Source: a virus
IMG/VR virus record: IMGVR_UViG_3300007514_000030
Coordinates: 1 to 39,037 of that record
Strand: one strand, 5' to 3'
DNA length: 39,037 nt
The first letter of the stretch is position 1. Every line of letters begins with the position of its first letter. A model generated the notes under the pieces. It was not told the origin of the DNA and did no database searches. It saw nothing but the letters and a program-made list of their open reading frames with translations. Of this stretch, positions 1-39,037 are shown piece after piece. The position numbers and the translations under genes were made by a program.

Positions 1-360
1 ATATTTCTGCCATATTTTAGGAGTAACCATATGAGTTTCTGCTGAAGGAACTAATTCAGCAATAGTAAGTATCATTCCTAAGTTTTTACCAAATCCAAAA
101 TTAGATTTAGCTGACATTCCAAACATGGAATGTACATCTTCTATCCAGATATCAAAACATTGGTTATACCCGGCACCTTCATCACCTGGTTCAATTATTG
201 CTCCAGAATCAATTTGATCTATAAATAATTTGTTAAACCAATAATAGATATCCCTAGCTGTATTCTTTTTTAAATCTAACAGGGCAACGCTGTCTGGACT
301 CTTCGAGTCCAGTACAGCGATTGCTCCATTAGTTCCTGGATCAATACCTGCAATTAGCAT
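1..360 (-). CDS. RuvC-like Holliday junction resolvase (3' end outside window)
   Basis: Partial gene; its start is the ATG at 360 and it runs off the left edge after 120 residues. The protein opens with AGIDPGTNGAIAVLD, the first RuvC/RNase H-fold motif with the metal-binding Asp near residue 7. A second acidic motif, WIEDVHSMFGMS, lies near residue 80 and is followed by NFGFGKNLGM, typical of phage RuvC-like resolvases. Members of this family cleave branched DNA during recombination or before packaging. It sits 9 bp downstream of the probable ssDNA-binding protein gene, so it is the last visible member of the replication/recombination operon. Fold assignment is firm; the precise substrate is inferred. 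Confidence 0.85.
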   Translation of the reverse strand, partial: MLIAGIDPGTNGAIAVLDSKSPDSVALLDLKKNTARDIYYWFNKLFIDQIDSGAIIEPGDEGAGYNQCFDIWIEDVHSMFGMSAKSNFGFGKNLGMILTIAELVPSAETHMVTPKIWQKY

Positions 361-369
361 GGTAAACTC

Positions 370-1116
370 CTAATTAAATAATGAACCTTGTGCATTATTT
401 TCAGCAGGAGTGCTACCCATAATAGCTGCAGCTGACGCAGGCTTATCTTTACTACTTTTATCAATGACAGTCCCAGTATTCTTAGCAGCCCATCGATCAA
501 ACATAGTAGCATCTTCATCTTTAGTGATCTCTTCAGCAGTTTTACCACTATCTACACTACCAAAGAATTTACACTCATTAATAGTCTTAGTTTCGCCTGT
601 AGGCTCATAAGTACCATTTGTACCTTTAGTAGTTTTGTTCTCAATAACTTGATGAACAGCTACTTTAACTGGTTTATTAACTAAAGCCATAACAACTGGA
701 CGTTCTGTTGGAGCTTCTTTCTTTAGCTCAACATTCCAGATATTAATGGTCTTCTTTTCTATTGTGCCACCTTTATCAGCAGGCTTCATACATTCAGCCA
801 GAGAGTTACCGGTAACAGCAACACATAGAGAATTAGCACTAGCGTAGCCTGGTAATGGAATTTGTTTACCATCTTTAACATAGTAAACTTTATTTCCTTT
901 AGCTTTGCCGGATCGAATACAGAAGTTCTCTCTCATTTCTTTACCTTCAGAGTTCTTCAATATAATGTTTAACCATTGGGCTTCAGAAGTAGTTTGGTTA
1001 AGATATGCCATCGTAATTGATGCATCATATACTCCAGATTCCCATGCGAATCCTCCGCCTCCTACTCGTTCAATTGAAGGCATTTCACATCCTTTTGGTA
1101 GTTCCCATTCACTCAT
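370..1116 (-). CDS. Probable phage single-stranded DNA-binding protein
   Basis: A 248-residue protein beginning MSEWELPKGCEMPSIE, with AAAGGAT upstream of its ATG. The N-terminal 110 residues have the pattern of phage OB-fold ssDNA-binding proteins: an aromatic/Gly start, YDASITMAYLNQT, a QWLNIILKN strand, and the signature YYVKDGKQIPLPGY followed by LCVAVTG. The C-terminal third is low-complexity, Lys/Ala/Thr-rich and ends QGSLFN. Its position between the Sak4-like ATPase and the RuvC-like resolvase fits replication and recombination. In N4 the SSB also activates late transcription by host RNA polymerase; a similar role here is only inference. Assignment rests on motif pattern and context. 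Confidence 0.6.
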   Translation of the reverse strand: MSEWELPKGCEMPSIERVGGGGFAWESGVYDASITMAYLNQTTSEAQWLNIILKNSEGKEMRENFCIRSGKAKGNKVYYVKDGKQIPLPGYASANSLCVAVTGNSLAECMKPADKGGTIEKKTINIWNVELKKEAPTERPVVMALVNKPVKVAVHQVIENKTTKGTNGTYEPTGETKTINECKFFGSVDSGKTAEEITKDEDATMFDRWAAKNTGTVIDKSSKDKPASAAAIMGSTPAENNAQGSLFN

Positions 1117-1154
1117 AATTTAATATCCTTTCTTGTAGTGGTATTAACTTTCAT

Positions 1155-1355
1155 TTAACCATTTTTATGATTTATTTCCCTCTGTTTAATAAGGTATTCA
1201 TCTAATACCTTAACAAAGTCTTTAAGAGATAGATTAGGCTGTGTAATCAATGTTTTAGCAGCTACTTCTTGGACTGCTGCAAAACCTATTTCTACAGCAA
1301 TAAACACCATATCTTGAGTTAAATGGTGCATTTTGTTGTCTGCATCATAATTCAT
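1155..1355 (-). CDS. Small protein of unknown function
   Basis: A 66-residue protein (MNYDADNKMHHLTQDMVFIA...) with AAAGGAG seven bases before its ATG. It is amphipathic and probably all-helical, with no Cys or membrane segment. It is the first gene after a strong sigma70-like promoter (1388-1416) and is followed by the SSB and resolvase genes, so it is probably co-transcribed with them. I do not recognise the family. Confidence 0.6.
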   Translation of the reverse strand: MNYDADNKMHHLTQDMVFIAVEIGFAAVQEVAAKTLITQPNLSLKDFVKVLDEYLIKQREINHKNG

Positions 1356-1387
1356 GCTGGCTCCTTTAGTTAGGCTGAATATTAGTT

Positions 1388-1416
1388 ATAATAACATATT
1401 TAAGTAGATTTATCAA
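1388..1416 (-). promoter_or_regulatory. Sigma70-type promoter for the SSB/resolvase operon
   Basis: On the reverse strand, TTGATA (1416-1411) and TATTAT (1393-1388) are separated by exactly 17 bp. This is close to consensus and lies about 32 bp upstream of the gene starting at 1355. A host-type promoter inside the middle/replication region would let the SSB gene be expressed independently of phage polymerase. Confidence 0.6.
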
Positions 1417-1724
1417 GGAGTTAGGAGAGAATAGTAGCGATAGGCAGAGGGAGATTAATACCTAATTAACCGCTACTATCCCCTTGTGACTTACATAATT
1501 TGCCTCTATTTAGTGGTCTGGCGATCATAAAATAGAGGACTAGTGATTTATAACGCTTCCGTTAGAGTATTCTAATGAAGAAGGAGGACCCATAAGGTAG
1601 GTACCATTAGAGTACTCTGTTATATCTTACCAAAACTATAAAAGGATTGGCGGATAATGAGACTTGGCTATCGCTTTAATGGCCCCGTGTTCCTGGAACT
1701 CATGCAGCTATTGACCAACCAACC
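1417..1724. other. Non-coding control region with nested inverted repeats
   Basis: No convincing gene. It holds three symmetric elements. First, 9-bp arms ATAGTAGCG (1431-1439) and CGCTACTAT (1471-1479). Second, 9-bp arms CCTCTATTT (1503-1511) and AAATAGAGG (1530-1538). Third, two near-palindromic direct repeats, TTAGAGTATTCT (1562-1573) and TTAGAGTACTCT (1607-1618), 45 bp apart. They sit between the recombinase gene and the promoter at 1388. They could be RNA hairpins closing the upstream transcript, operators, or both; none has a clear terminal T-run. Confidence 0.5.
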
Positions 1725-2456
1725 CTATTTGTAATACTCGTGAAGCCTATTTACTACGTTTTGTAGGTTATTATCGATATAGGTCTCTTTCATGTCCCAC
1801 ATCCCCATAGGAGCTCTCATTCGCTCATTAACGGTATCTTTTGTAAGTCTGGTCTGATAGACATACTTGAATCCATTAGCTTTATCTTCCTCTGTAACCT
1901 CATATAGCTTCGATTTAGCTAATTTACCATCTAATTTCGTTAATGGGAGCTTTTTAGTAGATATTACAGTAGTAAAAAAGCTCTCAATACCTTGATTCAT
2001 TAGTGACCCTTTAACCTTAACTAAGGTCTCATTAACCATTTCAGCCTCATTAAGGATATCTGAGGTATGAGCTAGAAATACTACATTTTTAGTAGATTTA
2101 GCGACTACTTGGGACATAAGTTGTTTCATATATTGAGCATATTGTCCCCAAGCTTGCATAGTATTAGTAGCATTAAGTACTTTAGTACTTTCATACATAT
2201 CCATTAGATATGTAAGTGTATCAATTACAATAGTATGCACATCTTTATGCATTGGTTTTTCAGCTTCTTCAAAAGCTTGATATACCTGCATTGGATCAGT
2301 AACTATTAATTCTTTAAATTTAGTTTTAAATGGTAACTTCTTTCCATTTTCACAATTTAAGTACATAACACCTTCAGGGTTATCCATTGACATTAAACTA
2401 GCACTTTTACCTGAGCTAGATTTACCTGAAATAAGTACTAAATGGTTATTATTCAT
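1725..2456 (-). CDS. Sak4-like RecA-fold ATPase (ssDNA annealing/recombination)
   Basis: A 243-residue P-loop ATPase. Walker A is GKSSSGKS at residues 11-18 and Walker B is TIVIDT at about 75-80, followed by conserved AWGQYAQYMKQ and NVVFLAHTSD segments typical of the AAA_24/Sak4 family. These are RecA-like core proteins that promote ssDNA annealing with the phage SSB. RBS GAGGAT precedes the ATG, and the gene overlaps the end of the primase-helicase gene by 8 bp. With the Cas4-like nuclease, SSB and resolvase in the same convoy it forms a complete recombination set. A general RecA-fold assignment is secure; Sak4 subtype is likely. Confidence 0.8.
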   Translation of the reverse strand: MNNNHLVLISGKSSSGKSASLMSMDNPEGVMYLNCENGKKLPFKTKFKELIVTDPMQVYQAFEEAEKPMHKDVHTIVIDTLTYLMDMYESTKVLNATNTMQAWGQYAQYMKQLMSQVVAKSTKNVVFLAHTSDILNEAEMVNETLVKVKGSLMNQGIESFFTTVISTKKLPLTKLDGKLAKSKLYEVTEEDKANGFKYVYQTRLTKDTVNERMRAPMGMWDMKETYIDNNLQNVVNRLHEYYK

Positions 2457-4620
2457 CTATTAATCCTCTTTTAGTTAGTTCTTTACTGATAGATTTAACT
2501 GTACTGTTCATAAATTGATCCTCTGGTAAGGGAACTGTTAACGAATTATTAAAGCTTTCTAGCTTTTCCACAATTTCGCCTAGATGCATTCCCGAATCTA
2601 TCATTACCATGCCATATCTATATAAATGATTAGCTCGGTTACCTTTAGATGTATGAGTTTTGAACCATCGTTCAATATTATTCATACCTGCCGCACTGAT
2701 TTGTGCTTTAGTTTCATCAGAACGTTTAGTTTCTGGAATAAACATTGTTGCATCAATAACACTACCTTGATTATATTCATAATGTCCTGGGTGTGATGCC
2801 CATTTTCTTGCAATATCTTTAGCAGCTTCATCTACTGGAAAAGGTAACCATTCAAATACATTAGACATAAATCTTGAATACTCATCTGGAGATAATTTTA
2901 GTTTATGTGACAATGGAAGTATTAATCTAAATCTATTTAATTCAGGTGTATGTCGTTTAGTTGTTGAAATTAAAAAACTATAGTCTTCTAGTAAAATTTT
3001 AACAGTTGATATACTTACATCACCATCACAATCTAATATTAAAAGATCAAATCCTGCAATAGCATTTTCGCTTTTACGATGTCCATTGATAAATGCATGT
3101 GCTGCATAGTGATATCCATCAGCAGTTGTAAGTTTATAAAGTTTATTAAATGGCGGATGTTCAAGAACATAATCTTGTGCGATATCTCGACTAATAGAAG
3201 TAGTTAATTTATCTAAACTAGTTTCTATTAATGTTTCACCAATAAAAAATTCAATATCATCAATAGCTCGTTTTTTAATAATAATATTATTTTTATAACC
3301 AAAAGACATTGCTAATGTCATTAGATCTTTACGCTGAGATTCAGAACCTTTGTAGAATGGTAATTCTTCAATTAGTTCATGTTGGGTAACTTCATTATCA
3401 CAATCAGCTAAGTAGTGAGCTAAACGCTCATAGGGTCCTTGTTTACGCATTAGTAGATGGAAAGCTTCACCAGAATCTTCTACTACACTAATGGCGTAAT
3501 CTAAATGCTCTTGTGTTACATCTGGTGAATTATCAGCAAATGCATATGCACCTGCTAATTTAAGACTTTTATAATGTCTATGACTCATCTCTGCTTTATG
3601 TAAAGACATGTGATCTTTAAATTGATCTGAAATTGCTTCACATTTCATTTGGTATTTAATTAGATAAATAGAATTATCTTTAGACATTTGTAATACAGGA
3701 TTAAATGGTCTTTTTGCAAAGTTATTAAATGCAGTTTGTATAGTATGAATACTAGTAGCTAGATTAATATCTACCATTTCAGCATAGCGCTCTTCAGCTG
3801 ATGCATACTGAGTTCTATGACTATCAACTGTATAGCCAAATAGTAATCTACGTGCGTAACCTGTTTCTAAGAATTGTTTGAATTCATCTTCAACACGTCC
3901 ACCATCTAATAATTTAGTTGGAGTACCAAACATCATTAGATTAGTAGGTGTATTACCTGGCAGTTCTTCAGATCGAATATTCTCTGGCGTGTTCTTAATA
4001 AGCTTTTGTTTGATTAAGCCTATATCATATAATTCTAGAAATGTATTAAGAACATCTACATTAGCAGACATATTAGATCCAACTTCATCTAATTCTAAAT
4101 TCATTGAGCCTGCAGAAGCTAATAGTAGTTTCTCACGCATTTGTTTAACAGCTGGTGAAGTACCACTATCAAAACTAAATGCTAGTTCTCCTAATCTGTC
4201 AAAGTGATGTGTGAATCTATCTTTTTGAATTGCATATTCTTCAGTTAATGGAAGAATAGATTGTCCACTCGTTATTCGAGCTTGAGCTCTTTCTTGAGCT
4301 AGAACTTCAATGTTTTCTTCTGCTTTTCTAGGAAATACTGAAGTTAAAAATTCTTTTTTAAAATGAGATACAAACTCACGTTCTAAAATATTGGTTGAGT
4401 GACCTTTACCAGTACCTGATACCATTAAATTTAATACATAAGTATTAACGGGAATAACATCTCTATCATTAGTTTGAATATTACATCGCATCATTGATGC
4501 TACTTTAGATAAGTAATATCCAACTAGAATGCGAAAAAAATGTCGATTATCATTGTTTACTTTTCTAACAAGGATATCGACAATCTGTTCTGAAAACGGA
4601 TGATACTTCTTTTGTGTCAT
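2449..4620 (-). CDS. Primase-helicase fusion: DUF3987-like ATPase plus archaeo-eukaryotic primase-like domain
   Basis: A 723-residue replication protein. The N-terminal half has a P-loop, GTGKGHS (69-75), an acidic strand LELDEVG (175-181) and the segment LMMFGTPTKLLDGG, as in DUF3987-type phage helicases. The C-terminal part has LLILDCDGD (526-534), then STTKRHTPELNRFRLILPL (552-570). These are the DxD and ...H...RFR motifs of archaeo-eukaryotic (PrimPol-type) primases. It should therefore unwind DNA and make primers at the fork. RBS GGAGAAGACGT is good and the start overlaps the preceding gene by ATGA. The order ATPase first, primase second is the reverse of T7 gp4. Domain boundaries are estimates. 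Confidence 0.75.
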   Translation of the reverse strand: MTQKKYHPFSEQIVDILVRKVNNDNRHFFRILVGYYLSKVASMMRCNIQTNDRDVIPVNTYVLNLMVSGTGKGHSTNILEREFVSHFKKEFLTSVFPRKAEENIEVLAQERAQARITSGQSILPLTEEYAIQKDRFTHHFDRLGELAFSFDSGTSPAVKQMREKLLLASAGSMNLELDEVGSNMSANVDVLNTFLELYDIGLIKQKLIKNTPENIRSEELPGNTPTNLMMFGTPTKLLDGGRVEDEFKQFLETGYARRLLFGYTVDSHRTQYASAEERYAEMVDINLATSIHTIQTAFNNFAKRPFNPVLQMSKDNSIYLIKYQMKCEAISDQFKDHMSLHKAEMSHRHYKSLKLAGAYAFADNSPDVTQEHLDYAISVVEDSGEAFHLLMRKQGPYERLAHYLADCDNEVTQHELIEELPFYKGSESQRKDLMTLAMSFGYKNNIIIKKRAIDDIEFFIGETLIETSLDKLTTSISRDIAQDYVLEHPPFNKLYKLTTADGYHYAAHAFINGHRKSENAIAGFDLLILDCDGDVSISTVKILLEDYSFLISTTKRHTPELNRFRLILPLSHKLKLSPDEYSRFMSNVFEWLPFPVDEAAKDIARKWASHPGHYEYNQGSVIDATMFIPETKRSDETKAQISAAGMNNIERWFKTHTSKGNRANHLYRYGMVMIDSGMHLGEIVEKLESFNNSLTVPLPEDQFMNSTVKSISKELTKRGLIDE

Positions 4621-4925
4621 ACGTCTTCTCCTGCTTTTGTAGGTTGAGCTGCAGCATCTCTACTACATAATTGAGCTATACTAAAATAGTTTCTACCATC
4701 TACATAATTATCATCTGTATATGGGTTCCATACTGATCTAACCATTTTTAAAGCTGCCATCTTTAATGAGTACAGATGAGCTTTATTCTCCCAGGGAGAT
4801 TCGTGTGCATACTTATCTAATGCTGCGCAGATAGTTGCCCATGTTTCAAAGCATTCTTTTGGAGGACCATATTTTTCTTCTCTATCTTGAATAATTTCAA
4901 TATCAGTCATTTCGTGATCTTGCAT
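4617..4925 (-). CDS. DUF6378-like phage protein
   Basis: A 102-residue protein containing DREEKYGPPKECFETWATIC and, later, HLYSLKMAALKMVRSVWNP. This matches the REEKYG..., W..., MaLlKiaRi pattern of DUF6378, a widespread phage family of unknown function related in appearance to all-alpha nucleotide-handling proteins. GGAGGTAGAAA precedes the ATG. The stop overlaps the primase-helicase start (ATGA), so translation is probably coupled. Confidence 0.6.
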   Translation of the reverse strand: MQDHEMTDIEIIQDREEKYGPPKECFETWATICAALDKYAHESPWENKAHLYSLKMAALKMVRSVWNPYTDDNYVDGRNYFSIAQLCSRDAAAQPTKAGEDV

Positions 4926-5067
4926 TTTCTACCTCCATTAATTCTCTTGTAAATTGAATAGCTACATCTATTAAAACTTGATCTGTAATGTCTCCTTCGT
5001 CAGATAATATACAGAGAATGTATTCTAGTTTTTTCTTATCATTTAATGGTACATCATCATGCATCAT
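4903..5067 (-). CDS. Small acidic protein, 54 residues
   Basis: The reading frame begins MMHDDVPLNDKKKLEYILCI and ends EVENARSRND. A strong GAGGAGG lies four bases before its ATG, inside the last codons of the upstream gene, and the frame overlaps both neighbours, the usual arrangement in this operon. It is predicted helical. Function unknown; the RBS and tight overlap are the support. Confidence 0.6.
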   Translation of the reverse strand: MMHDDVPLNDKKKLEYILCILSDEGDITDQVLIDVAIQFTRELMEVENARSRND

Positions 5068-5476
5068 TTACCTCCTCTGGCATTAATTTTGTGACAATTA
5101 TAATGTTAGTTTTATTATTTATTACATCAATAACACCAAGATTACTTGCTGTAGTCATTGGAGATATCCAACATGGAGTATTAATTCGCATTGTTTTATC
5201 CGCGTAGAATCCATCTGATTCTTCAAAACCCATAAATGATTTATCTATAGAAGATGCTAATACAGAAATAAAATCTCCAACTGCTATTATTGTTGTAGTA
5301 GGTTCGAATGCTAAATCTTTTGGGTAACCTTTATAACTATGAGGAGTACCTGGACTTTCTTGAAGATTTCCTATATTTGATATTGTATCGATATATACGG
5401 GTAGATGAATATCGTATTTACTTAATGCTTTAATTATTGCACCAAGATTCATTTGGTGCTCTCCATGTATACTCAT
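5057..5476 (-). CDS. Conserved phage protein of unknown function
   Basis: A 139-residue protein. It has the layout of a phage family that starts with an LGxxIxxLxKxDxxLPVYID segment, then SPGTPHSYKGYPKDLAFEP, a VGDFISVLASSI helix, a GFEESDGFYADKTMRINT strand and PCWISPMT. I recognise this layout from actinobacterial and other phage proteins, but no function is known. Two possible starts, MSIHGEHQ and the internal MNLGAII, are both plausible; TTAAAGGAAAT lies before the first. It is the first gene downstream of the tRNA in transcription order. Confidence 0.6.
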   Translation of the reverse strand: MSIHGEHQMNLGAIIKALSKYDIHLPVYIDTISNIGNLQESPGTPHSYKGYPKDLAFEPTTTIIAVGDFISVLASSIDKSFMGFEESDGFYADKTMRINTPCWISPMTTASNLGVIDVINNKTNIIIVTKLMPEEVNDA

Positions 5477-5496
5477 GATATTTCCTTTAAGTGAGG

Positions 5497-5594
5497 TGCC
5501 CTTGGACGGATTTGAACCATCACAAACTGACTCATGACAATCAGTTGCTCTTACCTTACACTCTTAACAGGTATTCCTATTGAGCTACAAGGGC
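5497..5594 (-). tRNA. Atypical tRNA with D-loop insertion and enlarged anticodon loop
   Basis: The 5'-3' RNA has a perfect 7-bp acceptor stem (GCCCTTG/CAAGGGC), discriminator A, D-stem GCTC/GAGC, anticodon stem ACTGA/TCAGT and T-arm GATGG-TTCAAAT-CCGTC. Two parts are abnormal. The D-loop is AATAGG, then 22 extra bases, then TAA; removing the insert, which is bounded by AGG on both sides, gives a normal D-arm. The anticodon loop is 10 bases, TTGTCATGAG, instead of seven. Length is 98 rather than about 73. The anticodon could be GTC (Asp) or CAT, but not with normal geometry. CCA is not encoded. It may be a decaying tRNA, a tRNA-like RNA, or carry a removable insert. Confidence 0.65.
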
Positions 5595-5833
5595 TAAGTT
5601 TCTGATCGGCCTAAGCCATATTTCTGTTGTATTATTTTTCTACTTTTTTCAGGTAAGTGATTCGGTTTGGGTTCTAATTTGTTGGGACAATCAAGTAATT
5701 CAATTTTAAATCCGTCAGTATCTTCGTGTTTTACAGTTGCATGTAAAAAAGTAAGTAACCATTCTTTTACATGTTCTTCGTTATCTGCTTCGACAATTTC
5801 AGTAAATGTTATTTTGAATTCTTTCATTGGCAT
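5594..5833 (-). CDS. Small protein of unknown function
   Basis: A 79-residue protein starting MPMKEFKITFTEIVEADNEE, preceded by GAGGTGCCAGC; an in-frame upstream ATG lacks a comparable site. Its stop codon shares one base with the 5' end of the tRNA gene, so the two are probably on one transcript. The C-terminus is basic (KSRKIIQQKYGL). No family recognised. Confidence 0.55.
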   Translation of the reverse strand: MPMKEFKITFTEIVEADNEEHVKEWLLTFLHATVKHEDTDGFKIELLDCPNKLEPKPNHLPEKSRKIIQQKYGLGRSET

Positions 5834-5854
5834 GCTGGCACCTCGTAAAAGGAA

Positions 5855-5948
5855 ATGCATCTATAGCTGCGTACACATTATCTTTTTCTTTATAAGGTTT
5901 TGAAACTCGAATAATCATAATGTGATCAAAGCTAGGCTATAGATGCAT
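5855..5948. repeat. 13-bp perfect inverted repeat spanning an intergenic gap
   Basis: ATGCATCTATAGC (5855-5867) and GCTATAGATGCAT (5936-5948) are exact reverse complements 68 bp apart. One arm covers the stop codon of the zinc-finger gene; the other lies 22 bases before the start of the next gene. The mRNA would form a long-armed stem-loop between two cistrons, fitting a processing or decoupling site. Confidence 0.6.
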
Positions 5949-6335
5949 TTTTTTATTATTAAAGTTTTTAAATTTTTGTCGTGTTTGATAAAGTTTCTTA
6001 GCTTTTAAATTTCTTTGAATACTTTGACATTCAGAACTACAAAATTTAGCATTTTGATTAGCCATTAATTTTTCTGTTTTACAAATTTTACATACTATTT
6101 TATAAGTCGCTTTATGCTTTTTGTAATTACGGTTAATCCCCGGCTGTAAGCCTTTTGTCTGATATGGCTCCTTAGGATTCTCAATAAACTTTTGCCTGTC
6201 CCAGCGAAGTCTTTCAGAATCAGATAACTCCCAATCAATTCTATTCCGATCATTATATAATTCTCTAGCTTTTTCACTGGATATTTCTTCCTTTAAAGTT
6301 CCGTCTCCCTTATAAATCTTTACACCATGAATCAT
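5937..6335 (-). CDS. Zinc-finger protein with VKIYKGDG N-terminal strand
   Basis: A 132-residue protein, taken to start at MIHGVKIYKGDG because GAAAGGTAG lies just upstream; a start 11 codons earlier is possible. Near the C-terminus are CKIC and CSSEC about 17 residues apart, a likely zinc ribbon or knuckle, in a Lys/Arg/Asn-rich context that suggests nucleic acid binding. The opening VKIYKGDGTL resembles VKIFDGEGNL of the small zinc protein at 24550, so the two may be relatives. The gene is bracketed by large inverted repeats. Confidence 0.6.
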   Translation of the reverse strand: MIHGVKIYKGDGTLKEEISSEKARELYNDRNRIDWELSDSERLRWDRQKFIENPKEPYQTKGLQPGINRNYKKHKATYKIVCKICKTEKLMANQNAKFCSSECQSIQRNLKAKKLYQTRQKFKNFNNKKMHL

Positions 6336-6356
6336 TATTCTACCTTTCGATAAAGA

Positions 6357-6431
6357 GGAGTAATGCATACCTTTAGCAGCCTACACGTGCCCCCAGAGAA
6401 AGGCCGAGTCTGCTAATATATGCACTACTCC
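6357..6431. repeat. Long imperfect inverted repeat between nuclease and zinc-finger genes
   Basis: GGAGTA, TGCATA and TTAGCAG on one arm (6357-6379) pair with CTGCTAA, TATGCA and TACTCC on the other (6410-6431). That gives about 19 paired positions with two small interruptions and a 30-base loop. It starts just past the stop of the nuclease gene. There is no T-run, so a mature-RNA-end or RNase III-type processing site is more likely than a terminator. Confidence 0.6.
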
Positions 6432-6432
6432 C

Positions 6433-7431
6433 CTACAATAATAATCGTCCACTGGCTTGCATTAATTCAGCCTGTGTACAAATTTGTGCTATGGGACAAT
6501 ATTGACAAGCTCTAACTTCTCCTGGAACTTCTTTAATAATTCCAACGTCACCGTCCTCAGCTTTTTTAATTAGTGCTGCATCCATTGTACTGAAATTTTT
6601 AGTAGATTTTAGAGTTTTTTCAGGATTTTTATAATATTTATATTTAGTCTCTGTGGCCCATAGCTCTTCATCAGTACACTCTGGCAGTTCTTCTTGAGAA
6701 ACATCTGCAAGTCTTTGATAAAGTTCTAGTTTGTTCTTGATCCAATTTTCAGTCTCTTCTATGCTCCATAATGGGTATTCTTTAGAGAGAATTCGTTGTT
6801 GAGGATACCGTTTAGGATCATTTCTAGCTGCACTAGCTGACCAATCTGTGAATATGTAGTGAATAGTGACTGTATCGCCTGTGATCTTATCAGGGCTTAA
6901 CCATTTATAAATACTACCTTGTTTAATGTAGTCTTCTACTTTACTTCCGTAAATGTATGTCCATACAGAAGTAGATTTATAGTCACTTAATTGACCATCT
7001 AATACTAGGTCGTATTTACCTGATACAATCATATTCATAATTTCTTTTTCAGCTCGCTGCTCTACATAAATTGGTAATTCTCCTTCTTCGAGGGCATCAG
7101 GATCTTCTGGGTTGACTCTAATACTATCAACAACACCATCAGCTGCTCCCATTAACTTAAGAGCCTCTAATACATTATTACGATTAGACCAAGATTTTTC
7201 ACAAGCATCGTGAATAGCAGTACCCATCCGGGCAGCTACTAGGTCACTAACATCTTTAATTGTAGCTAGATGTTTGTTTTGTTGAGTTAATACTAGTTGT
7301 TTAATAGGTCTTAATAGTCCAGTAGCGCTAATGACATTATCACGCTGATCATGATCATAGCTGTCATACATAAGAAATACAGCTAATGGTAAGGAGATAT
7401 TAAGTTTATTAGTATATTCAAATGCCATCAT
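6433..7431 (-). CDS. PD-(D/E)XK nuclease, Cas4/RecB-like
   Basis: A 332-residue protein. GTAIHDACE (about residue 70) supplies the RecB-family His, and KYDLVLDGQLSDYKST (about 140-155) supplies the D...DxK catalytic core. The C-terminal RACQYCPIAQIC has the clustered Cys seen in Cas4/AddB-type Fe-S nucleases, although the usual fourth, upstream Cys is not obvious. In phages such nucleases resect ends for a Sak-type annealing protein, and the Sak4-like gene is in the same convoy. GAGGAGG lies immediately upstream; the second ATG (7428) may be the true start. Confidence 0.75.
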   Translation of the reverse strand: MMAFEYTNKLNISLPLAVFLMYDSYDHDQRDNVISATGLLRPIKQLVLTQQNKHLATIKDVSDLVAARMGTAIHDACEKSWSNRNNVLEALKLMGAADGVVDSIRVNPEDPDALEEGELPIYVEQRAEKEIMNMIVSGKYDLVLDGQLSDYKSTSVWTYIYGSKVEDYIKQGSIYKWLSPDKITGDTVTIHYIFTDWSASAARNDPKRYPQQRILSKEYPLWSIEETENWIKNKLELYQRLADVSQEELPECTDEELWATETKYKYYKNPEKTLKSTKNFSTMDAALIKKAEDGDVGIIKEVPGEVRACQYCPIAQICTQAELMQASGRLLL

Positions 7432-7571
7432 TCCTCCTCTTTATTAACATCATTATCTTTAATTTCATATGTATAGCCTTGAGGCATACCAGATACATTA
7501 ATTACACATCCTCCCTGAACTTCAATTATGATTATTTTTGGTTTATCAATGCTACCGTATGTCATTGCCAT
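7428..7571 (-). CDS. Small conserved-type phage protein, 47 residues
   Basis: The frame begins MAMTYGSIDKPKIIIIEVQG and ends with acidic VNKEEE. The layout of a hydrophobic strand, GG, V.NV and a closing D.D is common in short phage and plasmid proteins of unknown function. It begins next to the stop of the upstream gene (TAA at 7572) and ends over the ATGATG of the nuclease gene, whose RBS it contains. Confidence 0.6.
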   Translation of the reverse strand: MAMTYGSIDKPKIIIIEVQGGCVINVSGMPQGYTYEIKDNDVNKEEE

Positions 7572-7799
7572 TTATTCATTCTCCCAATGAGGGTTCCATA
7601 TACATAGTTTTTCTTTGTCTTCTTCTTTATAAATGCCTGTTTCACCTCCTTCTGTGTATTCATCATGTAAAAGTGTGACTCTTTTATCTTTTTCATCCCA
7701 ATAAATATTTTGTACTGTATCTTCTGAATCAGCTTTAACTTTCCAGACTTTATATTTGGTATTCCATTCTTCCACATAAAATACTTTATCTATTGCCAT
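7572..7799 (-). CDS. Small protein of unknown function
   Basis: A 75-residue charged protein (MAIDKVFYVEEWNTKYKVWK...), likely beta-strand rich, with alternating aromatic and charged residues in the first 30 positions. It overlaps the gene upstream by 14 bp, and GAGAGGTTATTAA gives a reasonable RBS. No recognisable family. Confidence 0.6.
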   Translation of the reverse strand: MAIDKVFYVEEWNTKYKVWKVKADSEDTVQNIYWDEKDKRVTLLHDEYTEGGETGIYKEEDKEKLCIWNPHWENE

Positions 7800-8100
7800 T
7801 TAATAACCTCTCTGTTTTAAGTTCTTTAAATTTTTGTTTGTAATTAGTACCTTTAGGTAAATCTGTTAATAATATTAGATTTAAACTTTTACAAACATTA
7901 TCCCAATCTTGGCAATCATTATTATTTTTTCTTTCTTCTGAATAAAATAAACAGTCTTCAAATGGTACTCCATACCATCTAGGAAGCCATTTATCTCTTA
8001 TATTGGGATTATGAATTCCACTTACACAATAGTACTTATATTCAGGATAATCTTGATCTGGCTCCCAATCTTCTGGAAGCATGCTTTTAACGTATCCCAT
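7786..8100 (-). CDS. Hypothetical protein with YCVSGIHNPNIRDKWLPRWYG motif region
   Basis: A 104-residue protein, rich in aromatic residues in its first half (PEYKYYCVSGIHNP, LPRWYGVPFEDCLF) and Lys-rich at its C-terminus. It lies directly downstream of the Dda-like helicase gene in transcription order, starting 9 bp after that gene's stop. Four Cys are present but not in a standard zinc pattern. Function unknown. Confidence 0.55.
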   Translation of the reverse strand: MGYVKSMLPEDWEPDQDYPEYKYYCVSGIHNPNIRDKWLPRWYGVPFEDCLFYSEERKNNNDCQDWDNVCKSLNLILLTDLPKGTNYKQKFKELKTERLLNGNR

Positions 8101-8108
8101 TAGTTCTC

Positions 8109-9398
8109 CTAACTATTAATATATACATTAGTAGTTGCTCTAGTAAGAGCTACATAAAATAATCGTGCTTTAGTTATTGCATCACGGCATTTATCGATAT
8201 TAAGTTTATCTATAAATACAGCTGGGAATGTTCCACCTTGAGCTTTATGAGTTGTTCCTGCAAATGGTGGACGTAAATCAGCTAAAGAATTTTTAATCTG
8301 ATAAAACTTATGCCACTCAGTTGCACGATTTGCTTTCTTAGCTGTTTCTCTATGTACAGCTAGTATATTTTCAGCTATTGCTTTAGATTGAGGAGCAAAT
8401 ACAGTTTTTGTATCAGTTCCTGTATGCTTACAATAATCTCCTTTAACTTTAATAGTGTAGCCTGGAATAGCATACTTTTCAGTTTCTATATAACTGAGTA
8501 CATGAATTGCTTCATTATTAGTTAATATTGTATGTTCTCCGTCTAATACTACATTATTAGAAATTAATCGTTCGCCTGGATAATAAGGTTTAATACTATC
8601 TTCTTCTAAAAAATATGCTGCTTTACGAATCATACTATTGTAGTTGATTGCAGAATCATTGGTATATGTACATAGTGGAATATCAACTGGTGCTCCAGTT
8701 GTATAATCAATATATCGTTCTACAAATTTAGATACGAATTCTGAATGTGGTAATACATGAATACCTTCACCTTTTGTATTCAAAATAGTTTGAATAGTAG
8801 GTTTAGGACCTCCTTTAATATGTTCTACAAACTCAGTAGCTTTAGCTAAGATGGGATTACCTAGTGCTTGTCTATGTACTGTAGTTAGTGGGAATGTAGC
8901 TAATGATCCATCAAATATGCTACATGCATCTTGAGGTGGAGGAAGTTGGAAATAATCTCCAACAAATAATACTTTTAGATTTCTATACTGAACTATATCA
9001 ACAATTGCTTCTAAAAATTTATTACCAATCATTGAAGATTCATCAAGAATAACAATTGATTCAAATGGTATTTCACATATACCTACACGTTTAAGAATTT
9101 CTTTACCATGTTTACTAATACTAGGACGTAATTTAAATAGAGCATGCCCTGTTGATACAGGATAATGAACTATATTTTCTAATACCTCTGCTGCTCTATG
9201 AGTTGTTGCACATAGAGATATAGGTATATGGGGTTTTTGTTTATTAATAGCATTCATAATTTGACCAATAACAGTAGTTTTACCGGTACCAGCTGCTCCG
9301 GTAAGTACTGCGAGTACAGCAGATTTATGGGATGTAGGATCTAAAAGTAAATCCGTTATACCATTAATAGCTGCTATTTGATCTGGGGTGTAATTCAT
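8109..9398 (-). CDS. Dda-like superfamily 1 DNA helicase
   Basis: A 429-residue SF1 helicase. It has Walker A GAAGTGKTT (34-42), ATTHRAA (motif Ia), VILDESSM (motif II, 116-123), VGDYFQLPPP (motif III, 146-154), the TTHKAQGGTF segment (motif V) and LFYVALTRATTNV (motif VI). This is the RecD/Dda subgroup: a 5'-3' helicase that works at the fork and helps clear bound proteins. Its start overlaps the end of the DNA polymerase gene (ATGA), and GGAGAAAT is the RBS. Size is close to T4 Dda. Confidence 0.9.
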   Translation of the reverse strand: MNYTPDQIAAINGITDLLLDPTSHKSAVLAVLTGAAGTGKTTVIGQIMNAINKQKPHIPISLCATTHRAAEVLENIVHYPVSTGHALFKLRPSISKHGKEILKRVGICEIPFESIVILDESSMIGNKFLEAIVDIVQYRNLKVLFVGDYFQLPPPQDACSIFDGSLATFPLTTVHRQALGNPILAKATEFVEHIKGGPKPTIQTILNTKGEGIHVLPHSEFVSKFVERYIDYTTGAPVDIPLCTYTNDSAINYNSMIRKAAYFLEEDSIKPYYPGERLISNNVVLDGEHTILTNNEAIHVLSYIETEKYAIPGYTIKVKGDYCKHTGTDTKTVFAPQSKAIAENILAVHRETAKKANRATEWHKFYQIKNSLADLRPPFAGTTHKAQGGTFPAVFIDKLNIDKCRDAITKARLFYVALTRATTNVYINS

Positions 9399-11809
9399 AT
9401 TTCTCCAATAGGGGTTAATTTATCCCATGATTTACCAATTTCTAATTGAGCACACATTGGGACATCAGTTGATCTAATTGCATCATCATCATTCCATTCC
9501 ATTTCTTCAATAAGAACATCATTTAAAAATTTAATATGTTCAGGTGTATCTCTTACAATAAAATAACCTGCATCATGAATCATGTTACAGGGAAGAATAT
9601 CTTCTCCATATCCTGCTTCTTCGATACGCTTATTAGTGGCATTCATAGCTCTATTGAGCAACATGCCCCAAGATTGTGTAACAGCATTATTAGCACTACG
9701 CGCTTCTTTATCTGCTTCATAAGGAGTAATTGAATTACCCATTATACATTTAGTTATGATTGGTGTTTGTAATTTAAGACCAAATGCACATTCTACATAA
9801 CCGTGTTTCTCCATAAATTTTCTATTTTGATCATTAAAATCATCAGAAACTTTATATAATTCATGAAAAGCATCATAAATTTGTTTAGCTTGGTCTTTAG
9901 GAAAGCCAGTACGTTTATGTAAGGTATGAGCTGTGCCCATATATTGTAAGGCAAAGGTTGGACCTTTAGACTTCCGTCTCAGCTCAGGATATTTAGTTTG
10001 AATTGAATTAATGCTATCTACATCATTAGGATCGATATCTGGCATTTGATCTGAGAAATATTTATAAGCTCTCATTGAATGCCCATCCATTCCATCTGTG
10101 TAGCATTTAATTCTTTGAGGATCTTTACTTAGTATTGCTCCAATACGTTCTTCAAGAGCAGAAAAGTCTGCTCCTGCAAATAGCCAACCATCAGGAGCTA
10201 CAATGCAGCTCTTAATTAGTTTGCCCATGGGCCCATGAGCGGGGAGATTAGTCAAGTTAGGTGAGTTACTTGCTAACCTCCCGGATTGAGTACCACCAAG
10301 TTTCAAATTTCCATGTAGGAAATCTTTCTCTTTTAGGAAAGCTTTAATAAATGTTCCATTAATCTTAGTAACGTCTGCTAGTTCTGTAACAAACTTAAGT
10401 AAATCTAATATTTCTACGTCTTGTGTATGGTTAGCTAAATCTTTTAATACATCTGCACTAGTAGCTGGTGCTCCTGATTTAGTTTTATCTAAAATAGGTA
10501 ATTGTAAATGACCAAATAATAAAAGAGCTAACTGTTGATGACTACTTGGATTGAATTTAACATCGTAAAACTGTTCTATTGTTTTAACTAATTTTTTAAG
10601 TTTAGAATTAGCAGTTGTACATGCTGTTTCTTGTAGTACTTTAGTAAAATTTTTTACGTGATTATTTTCTTGTATTTGCTCTAGTAGAACTTTTTCTTTA
10701 GATTTTAAAATTGTGTGAACTTCGTTTACACGATTAGAATCCATTGGTAAGCCTACTAACATCATTTTTAATAATGTTACGAAACTAGGCTGAAATATTT
10801 CTTTATATGGACGAGAATCTAATTGGTCATGATATTGTTCCCAACAATAAAAAGTTGATAATGCATCTATAAGATTATATTTAAGAAGTTCTTTCTTACT
10901 ATATCTACTTAAATCTTCAATATGTTCAAGAGCGTAATACCCTGCAAATTCTAGAGCTAGATTTTTTAAACCAAGTGATGTACCGGTAGTGGCATTCTTA
11001 GCTAAATAAGCCATGATCATAGTGTCATCAAAGTTCTTAAAATAATTAAGACCTTCGAGCATACCTGCTCTATCTGTAGGATGTTCCATCCATAGACTTC
11101 TAATAAGTAACTTGGCATCAAATAAGCCATTATGAAATATTAACTGGCCTTTGTACGATTCAAAGAATTTCTTTAAATAGTAATCACCATTAATAGATAA
11201 ATCGATAGCTACGCCATCAAACGTGGACCATGCAAACGCAATGGATACTATTTCTGAATCTAGATCTAGTCCTCTAGTTTCTATGTCTGCTGATAAGACC
11301 GGATATTTATATAATGAATCGAGTATTTCTCTATCAGATCCGTGTTTAAAACCATATTCAGCTGATAGATTTAAACCATCTCCAGTATAAACACCCATTA
11401 GTGTTTCAATACCGAGATCAATTAATCTCTTATTCTCTGGTTGTTTAAATAAAGATTTATAATTAGGAACATATACACATTTGTATTTTTCATACCCTGC
11501 GTATTTTCCACGTAATATCTGACAATAAGCATCAGACACTTTATTTACTTTAGTAATAAATTTAAAATAATTGCTATCTGCAATAATTAATTTAGATACA
11601 CTTGTTGGGATCTTATGAATTAATTTGTCTAGATAAGCTTTAGCTGTTTTAGCTATAATTTTGGTAGGGGTGTTATACAGAAGAGGTAGTACGAGTACTT
11701 CATTTGGCGAGATTCCTTCATTACGAAGTTTGTTTAGGTAATAGTTTTGAATTTCTGTTGTGATACAGGCATCTTCTTTAATTAGAATTACAGTGCTCTG
11801 GGTTGACAT
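9395..11809 (-). CDS. Family A DNA polymerase with 3'-5' exonuclease domain
   Basis: An 804-residue replicative polymerase, started at MSTQSTVILIKED because CGGAGAGAC sits seven bases upstream. Exonuclease motifs are LSADIETRGL, FHNGLFDAKLL and YNLIDALSTF. Polymerase motif A is ADFSALEERIGA, motif B RRKSKGPTFALQYMG and motif C MIHDAGYF, so all catalytic carboxylates are present. The position equivalent to E. coli Pol I 762 is Phe, a residue associated with virulent rather than temperate phages. The N-terminal 160 residues are unlike T7 polymerase and more like the N4 group. It overlaps the VWA gene by 32 bp. Confidence 0.93.
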   Translation of the reverse strand: MSTQSTVILIKEDACITTEIQNYYLNKLRNEGISPNEVLVLPLLYNTPTKIIAKTAKAYLDKLIHKIPTSVSKLIIADSNYFKFITKVNKVSDAYCQILRGKYAGYEKYKCVYVPNYKSLFKQPENKRLIDLGIETLMGVYTGDGLNLSAEYGFKHGSDREILDSLYKYPVLSADIETRGLDLDSEIVSIAFAWSTFDGVAIDLSINGDYYLKKFFESYKGQLIFHNGLFDAKLLIRSLWMEHPTDRAGMLEGLNYFKNFDDTMIMAYLAKNATTGTSLGLKNLALEFAGYYALEHIEDLSRYSKKELLKYNLIDALSTFYCWEQYHDQLDSRPYKEIFQPSFVTLLKMMLVGLPMDSNRVNEVHTILKSKEKVLLEQIQENNHVKNFTKVLQETACTTANSKLKKLVKTIEQFYDVKFNPSSHQQLALLLFGHLQLPILDKTKSGAPATSADVLKDLANHTQDVEILDLLKFVTELADVTKINGTFIKAFLKEKDFLHGNLKLGGTQSGRLASNSPNLTNLPAHGPMGKLIKSCIVAPDGWLFAGADFSALEERIGAILSKDPQRIKCYTDGMDGHSMRAYKYFSDQMPDIDPNDVDSINSIQTKYPELRRKSKGPTFALQYMGTAHTLHKRTGFPKDQAKQIYDAFHELYKVSDDFNDQNRKFMEKHGYVECAFGLKLQTPIITKCIMGNSITPYEADKEARSANNAVTQSWGMLLNRAMNATNKRIEEAGYGEDILPCNMIHDAGYFIVRDTPEHIKFLNDVLIEEMEWNDDDAIRSTDVPMCAQLEIGKSWDKLTPIGEI

Positions 11810-12902
11810 AAACAGTCTCTCCGATTGGTGAGGGTTCATGATTAGATGTACATACCCAAATAACTGGGTAGTCTACTGGATCAAGATTAGTCTCCCCTTC
11901 TAAATCAGTAAAATAAATTAATGCTTGTGTGGGGTGTTCTTCTACATAGTCAAGAACAGGATGGAAACTAGTTCCTCCTCCTCCTGCAAATTCTAAATTT
12001 AAAATATTTGTAGATGAATCTACATCATGAATTTTATGAATTACTGCATCACAATCAATAATTGTCATCTGTTCTGGATTAAATACTTGTTGTACTCCTT
12101 GTATTTCACTAAGCATTTCTTGAAGTTCTTTATCTTCAATACTACCACTAGTGTCGATTGCAAATGTTAAGTGACCTAATCCATGACTATATAAGCTAGG
12201 CATATAAGTATCTGAATGATACCGTCTATTACGTCTAGCCCAAGAGTATTCTTCTTTAACTCTTTGATCTAGAAATCTATGTAATATAACTTGCCAGGGT
12301 AATTTAGGATTTAATAGTTCATCTATTCGTCTTAAAATCTCATCTGGAACAAGACCCCTCTTTGCTTCACCAGACATTTCAGCTGCTTGTTTGGCTCTTA
12401 CTATTATACTTATTAGTGGTGAACCAAGACCTGCATCTTCTGGTGCTCCATCTTCATTTAGATCTAACATTAATGTTTCAGGATTGGGGATATGATGTTC
12501 TTTATTTAACTGGTCATATACTTGATCAGTAGACCATTTTTCATCATATTGAGCATCGATTAAACCTCCAGTAGGTATCTGGAATCCTGCTTTCATTAGC
12601 ATATGATTGATAACGTAATCTCCTGCTACGTTCCAAAGAACAGGATCTCTGTTGTTTCTACGTGATAAATGCTGGAAGGCTACATGCCAACATTCATGGG
12701 CCATAAGCCCAGCTAATTGAGCAGTTGATTGTGCTCCAATAAATTCGGGGTTATATCTAATAACTACGCCATTAACATCGGCTGTTTTGACATTAGGAGT
12801 AACTACATGTTTAAGACTAAGAGCTATAGTAGAAATAAATGCTGACTTAGTCATTATTTCAATTTTAGCTTTAAGTAATTGCCCCTCTAGGTCACTAGAC
12901 AT
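11778..12902 (-). CDS. HExxH/VWA-domain protein (DUF2201-type)
   Basis: A 374-residue protein. The first part has LMAHECWHVAFQH (HExxH-like at 69-73) and NVAGDYVINHML, matching the putative metallopeptidase domain of the DUF2201 family. The second part has a VWA fold with a MIDAS motif, FAIDTSGSIED (D250, S252, S254), and IIDCDAVIH. VWA proteins of this type work with MoxR AAA+ ATPases, and one is encoded at 15565. N4 carries an equivalent AAA/VWA gene pair. Peptidase activity is not demonstrated for the family. A weak start context (CTGGTAAAACTA) is the least certain part. Confidence 0.85.
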   Translation of the reverse strand: MSSDLEGQLLKAKIEIMTKSAFISTIALSLKHVVTPNVKTADVNGVVIRYNPEFIGAQSTAQLAGLMAHECWHVAFQHLSRRNNRDPVLWNVAGDYVINHMLMKAGFQIPTGGLIDAQYDEKWSTDQVYDQLNKEHHIPNPETLMLDLNEDGAPEDAGLGSPLISIIVRAKQAAEMSGEAKRGLVPDEILRRIDELLNPKLPWQVILHRFLDQRVKEEYSWARRNRRYHSDTYMPSLYSHGLGHLTFAIDTSGSIEDKELQEMLSEIQGVQQVFNPEQMTIIDCDAVIHKIHDVDSSTNILNLEFAGGGGTSFHPVLDYVEEHPTQALIYFTDLEGETNLDPVDYPVIWVCTSNHEPSPIGETVYVNPEHCNSN

Positions 12903-12907
12903 TAGTT

Positions 12908-13123
12908 TTACCAGTCAATAGGTGGTAGATCTATTAGGTCTCCACGGATAGTTGCTATAGCGTTTTTAATAATTTTACGCCTGACAGGTCCTATTTCATG
13001 AATAGCTAATAATTTATTATCATTCATTTTATGCAGTTCATTAGCAGTTTTAATGCCTGCATTCTTAAGAGCATTATATGTACCGTCATTAATGAGTAAT
13101 TTTTCTATTGGAATTGTTTTCAT
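12908..13123 (-). CDS. Free-standing RNA polymerase alpha-CTD-like helix-hairpin-helix protein
   Basis: A 71-residue protein whose whole length matches the C-terminal domain of bacterial RNAP alpha in layout: TIPIEKLLINDGTYNALKNA, then GIKTANELHKMNDNKLLAI, then EIGPVRRKIIKNAI, ending in PPIDW. This corresponds to the opening helix, the xLxxMtdxELLxIxxiG hairpin and the final helix. Alpha-CTD binds UP elements and activators, so a phage copy might compete with, or substitute for, the host domain. A plain HhH DNA-binding role is equally possible. Start overlaps the end of the small frame 13120-13239 by ATGA. Confidence 0.6.
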   Translation of the reverse strand: MKTIPIEKLLINDGTYNALKNAGIKTANELHKMNDNKLLAIHEIGPVRRKIIKNAIATIRGDLIDLPPIDW

Positions 13124-13239
13124 AAGTACCTCGATGTTAAGTCTTGTCTTATTGCATCGAATTCCAACGGATTGGGTCCTGTCGGATCAAAGAAACGTTT
13201 TAAGTGTTTCTTCCAATGCAAGTCTTTCAGGCTGTTCAT
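13120..13239 (-). CDS. Overlapping 39-residue frame or +1 frameshift extension
   Basis: A reading frame hidden under the 3' end of the neighbour gene. Read as its own gene it starts MNSLKDLHWKKHLKRFFDPT and ends DLTSRYL, with its TGA overlapping the next ATG (ATGA), exactly the spacing used elsewhere in this operon. Its own ATG lacks a clear RBS. Alternatively ribosomes finishing the 13187-13765 gene could shift +1 at CTT TGA, the same codon pair used by RF2 genes, and enter this frame. Either way the extension looks translated. Confidence 0.45.
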   Translation of the reverse strand: MNSLKDLHWKKHLKRFFDPTGPNPLEFDAIRQDLTSRYL

Positions 13240-13765
13240 TGTTTGCAATTACTTTGCTAACTTTATTAACTCTATCTCCAGATGTTGAACATCTAAGAAC
13301 GTTAAGAATTGATAAATGAACACTATGACATAATTGCTCATCAGGATTTAGACTATCAAAATCTGTATGTTGCAATCTATGCATATCTTTTTTAGCTTTT
13401 CTATTATAAGACGGTAAAGTTCTTTTAGCTTTATCAAGTTTATCTTTAGAAGACATGCGAACTAATCCAACATTAGGAATAGCTTTGAATTCGACTCCAT
13501 CTTCCTTAAATAAAATATCTCTGGCAGATTTAAGAAAAGGATACTTAATTTTGCCTGGAGCACAATTTCCCATTGCTGCTTTAGTTAAAGCATCATAAGG
13601 AACTTCTTCACCTTCCCGGTATTTTTTTAATTCTTCTATTAAACCTGTAGTTTCGATTGCTCTACAAAAAGGTTTTCTTTTTTCATCAACTGTTGGTTCG
13701 TTATTTGGAGTTTCCATTTTATCCCTTTCATTATCTATGATGTTATCGTTTCCTGGATGACTCAT
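13187..13765 (-). CDS. Conserved phage protein of unknown function
   Basis: A 192-residue, strongly charged protein with AAGGAT before the ATG. The N-terminal 30 residues are acidic and probably disordered. The core has LTKAAMGNCAPGKIKYPFL, ARDILFKEDGVEFKAIPNVG and then a Lys-rich stretch (KDKLDKAKRTLPSYNRKAKK), as in phage proteins that accompany replication genes. I recognise the pattern but no function. It ends in CTT TGA, after which another frame continues (see 13120-13239). It is the first gene left of the pentamer-phased DNA block. Confidence 0.6.
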   Translation of the reverse strand: MSHPGNDNIIDNERDKMETPNNEPTVDEKRKPFCRAIETTGLIEELKKYREGEEVPYDALTKAAMGNCAPGKIKYPFLKSARDILFKEDGVEFKAIPNVGLVRMSSKDKLDKAKRTLPSYNRKAKKDMHRLQHTDFDSLNPDEQLCHSVHLSILNVLRCSTSGDRVNKVSKVIANNEQPERLALEETLKTFL

Positions 13766-14234
13766 ATAAAATCCTTATGATATGTTGTCGGACTGGGTTA
13801 TATTTCACCCCATGTGATTCCATTGTGTCTTACTTCACTGTGGTAAAAATCGTTGCGATGTGATATTTCATTGCGTTGAATTATATTATATGATACTCGA
13901 TTCAATTAAATTGCATGGAATTTTATCGAGCTAGGACAAAGTTAAATTTTTTAGGGGTTAATCATTGCGATGTGATATTTCACTGAATTTCATTTAATTT
14001 TATTCCATTGTGTCCGACTTCACTGTAGTAAAAATTATTGCGACAAGTTGTTTCATTGTATTACATTGAATTCGATTCTATTGAATTCCATTAAGTGCTA
14101 CGTGATGTTATATTGAATTTGAATTTATTGCATTTGATTGCAAATTATTCCATGATGTTCAAGTATTAAAAAATAAATGCGATATGATATCTAACTCCAT
14201 GGGATTGCATTCTATTATATTGTGCTACATTCTA
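13766..14234. repeat. Pentamer-phased non-coding array, block 1
   Basis: No gene. The sequence is dominated by a 5-bp rhythm of the form NNAYT, for example TCATT GCGTT GAATT ATATT, or CGATT CAATT AAATT. The rhythm is reset at a recurring core close to TTGCGATGTGATATTT, seen at 13853, 13965, 14038 (diverged) and 14177. Core spacing is 112, 73 and 139 bp. Stops occur in all frames. Diverged iterative DNA next to replication genes suggests a replication origin, a protein-binding scaffold or phased bent DNA. Confidence 0.7.
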
Positions 14235-14825
14235 TTAGGCTGCGATTGCCGATTCATTTTCTTGCCAATCAACTTTCTCAACAAGAAAACGTCCGTACAT
14301 TCCATTATTACGAGGTCGCCATCTACCGATACCGATAAACTGTCCGGCTTCAATTAAATGTTCAATAAATACTTCTTTTGTAATCGTATGATCAAATATT
14401 GAGAATTCTATTACTCCTTCCCAGCTATTAATTACTGGAAAAGATTTATAAACACGATTACCATCTCCACGTTTTCCACTTGAGGGAACAAATACTACTT
14501 CTTCAATTACATCTTTAGCGTAGATATCTAGTTCCATAGATCCCATAGGCATAATTCCTGCTTCGAAATGCTTGGTATAGGTTGTTTTACCTTTACCTGG
14601 AATTTGTCTAGCCATGTATTTAGCACATTCTGCTATACAATTTTTAAATTGCATTCCCGGAATCATAATTTTTTCAGGATTGTCATAACTAAGATGAAGA
14701 CGTTCTCTCCATGTTCGTTTTTCATAATCTGCCGGTGTTTCTCGAGGCTTCTTTTCTACTTGATATGGTCGTGATTGACTATACTTGCTGTTACTTCTTA
14801 GATGACACTTTGCTGTTACATACAT
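14235..14825 (-). CDS. Phage protein of unknown function with GIGRWRPR...GRF C-terminus
   Basis: A 196-residue protein, started at MYVTAKCHLRSNSKYSQSR because AAGGAGATTTAAA precedes that ATG. Notable segments are EKIMIPGMQFKNCIAECAKY (the IPG.xxK..L pattern also seen in RAMP/Cas7-like folds), ARQIPGKGKTTYTKHF and AGQFIGIGRWRPRNNGMYG near the end. I recall phage proteins with this Gly/Arg-rich ending, of unknown role. Any RAMP relationship is only a suggestion. It is the only gene lying between the two pentamer-phased DNA blocks, so it may act on them. Confidence 0.55.
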   Translation of the reverse strand: MYVTAKCHLRSNSKYSQSRPYQVEKKPRETPADYEKRTWRERLHLSYDNPEKIMIPGMQFKNCIAECAKYMARQIPGKGKTTYTKHFEAGIMPMGSMELDIYAKDVIEEVVFVPSSGKRGDGNRVYKSFPVINSWEGVIEFSIFDHTITKEVFIEHLIEAGQFIGIGRWRPRNNGMYGRFLVEKVDWQENESAIAA

Positions 14826-14837
14826 TTTAAATCTCCT

Positions 14838-15564
14838 TGTTAAGAGGTGCTGCATTGTATTTGATGTAATGTTATGCTAGTTCATTACGTTAGACTTGGT
14901 GCCGCTGTATTTAATCTTCTTGTTAAATTTTATTGGATTGTACTTCATGATATCGAACACAATTTTATGATGCTGTGCTCTATATTTTAATAAATGCGAT
15001 ATGATATTTTATCGGGTTTTACTTAATTTAATGGCATTCTATTACATCGGGTTCCACCGAGCCTGGGTGACTCATAGTTTCCTTGAGATATGTGGTTCAA
15101 TCGAGTTTTACTAGATTTCATTTCACTTTATATAATTGAGTCTGACTATATCTAGGTACTACAAAAAATCATTGCGATGAGCTATTTGGTTCCATTGTAT
15201 CTTACTGTGCGGGATTGAATTCAATCTGGTTAAATCGAACTAAACCGTACTCAGGTACTACAAATAATAATTGCGATATGATGTTTAATCGAGTTTAACT
15301 GGATATTATTAAACTAAATTACATCTAAAGTTACTGAATTTGATTACACTTAGATACTACTCTTGAGATATATTATTCAGTTACATTGAATTGCACTGCG
15401 CTTAACTCAATGACATTACATTGAACTTTACGCTATCGAGTTAAAGAGGTACTACTCTTGAGCTATGTTATTGCGTTTCATTTAACCCCACTCTATTGAA
15501 TTGAGCTGGATTGAATTCCATTCTAGTTTAAGATGAGACATTCCATCTCATACCGCCTGGATGG
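14838..15564. repeat. Pentamer-phased non-coding array, block 2, with 89-99 bp units
   Basis: A 727-bp stretch without a gene. The same NNAYT 5-bp rhythm as block 1 is present, for example GAGTT TAACT GGATA TTATT AAACT AAATT. Cores occur at 14994, 15083, 15172, 15271, 15363 and 15458, spaced 89, 89, 99, 92 and 95 bp. The last four units open with GGTACTAC or GATACTAC followed by ATTGCGAT or CTTGAGAT. Units share the core and rhythm but not exact sequence, so this is an old, diverged tandem array. It lies just downstream of the MoxR gene. Confidence 0.75.
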
Positions 15565-16590
15565 TTAATTACCAAATAATATGTGAGCGTTCTTACTAGT
15601 CCACTCTTTAATTATTGGATGTTTCTTTAATTGAGGATTTCTTTTATAAATATCTTTTAACGTGATTACTTGCATCTCGGTAGGTAACCGCCCGTTAGCA
15701 ATCATGAGTTTTTCAATATTATCTTTAGTACTGTTGTGGGCGAGCATTGTTGTGACTGCAAATAATTCACTAGGTTCTTTAGGTACTTTCCATCCTGATT
15801 TAGGATTGGCAAGTATCTGCTCAATTGTAGGTAAATTCTGATAAATTTCAGAATAGGCAGCTAGTTCTACAGCTGCTCCTTCACCTACTGTTCCGGCTAG
15901 CCTAATAGTAGTAATATGATTTATTTCTGGTTTATTTTTAATAACTTTAGATGCGAATTCCCATGTACGTGGACTTGGGAAAGTAAGTTCATTAGTTTGA
16001 GGATCAAATTTATGCAGAATTTCTGGCTTAAATTTAATAAGTGAGATAATTCTATGATCAATCTCATTTGCATTAGCCCACTCGATCCAAACTTTATGAT
16101 CTACTCGCATTCTATAGTGAGTTAATCGAGATGTAGTTGCTGTACTTTGAGTATTTACAATAGCTCTATCAGTAGTTAAATTACCCGCTGCGGCAATAAG
16201 ACATCTAGGATGTAGTTTATGTTTATATACTTCTCGATCTAAAATAAGCTTATATGCTGCAGCTTCTGTTTGTTTATTACCTGAATTAAATTCATCTAAA
16301 AATAGGAGCCAGCCATCATACCCTTCGGGTATGCTGTCTGTCTCTATGGGGAAATACTCAGGAATATGAAATGTCATACGTCCATCAGTTATGCCAGGAT
16401 AGCCTTGCATATCTACTGGCTCACATTGGGATACTCTGAAATCAATTACTTTAAGATTAAATGTTTTAGCTATACTACGAATAATATCTGATTTACCCAT
16501 CCCTGGACTAGACGCTACCATTGGAGTAAGACCTGCTTTTAGATCTTCAATAAGAGCTTGTTCTAGTTCAACTGCGTTAACCTCAAACAT
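15565..16590 (-). CDS. MoxR-like AAA+ ATPase
   Basis: A 341-residue AAA+ protein. Walker A is SPGMGKS (28-34), the pore/insert region VDMQGYPGITDGRMTFHIPEY follows, Walker B is WLLFLDEFNSG (94-104), and AAAGNLTTDRA plus STATTSRLTHYRM give sensor I and the arginine-finger region. MoxR proteins remodel targets together with VWA partners; the partner here is the HExxH/VWA protein at 11778, and N4 has the same pair. RBS GGGAGATTGAG is strong. The gene begins just downstream of 16592-17221, whose stop lies one base before its ATG. Confidence 0.88.
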   Translation of the reverse strand: MFEVNAVELEQALIEDLKAGLTPMVASSPGMGKSDIIRSIAKTFNLKVIDFRVSQCEPVDMQGYPGITDGRMTFHIPEYFPIETDSIPEGYDGWLLFLDEFNSGNKQTEAAAYKLILDREVYKHKLHPRCLIAAAGNLTTDRAIVNTQSTATTSRLTHYRMRVDHKVWIEWANANEIDHRIISLIKFKPEILHKFDPQTNELTFPSPRTWEFASKVIKNKPEINHITTIRLAGTVGEGAAVELAAYSEIYQNLPTIEQILANPKSGWKVPKEPSELFAVTTMLAHNSTKDNIEKLMIANGRLPTEMQVITLKDIYKRNPQLKKHPIIKEWTSKNAHILFGN

Positions 16591-16591
16591 C

Positions 16592-17221
16592 TCAATCTCC
16601 CTCTAAAAGGTTATTAGTCATTGTTTCGTGAATATGATCTGGTAATACCACATCATCTACCACCACGTTCTTAGTTTCCTTCGCAGGCTTAGCGACTTTT
16701 ACTGGTTCAGGCGGTAAATATTTATGGAATGAAGCAGGCCATTCTTTTCGTAATTGTAATGATCCGGTAAATTTACGAGTTGTAGTGATTAAATAATTAT
16801 GTGTTTCTTTACGTTTATTACGTAGTGTAATTATTTCTTCACATAATTGATCTGTAGTATCTTTTAATCGAGAATCTAATGGTTGTGGTGCAGGTGAGCT
16901 TCCCCCATAGCTTGTTGTTCGTTTTTGAACGGGATTAACTTGAGGTGTGTCACTAGCAAAAGTCCAACTTTCATTAACATCAAATTCTTCACTATTTGTG
17001 TTAGGAGTAGAATATTTAATTTCAGTTTTAAATTCTCTGTGTTCATCAATTAATTCTTCAGGTAAAGTTTGTAAAATAGAGTTAAATTGTTCTATATAGT
17101 ATTCTCTATTTTTTCGTACTATCTCAGTTTTTCGTTTACTATGATTTTCTTCTTCTTTAGAATATAAATCTCTTAGGATTTTATTACGGATATTTTCTAA
17201 TTCCCAACTACCTATTCTCAT
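16592..17221 (-). CDS. Hypothetical phage protein upstream of MoxR
   Basis: A 209-residue protein, started at MRIGSWELENIRNKIL because AAAGGAGATTGCTC precedes it. The N-terminal 70 residues look helical and coiled. The middle is low-complexity (TSYGGSSPAPQPLDS). Then come TLRNKRKETHNYLITTTRKF and LQLRKEWPASFHKYLPPEP. The last part weakly recalls phage proteins labelled Nmad5, but I would not rely on it. Close packing with the MoxR gene suggests a joint role. The C-terminus is Pro/Lys/Val-rich. Confidence 0.5.
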   Translation of the reverse strand: MRIGSWELENIRNKILRDLYSKEEENHSKRKTEIVRKNREYYIEQFNSILQTLPEELIDEHREFKTEIKYSTPNTNSEEFDVNESWTFASDTPQVNPVQKRTTSYGGSSPAPQPLDSRLKDTTDQLCEEIITLRNKRKETHNYLITTTRKFTGSLQLRKEWPASFHKYLPPEPVKVAKPAKETKNVVVDDVVLPDHIHETMTNNLLEGD

Positions 17222-17423
17222 GAGCAATCTCCTTTCCTTCTAACATTTGTTTCATTCTATATTTATTGATTTGTTCTCTTACTTGACATAGTTCAGCACT
17301 ATGAAGATCTGAAGAATATTGGACAGCATGGCTTATAGAAGAACCATTTTTAATACAATTATCTCCTAATCTCCACCACTGGCAGGCTCTGATCTCACAT
17401 TTTTTAATTACAAAAAGAGACAT
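17208..17423 (-). CDS. Small Cys-containing protein
   Basis: A 71-residue protein, MSLFVIKKCEIRACQWWRLG..., with four Cys (two in KKCEIRAC, then DNC and ELC) and a helical, basic C-terminus. GGAGTAAATTCA precedes the ATG. It is the first gene after the terminator of the RNA polymerase gene and so should be the first gene of the middle transcription unit. Its 3' end contains the RBS of the next gene. Confidence 0.6.
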   Translation of the reverse strand: MSLFVIKKCEIRACQWWRLGDNCIKNGSSISHAVQYSSDLHSAELCQVREQINKYRMKQMLEGKEIAHENR

Positions 17424-17485
17424 TGAATTTACTCCAGTGATAAATATGGTTAAGTTAATTTGATATCTAAATCTTAAGTATGAAT

Positions 17486-17518
17486 AAAAAAAATGGGCCT
17501 CTCTTTCGAGAGACCCAT
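17486..17518 (-). terminator. Rho-independent terminator after RNA polymerase gene
   Basis: On the reverse strand a stem of ATGGG/CCCAT plus CTCTC/GAGAG (one A-C mismatch, loop GAAA) is followed at once by eight T. It marks the end of the early, RNA polymerase-encoding transcript. Confidence 0.85.
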
Positions 17519-17521
17519 TCT

Positions 17522-17556
17522 CCTATTCGTGTGTATTGGTTAAACACACTCATAGG
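17522..17556. other. Hairpin between RNA polymerase stop and terminator
   Basis: Arms CCTAT and GTGTGT pair with ACACAC and ATAGG, with an internal TC/TC bulge and a 9-base loop. It would form just 3' of the RNA polymerase coding region and could protect the end or serve as a processing site. Confidence 0.5.
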
Positions 17557-17582
17557 TGAGGAGAAATGAACTATGAAGAATA

Positions 17583-19325
17583 TCATGATAGCATATAATT
17601 ACTTTGAAGAATATACTTATCTAAATCTGTACTAGCTTTAGTGATTGTAAAAGTCGATTTACCCGTAATTTGACGTAAAATATCAACAAATATATCACTA
17701 CAAGCTAGTTCAGCCATAATCTCTTTGTATGTTTGACATACTTTTTGTAAATGATTAGGGTTAAATACAAAACAATCATGAATATGACTGAGTTGAAATT
17801 CAGAACGTCTAATCATTTCTCTAGCCACATAGCCATCAATTGAATGAATAACATTAGGGCAAAGAGACCTATAATTATTAGATTTAGTTTGACGATACCA
17901 CCTCAAAGGAATATCTCCGAATTCTTCATCTGAGTATATACCATTAATGCCTTCTACTACAGGAACATATACTTTATGACCATCAGGCATAACCCATGAA
18001 TGAGCATCAGCATTATTATTCCAACATCCGTTAATGGTAGCCATTACTTCTTCTGCTCCTGGAAGTAGACCTTCAATTACCTGATAGAATACTTCTAGCT
18101 CTTCTTCAGATAGCAGGCCCCTAGGAGTAGCCTTAGAATTATAGTAATGAGTCATTGTGCATTGCTTTACTATAGATCTAGGAACTGGTTTCTTTAGTTG
18201 TAAAGACATCATAGTTGCTACATCGCTGTAAAGGTCATGACGTTCATTAGGATCTATGCAATTAACCAGTTTAGCTGTTTGCTTATCTCCTGATAGTACG
18301 GCCATAATTTGAATCCCAGAGCTTGTAGCATCTACTGACATTACATATCCAGTAGGTTTACCTTCTACAGTAGCTTTAAGAGCTCTTATAGCTTTTCTAC
18401 CAAGAATAGGTTCATCCCACTCAATATCATCAATATTTTGTTGAGTTACCCAATCAATACGTTCTTGCCAAGTAAGCTTATCTTTGCCAGCATGATTAGC
18501 TATAGCAATGTAAAGATTTGGTAATTGAGTGATAACCTCTTTCTTATGAAGAGATAATAAAGCTTTACCATATTCATTAGTCTGAAGATTAAGATCATAG
18601 CCAGAAGAATAACTTCTACCTCTGGAATCATATCTCCATACAAAATAGAAATGTTGTCCTAAATACTGATCTATAACTCTTAAGAATTGTTTCTTATCCA
18701 TAGCAGTATTAGTTTGCTTTTCAAATAGATAAGTATCAGCATCTATTTCCCAAGCAATCTTTTGAAGCTTATTAATAACATCATAAGCTAATGGTTCTTC
18801 GTGCTTAGTAAATTTATTACCAAGAACTAGATGCTTATTTTCCCAAAGCCATCCACCATTATAATTATCTTTCCAATCTTTAGGTTGTTTCTTCATAGGA
18901 GGTAAGAACTGTAGCTTAGCTATTCGGTCCTTAGTATTACTATCTAATGTAAAATTAGGGTATACCCTCCATTCATGATCTTTCTTTTTAAATTTATAAA
19001 GATTAACATCTCTACAATCTTTAAGAAGTACCATTCCCCATTCGAAAGCATCTGTAGGACTATTAATTCCTGCTAAATGTCCTATTTGAGTAGCAATAGC
19101 TTGAATAGGTCGGCTACTGTGATCAATAAGAATTAAAGACATTAATTTAATATAAATTTCTTTATCATCTACCCATTTATTATTATTTAAATGAGCAATT
19201 GTATTCATGATATTAACTTCCATATCCTGAGGTACATCTCCTTGAATAGCTTCTAAAACTATATCATCGGTAATTCTTGTAGACCATGTAGTTTCTATAG
19301 TGTACTGATCAATACTTGTAGTCAT
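17583..19325 (-). CDS. Compact single-subunit T7-family RNA polymerase (N4 RNAPII-like)
   Basis: A 580-residue DNA-dependent RNA polymerase. It has RYDSRGRSY (231-239, the DxRGR motif), motif A SVDATSSGIQ (D332), motif B RSIVKQCTMTHYYNS (R383, K387, Y395) and motif C SHIHDCF (D517); all catalytic residues are intact. It is about 300 residues shorter than T7 RNAP. The N-terminal promoter-binding region is cut to about 230 residues, and the D-to-K and K-to-D spacings are 55 and 130 against 94 and 181 in T7. This is the trimmed form of N4 RNAPII, which N4 makes as two polypeptides; here it is one. GAGGAGAAGCGAT is the RBS; terminators lie on both sides. Confidence 0.9.
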   Translation of the reverse strand: MTTSIDQYTIETTWSTRITDDIVLEAIQGDVPQDMEVNIMNTIAHLNNNKWVDDKEIYIKLMSLILIDHSSRPIQAIATQIGHLAGINSPTDAFEWGMVLLKDCRDVNLYKFKKKDHEWRVYPNFTLDSNTKDRIAKLQFLPPMKKQPKDWKDNYNGGWLWENKHLVLGNKFTKHEEPLAYDVINKLQKIAWEIDADTYLFEKQTNTAMDKKQFLRVIDQYLGQHFYFVWRYDSRGRSYSSGYDLNLQTNEYGKALLSLHKKEVITQLPNLYIAIANHAGKDKLTWQERIDWVTQQNIDDIEWDEPILGRKAIRALKATVEGKPTGYVMSVDATSSGIQIMAVLSGDKQTAKLVNCIDPNERHDLYSDVATMMSLQLKKPVPRSIVKQCTMTHYYNSKATPRGLLSEEELEVFYQVIEGLLPGAEEVMATINGCWNNNADAHSWVMPDGHKVYVPVVEGINGIYSDEEFGDIPLRWYRQTKSNNYRSLCPNVIHSIDGYVAREMIRRSEFQLSHIHDCFVFNPNHLQKVCQTYKEIMAELACSDIFVDILRQITGKSTFTITKASTDLDKYILQSNYMLS

Positions 19326-19351
19326 ATCGCTTCTCCTCGATTTTAGACATT

Positions 19352-19382
19352 AAAAAACCCTAAGGTTCTAGAAACCTTAGGG
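19352..19382 (-). terminator. Rho-independent terminator upstream of RNA polymerase gene
   Basis: A perfect 10-bp stem CCCTAAGGTT/AACCTTAGGG with a 5-base loop is followed on the reverse strand by six T. It lies 27 bp before the polymerase start codon, so the polymerase gene needs read-through or a polymerase that ignores it. Confidence 0.85.
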
Positions 19383-19420
19383 TACGTAGTAAACGAATGG
19401 TTCTAAATACAAGAACCGCT

Positions 19421-19435
19421 TAAGCGAAGCAAGGT
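19421..19435 (+). promoter_or_regulatory. Mini-hairpin motif TAAGCGAAGCAAGGT (copy 5)
   Basis: Contains GCGAAGC, a DNA heptamer known to form an unusually stable mini-hairpin (C-GNA-G triloop). Written on the + strand, which is the template for the leftward genes. It begins directly after the stop codon of the 19437 gene and precedes the terminator at 19352 and the polymerase gene. Candidate N4-type virion RNA polymerase promoter or other early control site. Confidence 0.45.
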
Positions 19436-19436
19436 G

Positions 19437-19808
19437 TTAATTGATATCTAATGAGAAATCAATATAATCCCCCGTATCATAGTCTTGTACTTCCATCTGA
19501 ACTGGACCTTCAGTTTGTGGATCAATTTTAATAATTGTTACTGATTTAGACTCATTTGTTTCCCAATCATGTACTTCTATTTCTTGCATTGGTTCAAGAA
19601 TAACGGTATCTGAAATTGTTTCTCGGGTACCTGTATCAATTGATATATCAGTATCAGCTGATAAATCAATACCGTCCCATCCATGCGCAATCTTTGGAAA
19701 TGCTATAATAAAATGAACTGTAATATATACAGTAATAATAAGTAAAATTGACCATCCAGCGATAGTAAAGCTTCGTTCTAGTTCTTTTAAACCATCATCA
19801 TCTTTCAT
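19437..19808 (-). CDS. Early single-pass membrane protein
   Basis: A 123-residue protein. Residues 14-36 (TIAGWSILLIITVYITVHFI) form one clear membrane segment after a short charged N-terminus. The remaining 85 residues are acidic and Thr/Asp-rich with beta-strand character (VTIIKIDPQTEGPVQMEVQD). Orientation by charge is ambiguous. AAGGAGATCGAAC precedes the ATG. As an early gene it may target host envelope functions, but nothing specific is recognised. Confidence 0.6.
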   Translation of the reverse strand: MKDDDGLKELERSFTIAGWSILLIITVYITVHFIIAFPKIAHGWDGIDLSADTDISIDTGTRETISDTVILEPMQEIEVHDWETNESKSVTIIKIDPQTEGPVQMEVQDYDTGDYIDFSLDIN

Positions 19809-19989
19809 GTTCGATCTCCTTAGGTAAAGAAATGTTATTAAGTATTAAAACTTCTTTAAGAACTTTAACTTGTTCTCTTAAAGCAGGAATAACTACATTT
19901 TTCATGTCATATCTGTCTTTTTCCAATTGTTGTAACTCAATATGTGGAACATAAATTTCACCTTGAATTACTATTGAGTTTTTTGACAT
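19798..19989 (-). CDS. Early coiled-coil protein, 63 residues
   Basis: Begins MSKNSIVIQGEIYVPHIELQ, then a leucine-heptad helix (ELQQLEKDRYDMKNVVIPAL, LREQVKVLKEVLIL). AAGGAGACAAAAT precedes the ATG, and it overlaps the next gene by 11 bp. Function unknown. Confidence 0.6.
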   Translation of the reverse strand: MSKNSIVIQGEIYVPHIELQQLEKDRYDMKNVVIPALREQVKVLKEVLILNNISLPKEIEHER

Positions 19990-20191
19990 ATTTTGTCTCC
20001 TTAACAGGAAGTTGTTTGAATTTTAAACAAAAAAATGATCTAGCTACTGGCATTTTAATAGTTAATGCCTTAACAATTGCACTACTACAGGTAGGTTGAG
20101 TAGGATAAACCTTTAGTATTTCTGTATGAGTAATACCAGTAGGATCAGCTGTAGTTCCAAATATAATCATAACTAGGGCCCAAGCTTGCAT
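19958..20191 (-). CDS. Early small protein with hydrophobic N-terminus
   Basis: A 77-residue protein. The N-terminal WALVMIIFGTTADPTGI is hydrophobic and may be a signal or partial membrane segment; the second half is basic (FKQLPVKETKYVKKLNSNSR) with two Cys. AAGGAGAAAGATA precedes the ATG. The 3' part overlaps the next gene by 32 bp. No family recognised. Confidence 0.5.
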   Translation of the reverse strand: MQAWALVMIIFGTTADPTGITHTEILKVYPTQPTCSSAIVKALTIKMPVARSFFCLKFKQLPVKETKYVKKLNSNSR

Positions 20192-20202
20192 TATCTTTCT
20201 CC

Positions 20203-20574
20203 TTAGTTAGGTTTACGTTTAGACTGTTGAAAAAGACGATACTCTTCATCTTCTTCAGCTAGTTTATCGTAATGTTCATCTTCAGCTTTATCTAAAGCTG
20301 CTTGAAGATCTAGGCCAGATGCTTTTTGAAGAGCTTCTGCAAATTCATCAAAAGATACATCTGTATAACGCTGACCATCATCTCTTTCTCTTGGTATATC
20401 TTCTACATCACCATGTTTATTCATAGTAATATTAGCTACATAATTAAGAAAATCTTCTAAAAATCTATGACTGTAAGTTGTTGTATAATTAGGAGCTTTG
20501 CATTTAACTAAGCAATATAGTTCTAAGCATTGAGTGACCAGCTTATCTAATTCTTCCTGAGGATTTTTAAGCAT
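20203..20574 (-). CDS. Early acidic protein, 123 residues
   Basis: Starts MLKNPQEELDKLVTQCLELY, has CLVKCKAPNYTTTYSHRFLE in the first half, and a long acidic helix (AALDKAEDEHYDKLAEEDEE) near the end, finishing with basic QSKRKPN. AAGGAGATTAATT is the RBS. The acidic helix could act as a nucleic acid mimic, a common early phage strategy, but this is speculative. Confidence 0.55.
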   Translation of the reverse strand: MLKNPQEELDKLVTQCLELYCLVKCKAPNYTTTYSHRFLEDFLNYVANITMNKHGDVEDIPRERDDGQRYTDVSFDEFAEALQKASGLDLQAALDKAEDEHYDKLAEEDEEYRLFQQSKRKPN

Positions 20575-20618
20575 AATTAATCTCCTTATGTTATTACTAT
20601 CTTATCATACTAATTTTA

Positions 20619-20656
20619 GGTGCCTAAAACCCGCGCCAGCGAAGATCTTAGGCACC
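20619..20656. other. Intercistronic hairpin with 9-bp perfect stem
   Basis: GGTGCCTAA (20619-20627) pairs with TTAGGCACC (20648-20656). The 20-base loop contains GCGAAG, resembling the mini-hairpin motif but lacking its closing C. No T-run follows in either direction, so a processing site is more likely than a terminator. Confidence 0.55.
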
Positions 20657-20681
20657 CTGGTAGCATCGATAGGTAATAAAC

Positions 20682-20894
20682 CTACACCCCGCCACCTACT
20701 AGTTTAGCTTTATGAGCTAAGATATATTTAGACACGGCATCATGTAATATTCTGCCTGTTTTCCTATGAACCCAAATCCAATCATTAATTACAGCTTTGG
20801 ATAATTGTCTTTTATATCTTTTATGTAATTTGTAATAAATTATCTCTTGATACAACAATCTATGTTCTCTTTTACTTGTTCTAAACCATCTCAT
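20682..20894 (-). CDS. Early small basic protein
   Basis: A 70-residue, strongly basic protein, MRWFRTSKREHRLLYQEIIY..., with KLHKRYKRQLSKAVINDWIW in the centre and ending KLVGGGV. Probably helical and nucleic acid-binding by charge. AAAGGGTGAGATT is the RBS. It follows a 34-residue membrane peptide gene by 11 bp. Confidence 0.6.
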   Translation of the reverse strand: MRWFRTSKREHRLLYQEIIYYKLHKRYKRQLSKAVINDWIWVHRKTGRILHDAVSKYILAHKAKLVGGGV

Positions 20895-20905
20895 AATCTC
20901 ACCCT

Positions 20906-21010
20906 TTATTTAAACCATCTAGTTAGAAAAGCCCAAATCATCAATATTACTATTGATGGAAAAGCTATTATCATTGCTAAAGTAATATTGATAGGATTAA
21001 CTGGTTTCAT
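20906..21010 (-). CDS. Tiny early membrane protein, 34 residues
   Basis: Starts MKPVNPINITLAMIIAFPSI, with one membrane helix spanning about residues 10-29, and ends LTRWFK, so the basic C-terminus should stay in the cytoplasm. CAAAGGAAATAAACATT lies before the ATG. It resembles the small host-inhibiting membrane peptides common in phage early regions, but the target is unknown. Confidence 0.55.
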   Translation of the reverse strand: MKPVNPINITLAMIIAFPSIVILMIWAFLTRWFK

Positions 21011-21036
21011 AATGTTTATTTCCTTTGAAATGTTTA

Positions 21037-21071
21037 ATTGCTCTAGGGGTCTTACACGCCCCTAGAGCAAT
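21037..21071. other. Perfect 13-bp hairpin between early genes
   Basis: ATTGCTCTAGGGG pairs with CCCCTAGAGCAAT around a 9-base loop. No T-run on either side. This is among the strongest hairpins in the window and separates two early genes; an RNase III-like processing site or RNA stabiliser would explain it. Confidence 0.6.
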
Positions 21072-21093
21072 ACAGGTTCACGGACCTTGGGTA

Positions 21094-21525
21094 CTACTCG
21101 TCATTTGCAAGCTCAGAATCTGACATTGCACGAGTAACACTCTGTTTAGCTAACTCTATGATCTTAGGAACCATGTCCATAGAAAGCTTAATGTTGGAAT
21201 CCCAATGATTGATAATTCCAAATTGTTTTCTTGGGCCGTTCTTATAGTTCTTATAAACTATCAGACCTCGACCTTTGCTACCGGAACGTGGTTCTTGATA
21301 TTCTAAAACATAGGGCCTTTTAGCCAGTTTAGAATTATCATTGATAAGAGCAGTCTGTACTTTTCCAGCCGTAAGCTTTTCGCTTAACTTAATGCTTTTA
21401 GGCTTAAAGTAATGACCTGAATTTTCACCAAGATCAAACAGAATCACTTCAGCTTGACCTTCATCAAAGCTAAACTTACCATTTGTAGCTTCTGTGCCAT
21501 TGTCTATTACTGTTTCTACTGTCAT
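21094..21525 (-). CDS. Early protein of unknown function, 143 residues
   Basis: Started at MTVETVIDNGTEATNGKFSF because GGAGGTTAGA precedes that ATG. Contains a Lys/Arg/Gly-rich centre (YQEPRSGSKGRGLIVYKNYK, NGPRKQFGIINHW) and an acidic C-terminus (SELANDE). Beta-rich with a basic patch, so nucleic acid binding is plausible. N4 encodes an early ssDNA-binding cofactor for its RNAPII; this gene could play such a role, but no sequence evidence proves it. Confidence 0.55.
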   Translation of the reverse strand: MTVETVIDNGTEATNGKFSFDEGQAEVILFDLGENSGHYFKPKSIKLSEKLTAGKVQTALINDNSKLAKRPYVLEYQEPRSGSKGRGLIVYKNYKNGPRKQFGIINHWDSNIKLSMDMVPKIIELAKQSVTRAMSDSELANDE

Positions 21526-21614
21526 TCTAACCTCCAAAGGTTTTAAGGTATAAAGACGACTGTGGATAGCCGTCCACTCCCTGATATAGGGAAGATGCTT
21601 ATAAAAGCACCCGA

Positions 21615-21629
21615 TATGCGAAGCACGGT
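21615..21629 (+). promoter_or_regulatory. Mini-hairpin motif TATGCGAAGCACGGT (copy 4)
   Basis: Copy of the GCGAAGC element on the + strand, here with a third pair (TGCGAAGCA). It lies 90 bp upstream of the early gene starting at 21525 and follows a terminator-like hairpin at 21697, a layout that suits a promoter. Confidence 0.5.
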
Positions 21630-21696
21630 TTTGATTTTGATTTAAGGTGTGGCACTATCAGTTAGCCCGAGAGAGCATCTTTTAGAAAAAGGAAGG

Positions 21697-21724
21697 TAGA
21701 CGTACCCCTAAAGGAGTACGTCTA
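21697..21724 (-). terminator. Terminator-like hairpin after 21737-22390 cluster
   Basis: TAGACGTAC pairs with GTACGTCTA (9 bp), with a loop region that can add two more pairs. On the reverse strand it is followed within a few bases by CCTTCCTTTTTC. The T-run is imperfect, so termination strength is uncertain. Confidence 0.5.
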
Positions 21725-21736
21725 TTAGATAGGTGT

Positions 21737-21937
21737 TTATCGAAGCTCAGGATCTAAATGAGCTGGATGAGTGATGTTGCCTTCATCGTCCGTGAGTGGA
21801 ATGGAATCGTAAGCATCGTCTGCTAGTTTAATTTCAATACGGTCTAGTCGTTTGATAAGATCACAAACTTTATACCAAAACCAAGTTACTGCTAGGGCAC
21901 CGGATGATACTATTAAACAAAATGTTGTTTGTGACAT
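21737..21937 (-). CDS. Early small membrane protein with cytoplasmic tail
   Basis: A 66-residue protein. TTFCLIVSSGALAVTWFWYK forms one membrane segment near the N-terminus; a basic patch (KRLDRIEIKL) follows and then an acidic tail ending AHLDPELR. GAAAGGAACTAAACGA precedes the ATG. It overlaps the neighbouring membrane/coiled-coil gene, so the two products may form a complex. Confidence 0.6.
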   Translation of the reverse strand: MSQTTFCLIVSSGALAVTWFWYKVCDLIKRLDRIEIKLADDAYDSIPLTDDEGNITHPAHLDPELR

Positions 21938-22131
21938 TCGTTTAGTTCCTTTCTTAATTGGCTAATTGTATTTAGTGAAGCTATTAATGCTTCTTTTAAG
22001 TTTTCATTCCTTTCTTCATATTGCTTAATCTTTTCTTCATCCTTTCTAACCTCTCCTACTGCAAAGGTAATTGCATAGATAAAACAAGATATTGGAATGA
22101 TCCAAATGAATATCAATTCAAGTAAGGTCAT
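21913..22131 (-). CDS. Early membrane-anchored coiled-coil protein
   Basis: A 72-residue protein. LLELIFIWIIPISCFIYAIT is a membrane segment, followed by a long charged helix (EKIKQYEERNENLKEALIAS) with heptad character. The layout of membrane anchor plus coiled coil resembles i-spanins, but its place in the early region argues against lysis. TAGGGAGAAAACCG is the RBS. Confidence 0.6.
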   Translation of the reverse strand: MTLLELIFIWIIPISCFIYAITFAVGEVRKDEEKIKQYEERNENLKEALIASLNTISQLRKELNECHKQHFV

Positions 22132-22390
22132 CGGTTTTCTCCCTAATGAGGTCTTTAATTCTATCGACTAAGTCCTGATGAATCTTCTTAAGCGATTTAG
22201 TCTCTTGTTTTAATAGCTTATTCTCAGCTTTAACTGCATTTAGCTCAGCATACAGTTTTCTCGTTATCCGTCCCCTTAATGCATGCTGTTTCTTAAGGGT
22301 TGTCCATTGAGGTACATGGTTATCTTCCCAATGTCTATTATCGGGTTTACAATTATCATCTAAATGTCCATCCTGTCCGTATAAAAGCAT
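22118..22390 (-). CDS. Early coiled-coil protein with His/Cys-rich N-terminus
   Basis: A 90-residue protein. The first 30 residues hold many His and Asp plus one Cys (DGHLDDNCKPDNRHWEDNHV), possibly metal-binding. The rest is a basic-acidic coiled coil (YAELNAVKAENKLLKQETKS). RBS CAGGAGATAATATA. It forms an overlapping run with the two membrane genes that follow it. Confidence 0.6.
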   Translation of the reverse strand: MLLYGQDGHLDDNCKPDNRHWEDNHVPQWTTLKKQHALRGRITRKLYAELNAVKAENKLLKQETKSLKKIHQDLVDRIKDLIREKTDDLT

Positions 22391-22644
22391 TATATTATCT
22401 CCTGAAGTTAGGTTTTAAGTTATAGAGGCTAAAGAGCCTACCGCCATTTTAGTTTCACGGATTGGACCGCTAGTCCACAAGGAGTTCATCTTAATAATAC
22501 TGGAACGACTACTTATTAAGCGTACAAAGGGTACCTCTTTTCCTTGGGCAACCTATCGGATTCTAGGTTGCTTGCATCTTGCTTATGCAACGCCATAGGT
22601 GTTAGGTGCAGAGCTACCATTCACCGCTTTAACTGACGTTTGAG

Positions 22645-22659
22645 TTACAATTTATGCAT
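22645..22659 (-). CDS. Four-codon minigene MHKL
   Basis: ATG CAT AAA TTG TAA with AGGAGATAGAACA directly upstream. The RBS is as good as those of real genes here. Such minigenes can sequester tRNA by peptidyl-tRNA drop-off (as in lambda bar) or act as leader peptides; alternatively it is the remnant of a broken gene. Confidence 0.25.
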   Translation of the reverse strand: MHKL

Positions 22660-22764
22660 TGTTCTATCTCCTAATTAAGATTAAGTGAGCAGTTTCACGC
22701 ATGCTCAGGCGTTGTGATAACCCTACGACAGAGGTGGTTAGACGGTGGTTATCGTGCCGTCCAA

Positions 22765-22779
22765 TAAGCGAAGCAAGGT
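22765..22779 (+). promoter_or_regulatory. Mini-hairpin motif TAAGCGAAGCAAGGT (copy 3)
   Basis: Identical over 15 bp to the copy at 19421. It lies 6 bp past the stop of the gene at 22786 and heads the long leader of the gene starting at 22390. A GACGG/CCGTC inverted repeat sits just left of it. Confidence 0.5.
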
Positions 22780-22785
22780 GTTGGG

Positions 22786-22947
22786 TTAGAATATAGCCAT
22801 GCATATCCAACCAACCACTCCAGCTAATCCAAATAGCATGATTGATCCAGCGATATCCATGATTGTTATAGATCTACAATAACGTGCGTATCTTCTACGC
22901 ACATTCTGATTAGCCAATGATCTTTGATAATGATTAAATGTAGCCAC
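22786..22947 (-). CDS. Early small membrane protein, GTG start
   Basis: A 53-residue protein read from GTG at 22947, with GGAGGTATCTC upstream, one of the best RBSs in the region. The N-terminal half is basic (RSLANQNVRRRYARYCRS) and the C-terminal half is one membrane helix (AGSIMLFGLAGVVGWICMAI). The positive-inside rule puts the N-terminus in the cytoplasm. Function unknown. Confidence 0.6.
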   Translation of the reverse strand: MATFNHYQRSLANQNVRRRYARYCRSITIMDIAGSIMLFGLAGVVGWICMAIF

Positions 22948-23019
22948 GAGATACCTCCGTTATATAAGTATTAATATTAATATGCAGAGCAGCGCTGACG
23001 CACTGCCCTGCATATTCGA

Positions 23020-23214
23020 TTAAGCAGCAAGTAAAGTACCTACAGTATGTCCATAACTCCGGACACAATCTTCTTGCAGGTCAAAGATTCTTGCTTGTAC
23101 ATCGTTTAGTTCATTAAGTACTATTGCCTCTCTTTTCTCATCAACGAGAATGTAAGGCTCACTTAGCAGATGAACTAAACGTGCTTCTTCAGCAACTAGT
23201 TGTGCATAATCCAT
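23020..23214 (-). CDS. Early helical protein, 64 residues
   Basis: Starts MDYAQLVAEEARLVHLLSEP and continues DEKREAIVLNELNDVQARIF, an amphipathic helical hairpin by pattern, ending GHTVGTLLAA. TTAGGAGATTGAA is the RBS. It is preceded by a highly structured 140-bp leader. No family recognised. Confidence 0.6.
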   Translation of the reverse strand: MDYAQLVAEEARLVHLLSEPYILVDEKREAIVLNELNDVQARIFDLQEDCVRSYGHTVGTLLAA

Positions 23215-23236
23215 TTCAATCTCCTAAAATGGAGGA

Positions 23237-23376
23237 TCTTTCTGTATATGCGACCGTCTCTCAGACAATTGTGAAGGTGAGACCTTCAACTATGCATACA
23301 GTGGTAGCAAATCACGACATATGCTAGCTCTGGTCTTAGATCAGCCGATATACAGAAAGACACTTAATATTAAGTG
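23237..23376. other. Structured leader: 13-bp inverted repeat enclosing a hairpin, next to a 16-bp palindrome
   Basis: TCTTTCTGTATAT (23237-23249) and ATATACAGAAAGA (23348-23360) are exact reverse complements enclosing 98 bases. Inside is GAAGGT-GAG-ACCTTC. Adjoining is the perfect palindrome CACTTAATATTAAGTG (23361-23376). It forms most of the leader of the gene starting at 23214 and could be a structured RNA or a regulatory leader. Confidence 0.55.
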
Positions 23377-23395
23377 ATGTTCATTCACCACCTGC

Positions 23396-23410
23396 TATGC
23401 GAAGCTAGGT
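23396..23410 (+). promoter_or_regulatory. Mini-hairpin motif TATGCGAAGCTAGGT (copy 2)
   Basis: Copy of the GCGAAGC element, lying between a terminator (23524) and the leader of the next early gene. CACCT and AGGTG flank it and can pair around it. Confidence 0.5.
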
Positions 23411-23523
23411 GTTTCTTTTGATGAAGTAAATAAAGAAAGTACTTATGTGATCTTCCTTGGTACTATCTTACGCTGTGTGCTTGGTTGGTTTAGATTGGTT
23501 TAGACTTGTGTACAACCTTTTTG

Positions 23524-23563
23524 AAAAAAAGGTTAAGCCCTTCCCGATGTTCTGGGAAGGGCT
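23524..23563 (-). terminator. Rho-independent terminator of first early gene
   Basis: Perfect 10-bp stem AGCCCTTCCC/GGGAAGGGCT with an 8-base loop. On the reverse strand TAACC and seven T follow. It lies 7 bp past the stop codon of the gene at 23570. Confidence 0.85.
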
Positions 23564-23569
23564 AAGAGC

Positions 23570-23821
23570 CTATCGACGCGTTTCAGCGCAGATTTTGTCG
23601 TAGAATGCTTGAGCTTTAGCAGGGTCTACAGCATTAGAAATTAGAGTAGCGACTTTATCCTGGTTCTTAAGGCCAGAACTTAACCGTACTGTTAGTGAGT
23701 CATCTTCAGCCGTTGCTACGAGATTGAAGACGGTATTGCCAGTGGAGATACCAGTACGCATGATACTGTTGAGCATTTCACCACCAGTTTCTACTACGGA
23801 TACATCGTTTTGATCTTTCAT
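23570..23821 (-). CDS. First early gene product, 83 residues, unknown function
   Basis: Starts MKDQNDVSVVETGGEMLNSI and has FNLVATAEDDSLTVRLSSGL in the centre. TTAAGGAGATTTAAA precedes the ATG. It stands alone as a monocistronic unit, with a mini-hairpin motif upstream and its own terminator, which suggests strong immediate-early expression. No family recognised. Confidence 0.6.
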   Translation of the reverse strand: MKDQNDVSVVETGGEMLNSIMRTGISTGNTVFNLVATAEDDSLTVRLSSGLKNQDKVATLISNAVDPAKAQAFYDKICAETRR

Positions 23822-23861
23822 TTTAAATCTCCTTAACTATAGTTATTGGCAACATGCCTGA

Positions 23862-23876
23862 TAAGCGAAGCCTGGT
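23862..23876 (+). promoter_or_regulatory. Mini-hairpin motif TAAGCGAAGCCTGGT (copy 1)
   Basis: Copy of the GCGAAGC element 41 bp upstream of the first early gene, on the template strand for leftward transcription. A start about 11 bases left of the triloop, as for N4 promoters, would give a 30-base leader. Confidence 0.5.
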
Positions 23877-24009
23877 TCTCATGTGTAAAAGAATCCTTTT
23901 TCTTTTTGAGGGCGGGGGTAGTTTCCCGACCTCCTGACTCTGTCAGTTAGTACTGCACTTACACCTAGAAATAATATTTTTCACGCGGGCTATAAAGGGG
24001 GAAAAAATT

Positions 24010-24141
24010 ATGAATAAGAGAGAAATAATTAAACGAATTATTGGACGTTGGATAAAAGATGTGGCTGGGGTAAGAGCGAACGGAGCTGGGCGTAGCCCAA
24101 GCGGAGTGAAGCTCATCTATATAGTATTAATATATACATAA
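24010..24141 (+). CDS. Doubtful 43-residue frame in the divergent control region
   Basis: MNKREIIKRIIGRWIKDVAG... follows GGGGGAAAAAATT. The first half is a plausible basic amphipathic helix; the second half runs through the hairpin at 24087 and an AT-rich tract, and reads poorly as protein. Kept only because of the RBS. Confidence 0.25.
   Translation: MNKREIIKRIIGRWIKDVAGVRANGAGRSPSGVKLIYIVLIYT
24087..24099 (+). promoter_or_regulatory. 5-bp stem, 3-base loop hairpin TGGGC-GTA-GCCCA
   Basis: A 13-base perfect hairpin with a C-GTA-G closed triloop, the size class of N4 virion RNA polymerase promoter hairpins, on the template strand for leftward transcription. The central T is not the purine preferred in N4. 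GAGC/GCTC lie further out. Confidence 0.35.
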
Positions 24142-24207
24142 GTACTACAGATTTATTGTTATGGGGGAAATAAAGGTCGAGGCCTGAGGGCTCCTTTAGG
24201 AGTCCGA

Positions 24208-24220
24208 AGGTCGGAGACCT
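24208..24220 (+). promoter_or_regulatory. N4-type promoter-like hairpin AGGTC-GGA-GACCT
   Basis: Perfect 5-bp stem with a GGA triloop closed by C-G, on the template strand for leftward transcription. N4 virion RNA polymerase promoters are template-strand hairpins of 5-7 bp with a 3-base loop and a purine at its centre, which this meets exactly. It lies upstream of all early genes. Confidence 0.45.
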
Positions 24221-24279
24221 GTTCTTCTCTTTCTTAGAGGTCCATAACAGGTTTAGATACAATAAGTTACAAGATCTAC

Positions 24280-24330
24280 AATCGCATATATGCTATTAAA
24301 AACGCCTGTTTAATCGCATATTTACTATTA
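24280..24330. repeat. Two direct repeats AATCGCATATNTNCTATTA, 32 bp apart
   Basis: 24280-24298 and 24312-24330 match at 17 of 19 positions. The 32-bp offset equals three helical turns, so bound proteins would lie on the same face. They end 14 bp before the -35 box of the promoter at 24345, the normal place for an activator or repressor. Confidence 0.6.
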
Positions 24331-24344
24331 GGATGATTTTAATG

Positions 24345-24373
24345 TTGCAATTTGCAGTAAATAGGTATATTAA
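24345..24373 (+). promoter_or_regulatory. Sigma70-type promoter for rightward genes
   Basis: TTGCAA (24345-24350), a 17-bp spacer and TATTAA (24368-24373), about 39 bp before the first rightward gene. A good match for a host promoter driving the late convoy. Confidence 0.6.
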
Positions 24374-24411
24374 TGTGGTGTTTTGCTAATATAATATTAA
24401 GGAGTAACTAA

Positions 24412-24540
24412 ATGGCTAAATGGATTATAGCACTTGGACTTACTATTTTTGTAGCTTGGTATTTTTTTAGCTATGAAGGCTCAGCAATATTTAATAATGA
24501 CACTGTAGATATGGGAATTTGGAAAGAATCTACTAAATAA
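24412..24540 (+). CDS. Small membrane or exported protein, 42 residues
   Basis: Starts MAKWIIALGLTIFVAWYFFS; residues 4-20 form one hydrophobic helix, followed by a short polar tail (GIWKESTK). TTAAGGAGTAACTA is the RBS. It is the first gene of the rightward unit. Function unknown. Confidence 0.6.
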   Translation: MAKWIIALGLTIFVAWYFFSYEGSAIFNNDTVDMGIWKESTK

Positions 24541-24549
24541 GGAGATCTA

Positions 24550-24750
24550 ATGTATCCCGTTAAAATATTTGATGGGGAAGGAAATTTATTAAGGATAGTT
24601 CAGCCTGAATTTGATCCGAATCAGAAACCTAATAGAAGATTTCAGGCGCACCCGTGTCCTGGCTGTGGAGCAAACACCTCAAATAAGAAATATTGTAATA
24701 TTTGTGTAGGTAAGAGAAATGAGAAAACCCGCTCATCCAGACGTAAATGA
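24550..24750 (+). CDS. Small zinc-ribbon protein
   Basis: A 66-residue protein, MYPVKIFDGEGNLLRIVQPE..., with CPGC and CNIC 11 residues apart, a zinc ribbon, then a basic tail (KRNEKTRSSRRK). The opening strand resembles that of the zinc-finger protein at 5937. AAGGAGATCTA precedes the ATG. Likely nucleic acid-binding. The terminator overlaps its 3' end. Confidence 0.7.
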   Translation: MYPVKIFDGEGNLLRIVQPEFDPNQKPNRRFQAHPCPGCGANTSNKKYCNICVGKRNEKTRSSRRK

Positions 24751-24760
24751 ACGGGTTTTC
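24724..24760 (+). terminator. Bidirectional terminator-like hairpin
   Basis: AAAACCCG (24724-24731) pairs with CGGGTTTT (24752-24759), with TCAT/ATGA able to pair inside. The stem itself ends in four T. It overlaps the last codons of the zinc-ribbon gene. Confidence 0.6.
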
Positions 24761-24786
24761 CCTGCTTCATCCTAAGGAGGTAGGAA

Positions 24787-24822
24787 ATGAGAAACACTAA
24801 TAGAGTATCACAGAATGTTTAA
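24787..24822 (+). CDS. Leader peptide MRNTNRVSQNV overlapping next gene start
   Basis: An 11-codon frame behind TAAGGAGGTAGGAA, the strongest RBS of this region. It stops (TAA) eight bases into the next gene, whose own ATG has no good RBS. Translation of the downstream wHTH protein would therefore depend on ribosomes finishing this leader. Confidence 0.45.
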   Translation: MRNTNRVSQNV

Positions 24823-25192
24823 TAAACTACAATTAACTTCACATGCGGCTTTGCATGTAGCTAAGGCTAATTTACCGAATACAGCAGGATTGGTTTTATT
24901 AAAATTAATGTATCAGATTAATCGAAATAATATTATTGAAGGAACTCCGGAGAGTATTTCAAAAAAGGCTGGAGGAAATCTTCATATCTTTAATCGAGGA
25001 CTAAGAACATTAAAACAATTAGATTTTATTAGGAAGTACACGAAGAAAGAGTATATGCTTAATCCAGATATATTGTTTAATGGAACCGATAAGCAATATT
25101 ATGTTGTTAAACATATGTGGGATACCCAAACAACTAAGGGTATGAGAGGTGCCAGCGATGAGAGGACGACCCAGGAAAACAGTGCCGAGTAA
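24815..25192 (+). CDS. Winged-helix protein, RepL-like
   Basis: A 125-residue protein. AGLVLLKLMYQINRNNIIEG, TPESISKKAGGNLHIFNRGL and RTLKQLDFIRKYTKKEYMLN give a winged helix: recognition helix then a wing ending in NPDILFNG, as in RepL and other phage wHTH regulators. RBS is supplied by the leader peptide frame. It could control the late operon or act in replication. The C-terminal 20 residues are charged and overlap the next gene. Confidence 0.65.
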   Translation: MFNKLQLTSHAALHVAKANLPNTAGLVLLKLMYQINRNNIIEGTPESISKKAGGNLHIFNRGLRTLKQLDFIRKYTKKEYMLNPDILFNGTDKQYYVVKHMWDTQTTKGMRGASDERTTQENSAE

Positions 25193-25355
25193 TCGAGATG
25201 CTCATATACTAGAAGCGGTAAGGGAAGGTAACCGTAAAGCACATGTTGCTGAGGTCTATGGTTTATCTAGGCAATATGTATCTGAAATAACACAAAGATG
25301 GCCAGAACTAGCTGTACGTGAGAAACCTATTACTCCATACAAATCAAAAAAATGA
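25158..25355 (+). CDS. Small helix-turn-helix DNA-binding protein
   Basis: A 65-residue protein from the ATG at 25158 (GAGAGG eight bases upstream; a GTG three codons earlier is possible). MRGRPRKTV is an AT-hook-like basic start. ILEAVREGNRKAHVAEVYGL then SRQYVSEITQRW form a resolvase/terminase-small-subunit type HTH. Being a few genes before the large terminase, it could recognise packaging DNA, or be a regulator. Confidence 0.65.
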   Translation: MRGRPRKTVPSNRDAHILEAVREGNRKAHVAEVYGLSRQYVSEITQRWPELAVREKPITPYKSKK

Positions 25356-25507
25356 AATACTTGTTATTTGTATTAATACTAAATGGATGTACAATAGCTA
25401 CTGATGTTGGTGTCGGCATATTAACTAATACATTAGGCGATGTAATAGGAGATATGATTAACGATGAAATTGATGAAGCTGAGGAAGAAGAAGAAGTAGA
25501 TGAGTAA
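25352..25507 (+). CDS. Small putative lipoprotein with acidic tail
   Basis: A 51-residue product. MKYLLFVLILNGC is a signal peptide with a lipobox-like end (LNGC, Cys13). The mature part is about 39 residues and ends in a run of Glu (EAEEEEEVDE). It overlaps both neighbours (ATGA at 25352; 8 bp at the 3' end). Its location away from the lysis genes argues against a spanin; superinfection exclusion is one possibility. Confidence 0.6.
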   Translation: MKYLLFVLILNGCTIATDVGVGILTNTLGDVIGDMINDEIDEAEEEEEVDE

Positions 25508-25817
25508 ATATATTAATTTAGAGACGAGTTGGGAGTGGAGTGGAAGTACTACAGCATGCGCGCTACTCTTGCCTTTAACATTAATGTGTAATAAAGATAA
25601 TGAAATCAATAAGAAAGACTTTACAGATAAACTTGTTGATTGGATTAAAGACTCTAGAACTTGGAATAAATATTGGAATGAGCTGGAAGAAGCTGGAATT
25701 ATAGTACAACTCGATGAGGATACTTGGATGATGTCACCTCATGAATGCTATTCTCCAGACGCTAATCACAATGTTCTACTTCAAAAATGGGATGAGGTCT
25801 GTCATGCAGCTAAGTAA
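25500..25817 (+). CDS. Small winged-helix-like phage protein
   Basis: A 105-residue protein, MSKYINLETSWEWSGSTTAC..., with a helical core (KDFTDKLVDWIKDSRTWNKY) and a segment WNELEEAGIIVQLDEDTWMM that looks like the last helix and wing of a wHTH, ending SPHECYSPDANHNVLLQKWD. The ending resembles that of the wHTH protein two genes upstream. Probably DNA-binding. Its 3' end carries the RBS of the next gene. Confidence 0.55.
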   Translation: MSKYINLETSWEWSGSTTACALLLPLTLMCNKDNEINKKDFTDKLVDWIKDSRTWNKYWNELEEAGIIVQLDEDTWMMSPHECYSPDANHNVLLQKWDEVCHAAK

Positions 25818-26580
25818 CTTACCTGATGTAGCAGCGCAGGTTTTAAATAATGAAAATAGTGATAGTTTAACTAAAGATATGCTAGCAGGTGCATTGCCTG
25901 ATAAACGTTTTAGGAAACATTTAACAGATAATGTTGTTGATATTATTAATGCTGAACCTGATAGTGAGCTAAGAAGAGTATTTAGAGACAATACACTAAG
26001 CTTCGCTAATGTATTAGCAGGCGGTAGATTTAGTTTAACTGCATACGTTAATGCAGTTAAATTTGTAAGTCTTAAACTATTAGGAGATACGACATCAACA
26101 GCTTATAGCAAAGTATTCCCGGATAGGTATCAAGGTTTGGTAGACAAGGGTACTTCAACTTCGCAAATAGCTTCCTTTGCTCAAAACTATGCTAATTCGC
26201 AGTTGATCACTAAAATTTTTGAGCAAACTATGGTACCTACCCATATACTTAATGCTCATGTCTACCAGGAAGCTATTAACGTGCAGGCAGACTTAATGCA
26301 TACAGCTAAGTCTGAGATGGTTAGACAAAAGGCGGCTGAAACGTTAATTGCGAATTTAGCTGCTCCTGCTATTTCTAAAGTAGAATTAGAAGTTAATTAT
26401 AATAATGACGTTGTTGAAGATTTACGCGCAACAACTAAAGCATTAGCACAACAACAATTAAAAATGATTATGAATGGACAGTCTAGTGCTAAAGAAATAG
26501 CGCATAGTGAAATTATTGCAGCTAAGGTTGAAACAGATGTAATAGACATCGAAACTACCGATGAGCAAAAATCTGCTTGA
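25804..26580 (+). CDS. Candidate small terminase subunit
   Basis: A 258-residue protein started at MQLSNLPDVAAQVLNNENSD because GATGAGGTCTGTC precedes that ATG. It is almost entirely helical, with oligomer-forming Ala/Gln-rich helices and an acidic C-terminus (VETDVIDIETTDEQKSA). Size, helical content, acidic tail and position two genes before the large terminase fit a small terminase. No specific signature confirms it, and the HTH protein at 25158 is a rival candidate. Confidence 0.4.
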   Translation: MQLSNLPDVAAQVLNNENSDSLTKDMLAGALPDKRFRKHLTDNVVDIINAEPDSELRRVFRDNTLSFANVLAGGRFSLTAYVNAVKFVSLKLLGDTTSTAYSKVFPDRYQGLVDKGTSTSQIASFAQNYANSQLITKIFEQTMVPTHILNAHVYQEAINVQADLMHTAKSEMVRQKAAETLIANLAAPAISKVELEVNYNNDVVEDLRATTKALAQQQLKMIMNGQSSAKEIAHSEIIAAKVETDVIDIETTDEQKSA

Positions 26581-26728
26581 AGAAACATGTGAAAATTGTG
26601 TGTGGTGGGAAGGTGACAGTAGTGGTAAACAAGGTAGGTGTAGCAAGCAGGAAGACCAACTTACCAATAGAACCGATGATTGTATTGTTGACTATTTAGC
26701 TAGGGATGTTCCTTATGAGTTTGATTAA
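26561..26728 (+). CDS. Small Cys-rich protein (probable zinc binding)
   Basis: A 55-residue protein, MSKNLLEETCENCVWWEGDS..., with CENC, then GRC and DDC: the spacing CxxC-x13-C-x13-C is a common small phage zinc-binding layout. It overlaps the end of the preceding gene and the start of the large terminase gene, so translation is coupled. Function unknown. Confidence 0.6.
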   Translation: MSKNLLEETCENCVWWEGDSSGKQGRCSKQEDQLTNRTDDCIVDYLARDVPYEFD

Positions 26729-28316
26729 AAAAACAGTTGATGAATGGCTAAATGATATCAACTATGAAGATGACCCCTCCTATGTACCTAGTGAATTTGC
26801 CTTAGAATTTGTTTCATTTATTAAATTAGTTAATGGTGAAAAAGGCGAAGAAAATAAAACTCCGGTTATTCATTATCAGATGATCGATAAAATCGCGGGT
26901 AAAACCCAGAACACCGCGAATATGTGCGCCCGTGGCTTAGCTAAGACTACTATATTTGCAGAATACTTATTTTTATATATAGCTGTTTATGGATCTATTC
27001 CTGGGTTTGGCAATGTAGATTATGCTTTATATGTTTCTGATAGTATCGAGAATGGCGTTAAGAAGATGCGATTGCGTATGGAAAGACGCTGTGAAAATAG
27101 TGAATTTTTAAAGACGTATATTAAAGATTTTAGATTTACAGACATTCGTTGGCATTTTAAAAATGCTTCGGGAAAGGAATTCGTTGTTACTGGACATGGT
27201 GCTAAAACAGGGGTTCGTGGAACAGTTGAACTGAATACGAGACCTCAACTTGCTGTATTGGATGATCTACTCGGTGATGAAGATGCTCGGTCCGCTACGA
27301 TTATTGAAAATGTTGAGAACACAGTCTACTCGGCTATTGATTATGCGTTACATCCAAATAAAAGGAAAGTTATTTGGAGTGGCACTCCGTTTAACTCTAA
27401 AGACCCTTTATACAAAGCTATTGAATCTGGTGTCTGGCACGTGAATGTTTATCCTGTATGTGAAAGTTTTCCTTGCACAAAAGAAGATTTTAAAGGAGCC
27501 TGGGAAGACCGATTTAGCTATGAGTATGTCAATAATCAATATCTTAAATCAAAAGGTGCCGGTAAATTAGATTCATTTAATCAAGAGCTAATGTTGCGTA
27601 TTACGAGTGAAGAAGAGCGCCTAGTAAATGATTCAGATATTATTTGGTATAAACGTAATAATGTTTTACAAAATAAGGGTGCTTATAATTTCTACGTAAC
27701 TACTGATTTTGCTACATCTGATCGAGAACATGCTGATTTTAGTGTAATTAACGTATGGGCTTATAATAATAATGCAGATTGGATGTGGGTAGACGGATTT
27801 TGTAAACGAGCTTTGATGAATGAAACAATAGATAATTTATTTCGTTTAGTTCAAATGTACAGCCCTCAGGAAGTAGGCATAGAAACTACTGGACAGCAGG
27901 GTGGGTTTATTAGTTGGATTCAAAATGAAATGGGTCTTCGTAATAATTATTTTACATTGTCTAAAGGTAAAAATAGCAATACTATTGGTATCCGACCTAC
28001 AAAAGATAAAATGTCTCGATTTCAACAAAATGCGATACCCTTATTTAAATCTAAAAAAATATGGCTACCTGAAGAATTAAAAGATAGTGATGAACTTACA
28101 GAGTTGCTCTTTGAACTGTCACTTGCTACTCTAAAAGGGTTTAAAAGTAAACATGATGATCAAATTGATACGATTACCATGCTTGCTGAATTAAATGCAT
28201 GGAAACCAAGTGAAGTTTCCATACAGGATGAAGATACCTCAGAAGAATTAGATAATTCTATTATGTGGGGAGATTCACCAACTAAAACAATAGGTGATAG
28301 TTCTTATTTTGTATAG
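26715..28316 (+). CDS. terL: Terminase large subunit
   Basis: A 533-residue packaging motor started at MSLIKKTVDEWLNDINY. The ATPase has the Walker A variant MCARGLAKTTIFAEY and Walker B PQLAVLDDLLGDEDARS, with coupling motif WSGTPFNSKD. The nuclease has VTTDFATSDREHADFS, VGIETTGQQGGF and KSKHDDQIDTI, giving the D-E-D RNase H-type triad. It cuts concatemers and drives DNA into proheads. The group resembles podoviral terminases (T7/N4 type) by the GLAKTT loop. No portal gene follows directly, which is unlike most phages. Confidence 0.92.
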   Translation: MSLIKKTVDEWLNDINYEDDPSYVPSEFALEFVSFIKLVNGEKGEENKTPVIHYQMIDKIAGKTQNTANMCARGLAKTTIFAEYLFLYIAVYGSIPGFGNVDYALYVSDSIENGVKKMRLRMERRCENSEFLKTYIKDFRFTDIRWHFKNASGKEFVVTGHGAKTGVRGTVELNTRPQLAVLDDLLGDEDARSATIIENVENTVYSAIDYALHPNKRKVIWSGTPFNSKDPLYKAIESGVWHVNVYPVCESFPCTKEDFKGAWEDRFSYEYVNNQYLKSKGAGKLDSFNQELMLRITSEEERLVNDSDIIWYKRNNVLQNKGAYNFYVTTDFATSDREHADFSVINVWAYNNNADWMWVDGFCKRALMNETIDNLFRLVQMYSPQEVGIETTGQQGGFISWIQNEMGLRNNYFTLSKGKNSNTIGIRPTKDKMSRFQQNAIPLFKSKKIWLPEELKDSDELTELLFELSLATLKGFKSKHDDQIDTITMLAELNAWKPSEVSIQDEDTSEELDNSIMWGDSPTKTIGDSSYFV

Positions 28317-28325
28317 AGGTTAAAT

Positions 28326-29006
28326 ATGAAAATTTCTGAGTACATTGATTATTTAATAACAGGTGAATGTAGTAAACTAGCTATTGCTAGTGTAGGTGAC
28401 ATGTCTGCAAATCCAGTTGTAACGCCTACGGCAGTCCAGGTAGTTAATCAAACTAAATTTATTAATTATATAAATTTAGCTAATTTAGCGTTGCATAAAC
28501 GGTTTCATTTATTAATTAAAGAATATGAACTGGACCAACCAGTAGATAAAGAAGAATACGCGTTGCCCTCTGATTTTTTAGTTCCCATCCATGCTTATTA
28601 CACTAGTGATTTCGATAAAGTTCATATTAGTGATGATTCAGTTAAATTAGTACAAGATATTGACAAACATGTGGCCATCCTATTGCCTGAACCATTTAAA
28701 GCAGTTATTAAAGGTACAGATGCAGAAACTCCAAAACGCAATCAAATTATTATAAAATATGCAGCTGCTCCTAAAAAAGTTAAAAATACATATACAGACT
28801 TAAAAATCAACGAAGTATATACAGAAGCATTACTTAATTATGCTGCATATAAAGCCCATAGTGCTGTTAATGGCGGTATGCAGGATGAAAATAATACGTA
28901 TTACATGCGATATGAAGCATCGTGTAAACAACTTATTAATTCTGGTATGTGGGGAAATAATCAAATCGAAATTAATACAAAATTAGAAGATAATGGTTTT
29001 GTATAA
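28326..29006 (+). CDS. Probable head-tail adaptor protein
   Basis: A 226-residue protein. NQTKFINYINLANLALHKRF is the helical start, DKEEYALPSDFLVPIHAYY is the beta portion and RNQIIIKYAAAPKKVKNTY plus VYTEALLNYAAYKAHSAVNG close it. Phage adaptor proteins (DUF6682-like, N4 gp-type connectors) share this arrangement of an LPxDF segment and a final helical bundle with AL..Y.ay.A. GAGGTTAAAT is the RBS. Identification rests on pattern and place after terL. Confidence 0.5.
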   Translation: MKISEYIDYLITGECSKLAIASVGDMSANPVVTPTAVQVVNQTKFINYINLANLALHKRFHLLIKEYELDQPVDKEEYALPSDFLVPIHAYYTSDFDKVHISDDSVKLVQDIDKHVAILLPEPFKAVIKGTDAETPKRNQIIIKYAAAPKKVKNTYTDLKINEVYTEALLNYAAYKAHSAVNGGMQDENNTYYMRYEASCKQLINSGMWGNNQIEINTKLEDNGFV

Positions 29007-29012
29007 ATTAGT

Positions 29013-29042
29013 TTGACATTTTTAGTGTTACTAACGTATCTT
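29013..29042 (+). promoter_or_regulatory. Sigma70-type promoter for tail gene cluster
   Basis: Perfect -35 TTGACA (29013-29018), 18-bp spacer and TATCTT (29037-29042). It is followed by a small hairpin (GCG-AGG-GTG-CCT-CGC around 29050) and the RBS of the gene at 29102. A host-polymerase late promoter, as in N4, is the natural reading. Confidence 0.6.
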
Positions 29043-29101
29043 AATAGTTGCGCAGGGTGCCTACGCTGAGAACAACCTCTTATGATATTTAGGAGTTAAC
29101 A

Positions 29102-29479
29102 ATGGCATACTATGATGAGATACAAGTAGTAGCTAATGATACAAAACCAGAAGTAAATCTTACCTTAAAAGATGCTAATACTGCTGCAGCTGGCCTTACC
29201 TTAGACCCAGATGATTCATCTACCTGGGCTCCTATTGATATTAGTGATCCAATTATTAGAGTAAAATTCCGTGCATTGGGCGGGTCTAGTATTTTAGATA
29301 CTATGACTTGTATTAAAGTAGCTCCGTTTACAGATGGAGCATGTTATATGCCCTGGGGTGCAACTACTTTAGCGGTTGCTGCTGGAACATATGAAGGTGA
29401 AATTGAATTAACTTATACAACTGGAGCTATTTGGACTCTATTTGATAGATTAAAGTTTAAAGTACGGGCGGACTTTTAA
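29102..29479 (+). CDS. Tail/baseplate protein with BppU_N-like Ig domain
   Basis: A 125-residue beta protein. Opening DEIQVVANDTKPEVNLTLKD, middle IRVKFRALGGSSILDTMTC and ending GEIELTYTTGAIWTLFDRLK then FKVRADF match the immunoglobulin-like N-terminal domain of baseplate upper proteins: a short domain describing a ramp of strands with W/F at the end. It should join tail appendages to the tail. TTAGGAGTTAAC is the RBS. Confidence 0.6.
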   Translation: MAYYDEIQVVANDTKPEVNLTLKDANTAAAGLTLDPDDSSTWAPIDISDPIIRVKFRALGGSSILDTMTCIKVAPFTDGACYMPWGATTLAVAAGTYEGEIELTYTTGAIWTLFDRLKFKVRADF

Positions 29480-30351
29480 TGAGTGCTCCTATCGGAAAAG
29501 CTGAAGTTCATAGTGCTCGTATAGCCGCAGAAGTTATACTGGATTACGATAGTAAGAATAGAGAATTTAATCTTACAATTCCTTTAGCTGATGCACATAC
29601 AGCTGTAATAACAAAACCAGCAATAAGTGATGTCTTTGCATTATTGGATGTTACAGCGCTACACCCATCTAAAACACCTGCGTATAGCGTCACTATTTCA
29701 GATACGGCCTACAGAGAAATAGATAAAGCTATAGCAGATGGTTTTGCTTTAGATGACTCGGCATTAATAGATAAAGATTATGTTGGGACTAAAGGTAATG
29801 TTGCTACGATATCGGACATTCTTGGGCTGTTGTATGAACATCCTGTAGCTGATAGCTATAGCATGAGTGACGTAGTTGCCCAAGCTTGGGACTACGTTAG
29901 AAACTTTAATGATAGTATTGCAATAGGAGATGTTGAATTTAACCCACTGGGTACTCATTTACTTAATACAAGAACATTAAATACATCCAATTCCCAGTTT
30001 GAGTTATTAAAAGGTAATGACCAGGCTGATACTCTTGGACCTGTTTCAGATGCAATAGCACTAACACCAGGTAAAAATTTAACAGATGCCTTTACATTTA
30101 GTGATACTGATGACTATAGCTTAGGTAAAGGTCTATCTGACACACTTGGTTTGACAGATTATCTGTATATAGACTTTAAAACTTTAACTGAGACAATGAG
30201 TCTAGCAGATACATTGGTCTACCATTATTATGACAACACTACTATAGCAGATAATGTGGCGACTGTTTCGGATTCAATAAACCTAAGTCACGTTTCGGGT
30301 GGGGTCTTGAATGCAACAGGAGTACCGTTAAATAATATGACATTAAATTAG
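29479..30351 (+). CDS. Repetitive structural protein (appendage)
   Basis: A 290-residue protein made of short degenerate repeats of the type SDxxxLxDxxxy, for example TISDILGLLYEHPVADSYSM, NFNDSIAIGDVEF and SDTLGLTDYLYIDFKTLTET. Such SD(S/T)...SD repeats are common in marine phage and bacterial structural proteins. Start ATG overlaps the previous stop (TAATG). Probably part of a tail appendage. No enzymatic motif. Confidence 0.5.
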   Translation: MSAPIGKAEVHSARIAAEVILDYDSKNREFNLTIPLADAHTAVITKPAISDVFALLDVTALHPSKTPAYSVTISDTAYREIDKAIADGFALDDSALIDKDYVGTKGNVATISDILGLLYEHPVADSYSMSDVVAQAWDYVRNFNDSIAIGDVEFNPLGTHLLNTRTLNTSNSQFELLKGNDQADTLGPVSDAIALTPGKNLTDAFTFSDTDDYSLGKGLSDTLGLTDYLYIDFKTLTETMSLADTLVYHYYDNTTIADNVATVSDSINLSHVSGGVLNATGVPLNNMTLN

Positions 30352-30363
30352 GAGCTTTAAAAA

Positions 30364-30786
30364 ATGGTTAACGATAATTTAACACTAACAGGTGCACTAG
30401 TTATTTCATTAAATGACGTAGTAGTGCAAAGAACAAAAAATTTAGTGGTAACGGCAGGTAAAGAATGGGTAGCAGATCGAATGAACAATGCGAATACAGT
30501 AATGACGCATATGGCATTAGGTACTGGTACTAACGCAGCAGCTGTTGGAGATACCACGTTACAGACAGAAATTGACAGAAATGCTTTAACAAGCACTACT
30601 GTTTCAACTAATACAATTGCATATGGGTGTACTTGGGCAGCTGGTGACGGTACAGGTGCTATTACTGAAGCTGGTCTTTTCGATGCTGCTTCAGGTGGTG
30701 ACATGCTTGCACGTACTGTATTCTCAGTAGTTAATAAAGGCGCATCAGACTCAATTACTATTACGTGGACTATCACCATATCTTAA
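30364..30786 (+). CDS. Tail appendage protein (conserved phage structural type)
   Basis: A 140-residue beta protein. KNLVVTAGKEWVADRMNN, MTHMALGTGTNAAAVGDT, LQTEIDRNALTSTTV, ITEAGLFDAASGGDMLARTV and SITITWTIT follow the order of a recurring phage structural family (kNlvt..G...ia..., iGtGt, EitR, i.EaGLfna...m.aRt.F). Likely a fibre-adjacent or decorating protein. GGAGCTTTAAAAA precedes the ATG. Confidence 0.6.
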   Translation: MVNDNLTLTGALVISLNDVVVQRTKNLVVTAGKEWVADRMNNANTVMTHMALGTGTNAAAVGDTTLQTEIDRNALTSTTVSTNTIAYGCTWAAGDGTGAITEAGLFDAASGGDMLARTVFSVVNKGASDSITITWTITIS

Positions 30787-30815
30787 TAACCTCTGTTACT
30801 TAAAGGAGTACAGCT

Positions 30816-31292
30816 ATGGGCGTAAAGTTTACGAATAATGCATATACAACATTAGCCTCAACAATATCAGCTGGGGCGACTAGTTTTGATGTAGCTTCAG
30901 CAGCGACTCTTCCTACTTTAGGTGCGGGAGATTGGACGTATGTATCTCTAACCGATGAAGTAGTTAAAGTTACGGCTATTTCGGGGGTTACTTGTACATG
31001 TGATGCTGTAGCAGGTGGGCACTCTTCTGGTATTGCTGTTGAACTTAGAATGACATCAGAATTATTAGAGGATTTTGCAGCTGATGACCAGTATTCAGAA
31101 ACTATAGTTACTCCGACAGCAGGTCAAGTAACTTTTAATCACACGTATACTGTTGGACGACTACATGTATTTATGAATGGTGTTAAACTATTAAACGGAG
31201 CGTCTAATGATTTTACTGCTACTAATGGTACTACCATAGTACTTGCATCAGGCGCTACTACTTCAGATAAAATGGAATTTGTTAATTTTTAA
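30816..31292 (+). CDS. Tail appendage protein
   Basis: A 158-residue protein. FTNNAYTTLASTISAGATSF DV-type opening (residues 5-26) and a second domain, ETIVTPTAGQVTFNHTYTVG then RLHVFMNGVKLLNGASNDF, match two domains common in marine podovirus tail proteins, the latter being a receptor-binding-protein stem type (qt.f..tY.vG.l.Vf.NGv.l...dft). AAAGGAGTACAGCT is the RBS. Confidence 0.6.
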   Translation: MGVKFTNNAYTTLASTISAGATSFDVASAATLPTLGAGDWTYVSLTDEVVKVTAISGVTCTCDAVAGGHSSGIAVELRMTSELLEDFAADDQYSETIVTPTAGQVTFNHTYTVGRLHVFMNGVKLLNGASNDFTATNGTTIVLASGATTSDKMEFVNF

Positions 31293-31303
31293 AGGATATA
31301 GAT

Positions 31304-32080
31304 ATGAGTAAAGCTAGAGAACTCGCAAACTTACTAGAAGTAGATGGAGATGTTGTCTCAGCTAGCTTAGACAATGTTCCTGCCTCCGACTGGACGACAT
31401 TATTGAATAAACCCTCTCATGCAGATACAGATACTACTGATGCGAGTAATATCGGAAGTGGGACATTACCTAATGCTAGGATAGCTTCATTACCAACTAG
31501 TCAATTAACAGGAGCTATAACAAGTGTACCTTCTCATGGGTTAGCGGCTAGTGCAACAACAGATACTACATCGGCATCTAATATTACTTCAGGAACACTT
31601 CCTAATGCTCGAATATCTTCTTTGCCAACAAGTCAGTTAACTGGAGCATTAACAAGTGTGCCTTCACATGGTTTAGCCGCATCTGCTACTACGGACACCA
31701 CTAATGCAAGTAATATTAGTGGTGGAACATTAGCAACTGCTAGATTAGGTTCTGGTACTGCTAATTCAGGGTCATACCTAAGAGGTGATGGGTCATGGCA
31801 AACAAATTGTACGAATCATGGCAATTGTTCTAATTGTTCAGGTACAGATAGTTATGGTAATTGTGCTAATTGTTCTGGAACGGGTAGTGGAACTATGACA
31901 GGAATTGGTGGTAATATTGCAACTGTACCTCCAAGAAACCCTCAGAACACGCAATTTGGACAATGTAATTGTGGAGAACAATGTACATATATAAACCTAT
32001 CATATAGTAATCCTACTTTATCCACCGTTAATGGCCCGAATTTACAGCAATGCGCTTGCGCATGTGCTTGTAATTGCTAA
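31304..32080 (+). CDS. Tail fibre with tandem repeats and Cys-rich C-terminus
   Basis: A 258-residue fibre-like protein. Residues about 40-150 hold two near-identical 44-residue repeats and part of a third, containing GTLPNARIASLPTSQLTGA and SVPSHGLAASAT. GSYLRGDGSWQT is a motif typical of tail fibres. After it the sequence changes character: about 90 residues contain 13 Cys in clusters (NCTNHGNCSNC, GNCANC, QCNCGEQC, and a final QQCACACACNC). The first clusters themselves repeat the unit NCxNCSGT. It is the gene directly upstream of the oxygenase/radical SAM set and may be its substrate. Confidence 0.75.
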   Translation: MSKARELANLLEVDGDVVSASLDNVPASDWTTLLNKPSHADTDTTDASNIGSGTLPNARIASLPTSQLTGAITSVPSHGLAASATTDTTSASNITSGTLPNARISSLPTSQLTGALTSVPSHGLAASATTDTTNASNISGGTLATARLGSGTANSGSYLRGDGSWQTNCTNHGNCSNCSGTDSYGNCANCSGTGSGTMTGIGGNIATVPPRNPQNTQFGQCNCGEQCTYINLSYSNPTLSTVNGPNLQQCACACACNC

Positions 32081-32098
32081 TAAATAAAGGGAAACATT

Positions 32099-33118
32099 AT
32101 GTTTAAAAAAATGTATAACAGCTTATCAATGCCAGTTCATATTGAATTACTATTTCATGCTGATTATGTATGTGTAAAAACATGGAGTAGAATATCAAAA
32201 ACAAAATATGATGCTGTAGTTGAAAATAGTGATTCGTATGATGGACACGAACGAAGTTTAAATATGGTAAATTACACTAATTATCTATCTTTTCCTGCTG
32301 ATGCTAGTGGTATTTTTTATTCTAAAATGCCAGCAGCACACAGTAAAGGCCCGGTGATAACAGGTGAAGAATTTCTTCCTAATATTCCTGCTGATATTCG
32401 TGATACATATACTACAAAATTAGCAGATACTTATTGGGAAATGCGTTCATATTCATGGATTGATCCTGCTGACCCATCTATTAAGGGTGGAGAATTATCT
32501 GATGCTGCTTGTTGGGTTGTAGGTGTTGGGCATTTAGAAGTTCTTCCAGATGATTTAGCTACTCTTGGATGTGATGAAGTACATCATACTTTACCTGCGT
32601 TTAATTCTCTTGCATACTCAATTAGTTCAAAAGCCCATCCTTTACGAGAAACTCGTCATAATGGAGCACCTGTATGTGTAATGGTGTATAGAGCATTTGT
32701 AGATGATGCCTTCACTAATTGCTCTGTAACTATGAAATACAACAAAGGTTATGGTTTTAGTACTAATGTAGTTGATGGATGGACAGAAGGTAGTGGATAT
32801 AATTATCTTGGAGAATTAGCTGAAGCAATGCCTTCTTTTGTTGTAACAAGTGGTGGTGGAACACTTGATGCTGATGCAACTGATACTGTTGAATTTAAAA
32901 TGGTTGATTCAGATGGAACTACTATTGAAAAAGAAGTTACAGTATATTTAGAGTCTACAGGAGGATATTTACCCAAAACTAGAGTTACAACTACTAATAA
33001 AGGTTTAGGAACGTTTAAAGTTACTGCATTAGGGTTAGCATCTAGTGAAACATTTAAGGTAAAAATAGGGCTTAGAAATTATACTGGCGTTGTTGATGTT
33101 GCATACACCATCAATTAA
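32099..33118 (+). CDS. Putative structural protein with C-terminal Ig-like domain
   Basis: A 339-residue protein. The first 240 residues are rich in aromatic, Asp and His residues (FPADASGIFYSKMPAAHSKG, ADTYWEMRSYSWIDPADPS) and are not a family I recognise. The last 90 (FVVTSGGGTLDADATDTVEF, EKEVTVYLESTGGYLPKT and FKVKIGLRNYTGVVD) look like a bacterial Ig-like domain. AAAGGGAAACATT is the RBS. It lies between the fibre and the oxygenases, so it may be another fibre component or a modification target. Confidence 0.5.
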   Translation: MFKKMYNSLSMPVHIELLFHADYVCVKTWSRISKTKYDAVVENSDSYDGHERSLNMVNYTNYLSFPADASGIFYSKMPAAHSKGPVITGEEFLPNIPADIRDTYTTKLADTYWEMRSYSWIDPADPSIKGGELSDAACWVVGVGHLEVLPDDLATLGCDEVHHTLPAFNSLAYSISSKAHPLRETRHNGAPVCVMVYRAFVDDAFTNCSVTMKYNKGYGFSTNVVDGWTEGSGYNYLGELAEAMPSFVVTSGGGTLDADATDTVEFKMVDSDGTTIEKEVTVYLESTGGYLPKTRVTTTNKGLGTFKVTALGLASSETFKVKIGLRNYTGVVDVAYTIN

Positions 33119-33677
33119 TTTTTACAAAGACTGGCTTATTACTGATAAGTTAAATATTGATAACTTAATACAAGTAGTAAACAAAGGTATTGAGACAAGT
33201 GTCTCAGTACCTCTTGATTATTTAAGTATTGGCGGTAATTATTCTACTAAACAGTATAGTTTATTTAAATATTTTAAAAACAGTTCAGAACTTAATAGTC
33301 TCAAAGAGAAGATTTTATTAAACTTAAATACACATTTGAAGTTTAAATGTAATAAGTTAATATTACAAAATGCTTGGTCAATTTTAAGTTACGAGCATTC
33401 CTACCACACTCTACATAAGCATAATAATAATAAAATAAATTGGATAACTTCTGTAATATATCTAGCTGTTTCTAAGTTTGATGATTACAAATATCCACGT
33501 GATTCTCCTGGAGATTTTTATTATGTTTACCAACAAGATAAAGAAATTCAGTATAATAACCATAAGCCTCAAATAGGTGATTTACTTATATTTCCAGTTT
33601 GGTTATGGCATGGGACGTATCCTCAAACAAAAGGTTTGAGGCAAACATTAAATTTGGAATTTGAAATATGTCTGTAA
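33096..33677 (+). CDS. 2OG-Fe(II) oxygenase-like protein (PF13759/TIGR02466 type)
   Basis: A 193-residue protein from the ATG at 33096, which overlaps the previous gene; the RBS is weak. YHTLHKHNNNKINWITSVIY gives the HxH..., ss-VYY-type metal/strand motif, and PQIGDLLIFPVWLWHGTYPQ then GLRQTLNLEF gives the distal His and the 2-oxoglutarate-binding Arg. This is the order of the TIGR02466 oxygenases. They hydroxylate unknown substrates with Fe(II), O2 and 2-oxoglutarate. Part of a run of five oxygenases. Confidence 0.7.
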   Translation: MLHTPSINFYKDWLITDKLNIDNLIQVVNKGIETSVSVPLDYLSIGGNYSTKQYSLFKYFKNSSELNSLKEKILLNLNTHLKFKCNKLILQNAWSILSYEHSYHTLHKHNNNKINWITSVIYLAVSKFDDYKYPRDSPGDFYYVYQQDKEIQYNNHKPQIGDLLIFPVWLWHGTYPQTKGLRQTLNLEFEICL

Positions 33678-34492
33678 ATATACATGATAAATTAAATATT
33701 AATCATGAATGGACTACTCCTATTGGTAAAATGCATATTTATTTACCAGAAATTACAAGACAAGTTTTAATTAGTATTATGACTAAACAAAGTATGGTCT
33801 TTACTGAACAGACTTATGATAAGAAAAACAAAACTGCTAAGGAATTAAATAAATTTAATAATAGTATTTATAATTTGTTTGATTATTCTAAGGATAATTT
33901 AACATCTTTAGAATTAAGTGCTTTAAAAGAATTTGAAAAGATATCTTCAAAAATTATTAGAACTTACATTAATAAAGCATGGGAAATTGATGAAGATGTA
34001 GAAGTTAAAGTAAGAGCTTTTGGTAATGTTCAAAGACCATTTTCTCGAAGAACGTCTCCTCATTTTCATCATGGTTGGGATGGTGTTTTTGTTCATTATT
34101 TAACTGTTGGAGAAGAATTTAATCACCCCAAATTTAGTGATGAAAAGAATGAACACTTAGCAACAACAGCTGAAAGAACAAAAGAGAGTAGAGAAATACT
34201 AGATAAAGCGGACATACAAACTTCACCTGAAGATTATAGTGGAGATTTACTTTTACTTGATCCAAGACCAGCAATACGAATGCCTTATAATAATAAGGCA
34301 AAAACTATCAAACCTGAAGTGGGATTAACTTTAGTTCATCCTGCGTATCTTTGGCATGAAACGCAAACTCATACAAAGCCTGGGATTAGAGTAGCTATAG
34401 TAATTAACTTTAATATTAATAATAGAAACTATGATGAGTTGCCTACTAATTTAGCTTTTTATCGTCATGAAGATCCTAGTGTTTTACCCTAA
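33668..34492 (+). CDS. 2OG-Fe(II) oxygenase-like protein, paralogue A
   Basis: A 274-residue protein. RAFGNVQRPFSRRTSPHFHH (H132, H134) is the proximal motif; GLTLVHPAYLWHETQTHTKP and GIRVAIVINF supply the distal His and the Arg. LDPRPAIRMPY links them. It is clearly paralogous to the protein at 35109, sharing FGNVQ, DPRPAI, WHET and similar length. The N-terminal 100 residues are helical and extra to the oxygenase core. Overlaps the upstream gene by 10 bp. Confidence 0.7.
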   Translation: MSVNIHDKLNINHEWTTPIGKMHIYLPEITRQVLISIMTKQSMVFTEQTYDKKNKTAKELNKFNNSIYNLFDYSKDNLTSLELSALKEFEKISSKIIRTYINKAWEIDEDVEVKVRAFGNVQRPFSRRTSPHFHHGWDGVFVHYLTVGEEFNHPKFSDEKNEHLATTAERTKESREILDKADIQTSPEDYSGDLLLLDPRPAIRMPYNNKAKTIKPEVGLTLVHPAYLWHETQTHTKPGIRVAIVINFNINNRNYDELPTNLAFYRHEDPSVLP

Positions 34493-34503
34493 GGAGATAA
34501 ACT

Positions 34504-35112
34504 ATGCATTTGGTTAGAGAGCATGTTCTTTCATCAGAACAATGTAATCAACTTATTACTAATTATGATTCTCTGGATAACTATATAGAAGCAACAACAT
34601 ATGCTCGGGCAGAGGATAATAAATCACGTAATAACACTTTTGGTTATGGCTATGATTTTTCAGGTAACTATGTTGTTAAAGATGATAATATAAGAGCAAG
34701 TTTAATACATTGGGTTAACCCAATAGATTTAATTAATAAAGCTCTTTATGGATTTATGTTAGAAGCTAATACACATTTTTTTGATTATAATATTTCTGAC
34801 CATGAGCCAGTACAATTTACTAAATATCAAGCAGGTGGTGTGTTTTCTTGGCACTATGATACTTATACTAGAGATCAAATAGAGAATAATCGCCAGAGAA
34901 AATTGACTGCTAGTTTACTATTAAGTGATCCTAATGAATATGAAGGAGGCGTATTAGAATTTTTTAATGGAAAAGATGCCCCTATTACAACTTCTCAAGA
35001 TCAAGGAACTATTGTAATTTTTGATTCTAGTGATTGGCATAGAATTACTAAGATTACTAAAGGCATTCGTCACTCTTTTGTAATGTGGGCTGTAGGAGCA
35101 AAATTTAGATGA
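34504..35112 (+). CDS. Prolyl-4-hydroxylase-like (PKHD-type) 2OG-Fe(II) oxygenase
   Basis: A 202-residue enzyme with a canonical triad: WHYD (H117, D119), DWH (H179) and IRHS (R189, binding 2-oxoglutarate). YQAGGVFSWHYDTY, KLTASLLLSDPNEYEGGVLE and GTIVIFDSSDWHRITKITKG follow the PiuC/P4Hc family closely. Members hydroxylate protein side chains or small molecules. CTAAGGAGATAAACT is a strong RBS. The stop overlaps the next start. Confidence 0.85.
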   Translation: MHLVREHVLSSEQCNQLITNYDSLDNYIEATTYARAEDNKSRNNTFGYGYDFSGNYVVKDDNIRASLIHWVNPIDLINKALYGFMLEANTHFFDYNISDHEPVQFTKYQAGGVFSWHYDTYTRDQIENNRQRKLTASLLLSDPNEYEGGVLEFFNGKDAPITTSQDQGTIVIFDSSDWHRITKITKGIRHSFVMWAVGAKFR

Positions 35113-35936
35113 CTACAAATGCAGAAAAACAACTAGATATAGCTCAAGATTATATTAAATATCATCAGACTCGAAAACCAGAAGCTGAAGATACTACTAG
35201 ACATGTAATGGATGAGTTGGCAACAATAACACATAGATTCACAACTCCGTTTATGGAAATGGATTCTAGGTTACCCGAAAAAATGAAAAAAGATTTAATT
35301 TCTGTTTTGGTTGATAAAGAAGAAGCTATGTCTGAGTTAAAAGAAAAAAATCCAGATTTTTATTCTATAGCTGAATCCAAAGGATTTTATGCAACAACTC
35401 ATTATAATCTTTTTTCTGAAAAAGATATGGAAGACTACCCAGAACAAAAAGATTCTATTTTGCAATTTGAGCAAATAGCATGTCAACAAATTAGATATTA
35501 TATTCGTAAAGGTTGGGGTATCCAGCAAGCTGATGATCTAAAATTAGAAGGTAGATGTTTTGGTAATGTACAAGAGCCAGGAGCTAGAACATACCCTCAT
35601 TATCATCAAGATGTATCTGGTGTTTTAGTTAATTACTTGGCTATGGGAGATGAATCTATCCCATATGAAGAGCAAATTTATAAAGATATGGATAAATCTT
35701 CCAGACATGGTAATCATCAGATTTTATTTCAAGATCCTAGACCTGCTATTGGATACCCGTATTGGGAAAAGATTTATGCTGTAACACCTAGAGTAGGACT
35801 ATCAATTATTCATCCTAATTATGTTTGGCATGAAACTAACACTTGGCGGGGTGAAGGAACAAGAGTCAGTATTGTTGTTAATTTTAGAATTATTTCACAT
35901 GGATATAATGAATTACATGAAACCTTTCGAAGTTAA
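35109..35936 (+). CDS. 2OG-Fe(II) oxygenase-like protein, paralogue B
   Basis: A 275-residue protein, the same length as paralogue A. RCFGNVQEPGARTYPHYHQD contains the proximal His pair and here also an Asp in HxD spacing. QDPRPAIGYPYWEKIYAVTP and VGLSIIHPNYVWHETNTWRG then RVSIVVNFRI supply the rest. The unusual 130-residue helical N-terminus is shared with paralogue A. Start overlaps the previous stop (ATGA). Confidence 0.75.
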   Translation: MTTNAEKQLDIAQDYIKYHQTRKPEAEDTTRHVMDELATITHRFTTPFMEMDSRLPEKMKKDLISVLVDKEEAMSELKEKNPDFYSIAESKGFYATTHYNLFSEKDMEDYPEQKDSILQFEQIACQQIRYYIRKGWGIQQADDLKLEGRCFGNVQEPGARTYPHYHQDVSGVLVNYLAMGDESIPYEEQIYKDMDKSSRHGNHQILFQDPRPAIGYPYWEKIYAVTPRVGLSIIHPNYVWHETNTWRGEGTRVSIVVNFRIISHGYNELHETFRS

Positions 35937-36417
35937 AGATAATTTTTTATCTGAAGTAGATTTTAAGAAAGTTACAGATGCTATTATAGATGGAGATATC
36001 CATTGGCTATATAGTAAAGCAGTTGCAGGCATGACAGAACAAGAAGATGACAATTATGGGTACTACTTAAGTAATATAGGAACAGATCATCCTTTTTATA
36101 ATTTTATGAATCCTATATATGATAAATTAGGTATTGATACATTAGTTGATACAATATATCGATTAAGAACAATGCATTATCCTAGAACACATACTCTTGT
36201 AAAACATCCATTACATCGGGATCAAAATCATTCTGTACAAACAATGTTATTATTTCTAAATACTTGTGATGGCTATACTTATTTTAAAGAACAGGATAAA
36301 AAACTTTATTCTGTAGCAAATACAGCTGTAATCTTTGATTCAATTAATTTACATCATAGTACAACTACGACCAATGCAAATAGAAGATTATGTTTGCAAG
36401 TAAGTTGGAAAGGATAA
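35908..36417 (+). CDS. 2OG-Fe(II) oxygenase-like protein with HRD motif
   Basis: A 169-residue protein. Start is uncertain among ATGs at 35899, 35908 and 35917, all inside the end of the previous gene. PLHRDQNHSVQTMLLFLNTC gives HxD (H103, D105), and TAVIFDSINLHHSTTTTNAN then RR gives distal His and Arg. The fold is therefore that of small cupin-like 2OG oxygenases found in marine phages. Ending VSWKG. Directly precedes the radical SAM gene. Confidence 0.7.
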   Translation: MNYMKPFEVKDNFLSEVDFKKVTDAIIDGDIHWLYSKAVAGMTEQEDDNYGYYLSNIGTDHPFYNFMNPIYDKLGIDTLVDTIYRLRTMHYPRTHTLVKHPLHRDQNHSVQTMLLFLNTCDGYTYFKEQDKKLYSVANTAVIFDSINLHHSTTTTNANRRLCLQVSWKG

Positions 36418-36422
36418 TAACT

Positions 36423-37784
36423 ATGAAGTTTAAATTTCATATGACTAAAGGTGATGAAGAATTAGTATTAGACTACGATAATTCTACATCTGAATTACGA
36501 TATGAAAATGGGGATATTGTTATTCCTCAAGATATTTTTATAGATAGAGCCCCATTTTATAAGATGAATGCAGGAAAACGTGGGTTAAAAAAGATAAAAA
36601 TACAATTAGGTTTTAAATGTAATTACTCTTGTGAGTACTGCTCACAACGGTTTGTACCACGAAATCCAGATGATAGTCATACAGAAGAAGAAATAGATTC
36701 TACGCAAATTGATGCATTTATAAAGAGTTTTAATAATATCTCTATTGGAGAAGAATTGCATTTTGAAATGTGGGGTGGGGAGCCGTTTTTATATTTTGAA
36801 AAAATGAAAATTGTAACTGAGCAACTTCATGTCAAATTTCCTAACGCTACTTTTAGTGTTATAACGAATGGTTCTATATTAAATCAAGAAATAGTGGATT
36901 TTATTCAAAAATATGGGTTTAGAGTTTCTATTTCCCATGATGCTAATGGTCAAAAAACTAGAGGACCGGACCCACTAGATGATCCAGAACAAAAGAAATG
37001 GTTATTTAAATTACGTAATCTATTAGTTCCTGAGCAAAAGTTCTCTGTTAATGCCATGATTCATAAACATAATGATAGTAGAGCAGATGTACAAAAATGG
37101 GTTAGAAATACTTTTGGAATGGTAAATATTGGTGAGGGCGGAACTGTTGATGCATATGATGAAGGTGGAGCTTCTATGTCATGGCAATCTGAAGAAGAGC
37201 ATATTGCATACAGAAGACAAGCTTTTAATGATGTTATGCATAGAAAAATTGATCAATTTAATATTTTAAATCAAAAAATAGGTAATTTTATTAGTTCTAT
37301 AAGAGAACAACGATCTTCGGATTCATTATTTCAAAAATGTGGTATGGATCATCCAGATACAATGGCTGTTGATTTAAATGGGAATGTTACTACTTGCCAA
37401 AATGTTACTGTATCAGGAGAAAATCCAGCAGGCATTTCCCATAAAATTGGGCATATGGATAATTTAAATGCTGTAGATATTAAAACAGGTACTCATTGGT
37501 CAGATCGAGAAGAGTGTGTTAAATGTCCTGTTTTACAATTATGTCAAGGATCATGTTTATTTCTATCCCCTGGATCAAAAGAATGGGAACTTTCATGCGA
37601 TAATTCATATTCCGATAATGTTGTGTGGTTAGCTGCTGGATTATATGAACTTACGGGTTATACTTTGTATCGTATTGAAAGTACTGATTTACCAGAATAT
37701 AGAAAAGATGTATTTGGCTTTAATACAACAAAATATGCTGTGGAGAATGGAAATAGTGGTAAGATATTAGAAGGTAAAGCATGA
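36423..37784 (+). CDS. Radical SAM enzyme with SPASM domain
   Basis: A 453-residue enzyme started at MKFKFHMTKGDEEL, with GGAAAGGATAATAACT upstream. CNYSCEYC (C66, C70, C73) binds the radical SAM [4Fe-4S] cluster; EMWGGEP (115-121) is the SAM-binding GGE motif. The C-terminal 110 residues have the SPASM Cys pattern, with TCQN, then CVKCPVLQLCQGSC and a later Cys, for auxiliary clusters. Such enzymes modify peptides or proteins (thioethers, epimerisation, formylglycine). The substrate is not defined; the Cys-rich fibre upstream is the best local candidate. Confidence 0.92.
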   Translation: MKFKFHMTKGDEELVLDYDNSTSELRYENGDIVIPQDIFIDRAPFYKMNAGKRGLKKIKIQLGFKCNYSCEYCSQRFVPRNPDDSHTEEEIDSTQIDAFIKSFNNISIGEELHFEMWGGEPFLYFEKMKIVTEQLHVKFPNATFSVITNGSILNQEIVDFIQKYGFRVSISHDANGQKTRGPDPLDDPEQKKWLFKLRNLLVPEQKFSVNAMIHKHNDSRADVQKWVRNTFGMVNIGEGGTVDAYDEGGASMSWQSEEEHIAYRRQAFNDVMHRKIDQFNILNQKIGNFISSIREQRSSDSLFQKCGMDHPDTMAVDLNGNVTTCQNVTVSGENPAGISHKIGHMDNLNAVDIKTGTHWSDREECVKCPVLQLCQGSCLFLSPGSKEWELSCDNSYSDNVVWLAAGLYELTGYTLYRIESTDLPEYRKDVFGFNTTKYAVENGNSGKILEGKA

Positions 37785-37816
37785 CTTTTAAATGGGTTTT
37801 CTGTGCAGTTAAGTAA
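37781..37816 (+). CDS. Very short frame MTFKWVFCAVK
   Basis: Eleven codons overlapping the radical SAM stop by ATGA, with GAAGGTAAAGC upstream. Contains one Cys. It could be a translational coupler to the next gene or chance. Confidence 0.25.
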   Translation: MTFKWVFCAVK

Positions 37817-37834
37817 AGGGCAAGGTAACAATGA

Positions 37835-38149
37835 ATGGAAACTTTACTACACGATGCGTGGGTTTTATTTGTCGGCATCGGATCTTGGTTTGTAAATCGT
37901 TTGAGTAGTAAATTAGATGATTTAGATAAAGATAAAGCTGATTCAGAAGCTGTTAAAATTCATGCTAAACGACTACATGAAATAGATAGACGTTTAGATC
38001 AAGTAGGCGCAACTACTATAAGTCGAGAAGAGTTTAAAAGTGATATTACTTTAGCTCATAATCGAATAAATGATCTTGAGCAACGCAAAGCTGAACGAAT
38101 TCACCGTGTTGATGTCAAGATGAAGGATGGCGAGAACCATGACAGATAA
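37835..38149 (+). CDS. Membrane-anchored coiled-coil protein (lysis-type)
   Basis: A 104-residue protein. LLHDAWVLFVGIGSWFVNRL is a hydrophobic N-terminal segment, followed by a charged helix to the end (SKLDDLDKDKADSEAVKIHA, RINDLEQRKAERIHR). The layout fits i-spanins and some pinholins. CAAGGTAACAATGA precedes the ATG. First of a run of small membrane genes after the modification operon. Confidence 0.55.
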   Translation: METLLHDAWVLFVGIGSWFVNRLSSKLDDLDKDKADSEAVKIHAKRLHEIDRRLDQVGATTISREEFKSDITLAHNRINDLEQRKAERIHRVDVKMKDGENHDR

Positions 38150-38348
38150 GTTTAATGAGATGCTGATTGGTGCCCTTGCTATAGTAGGTGGATTCATTAC
38201 TAAGAGAGTTTTTAATAATCACGATAGTTTAAGTGATCGTATTACTGCACTAGAAAAAACTGTTGTGACTAAAGAAGACCTTAATACAATTGAACGCAAT
38301 GTGGAGATGATAGTCACACATTTAATTAATAAAGGAGATACACCATGA
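38139..38348 (+). CDS. Small membrane protein with coiled-coil tail
   Basis: A 69-residue protein from the ATG at 38139; an in-frame ATG four codons earlier is possible. NEMLIGALAIVGGFITKRVF is one membrane helix, then a helical tail with heptads (RITALEKTVVTKEDLNTIER). The same layout as its neighbour suggests paired products, perhaps holin/antiholin or spanin components. Confidence 0.55.
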   Translation: MTDKFNEMLIGALAIVGGFITKRVFNNHDSLSDRITALEKTVVTKEDLNTIERNVEMIVTHLINKGDTP

Positions 38349-38539
38349 TTAAAACAGTTATTGATTTCGTTGATAAAATGATGCCTGGTCACAAAACTTA
38401 CGCAATAATGATAATCGGAATGGCAATGATGGTTTGCCAAATGTTAGGTTATCATCATTTTGACCAAGAAGCATGGGGAGTATTAGGCATTGGCGGTGCA
38501 GCTACTTGGAAAATGGGGCAAGATCGTAAGAAGAAGTGA
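38345..38539 (+). CDS. Holin-like protein
   Basis: A 64-residue protein. GHKTYAIMIIGMAMMVCQML and AWGVLGIGGAATWKMGQDRK give one certain and one weaker membrane segment and a basic C-terminus (RKKK). This resembles small phage holins with an HKTY.. start and W...lG.A sequence. AAAGGAGATACACC is the RBS. Start overlaps the previous stop. Confidence 0.6.
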   Translation: MIKTVIDFVDKMMPGHKTYAIMIIGMAMMVCQMLGYHHFDQEAWGVLGIGGAATWKMGQDRKKK

Positions 38540-38841
38540 ATGAGCTCGCTATTGCGATCTTACTCGTAATACCTGCTCCACATAAAATGGCTTTCTGGAC
38601 TGTGAATCAAGTTCCAACTCAGGTTCAGTTAATACATAAATCTGGCTTAGAGGTGAGCTATAACGCATCGCCAGTAGCATGTTCATTTCGACCTAGAAAT
38701 AATAGGGAAATGGTATTCAAATCTTCAAAAACAGATTGTTATGCAGTGTATGATTTAAGTAGCCCAACATTTATTAGACACCCAGATCATTGGTATCCAG
38801 TTGAGCCACAAAAATCTTTAAAAATGAATGTAGGAGATTAG
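38536..38841 (+). CDS. Exported small protein, GTG start
   Basis: A 101-residue protein read from GTG at 38536 (GTGA overlap with the previous stop, AAGAAG upstream). The N-terminus (ELAIAILLVIPAPHKMAF) is hydrophobic and could be a short signal sequence. The mature part has two Cys (VACSFR, TDCYAV) and beta-strand character, which suggests a periplasmic product with a disulphide. In a lysis cassette it might be an o-spanin-like or regulatory protein; no family is recognised. Confidence 0.45.
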   Translation: MNELAIAILLVIPAPHKMAFWTVNQVPTQVQLIHKSGLEVSYNASPVACSFRPRNNREMVFKSSKTDCYAVYDLSSPTFIRHPDHWYPVEPQKSLKMNVGD

Positions 38842-38842
38842 T

Positions 38843-39037
38843 ATGGATATAGCTTCAATGTTTGAAGGACAGGGGTGGTTTGAGATTGCAGGTCAGGTAG
38901 TCCTCATATTCACTGCGATTACGGGGGCTTTACCTGACAAATTTGTTCAAAAAATCCCTATATTAAGTACTGTATGGCCTATATTTAATTGGCTTGCAGG
39001 TAATGTTTTCAATAACATCAACCATCCTAAAGGTATG
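38843..39037 (+). CDS. Membrane protein, 3' end outside window
   Basis: Partial gene, 65 residues visible, MDIASMFEGQGWFEIAGQVV... TAGGAGATTAGT is the RBS. EIAGQVVLIFTAITGALPDK and ILSTVWPIFNWLAGNVFNNI look like two membrane segments separated by a short polar loop, a class of small phage holin. It continues past the right edge. Confidence 0.55.
   Translation, partial: MDIASMFEGQGWFEIAGQVVLIFTAITGALPDKFVQKIPILSTVWPIFNWLAGNVFNNINHPKGM

Follow-up and report, generated by a model that had tools for sequence, protein, structure and literature searches.

A putative tail-fibre maturation module of tailed phages pairing (X-Cys)n-tailed fibres with a radical SAM/SPASM enzyme

Closest described systems and the window locus

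The maturases of sactipeptides and ranthipeptides (e.g. CteB, SkfB and RumMC) combine a radical SAM core with a SPASM domain and are encoded near a Cys-rich ribosomal substrate, features that they share with the phage locus described here. Whereas their substrates are small leader peptides, no small precursor peptide with a leader was found beside the phage enzyme: the candidate substrate is the terminus of a structural protein, a tail fibre of 89-686 aa. QhpD, which cross-links a quinohemoprotein subunit through thioethers, and anSME, the source of formylglycine in sulfatases, likewise belong to the SPASM enzymes and modify protein Cys residues, but neither is a phage system and their substrates differ; the CxPxR sulfatase motif is absent from the fibre tail. 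In the proteusin pathway leading to the polytheonamides, radical SAM enzymes and a 2OG-Fe(II) oxygenase act on a ribosomal Asn-rich sequence, a combination resembling that of the present locus, but the product is small and secreted, the radical SAM types differ, and we know of no link between that pathway and phage fibres. For T4 gp37, to our knowledge, no modifying enzyme has been described. Its tip shares with the fibres considered here an alternation of residues of metal-ligand type (PMC11705849), but these are His, not Cys, and, unlike the HxH tip, the tail described here occupies the extreme C-terminus of the protein.

The window, a 39,037-nucleotide stretch of viral DNA from an N4-like phage (IMG/VR record IMGVR_UViG_3300007514_000030), carries a fibre gene, a virion-like gene (gene2), five 2OG-oxygenase genes and a radical SAM/SPASM gene in a single tight operon:

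31304..32080, + strand: tail fibre with a Cys/Asn-rich distal part, proposed substrate; 258 aa, with marine phage fibres homologous to it in body and tail
32051..32077, + strand: C-terminal (X-Cys)n tail, CACACACNC, read from the sequence; a like terminus occurs in 140 loci
32099..33118, + strand: gene2, probable virion protein and tip partner with an Ig-like C-terminal domain (profile comparison and AlphaFold2 model)
33090..33677, + strand: 2OG-Fe(II) oxygenase 1 (PF13759, 3.3e-10; phrog_81)
33668..34492, + strand: 2OG-Fe(II) oxygenase 2 (PF13759, 1.4e-6; phrog_81)
34504..35112, + strand: 2OG-Fe(II) oxygenase 3 (PF13640, 7.7e-14; phrog_61)
35109..35936, + strand: 2OG-Fe(II) oxygenase 4, of a module-associated subfamily (PF13759, 1.8e-8)
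35917..36417, + strand: oxygenase-like gene 5 (phrog_274, 1.5e-28; HxD and distal H/R residues)
36423..37784, + strand: radical SAM/SPASM enzyme, proposed fibre maturase (PF04055, TIGR04085, phrog_1802 at 6e-54, invariant Cys)

All eight genes lie on the + strand and are separated, or overlapped, by a few bases, so that the gene set and tight arrangement reported in an earlier, sequence-only reading of this DNA hold in full; of the five oxygenases that it named, four score above Pfam cut-offs and the fifth is recognised by phrog_274 and its residue motif only. Neither tblastn with the window fibre nor blastn with the operon returned a match among named phages.

The window fibre has 13 Cys, all within its last 90 residues (169-258), and terminates in QQCACACACNC. 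It shows a weak phrog_2012 match only, and is placed as a tail fibre by the homology of the loci and by its position; tailed homologues from other groups match PHROGs tail fibre families. Across loci the shared motif is an extreme C-terminal alternation of X and Cys, e.g. CACACACNC or NCNCNC, in which X is restricted to Asn, Ala or Asp. In Achromobacter phages a Hint domain follows the X-Cys run, and its self-processing would expose a C-terminal tail of the same type.

The radical SAM ORF has its likely start at 36423 (the longest form starts at 36390). Its core (PF04055, 2.7e-11) contains the CX3CX2C motif as C77, C81 and C84, and its SPASM domain (TIGR04085, 33.5 bits against a cut-off of 27) displays the seven-Cys motif CX9-15GX4C - CX2CX5CX3C - C as C317-x13-G331-x4-C336, C376, C379, C385, C389 and C403; all of these Cys are invariant in 28 homologues. 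No curated maturase family was matched at its cut-off, the best being the nif11 maturase (65.6/518.7 bits) and PapB (64.3/340); the anaerobic sulfatase maturase model TIGR03942 (61.1 of 349 bits) and TIGR03906 likewise fell below theirs, and a Pfam search found no PqqD-like recognition domain in the enzyme. The best PDB fold match of the predicted model is the thioether-forming CteB, at a moderate TM of about 0.55, with anSME equally close. Radical SAM proteins of Campylobacter phages are distant from it (26-29%).

Near-absolute co-occurrence of the Cys tail and the enzyme

The core of two genes, the tailed fibre and the radical SAM family, is widespread, and its members co-occur almost without exception in both directions. 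When loci were retrieved by the enzyme alone, a tailed fibre was present upstream in 83 of 105; for 21 of the remaining 22 the contig ends within 2.2 kb upstream, and the last looks chimeric. Clustering the enzymes at 70% identity leaves the tail in 42/45 clusters, the other three being cut off. Conversely, the enzyme lies downstream of 49 of the 54 tail-ending genes with enough flank, versus none of 42 chance matches (Fisher p 5e-22, or 3e-16 without duplicates). The exceptions in this reverse comparison (L120/L179/L200, L123/L187/L211 and L168) look like other protein families, and no radical SAM relative lies near them. The dependence on the tail is also visible within a single fibre body, which has the enzyme beside it in 10/11 cases with the tail and in 0/47 without it. 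One group has only 9-19 bp, and no further gene, separating the end of the fibre gene from the enzyme gene.

Outside the fibres themselves such termini are not found in these loci. The 140 module loci contain 1983 other same-strand ORFs of at least 100 aa. A CxCxC ending occurs in 15 of these, every one a further module fibre; no unrelated ORF shares this ending, which rules out the Cys-rich fibre as a chance feature.

Co-occurrence alone does not prove action on the tail, since linked genes are inherited together. However, the pairing recurs across unrelated phages with different fibre bodies, which argues against mere hitch-hiking. The sequence-only reading had proposed that the enzyme set modifies a Cys-rich fibre and had suggested a search of gene neighbourhoods, which speaks strongly in its favour, in both directions and across unrelated phages; enzyme clusters regularly lacking a Cys-rich fibre, which would have told against it, were not seen for the radical SAM enzyme or for the closest oxygenase subfamily. 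That reading is partly supported: its pairing of fibre and enzyme stands, the conserved signature turns out to be the extreme C-terminal (X-Cys)n tail and not general Cys-richness, and the thioethers, hydroxylation and hardened tip that it proposed are predictions.

The same two-way association weighs on the usual interpretation of phage radical SAM genes as auxiliary metabolic genes (PMC9301287, PMC2853527), under which the enzymes would serve heme, sulfatase or other metabolism and merely lie near fibres. The annotation of the radical SAM gene of Achromobacter phage JWF as a sulfatase-maturating enzyme fits that interpretation, but it cannot explain an association with the Cys tail in both directions, including the lack of the enzyme next to tail-less versions of that fibre body, and we accordingly reject it as most improbable. 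It is also very unlikely that the tail serves to carry a small modified peptide, later cleaved off and set free as a phage-encoded RiPP, and is not a working part of the virion. Some tailed ORFs are indeed short (from 89 aa) and directly precede the enzyme as RiPP precursors do, but most encode complete tail fibres, the longest of 686 aa; in the intervals listed we noticed neither a protease nor an exporter, and the cut predicted for the Hint variant falls after the tail and would leave it on the fibre.

Gene2 and the oxygenases

In T4, gene 38 directly follows gene 37, and the position of gene2 after the fibre can be likened to this arrangement. Gene2 (339 aa) usually lies between the fibre and enzyme genes and is homologous in six of the seven other module groups by profile comparison. 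A sequence search of the PDB returned no match, and its AlphaFold2 model (pLDDT 84.9) has an intimin/InvE-like end; gene2 is probably a partner of the fibre tip.

His-x-Asp/His...His...Arg residues are present in all five oxygenases of the window. Gene 5 (longest ORF from 35821, likely start 35917) has no Pfam match, and the phrog_274 family that it matches is named 'DNA endonuclease V'; it nevertheless shows the HxD...H...R pattern of the 2OG-Fe(II) superfamily. Oxygenases were detected in 27/54 enzyme clusters, and the Achromobacter phages, with the isolates JWF and 2-1 among them, have none in the region. We therefore regard them as accessory and rule out their being an essential part of the module: from the full set of the sequence-only reading, the fibre tail and radical SAM enzyme with gene2 remain as the core, and the oxygenases drop out as constant members. 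The main subfamily of the window, that of oxygenase 4 (at least 48% identity), is by comparison found essentially only in fibre modules: in its 29 loci the enzyme accompanies it in 26 and the tail in 28, the rest being cut off (the contigs of L271/L272/L301 stop within the run of oxygenase genes or shortly beyond the fibre).

These distributions bear on two readings. Hydroxylation of the fibre by the oxygenases is one for which we see the prospects as evenly balanced. A possible one, if less than probable, is that only the radical SAM enzyme works on the fibre, the oxygenases being carried in the fibre region as cargo and directed at other targets, such as host or phage DNA, proteins or metabolites: marine phages often carry 2OG genes, PHROGs classes them as morons, and they were detected in only half of the enzyme clusters, with at least eight changes on the tree. 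On the other hand, cargo would account poorly for the module-bound subfamily, or for an operon in which the oxygenase genes sit between those of the fibre and the enzyme.

A predicted modification of the fibre tip

We propose a phage tail-fibre maturation module, the core of which would be an (X-Cys)n-tailed fibre and a dedicated radical SAM/SPASM enzyme. That the enzyme modifies the tail as its substrate is very probable, and it would do so inside the infected cell, before or during assembly. Thioether formation is the likeliest chemistry, offered here tentatively: Cys sulfurs would be joined to carbons of neighbouring residues, and ruminococcin C1 offers a precedent for both Asn and Ala as thioether acceptors (PMC8172795). 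The outcome would be to make the distal end of the fibre, which probably binds the receptor, rigid and stable, and the modification may serve host recognition or the stability of the virion; the gene2 product would pair with the modified tip and, in about half of the lineages including that of the window, added oxygenases would probably hydroxylate the same Cys/Asn-rich end.

A different, rather unlikely view is that the alternating tail forms a metal or Fe-S ladder on the trimer axis, with CxC binding iron or another metal, and that the radical SAM enzyme is responsible for a different alteration (epimerisation, formylglycine or cofactor loading), the fibre being modified without thioethers. 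Strict alternation does set every Cys on the same strand face, the iron in the T4 gp37 tip is held by HxH pairs, an arrangement proposed for marine phage fibres too (PMC11705849), and the enzyme counts anSME and the epimerase EpeE among its neighbours by structure or profile. Yet a metal ladder alone requires no radical SAM enzyme, which is almost always there, nor does a pure metal site demand that X be limited to N, A and D.

A literature search on phage radical SAM enzymes in connection with tail fibres, with thioethers or with RiPPs found no description, and the locus looks like a previously undescribed system for chemical modification of fibre tips. With due reserve, it might represent a new class of viral structural-protein maturation, in which a radical SAM/SPASM enzyme, a tip partner and optional oxygenases of unrelated tailed phages cap the fibre at its receptor-binding end with a cross-linked (X-Cys)n structure, a chemical surface beyond what the ribosome alone can make. 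If so, enzyme-made chemistry on phage receptor-binding tips would be possible, neither sequence nor structure prediction would by itself reveal the function of such fibres or the host range, and expression in the absence of the maturase would yield incorrect fibres. The phrog_1802 radical SAM family, so far without a function, would gain one; virome surveys may be listing its members under metabolism. With 490 relatives of the enzyme confirmed in one viral collection, the family offers a large natural set of enzyme-substrate pairs with short, directly testable tails.

The window operon and its C-terminal cysteine run

The window, a viral record of 39,037 bases, comes from an N4-like phage (primase phrog_2135, N4-like RNA polymerase phrog_2166, terminase phrog_38). 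The gene set recognized in the sequence-only reading is borne out as a single operon, whose genes overlap or lie a few bases apart:

31304-32080, + strand: Cys-rich fibre, first in operon order
32099-33118, + strand: gene2, second in operon order
33090-36417, + strand: five oxygenase-like genes, between gene2 and the radical SAM gene
36390-37784, + strand: radical SAM/SPASM gene (PF04055 and SPASM domain), last in operon order

The fibre has 13 cysteines, all within its last 90 residues, and its C-terminus reads QQCACACACNC. The radical SAM protein matches PF04055 and, above cut-off, the SPASM domain, with the CX3CX2C motif and seven SPASM cysteines invariant. Four of the five oxygenases score above Pfam cut-offs, while the fifth is assigned only via phrog_274 and its HxD...H...R residues. 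PHROGs names phrog_274, matched at 35821-36417, DNA endonuclease V despite this 2OG-type pattern; that name may be wrong.

Homologues of the radical SAM enzyme were gathered from viral contigs, bacterial genomes and named phages. Nearly all of their loci with enough upstream sequence show a characteristic pattern: a same-strand ORF carries X-Cys pairs at its extreme C-terminus, e.g. NCNCNC, CACACNC or NCNCDCNC. Across 41 distinct tails there are 3-10 cysteines per tail, X is N at 118, A at 47 and D at 21 of 204 positions, and the stop codon follows directly in 30. Counting enzyme-retrieved loci alone, 83 of 105 have a tailed ORF; of the 22 others, 21 have no more than 2.2 kb of contig ahead of the enzyme, and L064, whose enzyme is truncated, looks like a chimera. 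Clustered at 70% identity, the tailed ORF is present in 42 of 45 clusters, while the remaining three are truncated. Among the parts of the module, it is the tail that stays constant.

An internal X-Cys run (e.g. RQNCNCDCNCNCS-CFPAGT) is seen in Achromobacter phages JWF and 2-1 and Burkholderia paludis MSh1; the Cys after it opens a Hint self-processing domain (PF05203). Fibres with an internal NCNCDCNC-type run followed by a Hint domain are:

locus L006, 9670-11121
locus L005, 9796-11238
locus L100, 5721-7250

Hint domains cleave before their first Cys, so the processed fibre would keep the same kind of C-terminal tail. This variant, together with the exact termini in other loci, suggests that a terminal position of the tail is required.

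Reverse tests, spread and fibre bodies

The reverse test was blind to the enzyme: viral contigs were searched with DNA patterns for NCNCNC-stop and CACACNC-stop. The pattern had to close an ORF of 80 codons or more with 2.5 kb or more of sequence beyond it, and the enzyme gene to lie on the same strand within 6 kb downstream. Among the matches listed, the enzyme follows in 49 of 54 cases (37/42 without duplicates), against none of 42 where the pattern lies inside a short ORF (0/33 without duplicates; Fisher p = 5e-22 and 3e-16, respectively). Co-occurrence of Cys-tailed fibres with SPASM genes, which the sequence-only reading had offered as a check, is thus found in both directions. The five remaining cases seem to belong to other protein families. 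On contigs L120, L179 and L200, ORFs with coding-strand ends at 3979, 3226 and 575 terminate in NCNCNC and encode a different Cys-rich phage family (CCLAKKVKDLLECKCKECIEC...); no radical SAM relative was found near them.

With the window fibre as query, fibres sharing its body were split by presence of the tail. The enzyme is present in 10 of 11 tailed relatives and in none of 47 tailless ones, some on short contigs; the eleventh contig stops 2.3 kb past the fibre, and the near-identical L271 stops inside the oxygenase cluster. Module loci contain 1983 further same-strand ORFs of 100 aa or longer; a CxCxC ending occurs in 15, every one of them an additional module fibre.

The module occurs in N4-like phages (the window), T4-like phages (contig L004, with tail sheath phrog_23 and terminase) and JWF-like siphophages of Achromobacter, as well as on contigs of Limnohabitans, other Burkholderiales and Burkholderia paludis, which probably represent prophages or viral contigs binned in error. 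The JWF relatives Xylophilus phage Lumi and Caulobacter phage Seuss lack the Cys tail in the region downstream of the tail-tip gene, and searching their records gave no match to the enzyme. Tailed proteins form five groups unjoined by blastp, the largest perhaps held together by common fibre repeats; hence, the tail is attached to different fibre bodies. Two loci (L001:3707-5884, L002:4637-5998) carry 3-4 tandem paralogous Cys-tailed fibre genes per operon, each with a CACNC-type end.

The enzyme and its predicted reaction

The enzyme model (pLDDT 82.4, pTM 0.85) is nearest in fold to CteB (5wgg), followed by anSME, TigE, ChlB and SkfB; of these, CteB is thioether-forming and SkfB a sactisynthase. 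No NCBIfam maturase model matches at cut-off, which places the enzyme in an unnamed family within radical SAM/SPASM. In one group just 9-19 bp separate the tailed gene and the enzyme, with neither gene2 nor oxygenase between; this favours the tail as the substrate, a role we consider very probable. For the tail as substrate, our first, if tentative, choice of reaction is thioether formation: the C-terminus is rich in Cys, the closest fold belongs to a thioether-forming enzyme, and the prevailing X residues, Asn and Ala, both serve as acceptors in ruminococcin C1 (PMC8172795). The chief rival would make the tail a metal ladder resembling the HxH iron sites in T4 gp37 (PMC11705849), with the enzyme doing something else.

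The proposed module would transfer a familiar activity, SPASM maturation of ribosomally made sequences, to part of the virion; confirmation of its product would make it a new kind of phage system. Openly licensed papers yielded no link between radical SAM enzymes and phage fibre modification; an earlier description might possibly have escaped this search. Earlier reports treated phage radical SAM genes as metabolic (PMC2853527, PMC9301287), and radical SAM cassettes in the host-recognition region of pelagimyophages were mentioned uninterpreted (PMC7029224). Some of the 261 virome genes called ahbD, their function termed speculative (PMC9301287), may belong to this fibre-linked family.

Gene2 and the oxygenases

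In 120 loci an ORF of 200 aa or more starts within 80 bases of where the fibre ends. By profile comparison, the window gene2 family is linked to every other group tested (probabilities 95-99.7), the Achromobacter group excepted. Its predicted structure (pLDDT 84.9) has an Ig-like C-terminal domain similar to intimin/InvE domains; structure comparison of the N-terminal part gave no clear match. Gene2 follows the fibre much as gene 38 follows gene 37 in T4, which suggests a putative tip partner of the fibre.

The oxygenases, which the sequence-only reading had counted into the modifying set, are not constant: a 2OG gene between fibre and enzyme is detected in 27 of 54 clusters, a lower bound as some interval proteins give only weak 2OG signals, and its presence changes at least 8 times along the enzyme tree, making it accessory. 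Yet the main subfamily in the window (alignment A5) goes with the module: among the 29 loci that reach at least 48% identity, the enzyme is present in 26 and the tail in 28, the missing ones falling at contig ends. Ten more distant loci (at most 36% identity) and L297, a 74-residue fragment at 47%, have neither. As A5 was defined from module members, this specificity applies to the subfamily, not to 2OG oxygenases in general. In loci L045 (4298-5818) and L070, the stretch from fibre to radical SAM gene contains, beside oxygenase-like genes, a pair of genes whose His-rich motifs make them look like fatty acid desaturases.
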